This document shows, piece after piece, positions 1 to 64,000 of a stretch of DNA of 64,000 nt. Made by a program: the position numbers and the translations under genes. Location: assembly GCF_014252375.1 (NCBI RefSeq), contig NZ_CP059221.1, forward strand, positions 382,001 to 446,000, written 5' to 3'. This DNA comes from Blattabacterium cuenoti. GTDB lineage: Bacteria; Bacteroidota; Bacteroidia; Flavobacteriales; Blattabacteriaceae. The notes under the pieces are model-generated. The model was not told the DNA's origin. It was given only the letters and a program-made list of their open reading frames with translations, and did no database searches. Numbering within the stretch: the stretch's first letter is position 1; every line of letters starts with the position of its first letter.

Positions 1-992
1 AATTTTAAAAATCCCCATCCAAAGGGAATTATATCTTCATAATTGTTATTATATTTTTTTAATATATTAAAATCTAATGGTCCAAAATAGAAATTGGTAG
101 AAAAATTTAATTCTTTGTTTTTATTATTTTTATTAGAGTTTATAATAGTGTTAATAAAAATTACTTTCAAAAATTTTTTAGAATTAAAATTTTTAGAATA
201 TACATTAATATGTTTTAAATTATTTTTTGGATTAAAAATAGTTGTAAAAAATTGTTGTTTACAGGCTATCCATCTTGGATTATTAATGTTTTTTTCTTCT
301 GAATCTTTTTCAGATAAATTTTCTATAATAAATTTATTTTTATCTATATTGTAATAACTATAATATAATTTTGTATAAGAATTTTCCCAATTTTTATCTT
401 TTTCTACAGGAAAAATACATTGTTCTAAATTTAGAGATACGGTATCGTTTAATGATTTAAATTTTTCTGTTTTAACAGAAAAATTTAAATCATATTGATT
501 ATTTTTTCCTATTTTATATATGTAATATAAAATTTTTCCATTATTATAATGTTTTAAAATAAGTATTATAAAATTTTTATCTTTTTTTAATAAAACGGGT
601 TTGAATAATAAATTATGTGTACTAATATTAGTTCCAAATTTATTATAAAAATTAATTTTATAAAACAAACTATAATTTTTTACTAAGAAAAGATTTTTAA
701 CATTAGAATATTTTTTATAATCATAAGATTTATATTTTTTTAAAAAAACTTCGTTAATTAATCCTCCAATATTGGATATTTTCAATCTTAATACATTATT
801 TTCTAATATAAAAAATTTTTCTTTTGAATTATTTTTTATTCTTAATACATTATATTCTTTTTCATCACTACGTTTTATTATTTTTTTTTCAAAAAAAGGT
901 TTTTTTTCAGAAAAAAATGAAAAAATTATTAAAATCACAATTATAAGAAATAATCCTATTATAAAATTATAATCTGTACTTTTTCCTTTCAT
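1..992 (-). CDS. yidC: Membrane protein insertase YidC, 5' part (cut by window edge)
   Basis: Inserts proteins into the inner membrane with or without SecYEG. Reading from an ATG at 990-992, the frame stays open for about 330 codons to the window edge. It begins with a short charged stretch and one hydrophobic segment (FIIGLFLIIVILIIF, about residues 10-24), then a long beta-rich periplasmic domain. Near the edge it reads FYFGPLDFNILKKY followed by a PFGWG motif, which is the conserved end of the YidC periplasmic domain just before the catalytic membrane domain. The membrane domain lies outside the window. The gene follows pyrG by 7 bases, the usual Bacteroidota order. Identification rests on motif recognition; short plus-strand ORFs here are shadows. 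Confidence 0.9.
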   Translation of the reverse strand, partial: MKGKSTDYNFIIGLFLIIVILIIFSFFSEKKPFFEKKIIKRSDEKEYNVLRIKNNSKEKFFILENNVLRLKISNIGGLINEVFLKKYKSYDYKKYSNVKNLFLVKNYSLFYKINFYNKFGTNISTHNLLFKPVLLKKDKNFIILILKHYNNGKILYYIYKIGKNNQYDLNFSVKTEKFKSLNDTVSLNLEQCIFPVEKDKNWENSYTKLYYSYYNIDKNKFIIENLSEKDSEEKNINNPRWIACKQQFFTTIFNPKNNLKHINVYSKNFNSKKFLKVIFINTIINSNKNNKNKELNFSTNFYFGPLDFNILKKYNNNYEDIIPFGWGFLK

Positions 993-999
993 AAAATTT

Positions 1000-2622
1000 T
1001 TATAACGATTTATATTCTTTAGAAGTTAATACAAAAGAAATAAATAATGGATGAGGATTAATTATTGTACTTTTATATTCTGGATGATATTGAACTCCTA
1101 TGAAAAATATATGATTTTTTAATTCTAATGCTTCAACTAAACCAGTTTCAGGATTTATACCTACAGGTATCATACCAGCTTTGGAAAAAGCATTAAGATA
1201 ATCATTATTAAATTCATATCTATGACGATGTCTTTCTAAAATTTCTTTTTTTCCATAAATAGAAAATAATTTAGATCCTTTTAATAAAACACATTTCCAA
1301 TTTCCTAAACGCATAGTTCCACCCTTATAAGTAATATTTTTTTGTTTTTTCATCAAATTTATAATAGGATAAGAAGTATCAGGATTTGATTCTATAGTTT
1401 CTGCTTCTTTTATTCCCAAAACATTTCTTGCAAATTCTATAGCAGAAATTTGCATACCTAAACATATTCCAAGAAATGGAATTTTATTTTCTCTAGCGTA
1501 TTTAGCAGCTAATATTTTACCTTCTATTCCCCTTTTACCAAATCCTGGGGCAATTAAAATACCTGATATATTACTAAAAATTGATTTAATATTTTTTTCA
1601 TTTATTAAGTCAGAATAAATCCATTTTATTTTAATAAAAATTTCATTTTTTGTTCCTGCATGAATTAATGATTCTATAATAGATTTATAAGAATCATGCA
1701 GTGAGACGTATTTTCCAACTAACGCAATTATAATTTTATATTTAGGATTTTTATACTTCTTTATGAAAGATGTCCATTCTATTAGATGATGATAATTTTT
1801 TTTTTTATTAAAAAATTTTAATTTTAAATAATTTAAAACTATTTTATCAAATTTTTGTAAATATAGTAAATAAGGTATTTCATATACTACTTTAGTATCA
1901 ATTGATTCAATAACATGATCAGGTTTAATATTACAAAATAATGATAATTTATTTCTAATACTATTAGAAATAGTATTCTTTGTCCTACAGACAATAATAT
2001 CAGCTTGTACTCCATTCTCCATTAAGTTTCTAACTGAATGTTGTGTTGGTTTAGTTTTAATTTCATCAATTACCCCACTGTATGGTAATAAAGTTAAATG
2101 AATTACTAATCCATTAAATTTTCCTAATTCCCATTTTAATTGTCTAACTGATTCTATATATGGTAGTATTTCTATATCACCAACTGTACCTCCTATTTCT
2201 ATAATTACTATATCATAATTTTCAGAGTTTCCTAAAATTTTAATACGTCTTTTAATTTCATCAGTAATATGAGGAATAACCTGAACAGTTTTTCCTAAAT
2301 AAACTCCTTTTCTTTCATTATCTATAACTGTTTTATAAATTAATCCTGATGTAATATTATTCTCTTTTGTTGTTTCTTGATCTAAAAATCTTTCATAATG
2401 TCCTAAATCCATATCAGTCTCCGATCCATCTTTAGTAACAAAACATTCTCCATGTTCATAAGGATTTAATGTTCCTGGATCTATATTTAAATAAGGATCT
2501 AATTTTAATAAAGAAATTTTGTATCCTCTAGATTTTAATAACATTCCTAATGAAGCAGAAACAACACCTTTTCCTAAAGATGAAATTACTCCACCTGTAA
2601 TAAAAATATACTTTGTTTCCAT
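1000..2622 (-). CDS. pyrG: CTP synthase
   Basis: Makes CTP from UTP, ATP and glutamine in the cytoplasm, the last step of pyrimidine nucleotide synthesis. The 540-residue protein has the normal length. The N-terminal synthetase domain opens with the P-loop-like GGVISSLGKG (residues 10-19) and contains the EHGECFV and EIGGTVGDIE motifs. The C-terminal glutamine amidotransferase domain carries GICLGMQ with nucleophile Cys387 and a VQYHPE motif near residue 518 holding the catalytic His and Glu. It lies directly upstream of yidC with a 7-base gap and is probably co-transcribed with it. It is divergent from the SRP RNA and clpX. Confidence 0.98.
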   Translation of the reverse strand: METKYIFITGGVISSLGKGVVSASLGMLLKSRGYKISLLKLDPYLNIDPGTLNPYEHGECFVTKDGSETDMDLGHYERFLDQETTKENNITSGLIYKTVIDNERKGVYLGKTVQVIPHITDEIKRRIKILGNSENYDIVIIEIGGTVGDIEILPYIESVRQLKWELGKFNGLVIHLTLLPYSGVIDEIKTKPTQHSVRNLMENGVQADIIVCRTKNTISNSIRNKLSLFCNIKPDHVIESIDTKVVYEIPYLLYLQKFDKIVLNYLKLKFFNKKKNYHHLIEWTSFIKKYKNPKYKIIIALVGKYVSLHDSYKSIIESLIHAGTKNEIFIKIKWIYSDLINEKNIKSIFSNISGILIAPGFGKRGIEGKILAAKYARENKIPFLGICLGMQISAIEFARNVLGIKEAETIESNPDTSYPIINLMKKQKNITYKGGTMRLGNWKCVLLKGSKLFSIYGKKEILERHRHRYEFNNDYLNAFSKAGMIPVGINPETGLVEALELKNHIFFIGVQYHPEYKSTIINPHPLFISFVLTSKEYKSL

Positions 2623-2688
2623 TTACATAACATAAAAAAAATATGTAATTTTTATTAAAAATTTATTAGAAATTTATAATTTTTTTTT

Positions 2689-2696
2689 TATATTTG
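2689..2696 (+). promoter_or_regulatory. Bacteroidota -7 box for SRP RNA (TATATTTG)
   Basis: A perfect match to the Bacteroidota housekeeping -7 element TAnnTTTG lies 8 bases before the first base of the SRP RNA, which is the expected distance to a start site. No clear -33 TTTG element is visible upstream; that DNA is almost pure A and T. Confidence 0.6.
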
Positions 2697-2704
2697 CCAA
2701 ATTT

Positions 2705-2804
2705 AGGGCAAGTCCTACACAATCAGCTCCCTATTATCTCCCAGGATGGGAACATAGCAAGAGTAAATAAGGTTGTAGCGATGTGATGTAGAATAGCTTG
2801 CCCT
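2705..2804 (+). ncRNA. ffs: Signal recognition particle RNA, small bacterial type
   Basis: About 100 nt forming one long hairpin. The ends pair perfectly (AGGGCAAG at 2705-2712 with CTTGCCCT at 2797-2804). The distal part contains CCAGGATGGGAACATAGCAA, the domain IV signature with the GGAA tetraloop and AGCA internal loop that bind Ffh. This stretch is strikingly GC-richer than its surroundings, as expected for a structural RNA in an AT-biased genome. It guides Ffh-bound ribosomes to FtsY and the translocon. It sits between divergent pyrG and clpX, 21 bases before the clpX start, so clpX may be read from the same promoter. Confidence 0.92.
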
Positions 2805-2825
2805 ATTTTATTTATATTATAAAAT

Positions 2826-4061
2826 ATGGATAATTCATTAAAATGTACATTTTGTGGAAGAAAAAAAGAAGATATATCAATATTGATATCAGGGATAAAA
2901 GCTCATATATGTGATTATTGTATAGAAAAGAGTTATTCAATAATACATAATCATAATAATAATAATGAAAATATAGGTAAAATAAAAAAAATTAATAAAA
3001 AATTTAATGAAAAAGAAAATGAATTATCATTAATAAATCCAAAAAAAATTAAAAAATTTTTAGATCAATACATTATAGGACAGAATGAAACAAAAAAAAT
3101 AATATCTGTTTCTATTTATAATCATTATAAAAGAATAAAAAATAATTTTAATTACGAAATAGAAAATTCAAATTATATAGAAATAGAAAAATCAAATATA
3201 TTATTAATTGGAAATACAGGAACAGGAAAAACTTTATTAGCAAAAAGTATAGCAAAATTATTGAATGTACCTTTTACAATAGCTGATGCTACCTCTTTAA
3301 CTGAAGCTGGATACGTTGGAGAAGATGTTGAATCTATTTTAACTAGATTATTGCAATCTTCAAATTATAATATTAATACTGCAGAAAAAGGAATAGTGTT
3401 TATAGATGAAATAGATAAAATTTCAAAAAAAAGTAATAATCCTTCTATAACTAGAGATGTGTCTGGAGAAGGAGTTCAACAAGCATTATTAAAAATATTA
3501 GAAGGAACTGTTGTTAATGTTCCACCCCAGGGAGGAAGAAAACATCCAGATCAAAAAATGATTCCAATAAATACAGAAAATATATTATTCATTGCTGGTG
3601 GTACTTTTAATGGAATTAATAAAATTATTAAAGAAAGAAAAAATTCTTTTTCTATAGGATTTAAAAAAATAGTAAAAAAAAATAATATTTTAAAAAACGT
3701 TATTCCATCAGATTTGAAAAAATTTGGATTAATACCTGAATTAATTGGTAGATTTCCAATAATAACACGTTTAGATCCGTTAGATAAAAATATATTAAAA
3801 AAAATATTAATAAATCCTAAAAATTCTATAATTAAACAATATGAAAAATTATTTAATTTAGATAAAATAAATTTAAATATAACAGATGAAGCATTAGATA
3901 TTATTGCAGATAAAACTTTTAAATCAAAATTAGGGGCAAGAGGATTAAGAATGTTTTGTGAAATAATATTTTTAGATTACATGTTTAGTATTGAAGAAAT
4001 AGAAAACAAATTAGATATTAATAAAAAAATTGTTATGAAAAAATTGTCTTCTTATTTATAA
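2826..4061 (+). CDS. clpX: ClpX, ATPase subunit of ClpXP protease
   Basis: Unfolds tagged substrates and feeds them to ClpP. The 411-residue protein has the N-terminal zinc-binding domain with four cysteines (7, 10, 29, 32), Walker A GNTGTGKT (about 129-136), the GYVG pore loop, Walker [10 protein letters not shown], and the IGF loop (in FSIGFKK) that docks on ClpP. A ClpP partner must therefore be encoded elsewhere. The linker between the zinc finger and the AAA+ domain is Asn/Lys-rich, reflecting AT bias. The 3' end overlaps the 3' end of convergent obg by 29 bases, leaving no room for a terminator. Confidence 0.98.
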
Positions 4062-5040
4062 GAATATTAAAAATTTTTTTTAATAAATTATTTATTTCAT
4101 TTTTATTTTTATAAGATATAAAAGTTATATTTTCTTTAATGTTTAAAAACTCATTTAATATCCTTTTTTTATCACAATCTTTTATTATATCTGATTTAGA
4201 AGCAACTAATAATCTTTTTTTCTTTAATAATTCAGGATTGAATTTTTTTAATTCATTTAATAGTATTAAATATTGTTTTTTTTCATTTTTTTCTTCTGAA
4301 AAAATTAAAAATAATAATATATAATTACGTTCTATATGTCTTAAAAAATTATGACCTAAACCTTTTCCATGAGATGCATTTTCTATAATACCAGGTATAT
4401 CAGCTATTACTATAGATTTAAAATTAAAATTTAAAATTCCTACATAAGGAATCTTATTTGTAAATGGATAATTACCTACTTTTGTTTTTGCTTTTGTTAT
4501 AGTAGCAAGAAGAGTAGACTTTCCTACATTAGGAAATCCTATTATTCCTACATCTGCTAATACTTTTAATTCTAAATTAATCCATTTACCTTTTGTTTTT
4601 ACCCCATTTTTTGAATTAAAATTAAGTATTTTATTTTTTTTATTTCCAAAAGATGCATTTCCTTTTCCACCTATACCTCCTGATAGTAACATTTTTTTTT
4701 CCATATTTTTATTAACTTCCATTATTAAATTTCCGTTACAATCTCTAACTATAGTTCCTAATGGGACTTCTATTAAGATATTTTTACCATTTGATCCTGT
4801 TCTATTATTTTTTCCACCAGATTTTCCTGGATTAGCGATCCAATGTTTTTTATATCTCAAATGAATAAATGTACAAATATTAGAATTTCCTTGAATAAAA
4901 ATATTACCTCCATTTCCACCAGATCCTCCATCAGGATAACTTTTAAATATATATTTTCCTTTACGAAAACATATCATACCTGATCCACCATCTCCACTTT
5001 TACAAAAAATTTTTATAGAATCCACAAAATTATTTTTCAT
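4033..5040 (-). CDS. obg: Obg/CgtA GTPase
   Basis: GTPase involved in late assembly of the large ribosomal subunit. The 335-residue protein begins with the glycine-rich Obg fold (many GG and GGxGG turns in residues 1-155), followed by the GTPase domain with G1 GFPNVGKS (about residue 168), the switch II motif DIPGII, and an SKSD motif in the NKxD position. A C-terminal extension is absent, as in most Bacteroidota. Its start overlaps the end of adk by 11 bases, so adk-obg is an operon. Its end overlaps clpX by 29 bases in the opposite direction. Confidence 0.96.
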
Positions 5041-5635
5041 AAAAAAAATTTTTTTTGCATAAAATATTTTTTATATTTTTTTCTATAAATAAAGATATTT
5101 CATTTATAGAATAGTTTCCTTCTAATTTAATAATTATTTTTTCCCATTTTTTATCTTTCCAAATCAAAGATGTATTTTCATTATATTCTTTTATTCTTTC
5201 TTTTATAACTGTTGTATTTATATCATCATATCTTCCACTTATTTTGCTTCTATTTAATAATCTATTAATTATTATATTTTCTTTAATTAAAAAAAAGAAA
5301 ATTATATTCAATTTTCCAATTGAAAATTTATTTAAAATATTTTCTAAAGAAAATATTTGATTTTTTGTTCTAGGATAACCATCGTAAATAATTCCTTTAG
5401 CTTTAAAAAATTTTTTTATTTCATTATCTACTATACTTGTGGTAAGTATATCAGGAACTAATTTTCCATTATTTATATATTTATTTACAATCTTTCCTAT
5501 TTTAGTATTATTTTTTATATGATTTCTAAATATTAATCCAGTTGATAAATGAATATATCCAAATTTTTTTTTTATAATTCTAGCTTGAGTACCTTTACCA
5601 CATCCAGGTGGTCCAAGCAATATAATATGTATCAT
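5030..5635 (-). CDS. adk: Adenylate kinase
   Basis: Interconverts ATP, AMP and ADP. The P-loop GPPGCGKGTQA lies at residues 8-18 and the DGYPRTKNQ motif of the AMP-binding region is present. The LID segment (NRSKISGRYDD) is the short zinc-free form. Length is 201 residues, slightly longer than typical short-LID enzymes because of a Lys/Asn-rich tail. Upstream partner of obg with an 11-base overlap. It has its own 60-base gap before the lipoamide-dehydrogenase-like gene. Confidence 0.96.
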   Translation of the reverse strand: MIHIILLGPPGCGKGTQARIIKKKFGYIHLSTGLIFRNHIKNNTKIGKIVNKYINNGKLVPDILTTSIVDNEIKKFFKAKGIIYDGYPRTKNQIFSLENILNKFSIGKLNIIFFFLIKENIIINRLLNRSKISGRYDDINTTVIKERIKEYNENTSLIWKDKKWEKIIIKLEGNYSINEISLFIEKNIKNILCKKNFFYEK

Positions 5636-5695
5636 ACAAGATAAATTATGTTACTAATTTTAACAATTTAATTTATTAAAAAAATTATTCTAAAT

Positions 5696-7081
5696 TTATA
5701 AATAAATAGATTTTTTGTATGCAAATGATACTGATTCTAAAATGGATTCACTTAATGATGGATAAGGATAAATTCCATTTAATATTTCATAGGCTGTAGC
5801 TTCTAATTTTCTAGCAATCATAATCTCTGTTATTAAATTTATAACATTTTTTCCTATTATATGACATCCTAATAATTCGTCATATTTAGAATCAAAAATC
5901 ATTTTTATAAATCCATCTTTACTTTCATTAATCATTGAACTATTTAGTAAACTAAATGGTATTTTAGATATTTTTGTATGATATTTTCTTTTTTTAGATT
6001 CTTCTTCAGTAAAACCTATATACGCTATTTCTGGAATAGAAAATATACATTTTGGTATATTATTATAATCAATTTTTTGAGAATCTATTCCTTTTATATT
6101 TTCTACACAAGAAATTCCTTCTTTTGAGGCTATAGAAGCTAAAGATGGTGTATTTATTACGCTTCCAATAGCATAATATCCAGGTATATTAGTTCGATAA
6201 TTTTCATTTACTACGATAAATTTATTTTCAACTTGAATTCCTAATTCTTCTAATCCAATAGAATCAGTATTAGGTACTGTGTCTAATAAAAGTACCATAT
6301 CTGTTTCAATAGAAAATTTTTTATTATTATTTTTAATTTTTAAAATTATTTTACCGTTTTTTTTTTCAAATTTTTCTATAAAAGAATATTCATAAATTTT
6401 TATTCCTATATTTTTTAAATAATGTTTTAAATAACATGATACATCATTATCTCCATCTGTAAAAAAATTATTATTATCTATAATAGAAATTTTTGTTCCC
6501 ATATAATAATAATAAGAGGCAAATTCTATGGCATTATGATCACTTCCAATTATAACTATTTCTTTAGGTTTTTTATTTAATTTAATTGCTTCTTTATAAT
6601 TTATAAAATTTTTTTCATCATATAATTTACTAGACTTAGATCCAGTAGAGATAATAATATTTGAAGCAGTACATTCTAATATAGAATTATTTTTTTGAAA
6701 AATTTCTATTTTTTTTCCTTTTTTAAGTTTTGCATTTCCATATATAACATTTATTTTATTTTTTTTTATGGAAAAAAAAATATTTTCTTTTATTTTATTA
6801 GAAATTTTATTACCCTCTAAAAAAATTTTATAAAAATCAATATTAATTTTTTTATAATCAATTCCTAATAAATATTTATTATCTTTAAATAATTGAAAAA
6901 TCTTTATTTTATTCAAAAAATATTTTAATAAACATTCGTAATTAAAATAAAATCCTCCAATAAATTCTTTCTCTATCAAAGCAGTTCTCATTCCTAATTG
7001 AGATGAACGTATAGATGCTGAATATCCAGCGGATCCACTACCTAAAATTATAATATCAAAATTCATAGATGTTCTACTCAT
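5696..7081 (-). CDS. lpd: Lipoamide dehydrogenase homologue with degenerate active site
   Basis: Clear dihydrolipoamide dehydrogenase (E3) homologue of normal length (461 residues) with FAD, NAD, central and interface domains in order. The N-terminal FAD motif GSGSAG (14-19) survives. The redox pair is broken: the usual GGxCLNxGCIPSK reads GGFYFNYECLLK, so the first Cys is Tyr45 and only Cys50 remains. The NAD-binding GGGxIG is GSDHNA (179-184). The GRxPN motif is DTVPN (267-271). The FAD-binding GD is GS (306-307). The C-terminal HxHPTxxE is YPYPSLSE (438-445), replacing the catalytic His by Tyr440 while Glu445 remains. No stop or frameshift interrupts it. Canonical E3 activity is very unlikely. 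It may be a structural remnant, a repurposed flavoprotein or an early pseudogene; an active copy would be expected elsewhere. Confidence 0.85.
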   Translation of the reverse strand: MSRTSMNFDIIILGSGSAGYSASIRSSQLGMRTALIEKEFIGGFYFNYECLLKYFLNKIKIFQLFKDNKYLLGIDYKKINIDFYKIFLEGNKISNKIKENIFFSIKKNKINVIYGNAKLKKGKKIEIFQKNNSILECTASNIIISTGSKSSKLYDEKNFINYKEAIKLNKKPKEIVIIGSDHNAIEFASYYYYMGTKISIIDNNNFFTDGDNDVSCYLKHYLKNIGIKIYEYSFIEKFEKKNGKIILKIKNNNKKFSIETDMVLLLDTVPNTDSIGLEELGIQVENKFIVVNENYRTNIPGYYAIGSVINTPSLASIASKEGISCVENIKGIDSQKIDYNNIPKCIFSIPEIAYIGFTEEESKKRKYHTKISKIPFSLLNSSMINESKDGFIKMIFDSKYDELLGCHIIGKNVINLITEIMIARKLEATAYEILNGIYPYPSLSESILESVSFAYKKSIYL

Positions 7082-7168
7082 AAAATATAAAATTCTAAAT
7101 TAGAAAATTATTAATTTTTTTTTAAAAATAAAATAATTATAACTTTATAAAATAATAATGAAATAATT

Positions 7169-7834
7169 ATGAAATTTTTTTTAGATACGGCTAATTTAGA
7201 AGAAATAAAAAAAATAAAATCTATTGGAATGCTTGATGGAATAACTACTAATCCTTCATTAATTTCTAAAGAAAATATTTATAACGAAAATGACGTTAAA
7301 AAACATTATATATCTATATGCAAACTATTAGATGAAGGAAAATATTTAAGTGTTGAAGTTATTAGCACTGATTATCATAATATTATTAATGAAGCAAAAA
7401 AATTATCTATTTTAGATCCAAATAAAATAGTTATAAAAGTTCCTATGACAATAGATGGAATAAAATCTATTCAATTTTTTTCAAAAAAAAAAATTAAAAC
7501 TAATTGTACTCTTATATTTTCTGTAGGTCAAGCGCTTTTAGCAGCTAAATCTGGAGCTTATTATATTTCTCCTTTTTTAGGTAGACTAGACGATATATCA
7601 TATAATGGATTAAAATTAATAGAAGAAATAAAAAAAGTTTTTTTTAATTTTAATTTTAAAACAAAAATATTAGCTGCATCTATAAGAAATCCAATACATA
7701 TAATAGAATGTGCAAAAATTGGAATTCATGCAATTACAACACCTATTAATACAATATATTCATTATTTAACCATCCAATGACTAATATTGGATTAAATAA
7801 ATTTTTAGAAGATTATAAAAAAAAAATAAAATAA
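7169..7834 (+). CDS. tal: Transaldolase / fructose-6-phosphate aldolase family
   Basis: Class I aldolase of the small TalC/Fsa type acting in the non-oxidative pentose phosphate pathway. The 221-residue protein begins with the family signature FLDTANLEEIKK and DGITTNPSL. The Schiff-base lysine is Lys90 in VIKVPMT. The size excludes the long TalB type. Whether it acts as transaldolase or as aldolase cannot be decided by eye. It is divergent from the lpd-like gene and convergent with rpoZ, from which only 2 bases separate it. Confidence 0.93.
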   Translation: MKFFLDTANLEEIKKIKSIGMLDGITTNPSLISKENIYNENDVKKHYISICKLLDEGKYLSVEVISTDYHNIINEAKKLSILDPNKIVIKVPMTIDGIKSIQFFSKKKIKTNCTLIFSVGQALLAAKSGAYYISPFLGRLDDISYNGLKLIEEIKKVFFNFNFKTKILAASIRNPIHIIECAKIGIHAITTPINTIYSLFNHPMTNIGLNKFLEDYKKKIK

Positions 7835-7836
7835 TA

Positions 7837-8163
7837 TTATAATTTTATTTTTTTATCTATTAAACATTGAATAGATATAGATGTAGATTTAGGTAATCCT
7901 TCATAAAATTTAGATAACTCTATTTGTTCTCTATTTTCAAAAATTTCTTCTAGATTGTTATTTTTATTTGTTATATTAAATTCTTCTAATCTTTTATCTA
8001 AATCATATTTTATTTTTTCGTTTATTTTTTTACATACATTATTTAATATACATATAGTATGATATATATTTTTTCCTGATATATTTTCCAATAATGATCT
8101 ATCAACTGTTACAGTATTAGATGGAACATTATTTATTATATATTCTATATCTAATTCTTTCAT
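7837..8163 (-). CDS. rpoZ: RNA polymerase omega subunit, Bacteroidota type
   Basis: Small RNA polymerase subunit that helps assemble the beta' subunit. The 108-residue protein shows the Bacteroidota RpoZ/Rpb6-like pattern: an N-terminal SNTVTVDRSLLE segment, a helical middle, and the C-terminal LEEIFENREQIELSKFYEGLPK motif shared by this family. It overlaps the end of bamD by 4 bases, the usual neighbour in Flavobacteriia. coaBC, which normally follows, is missing here; transcription runs straight into the convergent tal gene. Confidence 0.85.
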   Translation of the reverse strand: MKELDIEYIINNVPSNTVTVDRSLLENISGKNIYHTICILNNVCKKINEKIKYDLDKRLEEFNITNKNNNLEEIFENREQIELSKFYEGLPKSTSISIQCLIDKKIKL

Positions 8164-8888
8164 TTTTTTATATTATGTAATATTTTTTTAAGATTAATTA
8201 CATTATTTGATTTAGGAAATTGTTTTATATATTTATTATAATAGCTATAAAAATATTTTTTTTGATTTAAATTATAATTACACATACATATCTTATATAA
8301 AACATCCTCTATATAATTACTATATGGATAATTTTTTAAAAAATCTTCAAAATAAAAAATAGCAACTCTATATTGTCTCATAGTAAAAAATGAATTAGAT
8401 ACATCATAATTTTTTTTCTCTAACATAGAATCTAGATTATCTAAAAGCGTATATGCTTCATTAATATTATTGTCATTAGGATTTTTTTCTATAAATTTAA
8501 CTAAATTTTTAACAGAAATATTAACTGATCTAGGATCAAAATCACTTTCTATAGAATATAAATAATAATACTTTCCATTATAAAATAATGGATTAACTTT
8601 ATTTTCAATATCTTTTTCTTTATTTTTTTTTGATGATAGACTAGACATACTAATAGTATAAGTACTATCAATATTTCCTAAAAATATTTTTTTTAATTTA
8701 TCATAGAAAAAATGAATTATTTGTTTAAAACAAGTTTTTTTTAAATTTATATTTTTTTTTAAACAAGGATAATTATAAATAATATTTTTATAATTTTCTT
8801 CTATTATATCTTTGTAATAATATAAATTATTTTCCACTTGTATTGGAATTAAAATTGTACTTACCAACAAAAAAAATTTTGCGTTCAA
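8160..8888 (-). CDS. bamD: Outer-membrane assembly factor BamD-like protein
   Basis: Tetratricopeptide component of the BAM complex that folds outer-membrane proteins. The C-terminal half matches Bacteroidota BamD: paired helices with KNLVKFIEKNPND, MLEKKNYDVSNSFF and YRVAIFYFEDFLKNYPYSNY. The N-terminal half has diverged. The position next to rpoZ supports the call. No ATG is available. I chose TTG at 8886-8888, 8 bases after the ferritin stop, which puts a hydrophobic signal (FFLLVSTILIPIQV) at the N-terminus; another TTG at 8922-8924 would overlap ferritin by 29 bases. The lipobox cysteine expected after the signal is absent, so lipid anchoring seems lost. Confidence 0.78.
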   Translation of the reverse strand: MNAKFFLLVSTILIPIQVENNLYYYKDIIEENYKNIIYNYPCLKKNINLKKTCFKQIIHFFYDKLKKIFLGNIDSTYTISMSSLSSKKNKEKDIENKVNPLFYNGKYYYLYSIESDFDPRSVNISVKNLVKFIEKNPNDNNINEAYTLLDNLDSMLEKKNYDVSNSFFTMRQYRVAIFYFEDFLKNYPYSNYIEDVLYKICMCNYNLNQKKYFYSYYNKYIKQFPKSNNVINLKKILHNIKK

Positions 8889-8895
8889 AATTTTA

Positions 8896-9393
8896 TTATT
8901 TACTATGTTTAATATTTTTATCAAATAAATATATACCCAATTTATTATCCTTTATTAATTTTATTTTATTTAAAAATTTTTTTATTAAATATTCTTCTTC
9001 AATTTGTTCTTCTGCAAACCATTGTAAAAAATTATATGTAAAATGATCTTTTTCTTTTAAAGAAAGTTCTAATAATGAATTTATTTCTGAAGAAATAAAT
9101 TTTTCATGTTTAAATAATTTTTCAAAAATTATTTCTAATGATTCATATTTTTCATTTTTATCGTAAAACTCATTAGAATTGTTAATTCTTACGTAACCAC
9201 CTCTTCCATTAAGATATTTTACTAATTTTAACATATGAATTCTTTCTTCATCAGAATGATTATATAAAAAATCAGATACACCTTCAAATCCATTTGATTC
9301 TGACCAAGATGCCATATTTAAATATAATTGTGATGATTCTAACTCTATATTAGATTGTTTTATTAAAGCAATTTTAATTTTTTCTTTAATCAT
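8896..9393 (-). CDS. ftnA: Ferritin (non-haem, FtnA type)
   Basis: Stores iron as a 24-subunit shell and oxidises Fe(II). The 165-residue four-helix protein keeps ferroxidase ligands at the same numbering as E. coli FtnA: Glu17 (IELESS), Glu50 and His53 (DEERIH). It also has a WFAEEQIEEE segment near residue 125 that supplies the second metal site. No haem ligand or Dps features are seen. It overlaps dapA by 4 bases and is followed closely by bamD, so it sits inside a dapA-bamD-rpoZ operon where a different small gene is usual in free-living relatives. Confidence 0.94.
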   Translation of the reverse strand: MIKEKIKIALIKQSNIELESSQLYLNMASWSESNGFEGVSDFLYNHSDEERIHMLKLVKYLNGRGGYVRINNSNEFYDKNEKYESLEIIFEKLFKHEKFISSEINSLLELSLKEKDHFTYNFLQWFAEEQIEEEYLIKKFLNKIKLIKDNKLGIYLFDKNIKHSK

Positions 9394-10283
9394 AAATTAT
9401 TAATATTATTTAAACAATTTTTCATTTCATTTCTTAATGAATATGTTCCAATTGATAAAGGTAATCTTACATATGGTTCGCACATATTCATTATATTTAA
9501 TAATGTTTTTATACCAGTAGGATTTCCTTCTTTATATATTAAATATATGATATCTAAGATTTTGTAAAAAATAGAAAAAGATTTTTTTACATCATTTTTT
9601 TTTGCTAAATCTATCATATTAGAAACTTGTTTAGGAAATCCTTGTGCTATTACTGATATAATACTTTCACCACCACCTAATATTATTGGAATATTTATAA
9701 AATCATCTCCAGATATTAAACTAAAATTGTCTGACTTCTGTTTTATAATATTATAAGATTGTAATAAATTTCCAGAAGCTTCCTTAATTCCTATTATATT
9801 ATCTTTAAAATCATTAGATAATTTTATCACTGTTTTAGTATTAATATTTGATCCAGTTCTTTTAGGCACGTTATATATTATTATTTTAATATTTGTATTG
9901 TCTATTATTGATTTAAAATGATTATATATTCCATTTTGAGATGGCATATTATAATAAGGAGAAACAGAAAGAATACAATAAAATTTAAATAAATTTTTCA
10001 TGTAATTGATTTGATCAATAACATTAACTGTATCATTTCCTCCAATTCCTAAAACTAATGGTAGTTTTTTTAAATTAAAATATTGAATACATTCAATAAT
10101 ATCACGTTTTTCTTCTTTATATAAAGTAGAAGATTCCGATGTTGTCCCTAATGCAACTAAATAATTAATATTACTATTTAATACATATTTTATAATATTT
10201 TCTAATCCATTAAAATCAACATCTCCATTTTTTTTAAATGGTGTAATTAACGCTACACCTGTTCCACATAATTTTTTTTTCAT
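9390..10283 (-). CDS. dapA: 4-hydroxy-tetrahydrodipicolinate synthase
   Basis: First committed step of lysine and diaminopimelate synthesis, condensing pyruvate with aspartate semialdehyde. The 297-residue TIM-barrel protein has GTGVALITPF (residues 7-16), the GTTSESSTL substrate loop, IYNVPKRTG with the catalytic Tyr, and GIKEASGN with the Schiff-base Lys. Start ATG at 10281-10283. It heads the operon dapA-ftnA-bamD-rpoZ. Its retention suits a symbiont that makes peptidoglycan precursors and supplies essential amino acids. Confidence 0.97.
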   Translation of the reverse strand: MKKKLCGTGVALITPFKKNGDVDFNGLENIIKYVLNSNINYLVALGTTSESSTLYKEEKRDIIECIQYFNLKKLPLVLGIGGNDTVNVIDQINYMKNLFKFYCILSVSPYYNMPSQNGIYNHFKSIIDNTNIKIIIYNVPKRTGSNINTKTVIKLSNDFKDNIIGIKEASGNLLQSYNIIKQKSDNFSLISGDDFINIPIILGGGESIISVIAQGFPKQVSNMIDLAKKNDVKKSFSIFYKILDIIYLIYKEGNPTGIKTLLNIMNMCEPYVRLPLSIGTYSLRNEMKNCLNNINNL

Positions 10284-10373
10284 AATATAATTATTAAACT
10301 AACAACTATAAAATATTAAATAAAAACAGATGTAGGCGCATTATTTTAAAAATTAAATCATAAAAACATACAA

Positions 10374-10679
10374 TTAATAATCTCTTTTTGTTCTTGGTCT
10401 AGCTGCAGATACAATTATATTTCTTCCCATAAATTCAGTTCCATTCAATTTTTCTATAGCACGTTTAGCACTGTCTTCATCAGACATTTCTATAAATCCA
10501 AAACCTTTGCTTCTTTTACTTGATGTAGTTTCATCAAAAATAATTTTAGCATGATTAACAGTACCTATAGATTCAAAATATTTTTTTAACTCTTGTTCTG
10601 TCATATCATATGATAAATTTCCTACGTATAATTTAGTGTTATTGTTATTGTCCATATTGTGTAAATTATTTTTATACAA
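10374..10679 (-). CDS. RRM-type RNA-binding protein
   Basis: Single RNA-recognition-motif protein of 101 residues. RNP2 is LYVGNL (about 17-22) and RNP1 is KGFGFIEM (about 58-65), both with the aromatic RNA-stacking residues. It ends in a short basic tail (ARPRTKRDY). Bacteria with such proteins, including many Bacteroidota, use them as cold-shock or RNA-processing helpers; the specific role here is unknown. The true start may be the second Met (residue 9), since the first eight residues precede the RRM and lack conservation. It is transcribed divergently from pncB. Confidence 0.92.
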   Translation of the reverse strand: MYKNNLHNMDNNNNTKLYVGNLSYDMTEQELKKYFESIGTVNHAKIIFDETTSSKRSKGFGFIEMSDEDSAKRAIEKLNGTEFMGRNIIVSAARPRTKRDY

Positions 10680-10861
10680 AAAAAAATTTATAAAGATTCT
10701 ATTAATTAATTTGTAAGTTTTTTATAATATTTTAAGAAACTTTATAAACTTTAGATAATATATATAAAATACTTAAAAATATATAAACTCTATATAAAAA
10801 AAGATAAAATTTATTATTTTTTTAGATATTGTATATTTTATATATAAAAATAATGATTTTC

Positions 10862-12034
10862 ATGGATAATTCTTTTTTTATCTCATCATTATTAGATAAT
10901 GATTTTTATAAGTTTGCTATGCAAAATGCTGTTATTAAACTATTTCCTTTAGTAAAGGCTAAATATGAATTTATTAATAGAGGAAAACATTTTTTTCCAA
11001 AAAATTTTTCTAATGTTTTAGAAAAAAAAATAAATAACATGATTAATTTAAAACTTTCATATAAAGAAAAAATTTTTTTGAAAAAATCTTGTCCTTGCTT
11101 AGATAATTCATATATAGATTTTTTAGATAAATATCAATATAATCCAAAAGAGGTAAAAATTGAACAAAAGGGAAAATTTATAAAAATAATAATAGAAGGA
11201 TTATGGAGTAAAATTATTTTATGGGAAGTTCCATTAATGTCAACAATATCCGAATTATATTATAAATTAACCGGAACTAAACGTTTATCAGATAAAATTA
11301 TAACAATATCAACAAAAAAAAAAATAAAAAAATATAAAGAACTAAAAGTAAAAGTAGGAGAGTTTGGAACAAGAAGAAGATATTCATATCATGTTCATAA
11401 ACTGATAATGAAAATTTTAATGAAAGAAGGAAAATCATTATTTGCTGGAAGTAGTAATGTACATTTATCTAAAACATTTTCTATGAAACCAATAGGAACT
11501 ATTGGACATGAATGGGTAATGTTTCATGCAGCAAAATATGGATTTAATTCAGCAGACAGAATAGCTATGGAGAATTGGATAAATATTTATAATAATAAAT
11601 TAGGAATAGCATTATCTGATACATATACTTCTAAAATTTTTTTTAAAAATTTTAATAAAAAATTATCAAATATATATGAAGGAGTTAGACATGATAGTGG
11701 TAATCCTATTTCATTTATTAATGAAACAATAAAACATTATAAAAAATTTAAAATAAATCCCAATAAAAAAAAAATTATATTTTCTGATAACATGGATCCA
11801 TTTAAAGTTAAATGTATTTCTTCTTTTTGTAAAGGAAAAATTACTCCATTGTTTGGAATAGGAACTAACTTCACTAATGACGTTGGGGTACACCCCATGA
11901 ATATTGTAATAAAAATGACTGAAATATTTATAAAAAAAAAATGGATATCAGTAGTAAAATTATCAAATTCAAAAGAAAAATCTACAGGAAATAAAAAAAT
12001 GATTTTTTTTGCTAAGAAAAGACTTCATTTATAG
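10862..12034 (+). CDS. pncB: Nicotinate phosphoribosyltransferase
   Basis: Converts nicotinate and PRPP to nicotinate mononucleotide in NAD salvage, implying that nicotinate comes from the host. The protein begins SLLDNDFYKFAMQ, the family's N-terminal signature, and contains FGTRRRYSY (about residue 167) and the histidine-containing substrate loop around PIGTIGHEWVM. GVRHDSGNP and the phosphate-binding GIGTNFTND are near the C-terminus. I chose ATG at 10862 because it precedes the conserved region with the normal short leader. ATG 10853 and TTG 10829 are in-frame alternatives. About 390 residues, close to E. coli PncB. Confidence 0.94.
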   Translation: MDNSFFISSLLDNDFYKFAMQNAVIKLFPLVKAKYEFINRGKHFFPKNFSNVLEKKINNMINLKLSYKEKIFLKKSCPCLDNSYIDFLDKYQYNPKEVKIEQKGKFIKIIIEGLWSKIILWEVPLMSTISELYYKLTGTKRLSDKIITISTKKKIKKYKELKVKVGEFGTRRRYSYHVHKLIMKILMKEGKSLFAGSSNVHLSKTFSMKPIGTIGHEWVMFHAAKYGFNSADRIAMENWINIYNNKLGIALSDTYTSKIFFKNFNKKLSNIYEGVRHDSGNPISFINETIKHYKKFKINPNKKKIIFSDNMDPFKVKCISSFCKGKITPLFGIGTNFTNDVGVHPMNIVIKMTEIFIKKKWISVVKLSNSKEKSTGNKKMIFFAKKRLHL

Positions 12035-12058
12035 AAATATTAAAATTAAAAAATAAAA

Positions 12059-13366
12059 ATGAAAAGTTTTTACATAAAGAATTACGGATGTCAAATGAAT
12101 GTATCTGATAGTGAAATTATTACTTCTATTTTATTAAAAAAAGGATTTTTTTTATCTAAAAATATAGAAAATGCAAAAATTATTTTATTAAATTCTTGTT
12201 CTATTAGAGAAAAATCAGAATTAAAATTAAAGAATCAAATAGAAAAAATAAAATATTTAAAAAAAAATAATGGATCATTAATAGGATTAATAGGTTGTTT
12301 TTCAAAAAATTTTAAAGAATTATTATTAAATGAAAAAAAAATAGATTTTTTTATAAATCCTGATTCTTATAAAGAAATAGAAAGTAAAATTTATAATAGT
12401 AATAATACTGTAAAAAATTTTAGAAAAAAGGAAACATATGAAGATGTAATTCCATACAAACAACAAAAAAAAATAACTACATTTTTAAGTATAACTAGAG
12501 GATGTAATAATATGTGTACTTTTTGTATTGTTCCATTTACAAGAGGAAGAGAAATAAGTAATAATCCATTTTTAATAGCTGAAGAATGCGAAAGATTACA
12601 AGACCTTGGATACAAAGAAATAACTCTTTTAGGTCAAAATGTAGATTCATATTTTTGGAAAAAAAATAATAATTTATCATTTAATTTTGCTAATCTTTTA
12701 GAATTAATTGCCGAAAAAATCCCTTATGTAAGAATACGTTTTACTACATCTAATCCTCATGATATGTCTGAAGAAGTATTAAAAACAATATATAAATATA
12801 ATAATATATGTAAACATATTCATTTGCCTGTTCAATCTGGAAGTAATAAAATATTAAAATTAATGAATAGAAAATATTCTAGAGAAGATTATTTTTTTTT
12901 AATAAAAAAAATTAAAAAATTTATTCCAAATTGCTCAATATCTCATGATATTATGACGGGATTTTGTAATGAAAAAGAAAATGATCATTTAGATACAATT
13001 GATTTAATGAATAAAATAAAATATAACTATGGTTATATGTTTTCTTATTCCCCAAGACCAGGAACATATGCATATAAGAATTTAGTAGATAATGTTCCAA
13101 AAAATGTAAAAAAAAAGAGATTACAAGAAATTATAAATCTACAAAATAAACATTCATTATATAGAATGAACGAATTTCTAGAAAAAACTCAAGAAGTATT
13201 AATAGAAGGTACGTCAAAAAAAAATTATAACTATTGGTACGGAAAAAATTCACAAAACATAGTAGTTATTTTTCCAAAAGAAAAAAATTCAAAAATAGGA
13301 GATATTAAATTAGTTAATATAAAAAAATTTACATCTCATACTTTAATTGGAGAATTAATAAAATAA
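12059..13366 (+). CDS. miaB: tRNA-i6A37 methylthiotransferase MiaB
   Basis: Radical-SAM enzyme that adds a methylthio group to isopentenyl-A37 in tRNAs reading UNN codons, after MiaA. The 435-residue protein has the N-terminal MTTase domain with cysteines in NYGCQMN, NSCSIRE and LIGCFSK, holding the auxiliary cluster. The radical-SAM triad is RGCNNMCTFC (about residues 148-157), and a TRAM-like C-terminus follows. It starts the conserved block miaB / sigma-54 activator / lptE / secG / groESL. MiaA is also in this window, so the ms2i6A pathway is complete. Confidence 0.97.
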   Translation: MKSFYIKNYGCQMNVSDSEIITSILLKKGFFLSKNIENAKIILLNSCSIREKSELKLKNQIEKIKYLKKNNGSLIGLIGCFSKNFKELLLNEKKIDFFINPDSYKEIESKIYNSNNTVKNFRKKETYEDVIPYKQQKKITTFLSITRGCNNMCTFCIVPFTRGREISNNPFLIAEECERLQDLGYKEITLLGQNVDSYFWKKNNNLSFNFANLLELIAEKIPYVRIRFTTSNPHDMSEEVLKTIYKYNNICKHIHLPVQSGSNKILKLMNRKYSREDYFFLIKKIKKFIPNCSISHDIMTGFCNEKENDHLDTIDLMNKIKYNYGYMFSYSPRPGTYAYKNLVDNVPKNVKKKRLQEIINLQNKHSLYRMNEFLEKTQEVLIEGTSKKNYNYWYGKNSQNIVVIFPKEKNSKIGDIKLVNIKKFTSHTLIGELIK

Positions 13367-13376
13367 TCAATTAATT

Positions 13377-14660
13377 ATGGAATCTATTCAAAATATAAAA
13401 CATAAATTTGGAATTATTGGATATGATTATAAGTTATATAGATCTTTAGAAAAAGCTATACAAGTTGCACCTACTGATATTTCAGTTTTAGTTCTTGGAG
13501 AAAGTGGGGTAGGAAAAGAATTTATACCTAAAATAATTCATAAATTCTCTTGTAGAAAACATCATTCTTACATTGCTGTTAATTGTGGTGCAATACCTGA
13601 AGGTACTATTGATAGTGAATTATTTGGTCATGAAAAAGGATCATTTACTGGTGCAACAAATATGAGAAAAGGATATTTTGAAGTTGCCAATGGAGGAACT
13701 ATATTTTTAGATGAGGTAGGTGAATTACCATTAACAACACAAGTTCGTTTATTAAGAATATTAGAGTCTGGAGAATTTATAAAAGTAGGATCTTCTAAAA
13801 TACAAAAAACTAATATACGTATTGTTGCGGCTACTAATTTAAATATGGTAGAATCTATACAAAAAGGAAAATTTAGAGAAGATTTATTTTATAGACTAAA
13901 TACAGTACAAATAAATGTTCCCCCTTTACGTTTTCGTAAAAATGATATTAAATTTTTATTTAAAAAATTTTCAAATGATTTTGCAGAAAAATATCAAATG
14001 CCACCTGTAGTACTAAATGACAAATCATTAAAATATTTAGAATGCTATCCATGGCCTGGAAATATCAGGCAATTAAAAAATTTAGTAGAACAAATTTCTG
14101 TAGTAGAAACAAAAAGAAAAATAAATATAGATAAATTAAAAGAATATATCCCAGAAAATACACCTTTATTATCAATATCAAAACCAAATATTAATTTAAA
14201 TAATAAAAATTTTTTTCATTCTAGGGAAAGAGATTTCATTTATAAAATATTGTTTGATATGAAAAAAAATTTTAATGATTTAAAAAATATTGTTTGTCAA
14301 CTAATAAAAAATAATTCAGATTTTAGATTTAATAAAGAAAATAGAGACCTTATTAATAGAATATTTGGAAATGCATTTATTACCCAAAATGGATCTTTAA
14401 AAAAAAATCATGAAATTATGAATAAATCAATTTTTCAATTTGAAAATCAATCTAAAAATGATTTAGATTATGAAGAAATTGAAGAGGATTTACCTGAAAA
14501 AAATTTTTCTAATTCTAATCCCTTTTCATTAGAAAAAAAAGAAATAGAATTTATTCAAAAAGCTTTAAAAAAAAATAAGGGAAAAAGAAGAAAAACTGCA
14601 AAAGAATTAGGTATATCTGAAAGAACACTTTATAGAAAAATAAAACAATATGGATTGTAA
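13377..14660 (+). CDS. Sigma-54-dependent transcriptional activator without receiver domain
   Basis: AAA+ bacterial enhancer-binding protein of 427 residues. The central domain starts almost at the N-terminus: Walker A GESGVGKE (41-48), sigma-54 contact loop GSFTGA (about 88-93, a tolerated variant of GAFTGA), Walker B GGTIFLDE, and arginine finger region FREDLFYRLN. A Lys/Asn-rich linker (about 275-380) leads to a C-terminal Fis-type helix-turn-helix (KTAKELGISERTLYRKIKQ). No receiver or other sensory domain precedes the AAA+ module, as is typical for this Bacteroidota locus. It requires an RpoN encoded outside the window. It lies 10 bases after miaB and overlaps lptE by 11 bases. A near-consensus sigma-54 promoter before groES is a plausible target. 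Confidence 0.95.
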   Translation: MESIQNIKHKFGIIGYDYKLYRSLEKAIQVAPTDISVLVLGESGVGKEFIPKIIHKFSCRKHHSYIAVNCGAIPEGTIDSELFGHEKGSFTGATNMRKGYFEVANGGTIFLDEVGELPLTTQVRLLRILESGEFIKVGSSKIQKTNIRIVAATNLNMVESIQKGKFREDLFYRLNTVQINVPPLRFRKNDIKFLFKKFSNDFAEKYQMPPVVLNDKSLKYLECYPWPGNIRQLKNLVEQISVVETKRKINIDKLKEYIPENTPLLSISKPNINLNNKNFFHSRERDFIYKILFDMKKNFNDLKNIVCQLIKNNSDFRFNKENRDLINRIFGNAFITQNGSLKKNHEIMNKSIFQFENQSKNDLDYEEIEEDLPEKNFSNSNPFSLEKKEIEFIQKALKKNKGKRRKTAKELGISERTLYRKIKQYGL

Positions 14661-15264
14661 AAAAATTTTACTATTTTTTATTATTTTTTATGGATTTCAA
14701 AATTATGAACTTATATCATCAAATTCATCGAGTTCATCAAATTCATCGAGTTCATCAAACTCATCGAGTTCATCAAATTCATCGAGTTCACCAAATTCAT
14801 CGAGTTCACCAAATTCATCGAGTTCACCAAATTTAAATAAATTTTTTAAAAATTTTAAAGAAAATATAACAATAGAAATTGGAAATATTTCCGAAGAAGT
14901 TGTATTTCCTAATAAAAGATCATTATCTAATGATTTTAGAAAAAGTATAGAAAATTATATTAGAAATAAAAAACAATATTTAAATCTAGTTTTCCAAAAT
15001 GGAGATATTGTATTGGATGGTAATTTTAAAAATTATAAAATAATTAAAAAAAAAAATAAACTAAATAAAGTTATTTTAATAGTTAAAATTTTCTATTCAA
15101 AAAACAATATAACAAATTGGAGTGATACATTTTTAATATCTAAATTTTATAAAAAAAATAAAGATTTATTATCAGATAAAATTATAAATAATCTAATAGA
15201 AAGGCTAACAACTAAAGTTTATAATAGATTATTATCTGGATTTCATATAAATAAAAAAAATTAA
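14650..15264 (+). CDS. lptE: LptE-like LPS assembly protein with poly-Ser insert
   Basis: In the LPS export machine LptE is an outer-membrane lipoprotein plugging LptD. The call rests on position in the conserved cluster and on the C-terminal half (ISEEVVFPNKRSLSNDF, NGDIVLDGNFKNYKI, KVYNRLL), which follows the Bacteroidota LptE pattern. The N-terminus is odd. The signal (ILLFFIIFYGF) has Phe where the lipobox Cys should stand, and the only Cys is residue 3. It is followed by about 39 residues of Ser/Asn/Pro repeats. Length is 204 residues, about 35 longer than usual. The start overlaps the activator gene by 11 bases. Confidence 0.75.
   Translation: MDCKKILLFFIIFYGFQNYELISSNSSSSSNSSSSSNSSSSSNSSSSPNSSSSPNSSSSPNLNKFFKNFKENITIEIGNISEEVVFPNKRSLSNDFRKSIENYIRNKKQYLNLVFQNGDIVLDGNFKNYKIIKKKNKLNKVILIVKIFYSKNNITNWSDTFLISKFYKKNKDLLSDKIINNLIERLTTKVYNRLLSGFHINKKN
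14716..14832 (+). repeat. 18-bp tandem repeat (6.5 units) in lptE
   Basis: Six full units and one half unit of TCATCAAATTCATCGAGT, each encoding Ser-Ser-Asn-Ser-Ser-Ser. Unit 3 differs by one silent base (AAC for AAT). Units 5, 6 and the half unit carry CCA for TCA, giving Pro. Unit length is a multiple of three, so copy-number changes keep the frame. The TCG and AGT codons make it base-compositionally unlike its surroundings. Too regular and coding to be a CRISPR. Confidence 0.95.
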
Positions 15265-15284
15265 ACACTTATACATTCTTTCTT

Positions 15285-15524
15285 ATGAAATATATATACT
15301 CAATTAATATATTAAATTTTTTTATATTTATAATTTCAATATTTCTTATACTAATTATTTTAGTACAAAATCCAAAAAAAGAAATAGTTAATCAATCATT
15401 TATGGAAAATCTAAAATTTTTTGGAGTCAATAAAACAAATACTATTTTAGATAATATTACATGGTTTTTATCAATAGTTATATTTTTACTTGTTATAACA
15501 TTAAATTTTTTATTAAAAAATTAA
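15285..15524 (+). CDS. secG: Preprotein translocase subunit SecG
   Basis: Auxiliary subunit of the SecYEG channel. The 79-residue protein has two hydrophobic helices (about residues 9-28 and 56-77) joined by a short polar loop containing the NPKKE segment that follows the first helix, as in the family. It lies 20 bases after lptE, and position before groESL is the standard Flavobacteriia order. Confidence 0.88.
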   Translation: MKYIYSINILNFFIFIISIFLILIILVQNPKKEIVNQSFMENLKFFGVNKTNTILDNITWFLSIVIFLLVITLNFLLKN

Positions 15525-15584
15525 AAAATGACAAAATGACGCTTTTATTAAAATTTAATTGGAAAAAAATAACATTTTATAATT

Positions 15585-15600
15585 TGGCATGTTTTTGGCT
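15585..15600 (+). promoter_or_regulatory. Candidate sigma-54 promoter of groESL
   Basis: TGGCATGTTTTTGGCT fits the -24/-12 pattern TGGCACGnnnnTTGCW with only two mismatches (T for C in the -24 block, G for T in the -12 block). The invariant GG (15586-15587) and GC (15598-15599) are exactly 12 bases apart, as sigma-54 requires. The predicted start near 15611 leaves about a 29-base leader before groES. Two ATGAC copies at 15528-15532 and 15536-15540 could be part of an activator site, but this is weak. A sigma-54 activator gene lies 1 kb upstream. Confidence 0.65.
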
Positions 15601-15639
15601 ATTTTGTTTGTATGTTAATCATAAAAAAAATTATTAAAT

Positions 15640-15918
15640 ATGATGGAAGTAAAGATTAAGCCTTTATCAGATCGTGTTCTTGTGCAACCTGATCCAGCTG
15701 AAACAAAAACATCTTCAGGAATAATTATTCCTGATACAGCAAAAGAAAAACCACAAAAAGGTACAATAGTTGCTGTAGGAACAGGAAAAAAAAATGAGAG
15801 AATGACTTTAAAAGAAGGAGATAGAGTTTTATATGGAAAATATTCTGGAACAGAATTGAAATGGGAAGGAGAAGAATACTTAATAATGAGAGAATCTGAT
15901 GTTATAGCTGTTATATAA
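15640..15918 (+). CDS. groS: Co-chaperonin GroES
   Basis: Heptameric lid of the GroEL chamber. The 92-residue protein has [14 protein letters not shown] at the N-terminus, the mobile loop [17 protein letters not shown] (about 22-38), and the ending [13 protein letters not shown]. Two adjacent ATG codons (15640 and 15643) could serve; the first is listed. Codon usage is visibly less AT-extreme than neighbours, a sign of high expression or strong constraint. Followed by groEL after 53 bases. Confidence 0.98.
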
Positions 15919-15965
15919 AATATTTTATTTATTTAACTATAATTGATTTGATTGAAAAAATATAG

Positions 15966-17615
<1,650 letters not shown>

Positions 17616-17640
17616 ATTATTAATTTCATTCTGCAAAAAA

Positions 17641-17668
17641 AAATAGTGTCTAAATCAAGACACTATTT
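17641..17668. terminator. Bidirectional terminator between groEL and kdsC
   Basis: Perfect 11-bp stem (AAATAGTGTCT pairing with AGACACTATTT) with a 6-base loop, preceded by a run of A and followed by a run of T. It can therefore stop groEL transcription on the plus strand and kdsC transcription on the minus strand. It is one of only two convincing intrinsic terminators seen in the window. Confidence 0.9.
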
Positions 17669-17674
17669 TTTTTT

Positions 17675-18178
17675 TTACCAGTTATTTTGAACTTTTAATG
17701 TTTTTTCTATAACATCTCTAACACATCCTTTTCCTCCTTTTTTTGGTGATATATATTTAGATATATCTTTTATTTCTTGAACTGCATCAATTGGAGAACA
17801 AGGAAGAGCTACTGATTTCATTACTTCCATATCTGGAATATCATCCCCCATATAAAGAATTTTATTTCTTTCTGTATTTGAGATGTAACAATAATCATCT
17901 AAATATTTTTTTTTGTTTATAACTCCTTGATAAATATGACGAATATTTAAACTTCTTAAACGTTTAAATACCATTAAGTCTGATCCTCTTGTAATTACAC
18001 ATAAATTATATCCCTTTTTTTTTGCTAATTGTATAGCATATCCGTCTTTAGCAAACATTTGTCTTACTAAATTTCCATCAGGAAAAAGATTTAATGTACA
18101 ATTAGTTAAAACACCATCTACATCAAATACAAAAGTATCAATATAATTCATTATGTTTAAATATTCTTTGTTTAACAT
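17675..18178 (-). CDS. kdsC: KdsC-like HAD phosphatase (KDO-8-phosphate phosphatase)
   Basis: HAD-family phosphatase of the small capless KdsC type, 167 residues. Motif I is DVDGVLTN with the nucleophile and acid-base Asp, followed by the substrate segment LVRQMFAKDGYAIQLAKKKGY. Motif II is ITRGSD (Thr), a Lys follows in the GVINKKKYLDDY segment, and motif III is MGDDIPDMEVM. The protein would release phosphate from KDO-8-phosphate in LPS core synthesis. The start may be the internal Met at residue 10, since the first nine residues precede the conserved domain. No other KDO gene is in the window. Confidence 0.85.
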   Translation of the reverse strand: MLNKEYLNIMNYIDTFVFDVDGVLTNCTLNLFPDGNLVRQMFAKDGYAIQLAKKKGYNLCVITRGSDLMVFKRLRSLNIRHIYQGVINKKKYLDDYCYISNTERNKILYMGDDIPDMEVMKSVALPCSPIDAVQEIKDISKYISPKKGGKGCVRDVIEKTLKVQNNW

Positions 18179-18264
18179 AAAACTAACTAATTTTTTTATT
18201 TATTTGTTAATAAATAAAACATACTTTATATATATTCAAAGTTTACATTTGTAAAATTTTTTAT

Positions 18265-18612
18265 TTATGATTTTTTTTGAGATACTTTATATCCATGATT
18301 ATAAGATGAATTATTTTTAAAATCTTTTTGATGTCGTTCTGATATTACTTCTTTACCTTTTTCATCTATAATAAATTTAATCATATCGTTAAGGATATTT
18401 TTAAATTTAGAAAAATCTTCTTTATATAAGTAAATTTTATGTTTTTTATATGTTATTTCTCCATTTTCATTAAAATTTTTCTTACTTTCAGTAATAGTTA
18501 AATAATAATCACCAGCTCTTGTTTCTCTTGCATCAAAAAAATATGTGCGACTACCTGTTTTTAAAGTACGTGAACATATTTCATTTTTTTCTTTATTTTT
18601 TTTTTCGTCCAT
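18265..18612 (-). CDS. PUR-alpha-like DUF3276 family protein
   Basis: Small nucleic-acid-binding protein of the DUF3276/PUR family found across Bacteroidota and Spirochaetes. The 115 residues include the family core SRTYFFDARETRAGDYYLTI and the YKKHKIYLYKEDFSKF helix entry, forming one PUR repeat (beta sheet plus helix); PUR proteins dimerise to bind single-stranded DNA or RNA. The tail is Lys/Ser/Asn-rich and poorly conserved. Its cellular role in this group is not established. A perfect -7 box lies upstream. Confidence 0.88.
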   Translation of the reverse strand: MDEKKNKEKNEICSRTLKTGSRTYFFDARETRAGDYYLTITESKKNFNENGEITYKKHKIYLYKEDFSKFKNILNDMIKFIIDEKGKEVISERHQKDFKNNSSYNHGYKVSQKKS

Positions 18613-18636
18613 TTCAAATTTTATTTATATGTTGGA

Positions 18637-18644
18637 CAAATCTA
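18637..18644 (-). promoter_or_regulatory. -7 box TAGATTTG upstream of the DUF3276 gene
   Basis: On the minus strand this reads TAGATTTG, an exact match to TAnnTTTG and identical to the -7 boxes of both tRNA promoters in this window. It is 24 bases upstream of the start codon. A -33 TTTG is not evident in the A/T run further upstream. Confidence 0.55.
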
Positions 18645-18735
18645 AATAAAAAAAAATAAAAAAAAATATAATAAAACTATTTTTTCATTCGTTTATAAAT
18701 AAAAAATTTTATTTACATAAAAATTTTTTTATTTA

Positions 18736-18743
18736 TATATTTG
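18736..18743 (+). promoter_or_regulatory. Candidate -7 box for nusB (TATATTTG)
   Basis: Exact match to TAnnTTTG, 67 bases upstream of nusB. In DNA this AT-rich such octamers also arise by chance, and no -33 element is visible, so support is modest. Confidence 0.35.
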
Positions 18744-18810
18744 ATTTTAAATATATTAATAATTTATTTTTTTTTATAAAAAAACTATTAATTAATTATA
18801 ATTAAAATAA

Positions 18811-19704
18811 ATGTTAGTAAGAAGAGAATTTAGAATAAGAAGCTTACAATTCTTATATGCGCAATATATTTCTTCAATTGATTTATATAAAATTGAAAAA
18901 ATTATGTTAAATAGTATTGAAGATTTACATAATACATACAAATCTTTTCTATGTTTAATATTAGTAATTAGAAATAATATAATAAAAAAACAAGAAAAAA
19001 ATAATATCCCATTATTTTTTTTAGAAAAAAAAATTATTAATAATTCTATTTTAAAAATATTATCTAATAATAAACATTTAATAAAAATATATAATTCTCC
19101 AATTAATTTTTGGAAAAAAGAATATAATCTTATATTTTCTTTATTAAAAGATTTACAAAAAACTAATTATAATGAAAGTAATTTTTATTCTTTTGAAGAT
19201 GAAAAAATATTTATAATAAAATATTATAAAGACAATATAATAAAGAATAATAAACTAAAAGAATATGTAGAAGATTTATTTATAAATGGTATAGAAAATA
19301 ATTATATAGCTCATAATATGGTATGTAAAACTTTACAATTCATAAAAAATTCTATAAATCCAAATTTTAAATTGTATAATATTTATAATAATATAGAAAA
19401 TAAAAAATTTATAATTAATTTATATAGAAATACAATAATTCATAAAAAAGAATTTAATAAGTTAATAGATTATACATCTAAGAATTGGGATATAAAAAGA
19501 ATGGGTATTATAGATTTAATTATCTTACAAATGGCAACTTGCGAATTTTTATATTTTCCAAATATACCACCTAAAGCAACTATAAATGAATATATTGAAA
19601 TTACAAAAATTTTTTGTATGAATAAAAGTAAATCATTTGTAAATGGAATTTTAGATAAAATCTATAAATTTTTATGTAAAAAAAATAAAATATCAAAATA
19701 TTAA
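18811..19704 (+). CDS. nusB: Transcription antitermination factor NusB
   Basis: Binds boxA RNA with NusE/S10 to support rRNA transcription. The 297-residue protein is of the long Bacteroidota type: an N-terminal RREFRIRSLQFLYAQY segment, a divergent helical middle, and the C-terminal NusB domain with NWDIKRMGIIDLIILQMATCEFLYFPNIPPKATINEYIEI-type conserved positions (about residues 226-265), ending near SFVNGILDKI. In free-living Flavobacteriia a DUF1573 gene follows; here yajC comes next directly. Confidence 0.93.
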   Translation: MLVRREFRIRSLQFLYAQYISSIDLYKIEKIMLNSIEDLHNTYKSFLCLILVIRNNIIKKQEKNNIPLFFLEKKIINNSILKILSNNKHLIKIYNSPINFWKKEYNLIFSLLKDLQKTNYNESNFYSFEDEKIFIIKYYKDNIIKNNKLKEYVEDLFINGIENNYIAHNMVCKTLQFIKNSINPNFKLYNIYNNIENKKFIINLYRNTIIHKKEFNKLIDYTSKNWDIKRMGIIDLIILQMATCEFLYFPNIPPKATINEYIEITKIFCMNKSKSFVNGILDKIYKFLCKKNKISKY

Positions 19705-19741
19705 ATTAATCAAATTATAAAAAATATTAAAACAAAAACAA

Positions 19742-20086
19742 ATGTTAATATTATTTTTTTTCCAAAAAAATTCTATTGCAAATACTATTTGCATGTTCAT
19801 ATTAATTTTTATAATATTTTATTTCTTTATGATAAGACCTCAAATACAAAAACAAAAAAATGAAAGAGATTTTCAAGAAAAGTTAACTAAGGGAAGCTAT
19901 ATAGTAACAAATACAGGAATTCATGGAAAAATTATAGAAATAAAAAATAATTTTATTATTTTAGAGATTATCACAGGAAAAATAAAAATTGAAAAAAATA
20001 CAATATCTAAAGAATTGACAAAATTACATTATAACAATAAAATAAAAAATAAAGTTGAAATCAATTCTAGTAGGAATAACAGGTAA
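19742..20086 (+). CDS. yajC: Preprotein translocase subunit YajC
   Basis: Accessory membrane protein of the Sec-DF-YajC complex. The 114-residue protein has one strong transmembrane helix (about residues 16-31), the invariant MIRPQIQKQKNE just after it, and the GSYIVTNTGIHGKIIEI small beta domain. It overlaps coaE by 32 bases. The YbbR-like gene normally between yajC and coaE is missing. Confidence 0.95.
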   Translation: MLILFFFQKNSIANTICMFILIFIIFYFFMIRPQIQKQKNERDFQEKLTKGSYIVTNTGIHGKIIEIKNNFIILEIITGKIKIEKNTISKELTKLHYNNKIKNKVEINSSRNNR

Positions 20087-20678
20087 TATAGGTACAGGAA
20101 AAACTTTATTATCTAATTTTTTTAAAGAAAATGGAGTTCCTATTTATTCATCAGATAATAAGTGTAAAATTTTAATGAATAAATCAAATATTATAAGAAA
20201 AAATATTATAAAATTTTTTGGAATTAAATCTTATAATGGTAAAAAATTAAACAAAAATTTTTTATCAAAAATTATATTTAAAGATATAAATGCATTAAAA
20301 ATATTATGTTCTATTGTACATCCATGGGTTAAGTTAGATTTTGAAAAATGGAAAAAAAATAATAATTATCCATATATAATTAAAGAATCAGCCCTTATAT
20401 TTGAATTTGAAAATTATAAAGAATTTGATTTAATTATTATATTAACATCATATCTAAAAATAATATTGAAAAGAATTATAAAAAGAGATAAATTAAGTAA
20501 AGAAGAAATTATAAATCGTTTAAATAATCAAATAAATATTAACAATATAAAAAACATAAAAAATATAAGTAATAAAATTTTTTTTATTGAAAATAATTCG
20601 TCTATAACTAAATTAAAGAAATATTCAATAAGTTTACATAAAAAAATTATAAAAAACATTAAATATGGGAAAAGGTGA
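20055..20678 (+). CDS. coaE: Dephospho-CoA kinase
   Basis: Last step of coenzyme A synthesis. The 207-residue protein begins with the P-loop GITGNIGTGKT (about residues 7-17) and has the SSDNKCKILM motif, a HPWVK segment, and an EFDLIIIL Walker-B-like strand. The start is a TTG at 20055: no ATG exists before the P-loop, so the coding region must overlap yajC by 32 bases. Its end overlaps the start of the bTHX gene by 14 bases. Confidence 0.93.
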   Translation: MKSILVGITGNIGTGKTLLSNFFKENGVPIYSSDNKCKILMNKSNIIRKNIIKFFGIKSYNGKKLNKNFLSKIIFKDINALKILCSIVHPWVKLDFEKWKKNNNYPYIIKESALIFEFENYKEFDLIIILTSYLKIILKRIIKRDKLSKEEIINRLNNQININNIKNIKNISNKIFFIENNSSITKLKKYSISLHKKIIKNIKYGKR

Positions 20679-20796
20679 TATAAAAACTAAAAGAGGAAAA
20701 ATAATAAATAAAACATATGGTAACAGACGTCCTAATCCAAAAAAATTAAAAAAAAAGAAATATAAAATTAAAAACAATAATACTAATCGTCATTAA
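20665..20796 (+). CDS. Small ribosomal subunit protein bTHX
   Basis: A 43-codon gene. It starts MGKGDIKTKRGKIINKTYG followed by NRRPNPKK, the hallmark of the THX peptide that sits in the head of the 30S subunit in Thermus and many Bacteroidota; free-living versions are nearly identical through residue 26. The product is extremely basic (almost half Lys or Arg), with a Lys/Asn tail extension. It is nested between coaE (14-base overlap at its start) and the convergent protease gene (14-base overlap at its end). Confidence 0.88.
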   Translation: MGKGDIKTKRGKIINKTYGNRRPNPKKLKKKKYKIKNNNTNRH

Positions 20797-21502
20797 TATT
20801 ATCACTATTGTTACTATTGCTATTATTTAAAATAGACATAAAATATGTTAATTGAGTTAAATTTCCCAATGCAGAAATAATATAAGTCATTATAGCAAAA
20901 TTTAACAATTTTTTAACTTGAAAATATTCGTTACCTTTTACTAGTTTTTTTTCTTTTAACCAACTTAGAGCTCTATCACTAGCATTAAATTCTATCGGTA
21001 ATGTTATTAATGAGAATATTACAATTAATAAAAATAATCCTATTCCTATTTTAAGAATTAATGATTCTCTTCCTTCAGAGTTATAAAAAATAATTAATCC
21101 ACTTATTATGGAAATATTACTTACTCTAGAACTAAAATTAAGAATAGTAGATAAATTATTACGAAATTTTAACAAATTATCTTTTATTCTATGTTGTAAT
21201 GCATGTCCACATTCATGTGTAGCAATAGCAGCTGAAACTATATTTTTTCCATAAAAAACTATTTCACTTAAATTTATAGTTTTATCTGAAGGATCATAAT
21301 AATCAACTAATTCTCCTTGAACTGGATATATTTTCACATCATTAATTCCATTATCAATCAACATCTTTTCTGCTATTTCTCTACCACTCATATTAGATTT
21401 TAAATAAAATTTAGAATAAAATCTTAATCTATTTCTTAGAAAAATATTTATAATATGATTAATTATATAAATAATTGATGTAATGAAATAATAAAAATTC
21501 AT
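20783..21502 (-). CDS. YugP-type neutral zinc metallopeptidase
   Basis: Membrane-associated zinc protease family of unknown substrate. The 239-residue protein has an N-terminal hydrophobic segment (about 3-20), the family region MSGREIAEKMLIDNG, and the zinc site THECGH (His-Glu-x-x-His) preceded by SAAIA. Two more hydrophobic segments follow (about 130-180), then the N-A-S-D-R-A third-ligand region, and a last hydrophobic stretch (about 205-225). The tail is Asn/Ser/Asp-rich. It is convergent with bTHX and divergent from ndh. Confidence 0.9.
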   Translation of the reverse strand: MNFYYFITSIIYIINHIINIFLRNRLRFYSKFYLKSNMSGREIAEKMLIDNGINDVKIYPVQGELVDYYDPSDKTINLSEIVFYGKNIVSAAIATHECGHALQHRIKDNLLKFRNNLSTILNFSSRVSNISIISGLIIFYNSEGRESLILKIGIGLFLLIVIFSLITLPIEFNASDRALSWLKEKKLVKGNEYFQVKKLLNFAIMTYIISALGNLTQLTYFMSILNNSNSNNSDNINDD

Positions 21503-21547
21503 AAATAATGTTATTTTTATTCAATATAATGAATAATGAAAAAAAAA

Positions 21548-21555
21548 CAAAAATA
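21548..21555 (-). promoter_or_regulatory. Candidate -7 box (TATTTTTG) for the zinc peptidase
   Basis: Matches TAnnTTTG on the minus strand 46 bases upstream of the start. No -33 element is seen, so this is a tentative call. Confidence 0.35.
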
Positions 21556-21601
21556 TTAATTTATTACTAAAAATGAAAATATAACATAAATTAGTATTAT
21601 A

Positions 21602-21616
21602 TCGAAAAAATTTCGA
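21602..21616. promoter_or_regulatory. Perfect palindrome just before ndh
   Basis: TCGAAA-AAA-TTTCGA: a perfect 6-bp inverted repeat with a 3-base spacer, ending 4 bases before the ndh start codon. In DNA otherwise without C or G this is conspicuous. It could be an operator or an mRNA hairpin over the ribosome-binding region. No matching regulator is recognised. Confidence 0.45.
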
Positions 21617-21620
21617 TTGT

Positions 21621-22922
21621 ATGAATATTCCAACAGAAAAAAATTTAAAAAGAGTAATTATTATTGGAGCAGGATTTGCTGGATTACAAGTAGCAAAAAA
21701 ATTAAGAAGAGATAAATATCAAGTTATATTAATAGATAAAAATAATTATCATACTTTTCAACCGTTATTATATCAAGTAGCTACTGCAGGTTTAGAACCA
21801 GATTCTATAGCTCATTCAATAAGAAATATAATAAAAAAAACTAAAAATTTTTTTTTTAGATTAGCTAATGTTCATTATATAAATACCAATAAAAGAAAAA
21901 TATATACAAACATAGGTAATATATTTTATGATTATTTAATTATAGCTACAGGATCAGTAACAAATTATTTTGGTAACAAAAATATAAAACTTAATGCATT
22001 ACCTATGAAATCAATTCCAGAAGCATTAAATCTAAGAAGTTTAATATTACAAGATTTTGAATCAGCTTTATTAACAAATAAAATAAAAGAAAAAAAAAAA
22101 TTAATGACTTTTGTCATTGTTGGAGGTGGACCAACAGGTGTAGAATTAGCTGGAGCTTTAGCTGAAATGAAAAAATATGTTATTCCTAATGATTATCCAA
22201 ATTTAGACCATAATTACATGAAAATTCATTTGTTACAAGCATCTACTAGATTACTAGATGGTATGTCTATAAAATCAGCTGAACATGCTTATAAAAGCTT
22301 AAAAAGTTTAGGTGTATCAATATGGTTAAATTGTTTAGTAAAAGACTATAACGGAGAAGTAATCTCTATGGATAAAAATAAATATATAGAAACATCTAAT
22401 GTTATATGGGCAGCAGGTGTAAAAGGAGCATTAATAAAAGGATTTTTAACTAAAGATATGAAAAAAAATAGATTATTAGTAAATTCATATCTTAGAACTA
22501 TAAGATATAAAAATATATTTGCTATTGGAGATATTGCTTTTGTGAAAGAAAATGAAAATTATCCAAATGGACATCCAATGACTGCTCCCCCAGCTATACA
22601 ACAAGGTAATTATCTTGTAAATAATTTTAATAAATTATTATTTGATAACAGTAAAATTATGAAACCATTTATATATAATAATTTTGGATCTATGGCAACT
22701 ATTGGAAGAAATAAAGCTGTTTGTGATTTTTCATTTATTAAACTAAAAGGATTTTTAGCTTGGATAATATGGATGTTTGTTCATTTAGTTAGTTTAGTTG
22801 GATTTAGAAATAGAGTAATAGCATTAACAAATTGGATTATTCAATATTTTCATTATAATAAAAGTGTTAGATTGATTATAAGACCTTTTTATAGAAAAAA
22901 ATATTTAAAATCTAGATTTTAA
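21621..22922 (+). CDS. ndh: Type II NADH:quinone oxidoreductase
   Basis: Single-subunit, non-proton-pumping NADH dehydrogenase that passes electrons to menaquinone at the inner face of the membrane. The 433-residue protein has the FAD motif IIGAGFAGLQ (about 15-24), the quinone-site segment NYHTFQPLLYQVATAGL, the NADH motif VGGGPTGVELAG (about 173-184), FAIGDIA, and AQ-type PPAIQQG near residue 328. The C-terminus carries hydrophobic segments (LAWIIWMFVHLVSLVGF) typical of the membrane-anchored bacterial form. It overlaps convergent menF by 4 bases. Confidence 0.96.
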   Translation: MNIPTEKNLKRVIIIGAGFAGLQVAKKLRRDKYQVILIDKNNYHTFQPLLYQVATAGLEPDSIAHSIRNIIKKTKNFFFRLANVHYINTNKRKIYTNIGNIFYDYLIIATGSVTNYFGNKNIKLNALPMKSIPEALNLRSLILQDFESALLTNKIKEKKKLMTFVIVGGGPTGVELAGALAEMKKYVIPNDYPNLDHNYMKIHLLQASTRLLDGMSIKSAEHAYKSLKSLGVSIWLNCLVKDYNGEVISMDKNKYIETSNVIWAAGVKGALIKGFLTKDMKKNRLLVNSYLRTIRYKNIFAIGDIAFVKENENYPNGHPMTAPPAIQQGNYLVNNFNKLLFDNSKIMKPFIYNNFGSMATIGRNKAVCDFSFIKLKGFLAWIIWMFVHLVSLVGFRNRVIALTNWIIQYFHYNKSVRLIIRPFYRKKYLKSRF

Positions 22923-23998
22923 ATATTTTTAATAATAAAATTAGATAATATATTTTTAATTTTTTTATCTGTTTCTATATATTCACGGTATATGTTACTG
23001 CTTTCAATTATTCCACTACCTGCGTATAATACAATCTTTTTTTTTTTATATAAAATTTTTGAACATCTTAAATTAAGATATAGTTCAACATTATAATCAT
23101 CATTTACAATACCTATATATCCTGTATAAAAAGATCTTTCATAATTTTCGTTTTTAACAATAAAATCCATAGATTTTTTTATTGGTAATCCGCATATGGA
23201 AGGAGTAGGATACAAATTTTTTAATATTTCATTATATTTAATTTTTTCTTTAAATTCAATTAATATATTAGTTTTTAAATGAAATAAATCATCTATAGAT
23301 ATTGTTTTAGTTTTATATATTAAAAAATTAACATTATATTTTTTTAATGAATCATTAATATGTTGAATTACAATTTCATGTTCATTTATCTCTTTATATG
23401 TCCATTTATTTATTAATTTATTATCATTTTTCCAAATAGTTCCAGCTAAAGCCATAGTTTTCAATTTTTTATTTTTATACTTCATTAATAATTCTGGGGT
23501 AGACCCTATCCAAAATTCATTATTATTATTATTATACCATAAACTAACTAAATTATTAATATGAGAAAAAATTAAATTTTTAAATGTTTTAATTAAATCA
23601 ATCTTTCCTAATGAAATAATTAAATTTTTAGATACAACAACTTTTTTAAAAAAATTTCCTTTTATATAAGAAATAGATTTTTCTATTAATTTTTTATAAA
23701 ACAAAGAAAAATTTTTTTTTGTAAAATCTTTAGTAGAAAAAAATGAATAAATACCATTATTTAAATTTTTTTTAGAATTTATTTTAACATAAAAAATATT
23801 ATTTGTATATATTTTTATAGTTCTTTTTTGAAGGAAATCTTTAATTATAAAATAATTATTACTTATTTTTCTATTATCAGAATAAAAAAAAATTTTATCT
23901 TCGTTAGGTTTTCTAAAAATTGCAAAATTATTATTTTTAATATAATTATTTACTATTTTTCTATATAATAAAAATATACTTATTTCTTTTTTAACCAT
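22919..23998 (-). CDS. menF: Isochorismate synthase (menaquinone pathway)
   Basis: Converts chorismate to isochorismate, the first step of menaquinone synthesis. The 359-residue chorismate-binding protein shows KVVVSKN (general base Lys), WIGSTPELLM, TMALAGTIW, the NEHEIVIQHI metal-site helix, TPSICGLP, and FYTGYIGIV plus YAGSGIIESSN near the end. This matches isochorismate rather than anthranilate synthase, and no glutamine-amidotransferase partner is adjacent. The N-terminal third is degenerate, as is common in this enzyme family. It overlaps the upstream thioesterase by 8 bases. Confidence 0.9.
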   Translation of the reverse strand: MVKKEISIFLLYRKIVNNYIKNNNFAIFRKPNEDKIFFYSDNRKISNNYFIIKDFLQKRTIKIYTNNIFYVKINSKKNLNNGIYSFFSTKDFTKKNFSLFYKKLIEKSISYIKGNFFKKVVVSKNLIISLGKIDLIKTFKNLIFSHINNLVSLWYNNNNNEFWIGSTPELLMKYKNKKLKTMALAGTIWKNDNKLINKWTYKEINEHEIVIQHINDSLKKYNVNFLIYKTKTISIDDLFHLKTNILIEFKEKIKYNEILKNLYPTPSICGLPIKKSMDFIVKNENYERSFYTGYIGIVNDDYNVELYLNLRCSKILYKKKKIVLYAGSGIIESSNIYREYIETDKKIKNILSNFIIKNI

Positions 23999-24428
23999 AT
24001 TTTTTTTTTATAATTAAATTAGTCATTTTACAAAAACTAATAAGAATATTTTTTTCGTTAAAAACATTTATTTTCACTAAGTGAATTGTTTTACCTTTAT
24101 GAATAAGTTTAGCTTTAATAAATAAAATACCATTTTTAATATTATGAACATGATTAATAGATATTTCTATATTAAATAAATTAAATTTATTATGATTTTT
24201 TTCATTTTTTATATTTATAAAAGATAATGAACAACCTACTGTTTCTGATAATAAACTAGTGATACCTCCATGAAGGTATCCAAAAGGATTTAATATCGTT
24301 TTATTAATAGGAATTCTTGCTATCAATAGATTTTTATTTGAAGAAATGAAAATAAATTTAATATTACATGAAAAAAAATTTTGTTTTTTATTTAATTCAT
24401 TTAAAAAGTTAATTATTTTTGTTTTCAT
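23991..24428 (-). CDS. PaaI-type hotdog thioesterase
   Basis: Hotdog-fold acyl-CoA thioesterase of 145 residues. The signature PFGYLHGGITSLLSETVGC (about residues 49-67) holds the HGG oxyanion turn and the catalytic acid. The 8-base overlap with menF suggests it hydrolyses 1,4-dihydroxy-2-naphthoyl-CoA in menaquinone synthesis (MenI role); in Flavobacteriia this gene commonly precedes menF and menD. The function is inferred from context. Divergent from idi with an 18-base gap. Confidence 0.85.
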   Translation of the reverse strand: MKTKIINFLNELNKKQNFFSCNIKFIFISSNKNLLIARIPINKTILNPFGYLHGGITSLLSETVGCSLSFINIKNEKNHNKFNLFNIEISINHVHNIKNGILFIKAKLIHKGKTIHLVKINVFNEKNILISFCKMTNLIIKKKYG

Positions 24429-24446
24429 TTTTTATTAAAAAATCTT

Positions 24447-24980
24447 ATGAATGAAAAAATAGATAATAGTTTTATTCCTATTATAAAAAATAATAAAATT
24501 ATTGGTTTTGATAAAAAAGAAATAATACATAAAAAAGGAATACTACATAGCGCAGTATCTGTATTTATATTTGATACAAATAAAAAGATTAATTTAATGT
24601 TACAAAAAAGATCATATAAAAAATATCATTCATCTTTGTTATGGACAAATACATCTTGTAGTCATCCAATTAAAAATGAATCATTATTAAATTCTGCACA
24701 TCGTTGTTTAAAAAATGAAATGGGATTTGATTGTAATCTACAATATAAGTTTTGTTTTATTTATAATGAAACTTTAGATAATGGATTAATTGAAAATGAA
24801 TTAGATCATGTATTTGTAGGAGAGTATAATAAATATCCTATAGTAAATTACGAAGAAGTAGAAAATTGGAAATGGATGTCATTAGAAAATTTAATAAAAG
24901 ATATTTATAATTTTCCACATTTATATACAATATGGTTAAAAATTATTATAAAAAATTATATAAATAAACTAATTAAATGA
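24447..24980 (+). CDS. idi: Isopentenyl-diphosphate isomerase, type 1
   Basis: Interconverts IPP and DMAPP for isoprenoids, needed here for menaquinone side chains, undecaprenyl phosphate and tRNA isopentenylation by MiaA. The 177-residue Nudix protein has NTSCSHP with the catalytic Cys (about residue 71), the Nudix-like HRCLKNEMGF, and ENELDHVF with the catalytic Glu. Overlaps queD by 4 bases. Confidence 0.95.
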   Translation: MNEKIDNSFIPIIKNNKIIGFDKKEIIHKKGILHSAVSVFIFDTNKKINLMLQKRSYKKYHSSLLWTNTSCSHPIKNESLLNSAHRCLKNEMGFDCNLQYKFCFIYNETLDNGLIENELDHVFVGEYNKYPIVNYEEVENWKWMSLENLIKDIYNFPHLYTIWLKIIIKNYINKLIK

Positions 24981-25381
24981 AAATAATTGTAAGTAAAAAA
25001 GGTTATTTTAGTGCATCACATAGACTTTTTAATAATTTATGGGATAAAAAAAAAAACGCTAGATTTTTTGGAAAATGTTACAATGATCATGGTCATAATT
25101 ATAAATACATAGTAAGTGTAAAAGGAGAAGTAGATCCAATAACTGGATTTGTAATAAATTTAAATGAATTAAAAAACATTCTTGATAAAAATATAAAAGA
25201 ATATTTTGATCATAAAAATATTAATTTAGAATTAAAAGAATTTGAAACTATTATTCCTACTTTAGAAAATATTGCAATAGTAATATGGAAAAAAATAAAA
25301 AATAAAATATCTTCTAAATTTGAATTAAAAATTATTTTATACGAAACAGAAAATAATTTTGTTGAATATGATGGAAATTAA
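24977..25381 (+). CDS. queD: 6-carboxytetrahydropterin synthase / PTPS family
   Basis: Pterin-forming enzyme of 134 residues. Zinc ligands are in SASHRL (about residue 13) and HGHNY; the catalytic Cys is in GKCYNDHGHNY, and the C-terminal PTLENIAIVIW and YETENNFVEY strands fit the family. In Bacteroidota the gene routinely follows idi and is annotated as QueD (queuosine) or as a folate-pathway PTPS; which applies here cannot be decided from this window. Overlaps gcvT by 14 bases. Confidence 0.9.
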   Translation: MKIIVSKKGYFSASHRLFNNLWDKKKNARFFGKCYNDHGHNYKYIVSVKGEVDPITGFVINLNELKNILDKNIKEYFDHKNINLELKEFETIIPTLENIAIVIWKKIKNKISSKFELKIILYETENNFVEYDGN

Positions 25382-26483
25382 AAATTTAAAAAAAACATCA
25401 TTATATGATGTACATGTTAAATTAAATGCAAAAATAATAAATTTTTCAGGATTTTATATGCCAGTTCAGTATAAATCTTCATTAGAAGAGCATATGTATG
25501 TAAGAAATTACTCTGGATTATTTGATGTTAGTCATATGGGAAAATTAATAGTAAAAGGAAAAAATTCCAAAAAAATTTTACAATATTTAACAACAAATGA
25601 TTTATCAAAAATAAGTCCAGGACAAGCTCAGTATACATGTTTTACAAATGAAAATGGGGGGATTATAGATGATTTGGTTATTTATTGTTTAAAACATTAT
25701 GAATATTTACTTATAGTAAATGCCATTAATATTGAAAAAAATAAAAAATGGATTTTAAAAAATAAAAAAAACAACTTATTAAAGTTAATTGATTTTTCAG
25801 AAAAATATTCTTTATTAGCAATACAAGGTCCACTTTCTATAGTTTATATACAGAAACTAACATCTATTATATTAGATAAAATTCCATTTTATCATTTTAA
25901 AATAGGGGATCTATGCGGAATAAAAAATGTTTTAATATCCAATACAGGATATACTGGATCAGCAGGTATAGAAATTTATGTTTCTAATAAATACGTTAAA
26001 AGTATATGGAATAATATATTAAATATAGGAAATGGAAAAATAATACCATGTGGTATTTCTAGTAGAAATTCATTAAGATTGGAAATGGGATATCGTTTAT
26101 ATGGTCAAGATATTTCAGAAAATATAACCCCAATAGAATCTGGATTATCATGGATAGTTAATTTTAAAAAAAATTTTATATCAAAAGATATTTTAATAAA
26201 ACAAAAAAAATCTGGAGTATATAAAAAATTTTTATCATTTTATATAAATGATTTAAAAGTTTGTATACCAAGAAATGGACATAAAATTATTGATGAATAC
26301 AATAATATAATTGGATTTGTAACATCAGGTTCATATTCTCCAATAATAAAAAAATGTATAGGACTTGGATATTTATATAAAAATTATAGTAAAATTACTA
26401 ATATGTTTATTTTAATAAGAAATAAAAAAATTTCCATAAAAATAAAAAAATTACCTTTTATAAAAATAAAAAAAGTTAATTAA
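25368..26483 (+). CDS. gcvT: Aminomethyltransferase, glycine cleavage T protein
   Basis: Transfers the methylene group of glycine from lipoylated H protein to tetrahydrofolate. About 371 residues, normal length. Conserved segments: KTSLYDVHVKLNAKIINFSGFYMPVQY at the N-terminus, the FDVSHMGK and LTTNDLSKI folate-binding motifs, NTGYTGSAGIEIYV, and the C-terminal GFVTSGSYSP. Start is ATG at 25368 or 25371 (adjacent in-frame codons); an upstream TTG at 25359 is less likely. It depends on a lipoamide dehydrogenase for the L-protein role, which matters given the degenerate lpd in this window. Confidence 0.95.
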   Translation: MMEIKNLKKTSLYDVHVKLNAKIINFSGFYMPVQYKSSLEEHMYVRNYSGLFDVSHMGKLIVKGKNSKKILQYLTTNDLSKISPGQAQYTCFTNENGGIIDDLVIYCLKHYEYLLIVNAINIEKNKKWILKNKKNNLLKLIDFSEKYSLLAIQGPLSIVYIQKLTSIILDKIPFYHFKIGDLCGIKNVLISNTGYTGSAGIEIYVSNKYVKSIWNNILNIGNGKIIPCGISSRNSLRLEMGYRLYGQDISENITPIESGLSWIVNFKKNFISKDILIKQKKSGVYKKFLSFYINDLKVCIPRNGHKIIDEYNNIIGFVTSGSYSPIIKKCIGLGYLYKNYSKITNMFILIRNKKISIKIKKLPFIKIKKVN

Positions 26484-26509
26484 CTTTATTACATATAATT
26501 CTTTAATTA

Positions 26510-27859
26510 ATTATAATAAAAATATATTTAAAACATTTTAAAGATAATTTTTTACTAATTTTTCCTGTAGTATTTACTCAGTTAGGAGTTTTATGTGTAG
26601 GATTATTTGATAATATTATGGTAAGTAGTCTTGGAAAAAGATCAATAGCATCTGTTTCATTATCCAATTCAGTGTTTTTTATGTTAATTATTTTCGGGCT
26701 AGGAGTTACCACTTCTATATCCTCTTTAATATCTTCTGCAGATGCAAAAAATAATTATAAAAAAGGATCTATGATTTTTATTCATAGTATAATTTTAAAC
26801 TCTATATTATCAATTATTATGTACGTATTGACATACATATTTTTTTACATATTTCCATATATAAACGAACCTGAAGAAATAAAAAAAGAAACAATTTCTT
26901 TTTTAAAGATTTTATCTATTTCTTTTATTCCATGGATGATTTTTGAAGTATTTAGAAAATTTTCAGAAGGATTATCGTTAATATATCCAAGTTTAATAGT
27001 TACATGGATTTCTACTATAATGAATATAGTATTAAATTATTTATTAATAAATGGATTATTAGGATTTCCTAAATTAGGAGTTATTGGTGTTGCTTACGCT
27101 ACATTAATATCACGATTTTTTATGTTAATATTAATAATACCTATACTTTTTAAGTATAAAAAAATTAGAAACTATTTTAGTTATATAAAATATTTTTCTT
27201 TTAAAAAGAAATATATTGAAAAAATACTAAAAATAGGAGTTCCATCTGGATTACATATGTTATTCGAAGTTGGTGCCTTTGCTATTTCATCTTTTATATC
27301 TGGAAAATGCGGATTAAAAGTTTTAGCAGCTCATCAAATAGTTATTAATTTAGTATCTTCTACCTTTATTATTATTACAGGATTTTCATTAATAGCAACG
27401 ATTAGAATTGGAAATCAATTTGCTTTAAAAAAATATTTTAAAATAAAAGAAACAGTTACATCTATTATAATTATGGGGGCTATATTTATGTTAATATGTA
27501 GTTTTCTGTTTTTATTTTTTAAAAATTATATACCTTATATATACATAAAAAAAAACGATACAGAAATAGTTCCAATAATAAAAAAAATGATTGTAGTAGC
27601 TAGTATATTTCAATTATTTGATGGATTACAAGGAATAATATCTGGAATATTAAGAGGATTACAAGATGTTACAATTCCTATGTACATTATATTTTTTTCT
27701 TATTGGATAATAGGTCTCCCTATATCATGGTATTTATCAAAAAAAATGGGTGGGCCTGGAGTATGGATAGGATTGGGTATAGGATTAACTATATCATCTG
27801 TACTACTTTTTATAAGATATAAAATTATTATTAAAAAACTTATTAAAAGTAATGAATAA
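26510..27859 (+). CDS. MATE family efflux transporter, probable ATT start
   Basis: Multidrug and toxin extrusion family exporter of about 449 residues with about 12 hydrophobic segments; the final part (GGPGVWIGLGIGLTISSVLLF) is typical. The first ATG (26618) would delete most of the first helix. The open frame upstream encodes KHFKDNFLLIFPVVFTQLG and VLCVGLFDNIMVSSLG, clearly the conserved MATE N-terminus. After the in-frame stop at 26504-26506 there is no ATG, GTG or TTG before this region, so initiation at ATT 26510 (or ATA 26513/26516) is likely. Substrate unknown. Confidence 0.88.
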   Translation: MIIKIYLKHFKDNFLLIFPVVFTQLGVLCVGLFDNIMVSSLGKRSIASVSLSNSVFFMLIIFGLGVTTSISSLISSADAKNNYKKGSMIFIHSIILNSILSIIMYVLTYIFFYIFPYINEPEEIKKETISFLKILSISFIPWMIFEVFRKFSEGLSLIYPSLIVTWISTIMNIVLNYLLINGLLGFPKLGVIGVAYATLISRFFMLILIIPILFKYKKIRNYFSYIKYFSFKKKYIEKILKIGVPSGLHMLFEVGAFAISSFISGKCGLKVLAAHQIVINLVSSTFIIITGFSLIATIRIGNQFALKKYFKIKETVTSIIIMGAIFMLICSFLFLFFKNYIPYIYIKKNDTEIVPIIKKMIVVASIFQLFDGLQGIISGILRGLQDVTIPMYIIFFSYWIIGLPISWYLSKKMGGPGVWIGLGIGLTISSVLLFIRYKIIIKKLIKSNE

Positions 27860-27899
27860 TAATTTATAAAATCATAATTATTTATAAAACATAACATTT

Positions 27900-28985
27900 A
27901 TGGCAGGAAATATATTTGGATCTATTTTTAGGGTTAGTACTTTTGGGGAAAGTCATGGTGAAGCTTTAGGTGGAATTATTGACGGATGCCCTTCAGGATT
28001 AAAAATTGATATAAAAAAAATTCAAATTGAATTAAATCGTAGAAAACCAGGACAATCTTCTATAGTAACTCCAAGAAATGAATTAGACAAAGTAAATTTT
28101 TTATCTGGAATTTTTAATGGTAAAACTACTGGTGCTCCAATTGGATTTATAATATATAATAATGATTTTAAATCAAAAGATTACAATCACATTAGAAATA
28201 TATATAGACCATCTCATTCAGATTTTACTTATGAAAAAAAATATGGAATAAGAGATCATAGAGGTGGAGGTAGATCATCTGCTAGAGAAACAGTTTGTCG
28301 AGTAGTTGCCGGATCTATAGCAAAACAAATAATAAAAAATATTACAATAATATCTTATGTTTCTAGTGTAGGAAATATATCATTAAAAATACCTTATCAA
28401 AAATTAGATTTATCTATGGAATCAATAGAAAATAGTCAAATAAGATGTCCAGATCCACAAACATCAAATAAAATGATTGAAAAAATTAAAAAGGTTAAAA
28501 ATAGTGGAGATACAATAGGAGGAACTATAACATGTATCATTAAAAATATTCCATCAGGAATTGGAGAACCAGTATTTAATAAATTACATGCAGAATTAGG
28601 AAAAGCTATGCTTTCTATTAATGCAGTAAAAGGATTTGAATATGGAAGTGGTTTTAATGGAACAAAATTAACAGGATCTGAACATAATGATTTATTTATT
28701 TCAAACAAGAAAACTAAAACAAATTTTTCTGGGGGAATTCAAGGAGGAATTTCAAATGGAATGGATATTTACTTTAAAGTAGCCTTTAAACCAGTAGCTA
28801 CTATAATGAAAAAACAAAAAACCATTGATAAATTAGGTAATTATGTTGACCTAAAAGGTATAGGAAGACATGATCCATGCGTTTTACCTAGAGCGGTTCC
28901 TATTGTTGAATCAATGACTGCATTAGTTTTAGTAGATTATTGTATGTATAAAAAATTATCTAAATATAATAATAAAATAATTTGA
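27900..28985 (+). CDS. aroC: Chorismate synthase
   Basis: Last step of the shikimate pathway, forming chorismate for aromatic amino acids and for menF in this window. The 361-residue FMN-dependent enzyme has [11 protein letters not shown] near the start, RRRPGQS-like NRRKPGQSS, the [29 protein letters not shown] signature region (about residues 101-129), and the C-terminal [14 protein letters not shown]. Overlaps miaA by 4 bases. Confidence 0.98.
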
Positions 28986-29920
28986 ATAATAAACTTTTAA
29001 TATCTATAGTTGGTCCAACTTGTGTTGGAAAAACGTATTTGTCTTTATTTTTAGCTAAAAATTTAAAAACAGAAATTTTGTCTAATGATTCAAGACAATT
29101 TTATAAAGAATTGAAAATAGGTACATCTAAACCAACTGTAAAAGAATTAAAATTAATTACTCATCATTTTATTGGAAATAAAAGTATTTATCAAGATTAC
29201 AATGCAAAATTATTCGAAATAGATTTTTTAAACAAAATTAAAATTTTGTTTAAAAAATATAATATATTAATTATGGTAGGTGGATCTGGTTTATATGAAA
29301 AAGCTGCATTAGAAGGTTTATCTGAAATTCCTAAAATAAATTTAAATATAAGAAATGAATTAATTTTTAATTTTAAAAAAAATGGAATACAATTTTTACA
29401 AAAAGAATTAAAAACATTATATTGTTTTAACAAAAATAATATTAAAAATATAGATTTAAATAATCCAAGACGTTTAATTAGATATATAGAAATAGTAAAA
29501 TCTACAGGAAAGTCTCCCTCATTTTTTTTTAAAAAAAAAAATAAAAAAAGAAATTTCAATATTATACAAATAGGTCTTTTTTTAAAAAAAGAAATTATTC
29601 ATTTAAATATTAATAATAGAGTTGATAACATGATAAAAAATGGATTATTAAATGAAGTAAAAGAATTTTATTCCAATAAAAATTTAAAAAGTTTACAAAC
29701 AATAGGTTATAAAGAAATTTTTAATTTTCTTGACAAAAAAAATAAATCAAAATTTGATAAAATTATTGATTTAATTAAATATAACACTAAAAAATATGCA
29801 AAAAGACAACTTACTTGGTATAAAAAAAATAAAAAAATTATATGGTATGATCCATGTCAAAAATATAAAATATTAAATTTTATAGAAAAGAAATGGGTAA
29901 TACTGGATTCGAACCAGTGA
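28982..29920 (+). CDS. miaA: tRNA dimethylallyltransferase MiaA
   Basis: Adds an isopentenyl group to A37 of tRNAs reading UNN codons, the step before MiaB. The 312-residue protein has the P-loop GPTCVGKT (about 10-17), [30 protein letters not shown], and QTIGYKE near the end. The start is a TTG (28982) overlapping the aroC stop. The last nine codons and the TGA stop are encoded on the strand opposite the 3' part of tRNA-Val, an antisense overlap of 27 bases; the resulting tail WVILDSNQ is therefore constrained by the tRNA. Confidence 0.96.
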
Positions 29921-29969
29921 CCTCCTGCTTGTAAAACAGATGCTCTAAACCAAGCTGAGCTAATTACCC
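29894..29969 (-). tRNA. tRNA-Val (UAC)
   Basis: Cloverleaf with acceptor GGGTAAT/ATTACCC plus discriminator A, a D-arm TAGCTCAG..GAGC, an anticodon loop TTTACAA (UAC), and a T-arm with GGTTCGAATCC. The 3' CCA is not encoded. It lies 26 bases after folC on the same strand and overlaps the 3' end of miaA in antisense. Confidence 0.93.
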
Positions 29970-29995
29970 ATAATATCAAATTTAAGTAAAAAAAA

Positions 29996-31246
29996 TTATA
30001 ATAATGTAAAAATTTCAGATACAATAAATGTACTACCACATATTAATATTAAATCATTCTTTCCTGACGATTTTTTAGCAGAAAAAAATGCTGATTTAAC
30101 AGAATCAAAAAAATTTAATCTTTTTCTATTTACAAAAATTTTTTCAATTAATATTTTTAATATTTTTATATCATATTTTCTTTCTATATTAGGATGACAA
30201 AAATAATAATATGAATCATTAGGAAAATATTTAATAAATGAACTAATTTTTTTATCTTTTACAAATCCCAATACCAAATGTAGATTTTTGTATGACTCTT
30301 TTTTTAATTGAATATTAACCATTGATATTCCACTTTTATTGTGAGCTACATCACAAATAATTTTTGGATCTTCTTTTCTAATTATACTCCATCGTCCTTT
30401 AAATTTTGTATTTTTTTCTAAATTAATTAATCCTTTATTAATAGAATTTTCCGATAAAAAAATATTTTTTATTTTTAAAATATTTATTATATATAATACT
30501 AAATATTTATTTTTTTTTTGATAAAAAACATTATTTAAATAATTATCATTTTTTATTAAAAATTTTTTAGGTACAAAATAAATTGGAGAATTTTTTTTCA
30601 AAGAACACTTAAAAAAAAATTTTCTAACAATTTTAGAAACATCTTTTCCTATTACTATAGGAATAGTTTTTTTTATAATACCGGATTTTTCATTAGCTAT
30701 TTTTAATTCATTGTTACCTAAAGATTCTGTATGATCTATACTAATGTTAGTAATAATAGAAATAATTGGATTTATAATGTTTGTTGAATCCAATCTTCCC
30801 CCCATTCCTACTTCAATAAGAGCTATATCAATTTTTTTTTCTTTAAAATATTGAAATGCCATTGCAGTATTCATTTCAAAAAAAGAAATTGATTCTTTTT
30901 CTAAAAAAAATTTATTTTTTTTTATAAAATTTATAATAAAATTCTTATCTATATAATTTCCATTACAAGAAATCCTTTCTCTAAAATCAATTAAATGTGG
31001 AGAAGTAAATGCTCCTACTTTATAACCTTCTTCTATAAAAATAGAATATAACATATTAATAGTAGATCCTTTTCCGTTAGTACCACCAATATGAATACTT
31101 TTAAATGATTCTTGAGGATTACCAAGATATTTACAAATAGTAGTTATTCTTTCTAATCCAGGTTTATAAGTATTATTGTTTAACCCCATCTTTTGATAAG
31201 AGGGGATTTTATTTTTAATCCAATCTAAAGTTTCTAAATAATTCAA
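29996..31246 (-). CDS. folC: Folylpolyglutamate / dihydrofolate synthase
   Basis: Mur-ligase-like ATPase that adds glutamate to folates. The 416-residue protein has the P-loop HIGGTNGKGST (about 52-62), the folate-binding SPHLIDFRERI, IEVGMGGRLDSTN, the DHTESLGN motif, and CDVAHNKSG. It likely carries tRNA-Val on the same transcript. It is divergent from glnS; the 91-base spacer contains a possible -7 box for folC at 31272-31279. Confidence 0.95.
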   Translation of the reverse strand: MNYLETLDWIKNKIPSYQKMGLNNNTYKPGLERITTICKYLGNPQESFKSIHIGGTNGKGSTINMLYSIFIEEGYKVGAFTSPHLIDFRERISCNGNYIDKNFIINFIKKNKFFLEKESISFFEMNTAMAFQYFKEKKIDIALIEVGMGGRLDSTNIINPIISIITNISIDHTESLGNNELKIANEKSGIIKKTIPIVIGKDVSKIVRKFFFKCSLKKNSPIYFVPKKFLIKNDNYLNNVFYQKKNKYLVLYIINILKIKNIFLSENSINKGLINLEKNTKFKGRWSIIRKEDPKIICDVAHNKSGISMVNIQLKKESYKNLHLVLGFVKDKKISSFIKYFPNDSYYYFCHPNIERKYDIKILKILIEKIFVNRKRLNFFDSVKSAFFSAKKSSGKNDLILICGSTFIVSEIFTLL

Positions 31247-31271
31247 TTATTAATTTTCAAAATTATTATAG

Positions 31272-31279
31272 CAAAAATA
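31272..31279 (-). promoter_or_regulatory. Candidate -7 box (TATTTTTG) for folC
   Basis: Match to TAnnTTTG on the minus strand, 26 bases upstream of the folC start codon. There is no clear -33 TTTG, so confidence is limited. Confidence 0.35.
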
Positions 31280-31337
31280 TATTTTTTAAAAAAAATTAAC
31301 TAAATTTAGTAAAATATATAAATAAAAATAAGATCTT

Positions 31338-32984
31338 ATTTACTTACATTTTATAGAAAAAATAATAGAAGAAGATATAAAAAATGGTTTTCCTAAAAAA
31401 AAAATAAAATTCCGTTTTCCACCTGAACCAAATGGAGTATTACATATTGGACATGTTAAGGCAATTTATTTAAATTTTGAATTAGGTAAAAAATATAATT
31501 CTCCTGTTAATTTAAGATTCGATGATACTAATCCTAATAAAGAAAGTAAAAAATTTATAAAATCTATTAAAGAAGATATCCTATTTTTAGGATTTAAATG
31601 GGATAAAGAAAGCTATGCATCAGATTATTTTAAAAATCTTTATGATTTAGCAAAAACTTTAATAAAAAATAATTATGCATATATAGATGATCAACCAAAA
31701 TATAAAATAAAACTTCAAAGAAAAAATTATTTTGAATCAGGAATTAATAGTAACAATAGAAATAGATCAATAGAAGAAAACTTATTTTTATTTGAAAAAA
31801 TGAAAAATGGTTTTTTTAAAGAAGGATTTTGTGTATTAAGAGCTAAAATAGATATGAGTTCTTCTAATATAAATATGAGGGATCCTATAATGTATAGAAT
31901 TATAAAAAAAAAACATTATAAAACTGGATATAACTGGTGTATTTATCCAACTTATGATTGGGCACATGGTCAATGTGATTATATTGAACAAATATCTCAT
32001 TCTTTATGTTCATTAGAATTTGAAAATAAACGTCCATTGTATAATTGGTTTATAAAAAAAATATGTAATAACAAAAATATTAAGCCAAAACAAATAGAGT
32101 TTTCAAGATTAAATTTAAGCAATACAATAACTAGTAAAAGAAAAATACAATTTTTAATAAAAAATAAAATTATTAAATCTTGGGACGATCCAAGACTATC
32201 AACAATATCTGGTTTACGAAAAAGAGGATATACATCTACATCTATAAAAAATTTTATAAAAGAAGTAGGAGTTTCAAAAAGAAATAATACTATAGATAAA
32301 TCTTTATTAGAATTCTGGATTAGAAAAGATTTGAATAAAATAACTCCTAGAATTATGGTTGTAATAAATCCAATAAAAATTACTATAACAAATTATCCAG
32401 AAAATAATGTAGAATGGATGAATGCAGAAAATAATCCTGAAAATATTAATTCAGGATTTAGAAAAATTCCTTTTTCAAAAAATTTATATATAGAGTATAA
32501 TGATTTTTTGGAGAAAAAAAAAGAAAATTTTTTTCGTCTTTATATAGGAAATGAAGTTAGACTTAAAAATGCTTATATTATTAAGGCTAATTCAATAAAA
32601 AAAAATGATAATGGACTTATAAAAGAAATATATTGTACTTATGATCCACTTAGTAGATCAAAAGAATCAAAAAACAATAGAAAAATAAAAAGTACTTTAC
32701 ATTGGGTATCTATACAACATTCATTTATTATAAAAATAAATTTATATGAAAAACTTTTTTTAAAAAAAAATATAAATCATATAAATGAAAAAATATATGA
32801 AAATATAAATTTAAAATCCTTGAAAAAGACAATAGGATACGCCGAACCTTATTTAAAAAATATAGCTAAAGTAGGAAATCACATCCAATTCCAAAGAATT
32901 GGATATTTTTATATAGAAAAAATTAATAATAATGTAATAACTTTTAATAAAACGATTTCCTTGAAGGGCTATAAAAACAAATAG
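31338..32984 (+). CDS. glnS: Glutaminyl-tRNA synthetase, probable ATT start
   Basis: Class I synthetase charging tRNA-Gln. The first ATG (31800) lies far inside the gene. The frame upstream is open and encodes FIEKIIEEDIKNGFP, the PPEPNGVLHIGH motif (31422-31457), NLRFDDTNP and the active-site region, so those about 150 residues belong to the enzyme. Between the in-frame stop at 31329-31331 and the HIGH region there is no ATG, GTG or TTG; ATT at 31338 is the best start and gives 548 residues, close to the 554 of E. coli. The KMSKS-like motif is ITSKRK. Convergent with rpoC, separated by 6 bases. Confidence 0.93.
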   Translation: MYLHFIEKIIEEDIKNGFPKKKIKFRFPPEPNGVLHIGHVKAIYLNFELGKKYNSPVNLRFDDTNPNKESKKFIKSIKEDILFLGFKWDKESYASDYFKNLYDLAKTLIKNNYAYIDDQPKYKIKLQRKNYFESGINSNNRNRSIEENLFLFEKMKNGFFKEGFCVLRAKIDMSSSNINMRDPIMYRIIKKKHYKTGYNWCIYPTYDWAHGQCDYIEQISHSLCSLEFENKRPLYNWFIKKICNNKNIKPKQIEFSRLNLSNTITSKRKIQFLIKNKIIKSWDDPRLSTISGLRKRGYTSTSIKNFIKEVGVSKRNNTIDKSLLEFWIRKDLNKITPRIMVVINPIKITITNYPENNVEWMNAENNPENINSGFRKIPFSKNLYIEYNDFLEKKKENFFRLYIGNEVRLKNAYIIKANSIKKNDNGLIKEIYCTYDPLSRSKESKNNRKIKSTLHWVSIQHSFIIKINLYEKLFLKKNINHINEKIYENINLKSLKKTIGYAEPYLKNIAKVGNHIQFQRIGYFYIEKINNNVITFNKTISLKGYKNK

Positions 32985-32990
32985 TATTTA

Positions 32991-35900
32991 CTAAAAATTT
33001 GTATAAATATTTTCATATTCTTTTAACCCAGTTCCTGCAGGGATCTTATGTCCTACAATAACATTTTCTTTTAATCCATATAAATAATCTGTTTTACTAC
33101 TTATTGCAGCTTCACTTAATACTTTAGTTGTTTCTTGAAAAGAAGCAGCAGAAATAAATGATTTTGTTTGTAAAGCTGATCTTGTAATTCCTTGTAATAT
33201 TGGTCTAGCTGTTGCAGGTATTACATCTCTTATTTTAATCATTTTTTTATTGTTATATTTTAATATTGCGTTCTCGTTTCTAAAATCTCTATAATTAATC
33301 ATTTCTCCTTTTTTAAAAATATTAGAATCACCAGAATCTTCAACGATTTTTAATTGAGAAATTCTATCATTTTCTTCTATAAAATCATCTTTATATTCAA
33401 TATTTCCTTCCAAAAAATTAGAATCTCCTATGTCTATTACTTCTACTTTTCTCATCATTTGTAAAACTATAACTTCAAAATGTTTATCATTTATCTTAAC
33501 ACCTTGCAATCTATATACATCTTGTATTTCTTTTATTAAATATTCCTGAACAGCTCTAGGTCCTCTAATATTAAGAATATCATTAGGAGTTATAGCTCCA
33601 TCTGATAATGGAACTCCTGCTTTAACATAATCGTTTTCTTGAACAAGTATTTGATTTGTTAATTTAACTAAATATTTTCTAATTTCTCCATTTTTAGATT
33701 CTACAATAATTTCCCTATTACCCCTTTTTATTTTTCCATGACTAACTATACCATCCATTTCTGAAACTACAGCTGGATTTGATGGATTACGTGCTTCAAA
33801 CAATTCTGATAAACGTGGTAATCCACCTGTTATATCACCAGATTTAGCCGATTGTCTAGGAACTTTTACTAAAATTTTTCCTTTTTCTATTTCTTCTTCA
33901 TCATCCACCATTAAATGAGCACCTACAGGTAAATTATAAATTTTTAATTCGTTATTATTACTATCGACTATTTTTAATGTAGGGATTAAATTCTTATTTC
34001 TAACTTCAGTTATTACTTTTTCTTGAAATCCTGTTTGTTCATCTATTTCTACTTGAAAAGTAACACCTTGTTCTAAATGTTGATAAGATATTTTTCCAGA
34101 AAATTCTGCAATTATTACTGCGTTATATAAATCCCATTTACATATAATATCTCCTTTCTTTATAAAACTTTTATTTTTAACATATAAATAAGCACCATAT
34201 GGTATATTATTTATCATTAATATTGATGATTTATCTTCATTTAGTAATTTCATTTCTGTTGTTCTTGATACAACTATGTCAATTTTTTTTGAATTTTTAT
34301 TAATTTGAACAGACTTTAAATCTTCCAATTCTATAAATCCATCATATTTACTAATTATTTTAGATGATTCTGTTATATTACCTGCAGTTCCTCCTACATG
34401 AAAAGTTCTTAGAGTCAATTGTGTACCAGGTTCCCCAATTGATTGAGCAGCTATAACCCCAACAGCTTCACCTTTTTGTACTATTTTTCCTGTTGATAAA
34501 TTTCTACCATAACATTTAGCACATATTCCCATTTTTGCTTCACAAGTTAAAGGAGAACGAACTTCTATAGATAGATATCCAGATTTTTCAATATTTTTAG
34601 CTATTTTTTCATCAATAATTTCTCCAGATTTAACTATTAAAATTTTATTTTTTTCTGGATAAAAAATGTCATTTAGAGAAGTACGTCCTAATATTCTATC
34701 AGACAAAGCTTCTAATATTTCTTCATTCTTTTTTAAAGCAGATATTTCTAGTCCACGTAAAGTATTACAATCTTCTATTTTAATTATCACATCTTGTGCA
34801 GCATCTACTAATCTTCTTGTAAGATATCCAGCATCTGCGGTTTTTAATGCAGTATCAGCCAGTCCTTTACGAGCACCATGAGTAGATATAAAATATTCTA
34901 ATATAGACAATCCTTCTCTAAAATTTGATAAAATAGGATTTTCAATAATTTCTCCACCAAAACCTCCAGTTTTTTGCGGTTTAGCCATTAATCCACGCAT
35001 TCCTGATAATTGTCTTATTTGTTCCTTTGATCCTCTAGCTCCAGAATCTAACATCATATAAACAGGATTAAAACCATTTCTATCTTTACGCATATATCTC
35101 ATTACTTTTTCAGTTAATAATGCATTAGTATTAGTCCATATATCTATAATTTGATTATAACGTTCATTATTAGTTATTAATCCCATATTATAATTTAATT
35201 TAACATTGTCTACTTTTTGTATAGCAAGTTTTACCATATCTTTTTTTTTATCAGGAATTATAATATCTCCCAATCCAAATGAAAGTCCACCCTTGAATGC
35301 GTTATAAAATCCTAATTCTTTAATATCATCCAAAAATTTGGAAGTAGTAGGAATGTCAGTTATATATAATATTTTTCCTATTATATCTCTTAATGATTTT
35401 TTAGTAAGTGATTCATTTATATAACCAACTTTTTTTGGTACAACTTGATTAAATAAAACTCTTCCCACAGTAGTTTCCACTAGTTTAGTTACTAAACTAT
35501 CATTAGAACGAATATCTACCTTTACTTTAATTAATGCATGTAAATCTATTGATTTTTGATTATATGCTATTTCTACTTCTTCTGGAGAATAAAAAATACG
35601 AATTTTTCTTTTTTTTTCTTTTATTTTTTTATTATAATCAGATAAAAATATTTTAGTCATATAATATAATCCTAAAACCATATCCTGAGAAGGAACTGTA
35701 ATTGGAGATCCATTTGCTGGATTTAATATATTTTGAGATGCTAACATTAATAATTTTGCTTCTAATATAGCAATATCCGATAATGGTAGATGAACAGCCA
35801 TTTGATCTCCATCAAAATCTGCATTGAAAGCAGCACAAACTAATGGATGTAATTGTATTGCCTTTCCTTCTATTAATTTAGGTTGAAAAGCTTGAATTCC

Positions 35901-37226
35901 TAGTCTATGTAAAGTAGGGGCTCTATTAAGTAAAATTGGATGTCCTTTTAAAACATTTTCTAAAATATCCCATATAACTTCTTTTCTATTATCAATAATC
36001 TTTTTTGCTGATTTAACTGTCTTTACAATTCCTCTTTCAATTAATTTTCTTATAATAAATGGTTTATATAATTCTGCTGCCATATCTTTAGGTAATCCAC
36101 ATTCGTGTAATTTTAAATGTGGGCCAACTACTATAACAGATCTAGCTGAATAATCTACTCTCTTTCCAAGTAAATTTTGTCTAAAACGACCTTGTTTTCC
36201 TTTTAATGAATCAGATAAAGATTTTAAAGGACGATTTGCTTCTGATTTTACTGCTGAAACTTTTCTTGAATTATCAAATAAAGAATCTACTGATTCTTGT
36301 AACATTCTCTTTTCATTTCTTAAAATTACTTCAGGAGCTTTTATTTCTATTAGTCTTTTCAAACGATTATTTCTTATTAATACACGACGATATAAATCTG
36401 TCATATCAGACGCAGCATACCTTCCACCATCTAAGGGGACTAATGGTCTTAATTCTGGAGGAATAACTGATAAAATATTTATAATCATCCAAGATGGATT
36501 ACCCCCATTTTTTTTTCCTTCTTTAAAAGATTCTACTACTTGTAATCTTTTTAAGGCATCTATTCTTCTTTGTTTAGAAGTTTCATTAAAAGATTGATTT
36601 CTTAATTTTTCAGATAATAAATCTAAATCAATTCTATTCAATAAACTCTTAACGCATTCAGCCCCCATTTTTGCAATAAATTTATTTGGATCTGAATCAT
36701 CTAGATTTTTATTAGATTTTGGAAGTTTATCTAAAATATTTAGATATTCTTCTTCAGATAAAAAATCTCCTTTCTCATAAGATTTTCCATCTAAACGTGT
36801 AGCAATTCCTCCTTGTATAACAACATATCTTTCATAATATATTATCATTTCTAATTTTTTGGATGAAAGTCCTAATAATGATCCAATTTTATTTGGAGAA
36901 GAACGAAAACACCATATATGAACAACAGGAACAACAAGGTTTATATGACCCATTCGTTCCCTTCTAACTTTTTTTTCAGTAACTTCAACACCACATCTGT
37001 CACAGATTATTCCTTTATATCTAATTCTTTTATATTTTCCACAAGCACATTCATAATCTTTAACAGGTCCAAAAATTCTTTCACAAAATAATCCATCTCT
37101 TTCTGGTTTATGTGTTCTATAATTTATAGTTTCTGGTTTCAGAACTTCTCCATTAGATTCTTTTAATATAGCTTCTGGAGAAGCTAATCTAATTGTTATT
37201 TTATTAAATTTTTTGTTTTTGTTCAT
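32991..37226 (-). CDS. rpoC: RNA polymerase beta' subunit
   Basis: Catalytic subunit of RNA polymerase, 1411 residues. The zinc-binding [20 protein letters not shown] lies near residue 60, the catalytic [12 protein letters not shown] near residue 465, the second zinc region ([14 protein letters not shown]) near residue 890, and the trigger loop [19 protein letters not shown] is intact. It is the last gene of the ribosomal protein/polymerase operon and abuts convergent glnS without a visible terminator. Confidence 0.99.
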
Positions 37227-37267
37227 ATATTTAATTAAACAATGGAATTTTTATAAATTTTATATTT

Positions 37268-40200
37268 TTATTCTTCTAAATTGATATCTAATCCTAACCC
37301 TTTTAACTCATAACATAATACATTAAAAGATTCTGGACTATTTGGTGTAGGCATTTCAGTACCTTTTACTATAGATTCATAAGTTTTAGCTCTTCCAACA
37401 ACATCATCAGATTTAACTGTTAGTATTTCTCTTAAAATATTAGACGCTCCAAAAGCCTCTAACGCCCACACTTCCATTTCACCAAATCTTTGTCCTCCAA
37501 ATTGAGATTTTCCTCCTAAAGGTTGTTGTGTTATTAAAGAATATGGGCCTATAGAACGAGAATGCATTTTATCATCTACCATATGTCCTAATTTTAACAT
37601 ATATATATATCCTACAGTAGCTGGTTGATCAAATTTTTCTCCTGTTGCTCCATCAAATAAATATGTAGTTCCAAATTTAGGAATACCAGATTTTTTAGTA
37701 TAATTAGATATTTGATTAATTGTTGCCCCATCAAATATAGGAGTAGAAAATTTTACATTTAATTTATATCCTGCCCAACCTAATACAGTTTCATATATTT
37801 GACCTATATTCATCCTAGAAGGGACTCCAAGTGGATTAAGTACTATGTCCACAGTAGTTCCATCTTCTAAAAAAGGCATATCTTCTACTCTAAGTATTTT
37901 AGCTACTACACCTTTATTTCCATGTCTTCCTGCCATTTTATCTCCTACTTTTAACTTTCTTTTTTTTGCGATATAAACTTTTGCCATTTTAACAATACCA
38001 GATGGTAGTTCATCACCTACCATAATAGAAAATTTTTTATGTTTTAAACTGCTATTCAATTCATTTATTGATATCATATAATTATGAAATATTTCTGATA
38101 TTAAATTATTTATTTTATTATTATCAGTCCATTTATCACAATAAATTTCTGTGTAATCTAATATTTTATCTAATATTTTTTTATTAAAGATTTCTCCATC
38201 ATTTATGATTTTTTTATCATTTTTATCATAAATAGAACTAAAACATTTTTTTTTATTTAAAATATAATTTAATTTTTCTATTAGTTTTTCTCTTAAATTA
38301 GAAAATTTATTTTTGTATTCTTTTTCTAATGAATTTATTAATATTTTATCTTTTTCTCTAGAAGATTTATTTTTTATACTTCTAGTAAAAAGTTTTGTAT
38401 CTATTACTATTCCAAACAAAGAAGGTTCTGCTCTTAAAGATGCATCTTTAACATTTCCTGCTTTATCTCCAAAAATAGCTCTTAATAGTTTTTCTTCTGG
38501 TGTAGGATCTGATTCCCCCTTAGGTGTAATTTTACCAATTAATATGTCTCCTGGTTTTACTTCAGCTCCAACTCTAATTATTCCATTTTCATCTAAATTT
38601 TTAGTAGCTTCTTCACTAACATTAGGAATGTCATTTGTCAACTCTTCCATTCCTAATTTTGTATCACGAACTTCTAAAGAATATTCATCTATATGAATAG
38701 AAGTAAACCAATCTTCGCTAACTACTTTTTCAGAAATTAAAACAGCATCTTCAAAGTTATATCCATTACAAGGAATAAATGCTGCTTTTAAATTTCTTCC
38801 TAATGCTAATTCTCCGTTTTCTGTAGCATATCCTTCACATAATATTTGTCCCTTTTTTATTTTTTCTCCTTTTTTAACAATAGGTTTTAAATTAATGCAC
38901 GTATTTTGATTAGTTTTTCTAAATTTTATTAGGTCATAACTTTTTATATTAGAATTAAAACTAATTAACTTTTCTTTTTCTGTTATATTATAACGAACTA
39001 TTATTTTTTTGGAATCCATATATTCTACTATACCATTTTTTTCTGCATTAATTAATATTCTTGAATCTTTTGCAACTTGTTTTTCTAATCCAGTTCCAAC
39101 TATTGGGGATTCAGGTATTAATAAAGGAACAGCTTGACGCATCATATTTGAACCCATTAATGCTCTATTTGCGTCATCATGTTCTAAAAATGGTATCAAA
39201 GAAGCAGAAATAGATGCTATTTGATTAGGAGCAATATCTATATAATCAATTTGATTAGATTCTACAATTGGAAAATCTCCATCTTTTCTTGCTATAATTC
39301 TGTTAGAAATAAAATTTCCATTTCTATTTATAGAATTTGCTTGAGCTATAGTTTTTCCTTCTTCTTCTTCTGCACTTAAATATTTTACAAATTGTAATAG
39401 ATCAACTTTATTATTTTTTACTATTCTATAAGGAGTTTCAACAAATCCCATACTGTTTATTTTTGCAAAAACAGATAATGAAGATATTAATCCTATATTA
39501 GGCCCTTCCGGTGTTTCTATAGGACATAATCTTCCATAATGAGAATAATTAACATCTCTTACTTCAAATCCAGCCCTTTCTCTTGATAATCCTCCAGGTC
39601 CTAAGGCTGATAATCTTCTTTTATGAGTAATCTCAGATAATGGATTTGTTTGATCCATGAATTGAGATAATTGATTTGTTCCAAAAAAAGTATTTATAAC
39701 TGATGATAAAGTTTTAGCATTTATTAAATCAACCGGCATGAAAACTTCATTATCGCGAACATTCATTCTTTCTCTTATAGTTCTAGCCATTCTAGCTAAT
39801 CCTATATTGAATTGTGTATAAAGTTGTTCTCCAACGGTTCTAACTCTTCTATTAGATAAATGATCTATATCATCTATTTCTTTTTTAGAATTAAATAAAT
39901 CATTTAAATGATTTATTATAGCTATAATATCTTTTTTTGTTAAAACTAAATAATTTTGATCTATATTCAATCCAAGTCGTTTATTTAAACGATATCTACC
40001 AACTGCCCCCAAACTATATCTATTATCAGAGAAAAATAATTTGTTTATAATATTTCTAGCAGTTTCTTCATCAGGGGGTTCAGTATTTCTTAATTGTCTA
40101 TATATATATTCTATTGCTTCTTTTTCAGAATTTGTAGGATCTTTATGTAAAGTATTGTATATAATAGAATAATCTTTTTTCTTTCCACTTTTTTTATGTA

Positions 40201-41083
40201 AAAAAATAGTTTTTATATTATGATTAATAATTATATCTATATGTTCTTGTTTTAATAAAGTATCTCTTTCTATAAGAACTTTATTCTTTTCTATTGTAAT
40301 TACTTCCCCAGTATCTTCATCTACAAAATCTTCATGCCATATTTTCAATACTCTTTCAGCTAAAATTCTATTTAAAATAATTTTTGTATTATTTTTTTTT
40401 ATTTTTACTTCTTCTGATAAATTAAATATTCTTAATATATCTTTATCCCTTTCATATCCTATAGCTCTTAATAGAGTAGTCATAGGTAATTTTTTTTTTC
40501 TATCTATATACGCATACATTATATTATTTATATCAGTTGCAAATTCTATCCATGATCCTTTAAATGGTATAATTCTTGCTGAATATAATTTTGTACCATT
40601 TGCATGATGAGATTGTCCAAAAAAAACTCCAGGAGAACGATGTAATTGAGACACAATAACTCTTTCTGAACCGTTAAATATAAAAGAACCAGATGGTGTC
40701 ATATAGGGACATGTTCCTAAGTATACATCTTGATATACTGTTTCAAAGTCTTCATGTTCTGGATCGGTACAATACAATTTTAATTTTGCTTTTAATGGAA
40801 CGCTATATGTTAATCCTCTTTCAATACATTCTTCTATAGAATACCTTGGAGTATCTATTGAATAACCTTTAAATTCTAAAACAAATGAATTTCTTGCATC
40901 AGAAATAGGAAAATTATCCATAAATGCTTTAAATAAACCTTCATTTTTCCTATTTTTTTGTTTAGTATCTAATTGAAAAAATTCTTTAAATGATTTAATT
41001 TGAATATTTAAAAAATCTGGATAATCTACTTGTTTTGCAAGTGATGAAAAAATTATTCTTTTTGATATTTTATCTGTATTCAC
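37268..41083 (-). CDS. rpoB: RNA polymerase beta subunit
   Basis: Second large RNA polymerase subunit, 1271 residues, full length for Bacteroidota. The rifampicin region reads [19 protein letters not shown] followed by [13 protein letters not shown], the usual form for this phylum with no known resistance change visible. The C-terminal [13 protein letters not shown] motif is intact. A Lys/Asn-rich segment (about residues 905-1000) has drifted most. It lies 17 bases after rplL and 41 before rpoC. Confidence 0.99.
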
Positions 41084-41100
41084 TAGTAAATTTATATTTT

Positions 41101-41475
41101 TTATTTAAGCTCAATTTGAGCCCCTATATTTTCGAATTTTTCTTTTAAAATATCTGCTTCTTTTTTACTAATAGATTCTATAATAGTATTAGGTATATTG
41201 TCTACTAAATCTTTAGCTTCTTTGAGCCCTTTTCCAGTAATTTCTTTAACTAATTTAACTACAGAAAGTTTAGAACTACCAATAGATTTTAAAACAATAT
41301 TAAATGTACTTTTTTCTTCGTTTTCATTATTATCTTTATTTTTATTATTTGAATTAGTTTGTAATTTTTGAAATACCTGTGGTTCTATTCCATATTTTTT
41401 TTTTAGAATTTCCGTTAGTTCATTAACTTGTTTTATAGTCAAATTAACTAATTGTTCTGCTAATTTTTCTATCAT
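41101..41475 (-). CDS. rplL: 50S ribosomal protein L7/L12
   Basis: Stalk protein that recruits elongation factors. The 124-residue protein has an N-terminal dimerisation helix, a flexible hinge, and the conserved C-terminal domain with [24 protein letters not shown]. The hinge, Ala/Gly-rich in most bacteria, is here mostly Asn, Lys and Glu (about residues 41-55), a consequence of AT bias that retains flexibility. Confidence 0.97.
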
Positions 41476-41509
41476 TTTAACTTTTTTTTACAATTTTATA
41501 TTTTTTTAA

Positions 41510-42040
41510 CTATTTAGTAGATAAAGATTTTAAAATATTATATATCTTATTTGATGAATTCGATAATGATGAAATAATATTTTTTAAAGTAGCTTTCAAA
41601 TTATATAATATATCAATAATTAAATCTTCTTTAGATTTAATATTTATAAGTAAATCTAAATCTTTATTTCCAATATAAAAATCATTTTGAACATATGCTA
41701 TTTTCAAAATAGGATTTTTCATCTTTTCTTTATAATGAAATTCCTTAATAATTATTGATACAATTTTTCCTAAATTTTTTTTTGAAAATAAAATACTAGT
41801 ATTTTTTTTTAAAAAAGGTAAAAATGATTCAAATTTTTTATTTTTTTTTATAGATTTTTTTAATAAAGAATTTTTTATAACTTTCATTTGAATTCCATTT
41901 TTATGAAAATTTTTTCTTAAAAAAAATGTTTGATTTGCATTTAAATTAAAAAAATCCATTAAATATATAGTATTGCTACTGGATAGTATTTTATCTAAAT
42001 TTAATAAAATATTTTTTTTATTATCCTTATTTTTTTTCAT
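41510..42040 (-). CDS. rplJ: 50S ribosomal protein L10
   Basis: Base of the L7/L12 stalk. The core SSSNTIYLMDFFNLNANQTFFLRKNF and MKVIKNSLLKKSI matches the family. I chose ATG at 42038-42040, which gives the usual short leader; a TTG at 42059-42061 would add seven residues and enlarge the overlap with rplA. With the chosen start the overlap with rplA is 14 bases. About 176 residues, strongly Lys/Asn enriched. Confidence 0.93.
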   Translation of the reverse strand: MKKNKDNKKNILLNLDKILSSSNTIYLMDFFNLNANQTFFLRKNFHKNGIQMKVIKNSLLKKSIKKNKKFESFLPFLKKNTSILFSKKNLGKIVSIIIKEFHYKEKMKNPILKIAYVQNDFYIGNKDLDLLINIKSKEDLIIDILYNLKATLKNIISSLSNSSNKIYNILKSLSTK

Positions 42041-42719
42041 ATAAAAACGTTTTATGATCAAGTATAATGCTATTACTCATAGTAGTTGATAAATAAACAT
42101 TTTTTATAAAAAAATTTTTTTTAATAAATTCTTTGATAAAAACAATTATATTTTCTAATATAGAATTATTAGAAAAAGATTTTCTTCCAATTGAAGAATT
42201 AACAATACCGTATTTATCTGATTTAAAAAATATTCTTCCAGAAATAATATTTTTTATTGAAATTTCTGGATTTAAAGAAATAGTTTCTTCTTTATTATTT
42301 GGCATTAATCCTTTTTGCCCCAAAATTTTACTTATAATATTTACTTTATTCATAACAGATGGCATAGAAACTACAATATTTATTTTATTATCCCACCATC
42401 CTGAATTAATTTTATCTATATAATGTAATCCTACATAAGTAGCTCCAAATTCTTTAGATTTTAATTCTTTATCTTTAGTAACTATAGCCAATATATAATT
42501 TTTCTTTCCTGTACCATTGGGTAAATCAATTATACCTCTTATTATAGAATTATTTTCTTTTTTATTTTTTTTTAAACGAATTGATATATCTATAGATTCA
42601 TTAAATTTAGCAAAACTAATTTTTTTTATTATTGATATAGATTCCTCTAAAGAATATTTTTTGTCAAAAACATTTAATAAATATTTTTTTCTATTTTTAG
42701 TTAATTTTTTTTTTGACAT
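42027..42719 (-). CDS. rplA: 50S ribosomal protein L1
   Basis: Forms the L1 stalk at the exit site and in many bacteria represses its own operon. About 230 residues. Conserved points are LTKNRKKY at the N-terminus, ESIDISIRL, RGIIDLPNGTGK, ILGQKGLMPN, and the C-terminal STTMSNSIIL. ATG at 42717-42719 was chosen because it gives the standard MSKKKLTKN start and avoids overlap with rplK. Confidence 0.95.
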   Translation of the reverse strand: MSKKKLTKNRKKYLLNVFDKKYSLEESISIIKKISFAKFNESIDISIRLKKNKKENNSIIRGIIDLPNGTGKKNYILAIVTKDKELKSKEFGATYVGLHYIDKINSGWWDNKINIVVSMPSVMNKVNIISKILGQKGLMPNNKEETISLNPEISIKNIISGRIFFKSDKYGIVNSSIGRKSFSNNSILENIIVFIKEFIKKNFFIKNVYLSTTMSNSIILDHKTFLYEKK

Positions 42720-42723
42720 AATT

Positions 42724-43152
42724 TCAATAAATTTCAATACCCATTGATTTTGCTGTTCCAGTTATTATAGATATAGCGCTTTCAATAGAAAAACAATTTA
42801 AGTCACTCATTTTTTTTTCAGCAATTAATCTTATATCATTTAAACTTATTTTTCCAATTTTAATACGATTAGGTTCTTTAGACCCCCTTTTTTTTTTTAA
42901 AATTTCTAATAAAAAAAAGGATACAGGAGGACTTTTTATTTTAAAAGAAAAAGATTTATCATCATATACAGTTATTGTTACTGGACAAATCATTCCATTT
43001 TTATTATTTGTAACTGAATTATATTGTTTACAAAATTCCATTATATTTACACCAGAACTTCCTAATATTGGTCCAATAGGTGGAGCTGGGGTAGCTTTTC
43101 CTCCATTTATTTCTTGAATTTTAATTTTCTTAATAATTTTCTTATTAATCAT
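42724..43152 (-). CDS. rplK: 50S ribosomal protein L11
   Basis: GTPase-centre protein of 142 residues. The N-terminal GGKATPAPPIGPILGSSGVN and MEFCKQYN motifs and the C-terminal rRNA-binding region ending SAISIITGTAKSMGIEI are intact. It lies 7 bases after nusG in the usual order. Confidence 0.97.
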   Translation of the reverse strand: MINKKIIKKIKIQEINGGKATPAPPIGPILGSSGVNIMEFCKQYNSVTNNKNGMICPVTITVYDDKSFSFKIKSPPVSFFLLEILKKKRGSKEPNRIKIGKISLNDIRLIAEKKMSDLNCFSIESAISIITGTAKSMGIEIY

Positions 43153-43159
43153 AATAATT

Positions 43160-43714
43160 TTAAATTTTTTCTATCTGTGTAAAATTTAATTCTAATGGAG
43201 TTTTTCTTCCAAAGATTAAAACTGCTAATTCTAGTTTTTTCTTTTCTTCATTTATTTTCTCTATAGTCCCATTAAATCCATTAAATGGCCCATCTATAAC
43301 TTTAATTGTTTCTCCGACTACAAAAGATAAATTTATATTTTTGTATGAATTAGAAAGATCTTCCATTTTTCCTAACATTTTACTTATTTCTTCTTTTCTC
43401 ATAGGAACTGGATTTGATTTAGTTCCTTTTCCTTCACCTAAAAATGTTATAACACCAGGTACATTTCTAATAGCATGTAAAGCCTCTCCATCTAAATTTG
43501 CCTCTATCATTACATAACCTGGATAATATGCTTTCTCTCTATAAATTCTTTTACCTTTTCTCATTTTAATAATTTTTTCTATTGGAACTAAAATTTTTCC
43601 TATTTCGTTCTTAAATCCATTATTAATCAATTCATTTTCTATGTAAAATTTTATTTTATTTTCTTGTCCACTAATGGTTTTAATTACATACCATTTTTTT
43701 TCTATATCACTCAT
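43160..43714 (-). CDS. nusG: Transcription factor NusG
   Basis: Processivity factor linking RNA polymerase, Rho and the ribosome. The 184-residue protein has the NGN domain (WYVIKTISGQE at residues 8-18, YPGYVMIEANLD, VPGVITFLG) and the C-terminal KOW domain (GETIKVIDGPFNGFNGTIEKI). It sits 12 bases after secE. Confidence 0.97.
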   Translation of the reverse strand: MSDIEKKWYVIKTISGQENKIKFYIENELINNGFKNEIGKILVPIEKIIKMRKGKRIYREKAYYPGYVMIEANLDGEALHAIRNVPGVITFLGEGKGTKSNPVPMRKEEISKMLGKMEDLSNSYKNINLSFVVGETIKVIDGPFNGFNGTIEKINEEKKKLELAVLIFGRKTPLELNFTQIEKI

Positions 43715-43726
43715 TATATAATATAA

Positions 43727-43912
43727 TTATAAAGAAAAAAATTTTTTAATTAAAAAAATAAAAAAAACATCTATTCCATATAAAAATATGGATAAAAATA
43801 CAGAACAAAAAATAATTAATATAGTTGAATTTTGTAATTCATACCATTTTGGCCAAGTAATATAATAAAAAAATTCTTTATAAATTTCATAAAAAAAATT
43901 ATTTTTTTTCAT
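43727..43912 (-). CDS. secE: Preprotein translocase subunit SecE
   Basis: Essential clamp subunit of SecYEG. The 61-residue protein has the amphipathic helix EIYKEFFYYITWPKWYELQN with the conserved WPxxxEL motif, followed by one transmembrane helix (about residues 31-54). Its place between tRNA-Trp and nusG is the standard arrangement. Confidence 0.93.
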   Translation of the reverse strand: MKKNNFFYEIYKEFFYYITWPKWYELQNSTILIIFCSVFLSIFLYGIDVFFIFLIKKFFSL

Positions 43913-43971
43913 AATAAAAACATTATTATACCTAATTATTCAAAATATTTTTTAACTGTTTTTTTTATTAG

Positions 43972-44045
43972 CACGGATGGTAAGAATCGAACTTACGACC
44001 TTCGGTTTTGGAGACCGACGCTCTTCCTATCTAAGCTACATCCGT
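43972..44045 (-). tRNA. tRNA-Trp (CCA)
   Basis: Acceptor ACGGATG/CATCCGT with discriminator G, an anticodon loop TCTCCAAA reading CCA, and T-loop GTTCGATTC. It lies between tuf and secE in the common operon, as in other Bacteroidota. The 3' CCA is not encoded. Confidence 0.94.
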
Positions 44046-44054
44046 TCACTATTA

Positions 44055-45242
44055 TTAATTTATAATATCTGTAACTTGTCCAGCTCCAACTGTCTTTCCC
44101 CCTTCCCTAATAGCAAATCTTAATTTGTTACTTAAAGCAACAGGTTGATGCAATTTAACTAACATAGTTATGTTATCTCCAGGCATAACCATTTCTGTCT
44201 CTTTTGGTAGGTTTATTTCTCCTGTAACATCAGTTGTTCTTAAATAAAATTGAGGTCTATATTTATTATGAAATGGTGTATGTCTTCCACCTTCTTCTTT
44301 TGTTAGAATATAAACTTCAGCTTTAAATTCTTTATAAGGTTTTATAGTTTCAGGTGATGAAATTACCATTCCTCTACGGATATCTTTTTTTTCTATACCA
44401 CGCAATAATAATCCTACATTATCTCCAGCTTGTCCTCTATCTAATATCTTTCTAAACATTTCAACACCAGTTATCGTAGAAGATAATTTTTCTTTTCCCA
44501 TTCCTATTATGTCAACCGTATCACTAGTATTAATTATTCCACTTTCTATTCTTCCAGTAGCAACAGTTCCTCTTCCAGTTATAGTAAAAACATCTTCTAT
44601 AGGCATTAAAAATGGTTTATCCATTTTTCTAACAGGAATTGGGATATAATCATCTAATATATTCATTAAATTTTTAATTTCTTCTATCCATTTTTTTTCT
44701 CCATTCAATGCTCCCAAAGCTGATCCTTTTATTATTGGAATTTTATTTCCATCATATTCATATTTTGTAAGTAATTCTCTAATTTCCATTTCTACTAGTT
44801 CTAATAATTCAGGATCATCTATTTGATCAACTTTATTTATAAAAACTACGATTTTAGGAACTCCTACTTGACGTGCCAATAAAATATGTTCTCTAGTTTG
44901 AGGCATAGGCCCATCCGTAGCTGCAACTACTAAAATAGCTCCATCCATTTGTGCAGCTCCTGTTATCATATTTTTGACATAATCTGCATGTCCAGGACAA
45001 TCCACATGTGCATAATGTCTTTTTAACGTTTCATATTCAACATGAGAAGTATTAATAGTAATACCTCTAGCTTTTTCTTCTGGAGCATTATCAATAGCAT
45101 CAAAACTTTTTTCTTCTGCTAATCCTTCTTTTGATAAAACTTTTGTAATTGCTGCAGTTAAAGTAGTTTTCCCATGATCTACATGCCCCGTAGTTCCTAT
45201 ATTTAAATGTGGTTTATCTCTTTTAAATTTTTCTTTTGCCAT
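44055..45242 (-). CDS. tuf: Elongation factor Tu
   Basis: Delivers aminoacyl-tRNA to the ribosome. The 395-residue protein has all G motifs: GHVDHGKTT (19-27), [13 protein letters not shown] and GSAL. The [23 protein letters not shown] region begins domain 2. It is GC-richer than neighbours, like groEL. It follows tRNA-Thr(GGU) in the operon. Confidence 0.99.
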
Positions 45243-45277
45243 ACAGTAAGTATTATTTAAGTTGAGTTAAAATAAAA

Positions 45278-45349
45278 AGCCAACGGCGGGAATTGAACCC
45301 GTGACCTCTTCCTTACCAAGGAAGTGCTCTCCCACTGAGCTACATTGGC
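45278..45349 (-). tRNA. tRNA-Thr (GGU)
   Basis: Acceptor GCCAATG/CGTTGGC with one T-G pair, an anticodon stem TTCCTT..AAGGAA with GGT, and T-arm CGGGTTCAATTCCCG. It is the last of four tRNAs before tuf; no encoded CCA. Confidence 0.94.
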
Positions 45350-45367
45350 CAATACATCGTACTTTAG

Positions 45368-45441
45368 AGCGGAAGACGGGATTCGAACCCGCGACATTCA
45401 ACTTGGAAGGCTGAAGCTCTACCAAACTGAGCTACTTCCGC
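45368..45441 (-). tRNA. tRNA-Gly (UCC)
   Basis: Acceptor GCGGAAG/CTTCCGC pairs perfectly. The anticodon loop CTTCCAA gives UCC, with T-arm CGGGTTCGAATCCCG. Second glycine tRNA of the window; no encoded CCA. Confidence 0.94.
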
Positions 45442-45458
45442 TAACATAATAAAAAAAA

Positions 45459-45543
45459 TGGGGAGAGCAGGATTCGAACCTGCGAAGACGTAAGCCAACA
45501 GATTTACAGTCTGTCCTCGTTAACCAAGCTTGAGTATCTCCCC
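45459..45543 (-). tRNA. tRNA-Tyr (GUA)
   Basis: Class II tRNA of 85 nt with a long variable arm. Acceptor GGGGAGA/TCTCCCC with discriminator A, an anticodon loop CTGTAAA reading GUA, and T-arm CAGGTTCGAATCCTG. No encoded CCA. Confidence 0.95.
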
Positions 45544-45554
45544 ATAATTATTTA

Positions 45555-45628
45555 AGCCGGTGGAGGGATTCGAACCCACGACCCCGAGATTACAAATCAC
45601 GTGCTCTAACCAACTGAGCTACACCGGC
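45555..45628 (-). tRNA. tRNA-Thr (UGU)
   Basis: Acceptor GCCGGTG/CACCGGC. The anticodon loop TTTGTAA gives UGU, with T-arm GTGGGTTCGAATCCCTC. First gene of the tRNA-tuf operon, about 55 bases downstream of a well-formed promoter. Confidence 0.95.
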
Positions 45629-45682
45629 AGATTAAATACGTAATAATGTAATAATTGTAATAATAAAAATAAAAAAATAATA

Positions 45683-45713
45683 CAAATCTATAGAGATTTT
45701 TATAATTATCAAA
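45683..45713 (-). promoter_or_regulatory. Bacteroidota promoter of the tRNA-tuf-rpoBC operon
   Basis: On the minus strand a TTTG -33 element (45710-45713), a 19-base spacer and a TAGATTTG -7 element (45683-45690) match the Bacteroidota housekeeping promoter TTTG-N19/20-TAnnTTTG. Expected start site is near 45676, ahead of tRNA-Thr(UGU). The -7 octamer is identical to that of the tRNA-Gly(GCC) promoter. Confidence 0.75.
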
Positions 45714-45725
45714 AATAAATAAATG

Positions 45726-46367
45726 TTAAAAAAAATTCACTTTATTAATTTTTTTTTTAAAAAAAAATATTAAAATAATTCCAATAAATATTGCCGCATC
45801 AGATAAGTTAAAAACAGGTTTAAAAAATTTGAAATTATATCCACCAATAAAAGGAATAGATTTAGGAAAAATAAAATCTATTATAGGAAAATAAAATATA
45901 TCAACTACACATCCTTCCATTAAGGAAGAATAACCATTTTTAGTAAAAAAATTTAATTTAGATATACCTGAATAAGAAACCCATTTTCCATATTCTTTAC
46001 TATATATAGTTCCAGTATTAAATAATTTACCATAAATAAAACTATCTAAAAAATTACCTATAGAACCTGATAATATAAAACTAATAGGTATTGATAAATA
46101 ATTATTAATATTTTTTCTTTCATTTTTTATATAAAAAAATAATATAAATAAAACTAAAAAAAATCTTATAATACTTAATAATATTTTTCCATTATAACCA
46201 GAAGAAATTATTATTCCATATAACATACCAGGATTTTCTATAAAAAAAATCCTAAAAAAAGAAAAAATATAATATCCATTACCCAATTCAAAATGGGTTT
46301 TTACATAAATTTTCAAAAATTGATCAACCAATATTATTGGTAAAATAATTAAAAAAAATTTTCTCAA
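45726..46367 (-). CDS. lspA: Lipoprotein signal peptidase II
   Basis: Aspartic protease that cleaves prolipoproteins before the lipidated Cys. The 213-residue membrane protein has several hydrophobic helices and both catalytic Asp regions: GSIGNFLDSFIYG (about residues 95-107) and FNLSDAAIFIG near the C-terminus. The presence of an intact enzyme implies at least some lipoproteins remain. Its start overlaps the end of ileS by 4 bases. Confidence 0.95.
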   Translation of the reverse strand: MRKFFLIILPIILVDQFLKIYVKTHFELGNGYYIFSFFRIFFIENPGMLYGIIISSGYNGKILLSIIRFFLVLFILFFYIKNERKNINNYLSIPISFILSGSIGNFLDSFIYGKLFNTGTIYSKEYGKWVSYSGISKLNFFTKNGYSSLMEGCVVDIFYFPIIDFIFPKSIPFIGGYNFKFFKPVFNLSDAAIFIGIILIFFFKKKINKVNFF

Positions 46368-49300
46368 ATATAATTATACTTTTTTATTTTTATAAATATA
46401 TATTTATCTTCAATATAAAATTTTGATCCTTCTTTTTTATTCCATATAAAAATATTTTTAGACAATGTTTCTTTGCACAACAATAATTTATTACAATTTA
46501 TTATAAGATTAATATATTTATTTTTTGTATTAATATATATTAATATTTTTTCTAATACATGAAAATTTTCTTTTTTTCTTAATTCTTGTATATATCTAAT
46601 TAAATCTCTAATTATTCCTTCTTTTTTAAGAGATTCTGTAATCTTTAAATCTAAAGCAACAGTTATATTATTATCAAATGATATTGCCCAATTTTTTATA
46701 TATTTTGTTGATATTATTACATCTTCCAAAAGAAGATTAAATTTTTTTTGTGATTTTGTATTTATAATAATTTTTTTATTTTTTTCTAAATTTTTTATAT
46801 CAACTTGTGTTAAGTTATTAATTAAATATGATATTTCTTTTGTATTTTCTCTAAATTTTTTTCCTATAGATCTATAATTAGGTTTAATATATTTAAAAAG
46901 CTCAATAATTTTAAAAGATGAAGGAAATTTTATTTTTTTTACATTTGATTCTTTTAATATAATATATGATATTTTTTTTAAATGATTATATTTATCATTT
47001 TTATTACAAATTACCATTACATTTTCTAATGGTTGACGAATTTTTATATTATTCTTCTTTCTAATAGAAAGAATCATATTTACTATTTTTTTAGCTAAAG
47101 ACATTTTATATTCTAAATCACTATTTACCAAATTAATATTATAAATAGGATAAAGACTAAGATGTACACTTATGAAGTTTTCTTTATTAGTAATAGAATT
47201 TAAATTAACATAAATAATTTCTGAAAAAAATGGAACTATTGGTGATATTATTTTTGATACAGAAATTAGACAAGTATAAAGAACTTGATATGCAGAAATC
47301 TTATTTTTTGTATATTTTTCTTTCCAGAATCTTCTTCTGCAAATTCTTATATACCAATTACTTAGATTATTTATTACAAATGATGTTACTAAACGAGTGA
47401 CTTTGTTTGGATTATAATTATTGTAAGATTTTTCTGTATCTTTTATAAGATTATTTAATTTAGAAATAATCCACAAATCCATATCATTATAGTTATCTAT
47501 ACAATCTTTTTCTTTGTAGGAAAATCCGTCTATATTTGCATACATTGTAAAAAATGAATAAACATTATATAATGTTCCAAAAAATCTTTTTATTACAGTA
47601 TTAATTCCATATACATCAAATTTTGAATTATCCCATGGTTCTGAATTTGATACAATATACCAACGTATAGCGTCTGGTCCATAGTTATTTATTAAATTTA
47701 TTGGATCTATAGTGTTTCCTTTACTCTTTGACATTTTTTGTCCATTTTTATCCAAAACTAATCCTGTAGAAACAACATTTTTATAAGATATAGATCTAGA
47801 TATAGCACAACTAATAGTATGTAAAGAAAAAAACCATCCTCTAGTTTGATCTAATCCTTCTGAAATAAAATCTGAAGGAAATAATATATTTTTTTCTATT
47901 ATATTTTTATTTTCAAATGGATAATGAAATTGAGCATATGGCATTGATCCTGAATCGAACCATACATCAATTAAATCTGGATCTCTTTTCATAGGTTCTC
48001 CTTTAGAAGAGACTAATATTATTTTATCCAAAACATGTTTATGTAAATCTATATTTTTATAGTTTTCATCGCTCATATCATTTAACTTAAATTTTTCTAA
48101 AATATTATAGGACATAATTCCATTTTTTATAGATTTTTTAATTTCTAAAATTAATTCTTTAATAGATCCTATAACTATTTTTTCTTTTCCACTTTTGTTT
48201 TTCCATATAGGTAATGGTGTCCCCCAAAATCTAGATCTAGATAAATTCCAATCCTTTATATTTTTTAACCATGAATTAAATCTATTATTTTTCTTATTAT
48301 GAGAATTTGAATACCAATTAATTTTATTATTTAAATCAATCATTTTATCTTTTATACTAGTAGTTTTAAAAAACCATGAATATAATGGATAATAAATTAT
48401 AGGTCTTTCTGTTCTCCAACAATGTGGATAAAAATGTTTATAATTTTCTGATTTAAATATTTTATTTTCTTTTTTTAGTAATGAAATAATTTTATTTTCA
48501 ACAGAAAATGTTTCATTTTTTTTTGGATTAAATTCTTTTTTTATGTATTTTTCACTTAATCCATGAGGAAAATTATTTATAAATTTACCTTGAAAATCTA
48601 CTAAAGGAACAAGTTTATTGTTTTGTAAAACAATCATAGAAGGAATATTATATTTTTTAGAAATTAAAAAATCTTCTAATCCAAAAGTTGGAGATATATG
48701 AACTATACCTGTACCTTCATTTATATCTATGAAATCACAATTAACAATTTTAAAAGCATTATTATAATTATAATAGGGTTTAAACCATGGAAGTAATTGC
48801 TCATATCTACTATTAAATAAATATTTTCCTTTAAATTTTAAAATTTTAAAATATGGAATTTTTTCTTTATATATTAATTTAATGGATTTATGATTAGATA
48901 TTTCATAATACTTATTTGGTTCAAGTATTTTATTAATTGATTTTTCAGAAAAAATTAAATTTTCTTCACAACTATTATTAAAATTATAAATTTTAATTAG
49001 TAAATAGTCTACATTGTATCCTACAGATAACGCTGTATTAGAAGGTAAAGTCCAAGGTGTTGTTGTCCATGACAATAAATAAATATCTCCTATAATATTT
49101 TTTATTTTATTTGATAACGTATTTTTTATCAATTTGAATTTTACAATAGGAGAGACTTGTTCTACTTTTTTATAAGTCCCAGGCATATTTAACTCATGAT
49201 AACTCAATCCAGTACCAGCATAAGGAGAATATGGTTGTACTGTATATCCATTATAAAGTAGATTTTTTTTATATAATTCTTTTATTATCCACCATACACT

Positions 49301-49795
49301 TTCTATATATTTAGAATCATAAGTTTTAAAATAATTTTTTAAATCAATCCAATAACCTATTTTATTTGTAAAATTTATCCATTTTTTTAGAGATTCATTA
49401 ACAAATTTTTTACATATTTTGTTATAATCATTTATACTAATTTTTTTACCTACATCATTTTTATTTATTCCTATTTTTTTTTCTACATTTATTTCTATTG
49501 GTAATCCATGAGTATCCCAACCTGATTTTCTAAAAACAATCTTACCTTTTAAAGAATGATATCTACAAAAAATATCTTTTATAGTTCTTGATAAAACATG
49601 ATGTATACCAGGATCACCATTTAATGATGGAGGACCTTCATATAATACATATTTATAACTATTTTTATTATTAAAATTTTTTAAAAAATTATCCTGAATT
49701 TTTTGAAAAAGTTTGTAATCTTTCCAATATTTATCAATATTGTTATATATTTTTTTTAAATCTAATTTTTTATATTCTAGAAATTTTTCTGACAT
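46364..49795 (-). CDS. ileS: Isoleucyl-tRNA synthetase
   Basis: Class I synthetase of 1143 residues, the large type found in Bacteroidota. The HIGH-equivalent motif is NGDPGIHHVLSRTIKD (about 60-75) and KMSKS is GQKMSKSKGN. The editing domain keeps the Thr-rich SWTTTPWTLPSN and the Asp of GTGIVHISPTFGLEDF, so mischarged valine can probably still be cleared. Upstream of lspA, the common operon order; divergent from mutS by 45 bases. Confidence 0.98.
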   Translation of the reverse strand: MSEKFLEYKKLDLKKIYNNIDKYWKDYKLFQKIQDNFLKNFNNKNSYKYVLYEGPPSLNGDPGIHHVLSRTIKDIFCRYHSLKGKIVFRKSGWDTHGLPIEINVEKKIGINKNDVGKKISINDYNKICKKFVNESLKKWINFTNKIGYWIDLKNYFKTYDSKYIESVWWIIKELYKKNLLYNGYTVQPYSPYAGTGLSYHELNMPGTYKKVEQVSPIVKFKLIKNTLSNKIKNIIGDIYLLSWTTTPWTLPSNTALSVGYNVDYLLIKIYNFNNSCEENLIFSEKSINKILEPNKYYEISNHKSIKLIYKEKIPYFKILKFKGKYLFNSRYEQLLPWFKPYYNYNNAFKIVNCDFIDINEGTGIVHISPTFGLEDFLISKKYNIPSMIVLQNNKLVPLVDFQGKFINNFPHGLSEKYIKKEFNPKKNETFSVENKIISLLKKENKIFKSENYKHFYPHCWRTERPIIYYPLYSWFFKTTSIKDKMIDLNNKINWYSNSHNKKNNRFNSWLKNIKDWNLSRSRFWGTPLPIWKNKSGKEKIVIGSIKELILEIKKSIKNGIMSYNILEKFKLNDMSDENYKNIDLHKHVLDKIILVSSKGEPMKRDPDLIDVWFDSGSMPYAQFHYPFENKNIIEKNILFPSDFISEGLDQTRGWFFSLHTISCAISRSISYKNVVSTGLVLDKNGQKMSKSKGNTIDPINLINNYGPDAIRWYIVSNSEPWDNSKFDVYGINTVIKRFFGTLYNVYSFFTMYANIDGFSYKEKDCIDNYNDMDLWIISKLNNLIKDTEKSYNNYNPNKVTRLVTSFVINNLSNWYIRICRRRFWKEKYTKNKISAYQVLYTCLISVSKIISPIVPFFSEIIYVNLNSITNKENFISVHLSLYPIYNINLVNSDLEYKMSLAKKIVNMILSIRKKNNIKIRQPLENVMVICNKNDKYNHLKKISYIILKESNVKKIKFPSSFKIIELFKYIKPNYRSIGKKFRENTKEISYLINNLTQVDIKNLEKNKKIIINTKSQKKFNLLLEDVIISTKYIKNWAISFDNNITVALDLKITESLKKEGIIRDLIRYIQELRKKENFHVLEKILIYINTKNKYINLIINCNKLLLCKETLSKNIFIWNKKEGSKFYIEDKYIFIKIKKYNYI

Positions 49796-49840
49796 AAAAA
49801 TTTTTTAATAAGAAATTCTAGTTTTGAATATATATTAATA

Positions 49841-52375
49841 ATGAATAAAAACGATAATAATAAAAAAGAAGAAACTCCATTAATTAAACAATATAATAAT
49901 ATAAAAAATAAATATCCAAATGCTATTTTATTATTTCAAGTTGGAGATTTTTATGAAACTTTTGGAAAAGATGCAATTATATGTTCTAATATATTAAATA
50001 TAATTTTAACAAAACGATCTAAATACATAACACATTTAGCTGGATTTCCTTGTCATTCTTTAAATAATTATTTACCTAAACTAATACGTAATGGTTATAG
50101 AGTAGCAATTTGCAATCAACTAGAAGAACATAATAATAATAAAAACATTGTAAAAAGAGGTGTAGTAGAATTAATTACTCCAGGAATTAATATAGATGAT
50201 AATTTATTAGAAAGTAAATCAAATAATTTTTTAGCATCTATTCATATGGAAAAAAATATTTTTGGATTAAGTTTTTTAGATATTTCTACTGGAGAATTTT
50301 TTATAGTAGAAGATAACGAAAAAAACATATTTCAATACATAAAAAATTTTCAACCAAATGAAATAATTTTTCAAAAAAAACAAAGATTTTTTTTTGAAAA
50401 ATTATTAAAACATATAATATATTCAAAATTTTTAATGAATGATTGGTTGTTTAATTATCAATTTTCATATGAAAAATTAATATCACATTTTAAAACAAAT
50501 TCTTTAAAAGGATTTGGAATTAATGACATGAAAGTAGGAATAATTTCTGCAGGTTCAATATTATCTTATGTACATGACTCTCATCATATAAACATTCAAC
50601 ATATATCTACTATACATAGGATAGAAAAAAAAAATTTTATACACATAGATGATTATACATTCAAAAATTTAGAAATATTTAAACCATTAAATAAAAATGG
50701 AAAATCATTATTGGATATAATAGACAATACTATTACTCCAATGGGTGGAAGATTATTAAAAAATTGGATTTTATTCCCCTTAACAAATATTGATCATATA
50801 AATGATAGACTTTTTTCAGTAAAAGAATTATGTATATATAATGATATACGCATGTTTATTATTAATAAACTTAAATCTATTCGTGATATAGATAGAATAA
50901 TATCAAGGATTGTTATGGGAAAAACTAATCCAAAAGAAATATTAGTTTTAGATAAATCAATAAACTCTATAGAAAAATTAAAAAAAATAAAATTACCTGA
51001 AAAAATAAAAAAAATTAAGTCAATTATAAATCTTATACAAGATTGTAGTTACATACATATATATATTAACGATATAATTGATATTAATTCAAATTATAAA
51101 ATTAATAAAGGAAAAGATTTTTTTATAAAGGAAGGAGTTTCTAAAAAATTAGATAACTTTCGTAAGTTATATTTTTTTCAAAAAGAACATTTAGAAAATC
51201 TTTGTATTAAAGAACAATCTAAAATAGGTATAAAAAAAATTAAAGTAGTTTATAATAATACATTTGGATATTTATTTGAAATAAATAAAAAGTATAAAAA
51301 AAAAATTCCATCATATTGGATTCAAAAACAAATTCTATCTAATTCTATTAGATATAGTAGTAAAGAATTAATAAATTATGAATCTAATATTATTAATGCT
51401 GAAAAAAATATTTTTATTATAGAAAAATTTATATTTAAAAATTTGATAAAAAATATATTAACATATATAAAAAAAATACAAAATAATTCAAAAATAATAT
51501 CTGAATTAGATATTTTATGTTCTTTTTCATTATCTGCATTAGAAAATAATTATTCAATGCCTTTTATAAGTAAATCTAATAAATTAGATATTATTAATGG
51601 TAGACATCCAGTTATAGAAAGAAATTTTTTTTTAAAAAATTGTTATATACCAAATAATATTAAACTTAATAAAAATAATCAACAAATTATTATTATAACT
51701 GGCCCTAATATGTCAGGTAAATCCGCAATTTTAAGACAAACTGCTATTATAATATTAATGTCGCATATTGGAAGTTTTATTCCTGCTGATAAAAATACTA
51801 AAATAGGAATAATAGATAAAATTTTTAGTAGAATTGGATCATCTGATAATATTTCATTAGGAGAATCAACGTTTATGGTTGAAATGAATGAAACTTCTAA
51901 TATATTAAATAATATAACTAAAAATAGTTTTATTATTTTAGATGAGATAGGAAGAGGAACAAGTACCAATGATGGTATTTCAATAGCTCAATCTATTATT
52001 GAATTTTTACATGAAAGTAAATTAAAACCATTTACTTTATTTGCTACTCATTATCATGAACTAAATAATATTTATTTATCTTTAGAAAGAGTAAAAAATT
52101 ATCATATATCCGTAAAAAAATATAATAATAAAATTATTTTTATAAGAACATTAAAACCAGGAGTAACAAGTCATAGTTTAGGAATACATGTCGCTAAAAT
52201 GTCAGGTATGCCTAAAAAAATAATTGATAGAGCAAATACAATTTTAAAAAAAATTACTAAAAATAGTAATACTATAAAAAAAGTTTTTTCTTATATAAAA
52301 GACATAAAAGATATAAATTCCTTATATAGTAAAAATATTGCAATAAAAATAATAAAAATAATATTAAATAAATAA
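49841..52375 (+). CDS. mutS: DNA mismatch repair protein MutS
   Basis: Recognises mismatches. The 844-residue protein has the mismatch-reading FYETF near residue 39 (Phe-x-Glu is FYE), the connector and lever regions, and the ATPase domain with Walker A TGPNMSGKS (about residue 620), the IGSSDNISLGESTFMVEM signature region, Walker B FIILDEIGRGTST and the FATHYHEL loop. All catalytic parts are intact; some reduced endosymbiont genomes have lost this gene. mutL is not in the window. Confidence 0.97.
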   Translation: MNKNDNNKKEETPLIKQYNNIKNKYPNAILLFQVGDFYETFGKDAIICSNILNIILTKRSKYITHLAGFPCHSLNNYLPKLIRNGYRVAICNQLEEHNNNKNIVKRGVVELITPGINIDDNLLESKSNNFLASIHMEKNIFGLSFLDISTGEFFIVEDNEKNIFQYIKNFQPNEIIFQKKQRFFFEKLLKHIIYSKFLMNDWLFNYQFSYEKLISHFKTNSLKGFGINDMKVGIISAGSILSYVHDSHHINIQHISTIHRIEKKNFIHIDDYTFKNLEIFKPLNKNGKSLLDIIDNTITPMGGRLLKNWILFPLTNIDHINDRLFSVKELCIYNDIRMFIINKLKSIRDIDRIISRIVMGKTNPKEILVLDKSINSIEKLKKIKLPEKIKKIKSIINLIQDCSYIHIYINDIIDINSNYKINKGKDFFIKEGVSKKLDNFRKLYFFQKEHLENLCIKEQSKIGIKKIKVVYNNTFGYLFEINKKYKKKIPSYWIQKQILSNSIRYSSKELINYESNIINAEKNIFIIEKFIFKNLIKNILTYIKKIQNNSKIISELDILCSFSLSALENNYSMPFISKSNKLDIINGRHPVIERNFFLKNCYIPNNIKLNKNNQQIIIITGPNMSGKSAILRQTAIIILMSHIGSFIPADKNTKIGIIDKIFSRIGSSDNISLGESTFMVEMNETSNILNNITKNSFIILDEIGRGTSTNDGISIAQSIIEFLHESKLKPFTLFATHYHELNNIYLSLERVKNYHISVKKYNNKIIFIRTLKPGVTSHSLGIHVAKMSGMPKKIIDRANTILKKITKNSNTIKKVFSYIKDIKDINSLYSKNIAIKIIKIILNK

Positions 52376-52390
52376 TAATTAATTTAATTA

Positions 52391-52422
52391 TTTGCTATAA
52401 AAATCTTTTTGAATTAGATTTG
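52391..52422 (+). promoter_or_regulatory. Bacteroidota promoter for tRNA-Gly/tRNA-Leu
   Basis: TTTG at 52391-52394, a 20-base spacer, and TAGATTTG at 52415-52422, then 9 bases to the tRNA-Gly 5' end. This is a full match to TTTG-N19/20-TAnnTTTG and the strongest promoter call in the window. Confidence 0.8.
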
Positions 52423-52431
52423 TTTTATAAA

Positions 52432-52504
52432 GCGAGAATAACTCAGCTGGTAGAGTACGACCTTGCCAAGGTCGGAGTCACGGGTTCGAATCCCGTTTCT
52501 CGCT
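52432..52504 (+). tRNA. tRNA-Gly (GCC)
   Basis: Acceptor GCGAGAA/TTCTCGC, an anticodon arm GACCTTGCCAAGGTC reading GCC, and T-arm ACGGGTTCGAATCCCGT. Discriminator T; no encoded CCA. First of a two-tRNA transcript. Confidence 0.95.
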
Positions 52505-52511
52505 TATTTTT

Positions 52512-52596
52512 ATCCGGGTGGTGGAATTGGTAGACACACAGGACTTAAAATCCTGTGATCATTTTGATCATACGGGTTCGAGTCCCGTCCCGGGTA
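52512..52596 (+). tRNA. tRNA-Leu (UAA)
   Basis: Class II tRNA of 85 nt. The anticodon arm AGGACTTAAAATCCT reads UAA, the long variable arm is a perfect TGATCA hairpin, and the T-arm is CGGGTTCGAGTCCCG. The acceptor ATCCGGG/CCCGGGT has one wobble pair; discriminator A and no encoded CCA. It ends 8 bases before convergent guaB. Confidence 0.95.
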
Positions 52597-52604
52597 TTTT
52601 TATA

Positions 52605-54062
52605 TCAAAATCCAGAATAATTAGGAGATTCTTTTGTTATTCTAACACTATGTGGATGACTTTCTCTTAATCCAGAATTAGTAATTTTTACAAACTTTCC
52701 TTTCTTAATTAATTCTTTAATATTAGATACACCACAATAACCCATTCCAGACCGTAATCCACCACAAATTTGATAAATAACATCTTTCATTTTTCCTTTA
52801 TATGGAACTATAGCTTCTACACCTTCTGGAACAATTTTTTCATTAAACTGAAAATATCTATCTTTACTTCCTTTATTCATAGATAATAAAGATCCCATTC
52901 CTACATAAGTTTTAAATTTTCTTCCATGATATATCACTTCTTCTCCAGGGGATTCATCAGTTCCAGCAAATAAACTACCTATCATTACTGAATTAGCTCC
53001 AGAAGCTATTGCTTTTACAATATCTCCTGAATATCTAATACCACCATCAGAAATAACACTTATGTTTCTAGTTTTAGAATATTCATAAACATCGTTAATT
53101 GCTGTAATTTGAGGCATTCCTACTCCAGCCACAATTCTTGTTGTACATATAGATCCAGATCCAATTCCCACTTTTAAAATAGAAGAACCAGCGTCTATTA
53201 AATCTTTAGCGCCTTCTTTTGTTACTACATTTCCAACCAATAATGGTATTTCAGGAAAAAAATAACGAATTGATTTTATTATTTTAATAATACTAGATGA
53301 ATGACCATGAGCAGAATCTATGGTTATTAAATCAACTTTAACTTTGATTAAAGATTCTACTCTATTTAAGGTTTCTTTATCAATTCCTACTGCTGCTCCT
53401 ACCCTTAATTTACCTTTTGAATCTTTGCATGCATTAGGATATTCAATAACATTATCAATGTCTTTAATAGTTATTAGTCCTTCTAACTTATTAAATTCAT
53501 TTACAATAGGTAGCTTCTCTATTCTTCCTTCAAGAAGGATATTCTTTGCATTTTTTATAGTTACATCTCTTGTTGATGTTATTAATTTTTTTGTCATAAT
53601 ATCTTCTACGGAAGTGTCTAAATTTATTCTATACTTAATATCCCTTTTTGTAATTATTCCTAATAAATAATTATCTTTTTCTATAACAGGTAATCCTGAA
53701 ATTCTGTACTTCATCATGAGATCTTTAGCATGTTTTAATGTAGAATTCTTATATAAAGTAATAGGATCATCTATAATTCCATTTTCATATCTTTTAACTT
53801 TATAAACTTCTTTTGTTTGATTTTCTATATCCATATTTTTATGGATTATGCCAAGACCACCTTCTCTAGCAATAGAAATTGCTAGAGAAGATTCCGTTAC
53901 TGTATCCATAGCGGAACTTAATATAGGTATATTTAAAGTAATATCAGAAGTTATAGATGTTTTAAGAGATACTTCTGATGGAAGAATAGAAGAATAAGAT
54001 GGAATAAGTAAAACATCATCAAATGTCAATGCTTCTTTTAGAATCTTTTTATTTAAAGACAT
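52605..54062 (-). CDS. guaB: IMP dehydrogenase
   Basis: Oxidises IMP to XMP, committed step of GMP synthesis. The 485-residue protein has [15 protein letters not shown] near the start, a CBS-pair insert (about residues 95-205), the catalytic loop [12 protein letters not shown] with the nucleophile Cys (about residue 303), [15 protein letters not shown], and the flap with GMGSLLSM. Divergent from the small lipoprotein gene. Confidence 0.98.
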
Positions 54063-54214
54063 AATTTTTTTTTGTTTTATTAAACAACTTTTTTTAAAGA
54101 AAATTAAATTGTAACATTCTTATTTTCAATTAAAAGAATAAAAATTATAATTTAATTTATTATTATATAAAAAAACACAAATAATTATATATTTTTTCAT
54201 TTCAAATTTTTATA

Positions 54215-54222
54215 TAAATTTG
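54215..54222 (+). promoter_or_regulatory. Candidate -7 box (TAAATTTG) for the small lipoprotein
   Basis: Match to TAnnTTTG located 36 bases before the first ATG of the lipoprotein gene. A -33 TTTG is not clear. The strong downstream hairpin argues that this is an independent transcription unit. Confidence 0.45.
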
Positions 54223-54257
54223 TCCAGTATGTGTAACAATTGAAATATTATTTGATT

Positions 54258-54554
54258 ATGATGAAAAAATTAAGAATTGCTTTTACAACAATCTTGTTAG
54301 CTACATTTTTATTTACTATTAGTTGTAATAATAAAAATAAAAACAATGAAAATAATCCTTCTACAACAGAAGAAGATAAATCTTCTAATGGCGGAGAAAA
54401 TCAAACAGATTCAACATCTTCTACAAACACTCCACCTGCAAATTCAAACAATGAAGATTCTTCAAAAAATAATGAAGAGAATAATAATGGTAGTATAGGA
54501 TCTGAAAAAGAAAAAACAACAACTTCTGAAGATAACGAAAAAGGTAACAAGTAA
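54258..54554 (+). CDS. Small low-complexity lipoprotein
   Basis: Product not recognised. 98 residues: a basic start (MMKKLRIAF), a hydrophobic stretch, then a lipobox FTISC with Cys at about residue 23, so it should be lipidated by Lgt and cut by LspA. The mature part (about 75 residues) is almost wholly Asn, Ser, Glu, Lys and Thr with no predicted fold, resembling a disordered surface or periplasmic linker. ATG at 54258 and 54261 are equally possible; an upstream TTG is less likely. It has its own candidate promoter and strong terminator. It could also be the remnant of a longer lipoprotein. Confidence 0.75.
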   Translation: MMKKLRIAFTTILLATFLFTISCNNKNKNNENNPSTTEEDKSSNGGENQTDSTSSTNTPPANSNNEDSSKNNEENNNGSIGSEKEKTTTSEDNEKGNK

Positions 54555-54566
54555 TTGACTAAAATT

Positions 54567-54638
54567 AAGCAAAAAAAGGAAATAATTATTCGTATTTACG
54601 AAGTATTTACTAATTAAATATATTCCTTCTTTTTGCTT
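54567..54638. terminator. Composite bidirectional hairpin between lipoprotein gene and rplS
   Basis: Long arms AAGCAAAAAAAGGAA (54567-54581) and TTCCTTCTTTTTGCTT (54623-54638) pair with one unpaired base. A second perfect hairpin, TTCGTA-TT-TACGAA (54589-54602), sits inside the loop. A T run follows on the plus strand, so it likely terminates the lipoprotein mRNA and perhaps rplS on the other strand. Confidence 0.7.
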
Positions 54639-54646
54639 TTTTTTTA

Positions 54647-54991
54647 TTAACTTTTTATTCTTGCCTTTTTACCTTTTAAATATCTTATATAATATATTTT
54701 AGATCTTCTTACTTTTCCATATTTATTTATTTCTATTTTTTTTATATTTGGTTGATTAATTATAAATATTCTCTCTACAGAGATTCCCATACTTATTTTT
54801 CTTATAGTAAATGTTTTTGTTAATCTTTTTCCTTGTTTTTTTATTACTATACCCTTAAATGATTGAATTCTTTTTTTATCACCTTCTTTAATTTCAAAAA
54901 ATACAGTTATAGTGTCTCCAGAATTGAATAAAGGAATATCATTTTTTGGTATAAATTTTTCTTCTACATATTTTATAATATTTTGTGACAT
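54647..54991 (-). CDS. rplS: 50S ribosomal protein L19
   Basis: Ribosomal protein at the subunit interface, 114 residues. Conserved segments: FNSGDTITVFFEIKEGDKKRIQSFKG, the SMGISVERIF motif, and GKVRRSKIYYIRYLKGKKARI at the C-terminus. It shares one base with the glmM stop and ends at the composite terminator. Confidence 0.97.
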   Translation of the reverse strand: MSQNIIKYVEEKFIPKNDIPLFNSGDTITVFFEIKEGDKKRIQSFKGIVIKKQGKRLTKTFTIRKISMGISVERIFIINQPNIKKIEINKYGKVRRSKIYYIRYLKGKKARIKS

Positions 54992-56388
54992 TATATATTT
55001 TTTTTTATTTCGTTTATAATTTCTTTAGTTAATAAATTGGATCTATTATTTGAGATAGGACTTTCTGAATATATCCTTATAATATTTTCAGTTTTAGATT
55101 TTCTAACGTGAATCCATTCATTATTTGGAAAATAAATTTTTATACCATCATTACAGTCTATATTATTTTTAATATATTTTTTCTTTATTTTTTTTAAAAA
55201 AAAATTATAATTAAATGATAAATTAACTGTTTTTTTAGACATAAAATAAATAGGATATGTTTTTTTTAGTTTATATAAAGAAGTACATTTTAATTTATAT
55301 AAATGAGTTATTAATAATGCGATTCCAATCAAGGCATCTCTTCCATAACGTATTTTAGGATAAATAATACCTCCATTTCCTTCACCACCAATTATAGCAT
55401 TATATTCTTTCATTTTTTTTACAACATTTGCCTCTCCTATAGAAGAATAATAAAGTTTAACATTATTTTTAATACAAATGTCTTTTAATGCATGTGAAGA
55501 TGATAATGTAGAAACTACAGGTCCTGATTCATTTTTTAAAATGAAATCTACAATAGATATTAAAGTATATTCTTCTCCAAAAAATTCTCCATTTTCACAT
55601 ATAAATACTACTCTATCTACATCTGGATCAACTGATATTCCAAAGTCAGCACCAACTTTTGGAACAATTTTACAAATTTCTTTTAGATTTTTTTTAATTG
55701 GTTCAGGATTATGAACAAAATTTCCATCAATATTACAATTAACTTTTATTACATCAATACCTAATTTTTTTAAAAGTATTGGAACAGCTATTCCACCAGT
55801 TGAATTTATACCATCTACTAATACCCTTAATTTATATTTTCTTAAATTATTTATATTATTATTTATAATAGGTATAGATAAAATTTTATTTATATGTTTT
55901 TGTATGTAACATTTTTTATAAATAATCTTCCCTAAATTTTTATTAGATACAAAATTAAAATTATTTTTTTCAACAATTTTTAGCAATTCATTAAAGTTTT
56001 TTTCTGATAAAAATTCTCCATTAGAATTAAAAAATTTTAGTCCATTCCAATTTTGTTTATTATGACTTGCTGTAATCATAATACCTCCATCAGATTTTTC
56101 TTCTATAATAGCTATACCTACTGTTGGTGTAGTAGATAATCCAATATCTACTACATTAAAACCAAGAAATTGAATAGTTACCATAATTAAATTATGGAAT
56201 AAAATAGAAGAGGATCTACCGTCTCTACCTAATATTATTTTATAATTATTATTTTTTTTTTTATTTTTTTTTTTTATTAAAAAAATATATCCAGAAGAAA
56301 ATTTAATTACTTCTGTAGGAGAAAAAGAATTTTCTTTTTTTCCTCCTAAAATACCTCTTATTCCAGATGAAGATTTAATAAGTACCAC
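54991..56388 (-). CDS. glmM: Phosphoglucosamine mutase (phosphohexomutase family)
   Basis: Converts glucosamine-6-phosphate to glucosamine-1-phosphate for UDP-GlcNAc, peptidoglycan and lipid A. The 465-residue protein has SSGIRGILGG at the N-terminus, the active-site GIMITASHNKQNWNG (Ser about residue 107), the metal loop DPDVDRVVF, the sugar loop GEGNGGIIYP, and the phosphate loop RKSKTENIIRIYSES. The Bacteroidota GlmM has this layout, but phosphomannomutase cannot be excluded by motif alone. It overlaps rplS by one base. Confidence 0.9.
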   Translation of the reverse strand: MVLIKSSSGIRGILGGKKENSFSPTEVIKFSSGYIFLIKKKNKKKNNNYKIILGRDGRSSSILFHNLIMVTIQFLGFNVVDIGLSTTPTVGIAIIEEKSDGGIMITASHNKQNWNGLKFFNSNGEFLSEKNFNELLKIVEKNNFNFVSNKNLGKIIYKKCYIQKHINKILSIPIINNNINNLRKYKLRVLVDGINSTGGIAVPILLKKLGIDVIKVNCNIDGNFVHNPEPIKKNLKEICKIVPKVGADFGISVDPDVDRVVFICENGEFFGEEYTLISIVDFILKNESGPVVSTLSSSHALKDICIKNNVKLYYSSIGEANVVKKMKEYNAIIGGEGNGGIIYPKIRYGRDALIGIALLITHLYKLKCTSLYKLKKTYPIYFMSKKTVNLSFNYNFFLKKIKKKYIKNNIDCNDGIKIYFPNNEWIHVRKSKTENIIRIYSESPISNNRSNLLTKEIINEIKKNI

Positions 56389-56441
56389 AAATATTATTAA
56401 TATTTTTTAACAAAAATATATTTTATTTTTATTATTTAAGT

Positions 56442-57965
56442 TTAATAATTAACATCATCATCGTCTAAATCAATAAAATTTTCGTCATTATAAACATTAT
56501 ATGGTTTATTAACTATGTTATCTTTTTTTCTTTCATAATCAATAACATTTTTCTTATAATCCTCTTCCCAAACTAATGGAATAGTTTTTTTTTCTTCAAT
56601 ATTTATGAACTTAGATTTATCACTTATAAATTTTAATCTAAATCTTCCTAACCCCCCATTCCTATGTTTAGAAATAATTATTTCTGCTTCTCCAATGCAT
56701 GAATCATTTTTTTTATCGTCATAATCCCATACTTTAAATCCATAATATTCTGGTCTATATATAAACATAACTATGTCGGCATCTTGTTCAAGAGCCCCAG
56801 ATTCTCTTAAATCAGATAATAATGGCCTTTTACTTCCACCTCTAGTTTCAACTGCTCTAGATAATTGAGATAATGCTATTATGGGAATATTTAATTCTTT
56901 AGATATAGATTTTAAATTTCTAGAAATAATAGATATTTCTTGTTCTCTATTTTGAAATTTTAATCCAGATTTTGATCCCATTAGTTGTATATAATCTATT
57001 AATATCAATTTTATATTATATTTAGCAATTAAATACCTAGATTTAGTTCTCAAATTAAAAATATCTAGAGAAGGAGTATCATCTATAAATATAGGGGCAT
57101 CTTTTAATCTTTCTGTTTTTTTCATTAATGAATTCCATTCTAATTCTGATAAATCAGCCTTTTTAATTTTTTCTGACGATATTTCTGTTTCTGATGAAAT
57201 TAACTTTGTAATTAACTGAACTGATGACATTTCTAATGAAAAAATAATAACAGGAATTTTATGTTTAACTGAAATATTTCTAACCATAGATAACATAAAT
57301 GTAGTTTTTCCCATTCCTGGTCTAGATGCTATAATAATTAAATCTGAATTTTGCCATCCAGACGTCATATAATCTAACCTATTAAATCCAGATGATATTC
57401 CTGATATTCCACTAATTCCTTTATTCTTTGTTTTTTTTATTTTTTCAATAACTTTTTTTACAAGATAATTAGTAGTTTCATATTTTTTTTTTACTAAATA
57501 TTTTTGATTAACATCGAAAATTTTTGATTCTGCATAATCTATTAAAGATAAAACATCATTATTTTCTTCATAACATTTTGTTATAACTCCAGAAAAAATG
57601 TTAATCAATTTCCTTAAAATAAATTTTTTAAGAATTATTCTACTGTGATACTCTATATGTGCAGATGATACAACTTTCTGTGTTAATTTTATTAAATAAT
57701 ATTCACCACCTATATAATCTAATTTTCCACTTACACGTAGTTCATTTAAAACAGTATATAAATCAACTGGATTTGAATTATCATATAATTTTCGTATAGC
57801 TAAATATATATATTTATGTTCTTTTCTATAAAAAATATCAGGAAATAATGTATCAATAACTTTACTTAATCCTTTTTTATCTATAATCATTGCACCTATA
57901 ACTGCCTCTTCTAATTCCAATGATCTAGGAGGTATTTTTTCTTCAGATTCTTTATTAATATCCAT
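56442..57965 (-). CDS. dnaB: Replicative DNA helicase DnaB
   Basis: Hexameric helicase at the replication fork, 507 residues. The N-terminal domain starts PRSLELEEAVIGAMI, and the C-terminal RecA-like domain has Walker A IASRPGMGKTTF (about 212-223), FSLEMSS, Walker B LILIDYIQLM, and SDLRESGALEQDADIVMF. No intein is present. The C-terminal tail is Asp/Asn-rich. It lies 28 bases after accA. Confidence 0.98.
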   Translation of the reverse strand: MDINKESEEKIPPRSLELEEAVIGAMIIDKKGLSKVIDTLFPDIFYRKEHKYIYLAIRKLYDNSNPVDLYTVLNELRVSGKLDYIGGEYYLIKLTQKVVSSAHIEYHSRIILKKFILRKLINIFSGVITKCYEENNDVLSLIDYAESKIFDVNQKYLVKKKYETTNYLVKKVIEKIKKTKNKGISGISGISSGFNRLDYMTSGWQNSDLIIIASRPGMGKTTFMLSMVRNISVKHKIPVIIFSLEMSSVQLITKLISSETEISSEKIKKADLSELEWNSLMKKTERLKDAPIFIDDTPSLDIFNLRTKSRYLIAKYNIKLILIDYIQLMGSKSGLKFQNREQEISIISRNLKSISKELNIPIIALSQLSRAVETRGGSKRPLLSDLRESGALEQDADIVMFIYRPEYYGFKVWDYDDKKNDSCIGEAEIIISKHRNGGLGRFRLKFISDKSKFINIEEKKTIPLVWEEDYKKNVIDYERKKDNIVNKPYNVYNDENFIDLDDDDVNY

Positions 57966-57993
57966 ATAAAATATAATTCTTTTTTATTCATTT

Positions 57994-58947
57994 TTATTCA
58001 TTAAAAATTCCCATAGATAAGTATTTATTTTTTCTATATCTAATAATTGATTCTATATCTATTTTAGATAATTCATTATGATATTTTATTATTTTTTTTT
58101 TTACTATTCTAAAAGCTTTTTCAGGAAAAAAGTGAGCTCCACCTAAAGGTTCCTTAATTATATCATCTATAAGATTTAATTCATACATTTTTTCTGATGT
58201 TAATTTTAATGAAGACGCATATTCTTCTTTTTTATCCCAATTTCCCCAAAGTATTGTAGAGCAACTCTCTGGAGAGATTACAGAATACCAAGAATTTTCC
58301 ATCATAGAAACCTTATCACCTATTCCTATACCTAATGCTCCACCACTAGCACCTTCTCCAATAATTAATACAATAATAGGTACTTTTAAACACATCATTT
58401 CATATATATTTTTTCCTATTGCTTCTCCCTGTCCTCTTTTCTCTGCCTCAATTCCTGGAAATGCTCCAGGAGTATCAATAAATGTAATAATAGGTTTTCT
58501 AAATTTTTCTGATAATTTCATAAGACGTAACGCTTTTCTGTATCCTTCTGGATTAGGCATTCCAAACCTTCTATATTGTCTATCTTTAATATTTCTACCT
58601 TTTTGAGTTCCTATAATCATAAAAGTAGTTTCATCTATTTTTCCAAATCCTCCTATTATTGCCTTATCATCACTAAAATTACGATCTCCATGTAATTCTA
58701 TAAATGATTTTTTTGTTATATATTGTACATAATCTAATGTATAAGGTCTATCAGGATGTCTAGATAATTGAACACGTTGCCAAGGAGTTAAATTACTGTG
58801 TATTTTTTTTATTGTTTTTTCCATTTTACATTTTAATTGATTACAAATATTTTTCATGTCTATTCCACTTTTTTTTTCTATAATTAGACAATTAATATAT
58901 TGTTTTCTAATCTCTTGTATTGGTTTTTCAAAATCTAAGTATTCCAT
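57994..58947 (-). CDS. accA: Acetyl-CoA carboxylase carboxyltransferase subunit alpha
   Basis: With AccD transfers carboxyl from biocarboxyl-BCCP to acetyl-CoA, starting fatty acid synthesis. The 317-residue protein begins [13 protein letters not shown] and has [51 protein letters not shown] (residues about 156-177) and [12 protein letters not shown], all hallmarks of AccA. accD is outside the window. It lies 19 bases after sdhB. Confidence 0.97.
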
Positions 58948-58966
58948 AAATAAAAATGATTAATAA

Positions 58967-59722
58967 TCAAAAAAATGAAAGGATATATTCTTTATTTAAA
59001 ATAGAAATATGTTCAGTAGATATTCCTTTAGGACACTCAGTTTCACAAGTTTTTGTATTTGTACAACTTCCAAATCCTTCTTCATCCATTTTGTTAACCA
59101 TATTTAATACTCTTTTTTTTCTTTCTATTTTACCTTGGGGTAACATAGATAAGTGTGCAATTTTTGATGAAACAAATAACATCGCAGATCCATTTTTACA
59201 TGAAGCGACACATGCTCCACAACCAATACAAGAAGCGGCATTAAAAGATTTTTCTGCATCATCTTTAGATATTAAAATATTATTTCCGTCTACTGTATTT
59301 CCAAAAGTATTTACAGAAATAAAACCTCCTGACATAATAATTCTATCAAAAGATGATCTATCAACAATAAGGTCCTTAATAATAGGAAAAGATGTTGCTC
59401 TCCATGGTTCTATCCATATAGTTTCATTATTAATAAAATTACGCATATATACTTGACAAGTAGTAGTTAAACTATCAGGACCATGAGCTCTTCCATTTAT
59501 ATATAATGAACACATTCCACAGATTCCTTCTCTACAATCATGATCAAATGATATAGGATCTTCTTTTTTAGAAGTTATTATATTATTATTCACTATATCC
59601 AACATTTCTAAAAAAGAACTATTAGGTGATATATTATAAACTTTATATGTTTTAAACTTTCCTATTTCTATATTATTTTTTTGTCTCCAAATTTTTAACT
59701 TGAAATTAAGTAAATTATCCAT
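58967..59722 (-). CDS. sdhB: Succinate dehydrogenase/fumarate reductase iron-sulfur subunit
   Basis: Carries electrons from SdhA flavin to the quinone site. The 251-residue protein has cysteine ligands for three clusters: CREGICGMC with a later Cys (2Fe-2S, about 64-76), CIGCGACVASC (4Fe-4S), and CTNTKTCETECPKGI (last cluster). Operon order sdhC-sdhA-sdhB is typical of the type-B, single-cytochrome-subunit enzyme. Confidence 0.97.
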   Translation of the reverse strand: MDNLLNFKLKIWRQKNNIEIGKFKTYKVYNISPNSSFLEMLDIVNNNIITSKKEDPISFDHDCREGICGMCSLYINGRAHGPDSLTTTCQVYMRNFINNETIWIEPWRATSFPIIKDLIVDRSSFDRIIMSGGFISVNTFGNTVDGNNILISKDDAEKSFNAASCIGCGACVASCKNGSAMLFVSSKIAHLSMLPQGKIERKKRVLNMVNKMDEEGFGSCTNTKTCETECPKGISTEHISILNKEYILSFF

Positions 59723-59729
59723 AAAATAA

Positions 59730-61775
59730 TTATTTATAAGATCTTGATTCCATTTTAATAAATTTAAAATCTAGATTTTCTTTATGCATAATTTCTTCGC
59801 TAATTTTTTTATTAGATGAATATTCCCATGCTGAAACGTTTTTATATCTTTTATCATCACGTAATGCTTCTCCATCTTTTGTTTGATATTCTTCTCTAAA
59901 ATGACTACCACAAGATTCATTTCTTTTTAAGGCATCCATTGCCATTAATTCACCTAACTCTAAAAAATCAGATAATCTAATAGCTTTTTCTAATTCATTA
60001 TTAATTCCGTTTTCTACTTCATTTCCAGGTACTATAACGTTTTTCCAAAACTCATTACGAATTTCTTTTATGTATTTTATGGATTTTATTAATCCATCAA
60101 AACTTCTTGTCATTCCAACATATTTCCACATAATATTTCCAAGTTTTTTATGAAAAAAATCTACAGATTTTTTTCCTTTTTTTCTAATTAATTTTTTAAT
60201 AACATTTTTTATTTCTTTTTCCGATTTTATAAATTCATTATTTTTTATTGTTAATTTATCTTTATGATTTACATATTTTGATAAATAATCAGTAATTGTA
60301 TAAGGAAGAATAAAGTATCCGTCTGCTAATCCTTGCATCAATGCTGATGCTCCTAATCTATTTGCTCCATGATCTGAAAAATTAGATTCTCCTATTGAAA
60401 AACATCCAGGAATAGTAGACATTAAATTATAATCTACCCATATTCCACCCATTGTATAATGAACTGCAGGGTAAATTTTCATAGGGCTATTATATGGATT
60501 ATCATTAGTAATTCTTTCATACATATGAAATAAATTACCATATTTTGTATTTATTATTTTTTTACCAATATTTTTTAATTCTAAATTAGTTAATTTATTT
60601 AAATCCATATTTAATTCATTTGCTCTTTCTTTTCCATATTTTATCATAGACTGTTCAAAATCTAAAAACACTCCTTCTTTTGTTTCATTATTTTCTATAC
60701 CATATCCTTTATCACAACGTTCTTTAGCTGCTCTTGAAGCAACATCTCTTGGTACTAGATTTCCAAAAGAAGGGTAACGTCTTTCTAAAAAATAATCTCT
60801 TTCATTTTCAGTTATATCTGATGCTTTCTTCTTTCCTTTTCGTATTAAAATTGAATCTTTTATTTTTATCGGGACCCATATTCTTCCATCATTACGTAAT
60901 GATTCAGACATTAATGTTAATTTTGATTGATAACTACCATGTATAGGTATACATGTTGGATGTATTTGTGTAAAACATGGATTAGCAAAATATCCTCCTT
61001 TTTTATGAACTTTCCATGCAGAACTAGCATTAGAACCCATAGCATTAGTAGATAAAAAAAATATATTTCCATATCCTCCTGAAGCTATAACCACGGCATG
61101 TGATATATGTCTTTCTATTTTTCCAGTTAATAAGTTTCTTGCAATTATTCCTCTAGCACATCCATCCACAATTACTAAATCTAACATCTCATATCTACTA
61201 TACATTTTAATTCTTCCTTTTCCTATTTGCCTAGACATAGCAGAATAACAAGCTAATAAAAGTTGTTGTCCAGTTTGTCCTTTAGAATAAAAAGTTCTTG
61301 AAACTTTTGTTCCACCAAAAGATCTGGTATCAAGATAACCAGCATAATCACGTGCAAATGGTACTCCTTGAGCTACACATTGATCTATTATATAAGAAGA
61401 TATTTCAGATAAACGATATACATTAGATTCTCTTGATCTAAAATCACCACCCTTTATTGTATCATAAAATAATTGATAAACTGAGTCATTATCAACTTTA
61501 TAGTTTTTTGATGCATTAATTCCTCCTTGAGCTGCAACAGAATGAGCCCTTCTTGGAGAATCTTGATAACAAAATGATTTTATTTTATAACCTAATTCAG
61601 CTAAAGTTGCAGATGCAGATCCTCCAGCTAATCCAGTTCCAACTACAATTATTTCTATGTTGTTTCTATTATTAGGTGATATTTTTTTTAAATATGATTT
61701 ACAATTTTTCCATTTTTCATGTAAATCTCCTTTTGGGATCTTTGAATTTAAAATTGATGTATTTTTTTTGTGCAT
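59730..61775 (-). CDS. sdhA: Succinate dehydrogenase/fumarate reductase flavoprotein subunit
   Basis: FAD-containing catalytic subunit, 681 residues. The N-terminal FAD motif [15 protein letters not shown] (about 46-60) is followed by [14 protein letters not shown], whose His binds FAD covalently. The substrate-site [10 protein letters not shown] and [10 protein letters not shown] are intact. Length and the long N-terminal leader match Bacteroidota SdhA. Seven bases separate it from sdhB. Confidence 0.98.
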
Positions 61776-61788
61776 TTAATTAATTTCA

Positions 61789-62439
61789 TTAATTAAAAAA
61801 AAACCAAATAGCAATTGAAGAAAATCCAATACAAATAAAACAAAAATAAAAACATCCTAATCTTTTTATCCAAATTATATTTTTTTTTCCAGATAATCCT
61901 AAAGATTGAAAAGATGATTGAAATCCATGATTTAAATGAATTCCTAAAATTATAAAAGAAAATATATATATAGATGTATAAAATGGATTTTTAAATAATG
62001 AAGTTACTATATAATAATCTGAAATATTGTTAGAATATTTCATAGGAAATGAAAAATTTATCAAATGCAATATCAAAAAACATAAAATCAATATTCCTGT
62101 AATAATCATTTTACTATTAATAAAGTTATTAATTATAGAATTAAAATTTAAATATTTAAAATTTATATTTCCTTTAGATATATTATTTTTAATAGATAAT
62201 TTTATTCCCATAAAAATATGGATAAAAAATCCGGAAGCAAGAAAATACTCCATTATTCGAATGATAATATTTTTTCTCATAAAAAAAACTGCTTCATTAA
62301 AAGCTGTTTCTCCTAAAAAAAGAAATAAATTAACACTTAGATGTAATAATAAAAAAATCATAAGAAATATTCCAGTAAATGCCATTAATATTTTTTTTCC
62401 AATAGAAGATTGAAAAATGTTTAAACAACTTATATTCAC
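61789..62439 (-). CDS. sdhC: Succinate dehydrogenase cytochrome b558 subunit
   Basis: Membrane anchor and quinone-reaction subunit of a type-B succinate:menaquinone oxidoreductase. The 216-residue protein has five hydrophobic segments, starting with IGKKILMAFTGIFLMIFLLLH. Histidines that can ligate two haems occur in LLHLSVN, FIHIFMGIKL, LILHLINF and GIHLNHGF. Fits a menaquinone chain together with ndh and menF. It is 12 bases after iscS. Confidence 0.94.
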   Translation of the reverse strand: MNISCLNIFQSSIGKKILMAFTGIFLMIFLLLHLSVNLFLFLGETAFNEAVFFMRKNIIIRIMEYFLASGFFIHIFMGIKLSIKNNISKGNINFKYLNFNSIINNFINSKMIITGILILCFLILHLINFSFPMKYSNNISDYYIVTSLFKNPFYTSIYIFSFIILGIHLNHGFQSSFQSLGLSGKKNIIWIKRLGCFYFCFICIGFSSIAIWFFFN

Positions 62440-62451
62440 TTAATTTATTTT

Positions 62452-63630
62452 TTATTTTTTGTTAAAAAATTTTCTAATCTTTTTTAAAGATTCTATAAGC
62501 AAATCTATATCTTTTTTTTCATTAAATATTCCAAAAGATATTCTAATAGGCATCATTTTTTTCAAAAAAACTTTATCTGTAATATGTTGAATAACATGGG
62601 AAATTTTTTTTTTAGAACTTTTACAAGAACTACCTTTAGATACAGAAATTCCCATTAAATCTAATTTAAAATAAAGTAAATAATCTATTTTTGATATAGG
62701 ATATAAAAAATTTAATATTGCATGACTACTTCTATTAAAATCTTTAGACAATCCATTAAATATTAAAGATGGAATAAGCTTTTCTAATTGTAAAATACAA
62801 TAATATTTTAATTCTTTAATTTTTTTTATATGATCAACAAAGTTGTTATAAGATAATTGTAATGCTTTTGATGCACCTACTATTCCTGATATATTTTCAG
62901 TACCTAAACGAATACCATGTTCTTGATTATTTATTGAAACTGAAAATTTAATTTTATTTAAAATATTTTTTTTTATAACAACAAAACCTATTCCTTTTGG
63001 CCCATAAAATTTGTGGGCACTTGCAGTAATAAAGTCTACTTGTAATTTTTTCATATTAACAAGAAAATTACCTATAAACTGAATAGTATCGGAATGAAAA
63101 TAAGAATTATATTTATTACATAATTCAATAACTGATTTTGTATTTAAAATATTTCCAATTTCATTATTTACATACATTAAACTAACTAAAATTTTCCCCG
63201 AACATGAATGAAATTTTTTCATTAAGAAATTCATATGATTTAAATCAATAATTCCATTTTTATCAAATTGAATAAAACTTACAGGTATATTATATAATTT
63301 AGAAAAATTAGAAATTGAATTTAAAACGGAAAAATGTTCTATTTTAGAAGTTAAAATATGTTTAATATTTAAATATTGTATAGAAAATTTAAATACTAAT
63401 TCATTTGCCTCAGTTCCTCCAGATGTAAAAATAATTTCACTAGGATCAGAATTTATTGTATTAGCTATAGATATTCTAGATTCTTCTATTAAAGATCTTG
63501 CTTTTCTTCCATAACTATGTTGTAAAGAAGATGGATTACCAAATGTATATTTTAAAGTATCTATCATAACCTTTATTACTTCATTTCTAATAGGAGTTGA
63601 TGAAGCATTATCTAAATATACTTTTTTCAT
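62452..63630 (-). CDS. iscS: Cysteine desulfurase, IscS/NifS type
   Basis: PLP enzyme that releases sulfur from cysteine for Fe-S clusters and tRNA thiolation. The 392-residue protein begins VYLDNASSTPIRNEV and has SGGTEANELV, the PLP Lys in SAHKFYGPKG (about 207-216), RLGTENISG and the persulfide-carrying Cys in KGSSCKSSK (about 330-338). The motif before the PLP lysine reads FHSDTIQF instead of the usual TDAVQ, a mild divergence. Feeds the Fe-S proteins in this window (SdhB, MiaB). It is first in the iscS-sdhCAB cluster. Confidence 0.92.
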   Translation of the reverse strand: MKKVYLDNASSTPIRNEVIKVMIDTLKYTFGNPSSLQHSYGRKARSLIEESRISIANTINSDPSEIIFTSGGTEANELVFKFSIQYLNIKHILTSKIEHFSVLNSISNFSKLYNIPVSFIQFDKNGIIDLNHMNFLMKKFHSCSGKILVSLMYVNNEIGNILNTKSVIELCNKYNSYFHSDTIQFIGNFLVNMKKLQVDFITASAHKFYGPKGIGFVVIKKNILNKIKFSVSINNQEHGIRLGTENISGIVGASKALQLSYNNFVDHIKKIKELKYYCILQLEKLIPSLIFNGLSKDFNRSSHAILNFLYPISKIDYLLYFKLDLMGISVSKGSSCKSSKKKISHVIQHITDKVFLKKMMPIRISFGIFNEKKDIDLLIESLKKIRKFFNKK

Positions 63631-63798
63631 TTTTTTATTTAAAATTATTGTAAATCATTTCTATATATTATATGAATTTATTTTTATTTAAATTTAATAA
63701 CACATATAAATTAAATTTAAATTAACTTTTTACAAAAATTTTTTAAATTTTAAATATTTTAAAATATCTATTTTATTTTTATTTAATATTGAATAAAT
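63631..63798. other. AT-rich divergent intergenic region
   Basis: Lies between iscS (minus) and rny (plus). Almost only A and T. I find no gene, no GC-containing hairpin and no -7 TAnnTTTG match. In free-living relatives zapA often precedes rny; no trace of it is seen. Confidence 0.5.
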
Positions 63799-64000
63799 AT
63801 GAAAATAAATGTTGGAATTTCGGCTTTTATGGGGTTTTTCATCGGAATTATTACATGTTATTTTTTATGGAAAAAAATTATATTTAAAAAATATATAAAA
63901 TTTTTAAAAAAAGCTGTTAATAAATCAGAAAAAATAATAAAAAATGCTAATGAAAAAGGTGAATATATAAAAAGAATAAAAATTATTCATGCAAAAAAAA
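63799..64000 (+). CDS. rny: Ribonuclease Y, 5' part (cut by window edge)
   Basis: First 67 codons of a plus-strand gene open to the window edge. It begins MKINVGISAFMGFFIGIITC with a single transmembrane segment, followed by a Lys/Glu-rich coiled coil with KAVNKSEKIIKNANEKGEY, the usual start of membrane-anchored endoribonuclease Y. The KH and HD domains that would confirm the call lie beyond the window, so the assignment rests on topology and the coiled-coil pattern. Confidence 0.7.
   Translation, partial: MKINVGISAFMGFFIGIITCYFLWKKIIFKKYIKFLKKAVNKSEKIIKNANEKGEYIKRIKIIHAKK

Follow-up and report, generated by a model that had tools for sequence, protein, structure and literature searches.

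Does a gene that has lost the active site of its enzyme still encode a protein with a job to do, or is it simply dead? The lpdA gene of a Blattabacterium strain raises this question. The window (the whole 64,000-nucleotide stretch of DNA that was analysed) comes from the 574 kb genome of a cockroach symbiont, here termed G000, whose sister strain is G039. The closest named relatives that homology turned up are the Blattabacterium cuenoti strains ESCALves and ECTONUhan. In the original prediction, lpdA was read as a dihydrolipoyl dehydrogenase (E3) with its catalytic signatures erased, retained in a non-catalytic role or else a very young pseudogene. The features of the gene are as follows:

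5696..7081, minus strand: lpdA, open reading frame of 461 codons for a protein of predicted E3 fold, full length, without interruption
7025..7042, minus strand: first FAD-binding motif GSGSAG, residues 14–19; G14, G16 and G19 kept, Pro17 replaced by Ser
6947..6949, minus strand: codon 45, TAT (Tyr), replacing the first redox Cys; TGT or TGC in canonical copies
6932..6934, minus strand: codon 50, second redox Cys, retained in G000; Tyr in G039
6530..6547, minus strand: NAD-binding motif, residues 179–184, GSDHNA replacing GSGSIG (G181D, G184A)
6161..6166, minus strand: second FAD motif, residues 306–307, GS replacing GD (D307S)
6068..6070, minus strand: Asp338, kept (from the alignment to 1EBD) and retained in 8 of 8 dead copies
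5762..5764, minus strand: codon 440, TAT (Tyr), replacing the catalytic His; Glu445 kept

Active-site losses in a full-length gene

Compared with known E3 enzymes (family model TIGR01350; solved structures 6UZI and 1EBD), lpdA is alike in a match that spans the full length, in predicted fold, in the first FAD motif and in its dimerisation domain (PF02852), but it scores 368 bits, below the family cut-off of 408.8, and has lost the first redox Cys, the catalytic His, the NAD-motif glycines and the FAD Asp. The reference set for individual residues consists of 45 canonical lpdA orthologues (39 from the genus and 6 from other genera). Residues invariant in all 45 and changed in G000 are C45Y, L46F, G49E, T52L, G181D, G184A, D307S, H316S and H440Y; Cys50, G14, G16, G19, Glu37, Glu186 and Glu445 are kept. 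Losses at invariant positions are enriched at active-site and cofactor positions, as defined in a hand-made site list (Fisher p 0.005 for G039 and 0.034 for G000). The conserved Pro that directly follows Cys50 is deleted in both strains.

Most of the motif changes originally described are borne out. Tyr45 for the first redox Cys, GS for GD in the FAD-binding motif and Tyr440 for the catalytic His are all genuine, the Cys, Asp and His being invariant in canonical copies. Of the redox-active pair CxxxxC only Cys50 is left, HPxxxE retains Glu445 without its His, and the second FAD motif is without its Asp. The intact 461-codon frame and the first FAD motif (GxGxxG) are confirmed. Two points need qualification. 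The NAD-binding motif GxGxxG indeed reads GSDHNA, with real losses at G181D and G184A, but the loss of a “GGG” was overstated, healthy lpdA in this genus reading GSGSIG. Likewise, DTVPN in place of GRxPN is a weak sign, and in its missing Arg no mark of decay, because healthy genus orthologues (IG-x-x-PN) also lack that Arg; what did change is the first Gly of IGxxPN (G267D). Judging from these residues, the lpdA product of G000 is predicted to be catalytically inactive.

AlphaFold2 with 18 sequences gave a mean pLDDT of 62.6 for G000 lpdA and 77.2 for a canonical orthologue in the same alignment, whose depth limits both values; Foldseek matched the low-confidence lpdA model to the solved E3 6UZI (TM 0.88). 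Because the sequences were too few, structure prediction is not used here as evidence of folding quality.

A second E3 and repeated loss across the genus

If lpdA is inactive, E3 chemistry has to come from elsewhere. The search of the genome for a canonical lpd that the original prediction proposed turned up a second E3 gene, lpdB (C1:448390-449775), 2.4 kb past the window end and 35% identical to lpdA. It is canonical throughout, with both cysteines, the GGG NAD motif, GD and HPHP; no examined lpdB has lost the redox Cys pair, NAD motif, FAD Asp or catalytic His. Judged by these motifs, E3 activity in G000 is supplied by lpdB. The window itself contains a gene of an E3-dependent system:

25359..26483, plus strand: gcvT, open reading frame

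The partners gcvP and gcvH lie elsewhere in the G000 genome, and the lipoyl Lys of gcvH is retained wherever it was inspected. Three E2 types occur in nearly all genus genomes, and the E1alpha, E1beta and E2 genes of pyruvate dehydrogenase (PDH) are intact in G000, PDH E2 with its peripheral subunit-binding domain. The expectation that E3 activity is still needed therefore stands: gcvH with its lipoyl Lys and three E2 genes remain, and the genome that holds them also encodes the canonical lpdB. It can be ruled out that lpdA died because its clients had been lost: three E2 types remain (G014 has two), as do PDH E1, gcvH with its lipoyl Lys and gcvP.

Some further observations concern these systems and the window. 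Two E2 genes, not three, are present in the smallest of the genomes, G014 (511 kb); the missing one corresponds to the match near C1:6000, which in the genomes read is the BKD-type E2. PDH E2 of G022 (L147) carries a tandem duplication of the stretch after its lipoyl domain (GVKEGE..VNDLLAIIGEKGEDINHLIKKNKTIKSISPI repeated). In glnS (glutaminyl-tRNA synthetase; window 31330-32984, plus strand), the frame is open through the HIGH-type region, and no ATG, GTG or TTG occurs from the preceding stop until well into the protein; translation may begin at an ATT, or there may be an indel upstream.

The state of lpdA varies widely among related strains. Of 49 genus genomes, 47 carry the gene, 39 of them in canonical form and 8 with a broken active site; in the other 2 (G006 and G013) it is cleanly deleted, so that adk adjoins tal. 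All eight broken orthologues are without Cys45, which is replaced by Tyr in G000, G039, G010 and G009, Ser in G022 and G014, Phe in G029 and Gly in G043; losses beyond Cys45 vary from copy to copy. In an unrooted tree of nine genes from 23 genomes, G000 and G039 are sisters, close to G010, G022 and G014; G009 and G029 cluster with the canonical G038, and G043 clusters with the canonical G001; G006 and G013 make up a clade of their own. The broken-or-absent state requires at least 4 changes on this tree, the exact number being uncertain because of the long branches and the missing root. The ten genomes in which lpdA is broken or absent all measure 511–595 kb, and among genomes with size shown, those with canonical lpdA have at least 605 kb, except G038 (586 kb).

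Selection after loss of the active site

G000 and G039 have 36 derived columns in common that no canonical copy shows; C45Y, H440Y, G184A and the Pro deletion are among them. Since the key losses are shared, catalysis was lost in their ancestor, before the two lineages split; a very recent loss of function confined to G000 is the less likely reading. Divergence between the two copies therefore records what happened to the gene afterwards. Pairwise omega for lpdA is 0.169 at dS 0.95 (bootstrap 95% interval 0.13–0.21; 0.176 with mutational base frequencies at all codon positions), and omega of 1 is rejected (likelihood-ratio statistic 97). In the same comparison, lpdB gives 0.119 and nine other genes 0.008–0.144; repeat fits of control genes differ somewhat (lpdB 0.088, obgE 0.141).

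Branch models agree: omega on the lpdA tips is 0.193, and fixing the tips at 1 is rejected (2dlnL 87), compared with 0.128 for the canonical lpdA background and 0.135 for lpdB on the same tips. Some relaxation is indicated, a four-class branch model being mildly better than a single omega (2dlnL 8.9, 3 df). By domain, tip omega is 0.128 for the interface domain (residues 339–461), 0.163 for the FAD domain, 0.203 for the central domain and 0.292 for the NAD domain. On the stem branch, lpdA omega cannot be distinguished from 1, a value that is uninformative because the controls adk and obgE also give 0.5–0.7 there.

A neutral simulation calibrated on third-position divergence (200 runs) predicts 15–19 in-frame stops per lineage (about 17); none of the 200 runs gave zero, and zero is what is observed. 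The simulation is conservative, because many third-position changes are non-synonymous here.

These results bear directly on the possibility of a neutrally decaying pseudogene or a sequencing error. Lost active-site motifs and a stem omega indistinguishable from 1 are what neutral decay would leave, but the same key states recur in the independently assembled G039, stops and frameshifts are absent, and omega of 1 is rejected on the tips. Neutral decay is refuted for the interval since the G000/G039 split, and the explanation as a whole is highly improbable. The “very young pseudogene” of the original prediction fails for the same reasons, its key losses being common to G039 and selection having continued since; sequencing error fails on the G039 assembly. 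The dN/dS comparison with a sister strain, also proposed at the outset, gave an omega of 0.17, not near 1, and no frameshifts in either strain. What is found is a combination expected of a pseudoenzyme, namely catalytic residues lost and purifying selection after the loss, and not the neutral substitution pattern, stops or frameshifts of a pseudogene. Both strains keep a full-length copy. Strong purifying selection and the lack of stops together mean that lpdA has continued to be maintained at the protein level, under slightly relaxed constraint and with its catalytic residues gone. Most likely the gene is not dead and its product, though non-catalytic, still has a function; the selection analysis thereby supports the earlier suggestion of a retained non-catalytic role.

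Candidate roles of the maintained protein

Related genera offer a clue to what that job might be. In G049 and G050 the only E2 is of the PDH type and the only E3 is lpdA. In G067, OGDH E1 and E2 as well as lpdB are intact, whereas PDH E2 and lpdA survive as fragments and no PDH E1alpha was found. An lpdA-type gene is absent from G051 and G052, whose sole E3 carries lpdB-type motifs, and in G051 this gene adjoins the OGDH-type E2. These presence patterns suggest a link of lpdA to PDH and of lpdB to OGDH. Two side observations belong here: G067 (L058, L151) has apparently lost the PDH complex jointly, and PDH E2 of G051 and G052 (L153, L154, L182) is about 330 aa long, without the peripheral subunit-binding domain.

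The interface domain is the least changed part of lpdA on the tips. Asp338, Arg424 and Glu427 are retained in all eight dead copies; Asp338 is presumably the equivalent of Asp344 in 1EBD, a contact to the E2 binding domain. Conservation of the interface domain is not specific, because it is the slowest domain in canonical copies too; it would be compatible with continued docking on PDH and is not proof of it.

The explanation tentatively preferred, at a little under an even chance, is that lpdA is a pseudoenzyme retained because of a structural role: it would probably dock on PDH as an E3-shaped dimer, leaving the chemistry to lpdB. Under this model, lpdA would be the E3 paralogue that historically served PDH. 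In the ancestor of G000 and G039 it would have become unable to oxidise dihydrolipoamide (redox Cys, catalytic His, NAD-motif glycines and FAD-contact Asp), a loss that could be covered by the second E3, lpdB, and the protein itself would have stayed under selection as an E3-shaped structural subunit, probably on PDH. Both the docking and the structural role are inferred from residue conservation and gene co-occurrence. The role would be dispensable in G006 and G013, because lpdA is deleted there yet PDH with its binding domain is kept. Further points speak against a PDH scaffold: a dead E3 bound to PDH would be in competition with lpdB, and the mild relaxation (G000 tip omega 0.26) is compatible with slow erosion as well.

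A retained role unrelated to PDH (moonlighting, regulatory or in mixed dimers with lpdB) is rather unlikely, although parts of the selection data would suit it. The whole fold is selected rather than a single patch, all four domains being well below omega 1 on the tips, and loss of activity in several lineages is expected if a second, separable function exists. However, neither a new partner nor a fusion nor a conserved new neighbour was seen. In mixed lpdA/lpdB dimers of G000 neither site would work, since Cys45 and His440 are both gone; completion of a mixed active site by the two proteins is thus unlikely in this strain.

Less likely still, lpdA might have no positive role: redundant and on its way out, it would be under selection that only purges variants that misfold, aggregate or clog PDH. 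Cover by lpdB, deletion in G006 and G013, the restriction of broken and absent cases to smaller genomes and the relaxation favoured by the branch-class model (2dlnL 8.9, 3 df) all fit. Tip omega of 0.13–0.21, however, is close to that of essential neighbours (obgE 0.09–0.14, adk 0.14), and a stop codon or deletion would end the cost at once; neither lineage has one.

Finally, the protein could be an altered flavoprotein that keeps FAD and, lacking the disulfide, catalyses some other redox reaction. Chemistry of this kind is known from some E3-like quinone reductases: mycobacterial LpdA is E3-like, without the active-site disulfide, and keeps NAD(P) and FAD binding. Like it, lpdA here has a predicted E3 fold without a functional disulfide, and the first FAD motif, Glu37 and, in G000, Cys50 are kept; but its NAD motif is broken too, the NAD-motif glycines and FAD-contact Asp307 have changed in G000 as well as in G039, and Cys50 is Tyr in G039. 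Such a function is very unlikely.

A precedent for the preferred structural role on PDH is the E3-binding protein (E3BP) of mitochondrial PDH, a non-catalytic paralogue with a structural job. E3BP plays the kind of role proposed for lpdA, but derives from E2, not E3. More generally, lpdA resembles pseudoenzymes that arise from a redundant paralogue, in which catalytic residues are lost and the fold is kept by purifying selection; it differs from known cases in that the loss occurred in parallel, several times, in an obligate symbiont whose genome is shrinking, and one clade finally deleted the gene. No report of an E3 pseudoenzyme was found in the open-access papers searched; Blattabacterium genome comparisons in subscription journals may mention lpd.

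Redundant genes are expected to be discarded in reduced symbiont genomes. Here, the active site of the redundant lpdA has been lost independently in several lineages, yet its fold is kept long afterwards, at least in the G000/G039 lineage. For the genus as a whole, it is possible, though the balance leans against it, that shrinking Blattabacterium genomes repeatedly turned a PDH-specific E3 into a selectively maintained non-catalytic PDH scaffold, the E3 of OGDH taking over the chemistry. The gene amounts to a natural experiment that separates the catalytic from the structural function of an enzyme, and dead, canonical and deleted lpdA within one genus provide a concrete test case for the simplification of multienzyme complexes.
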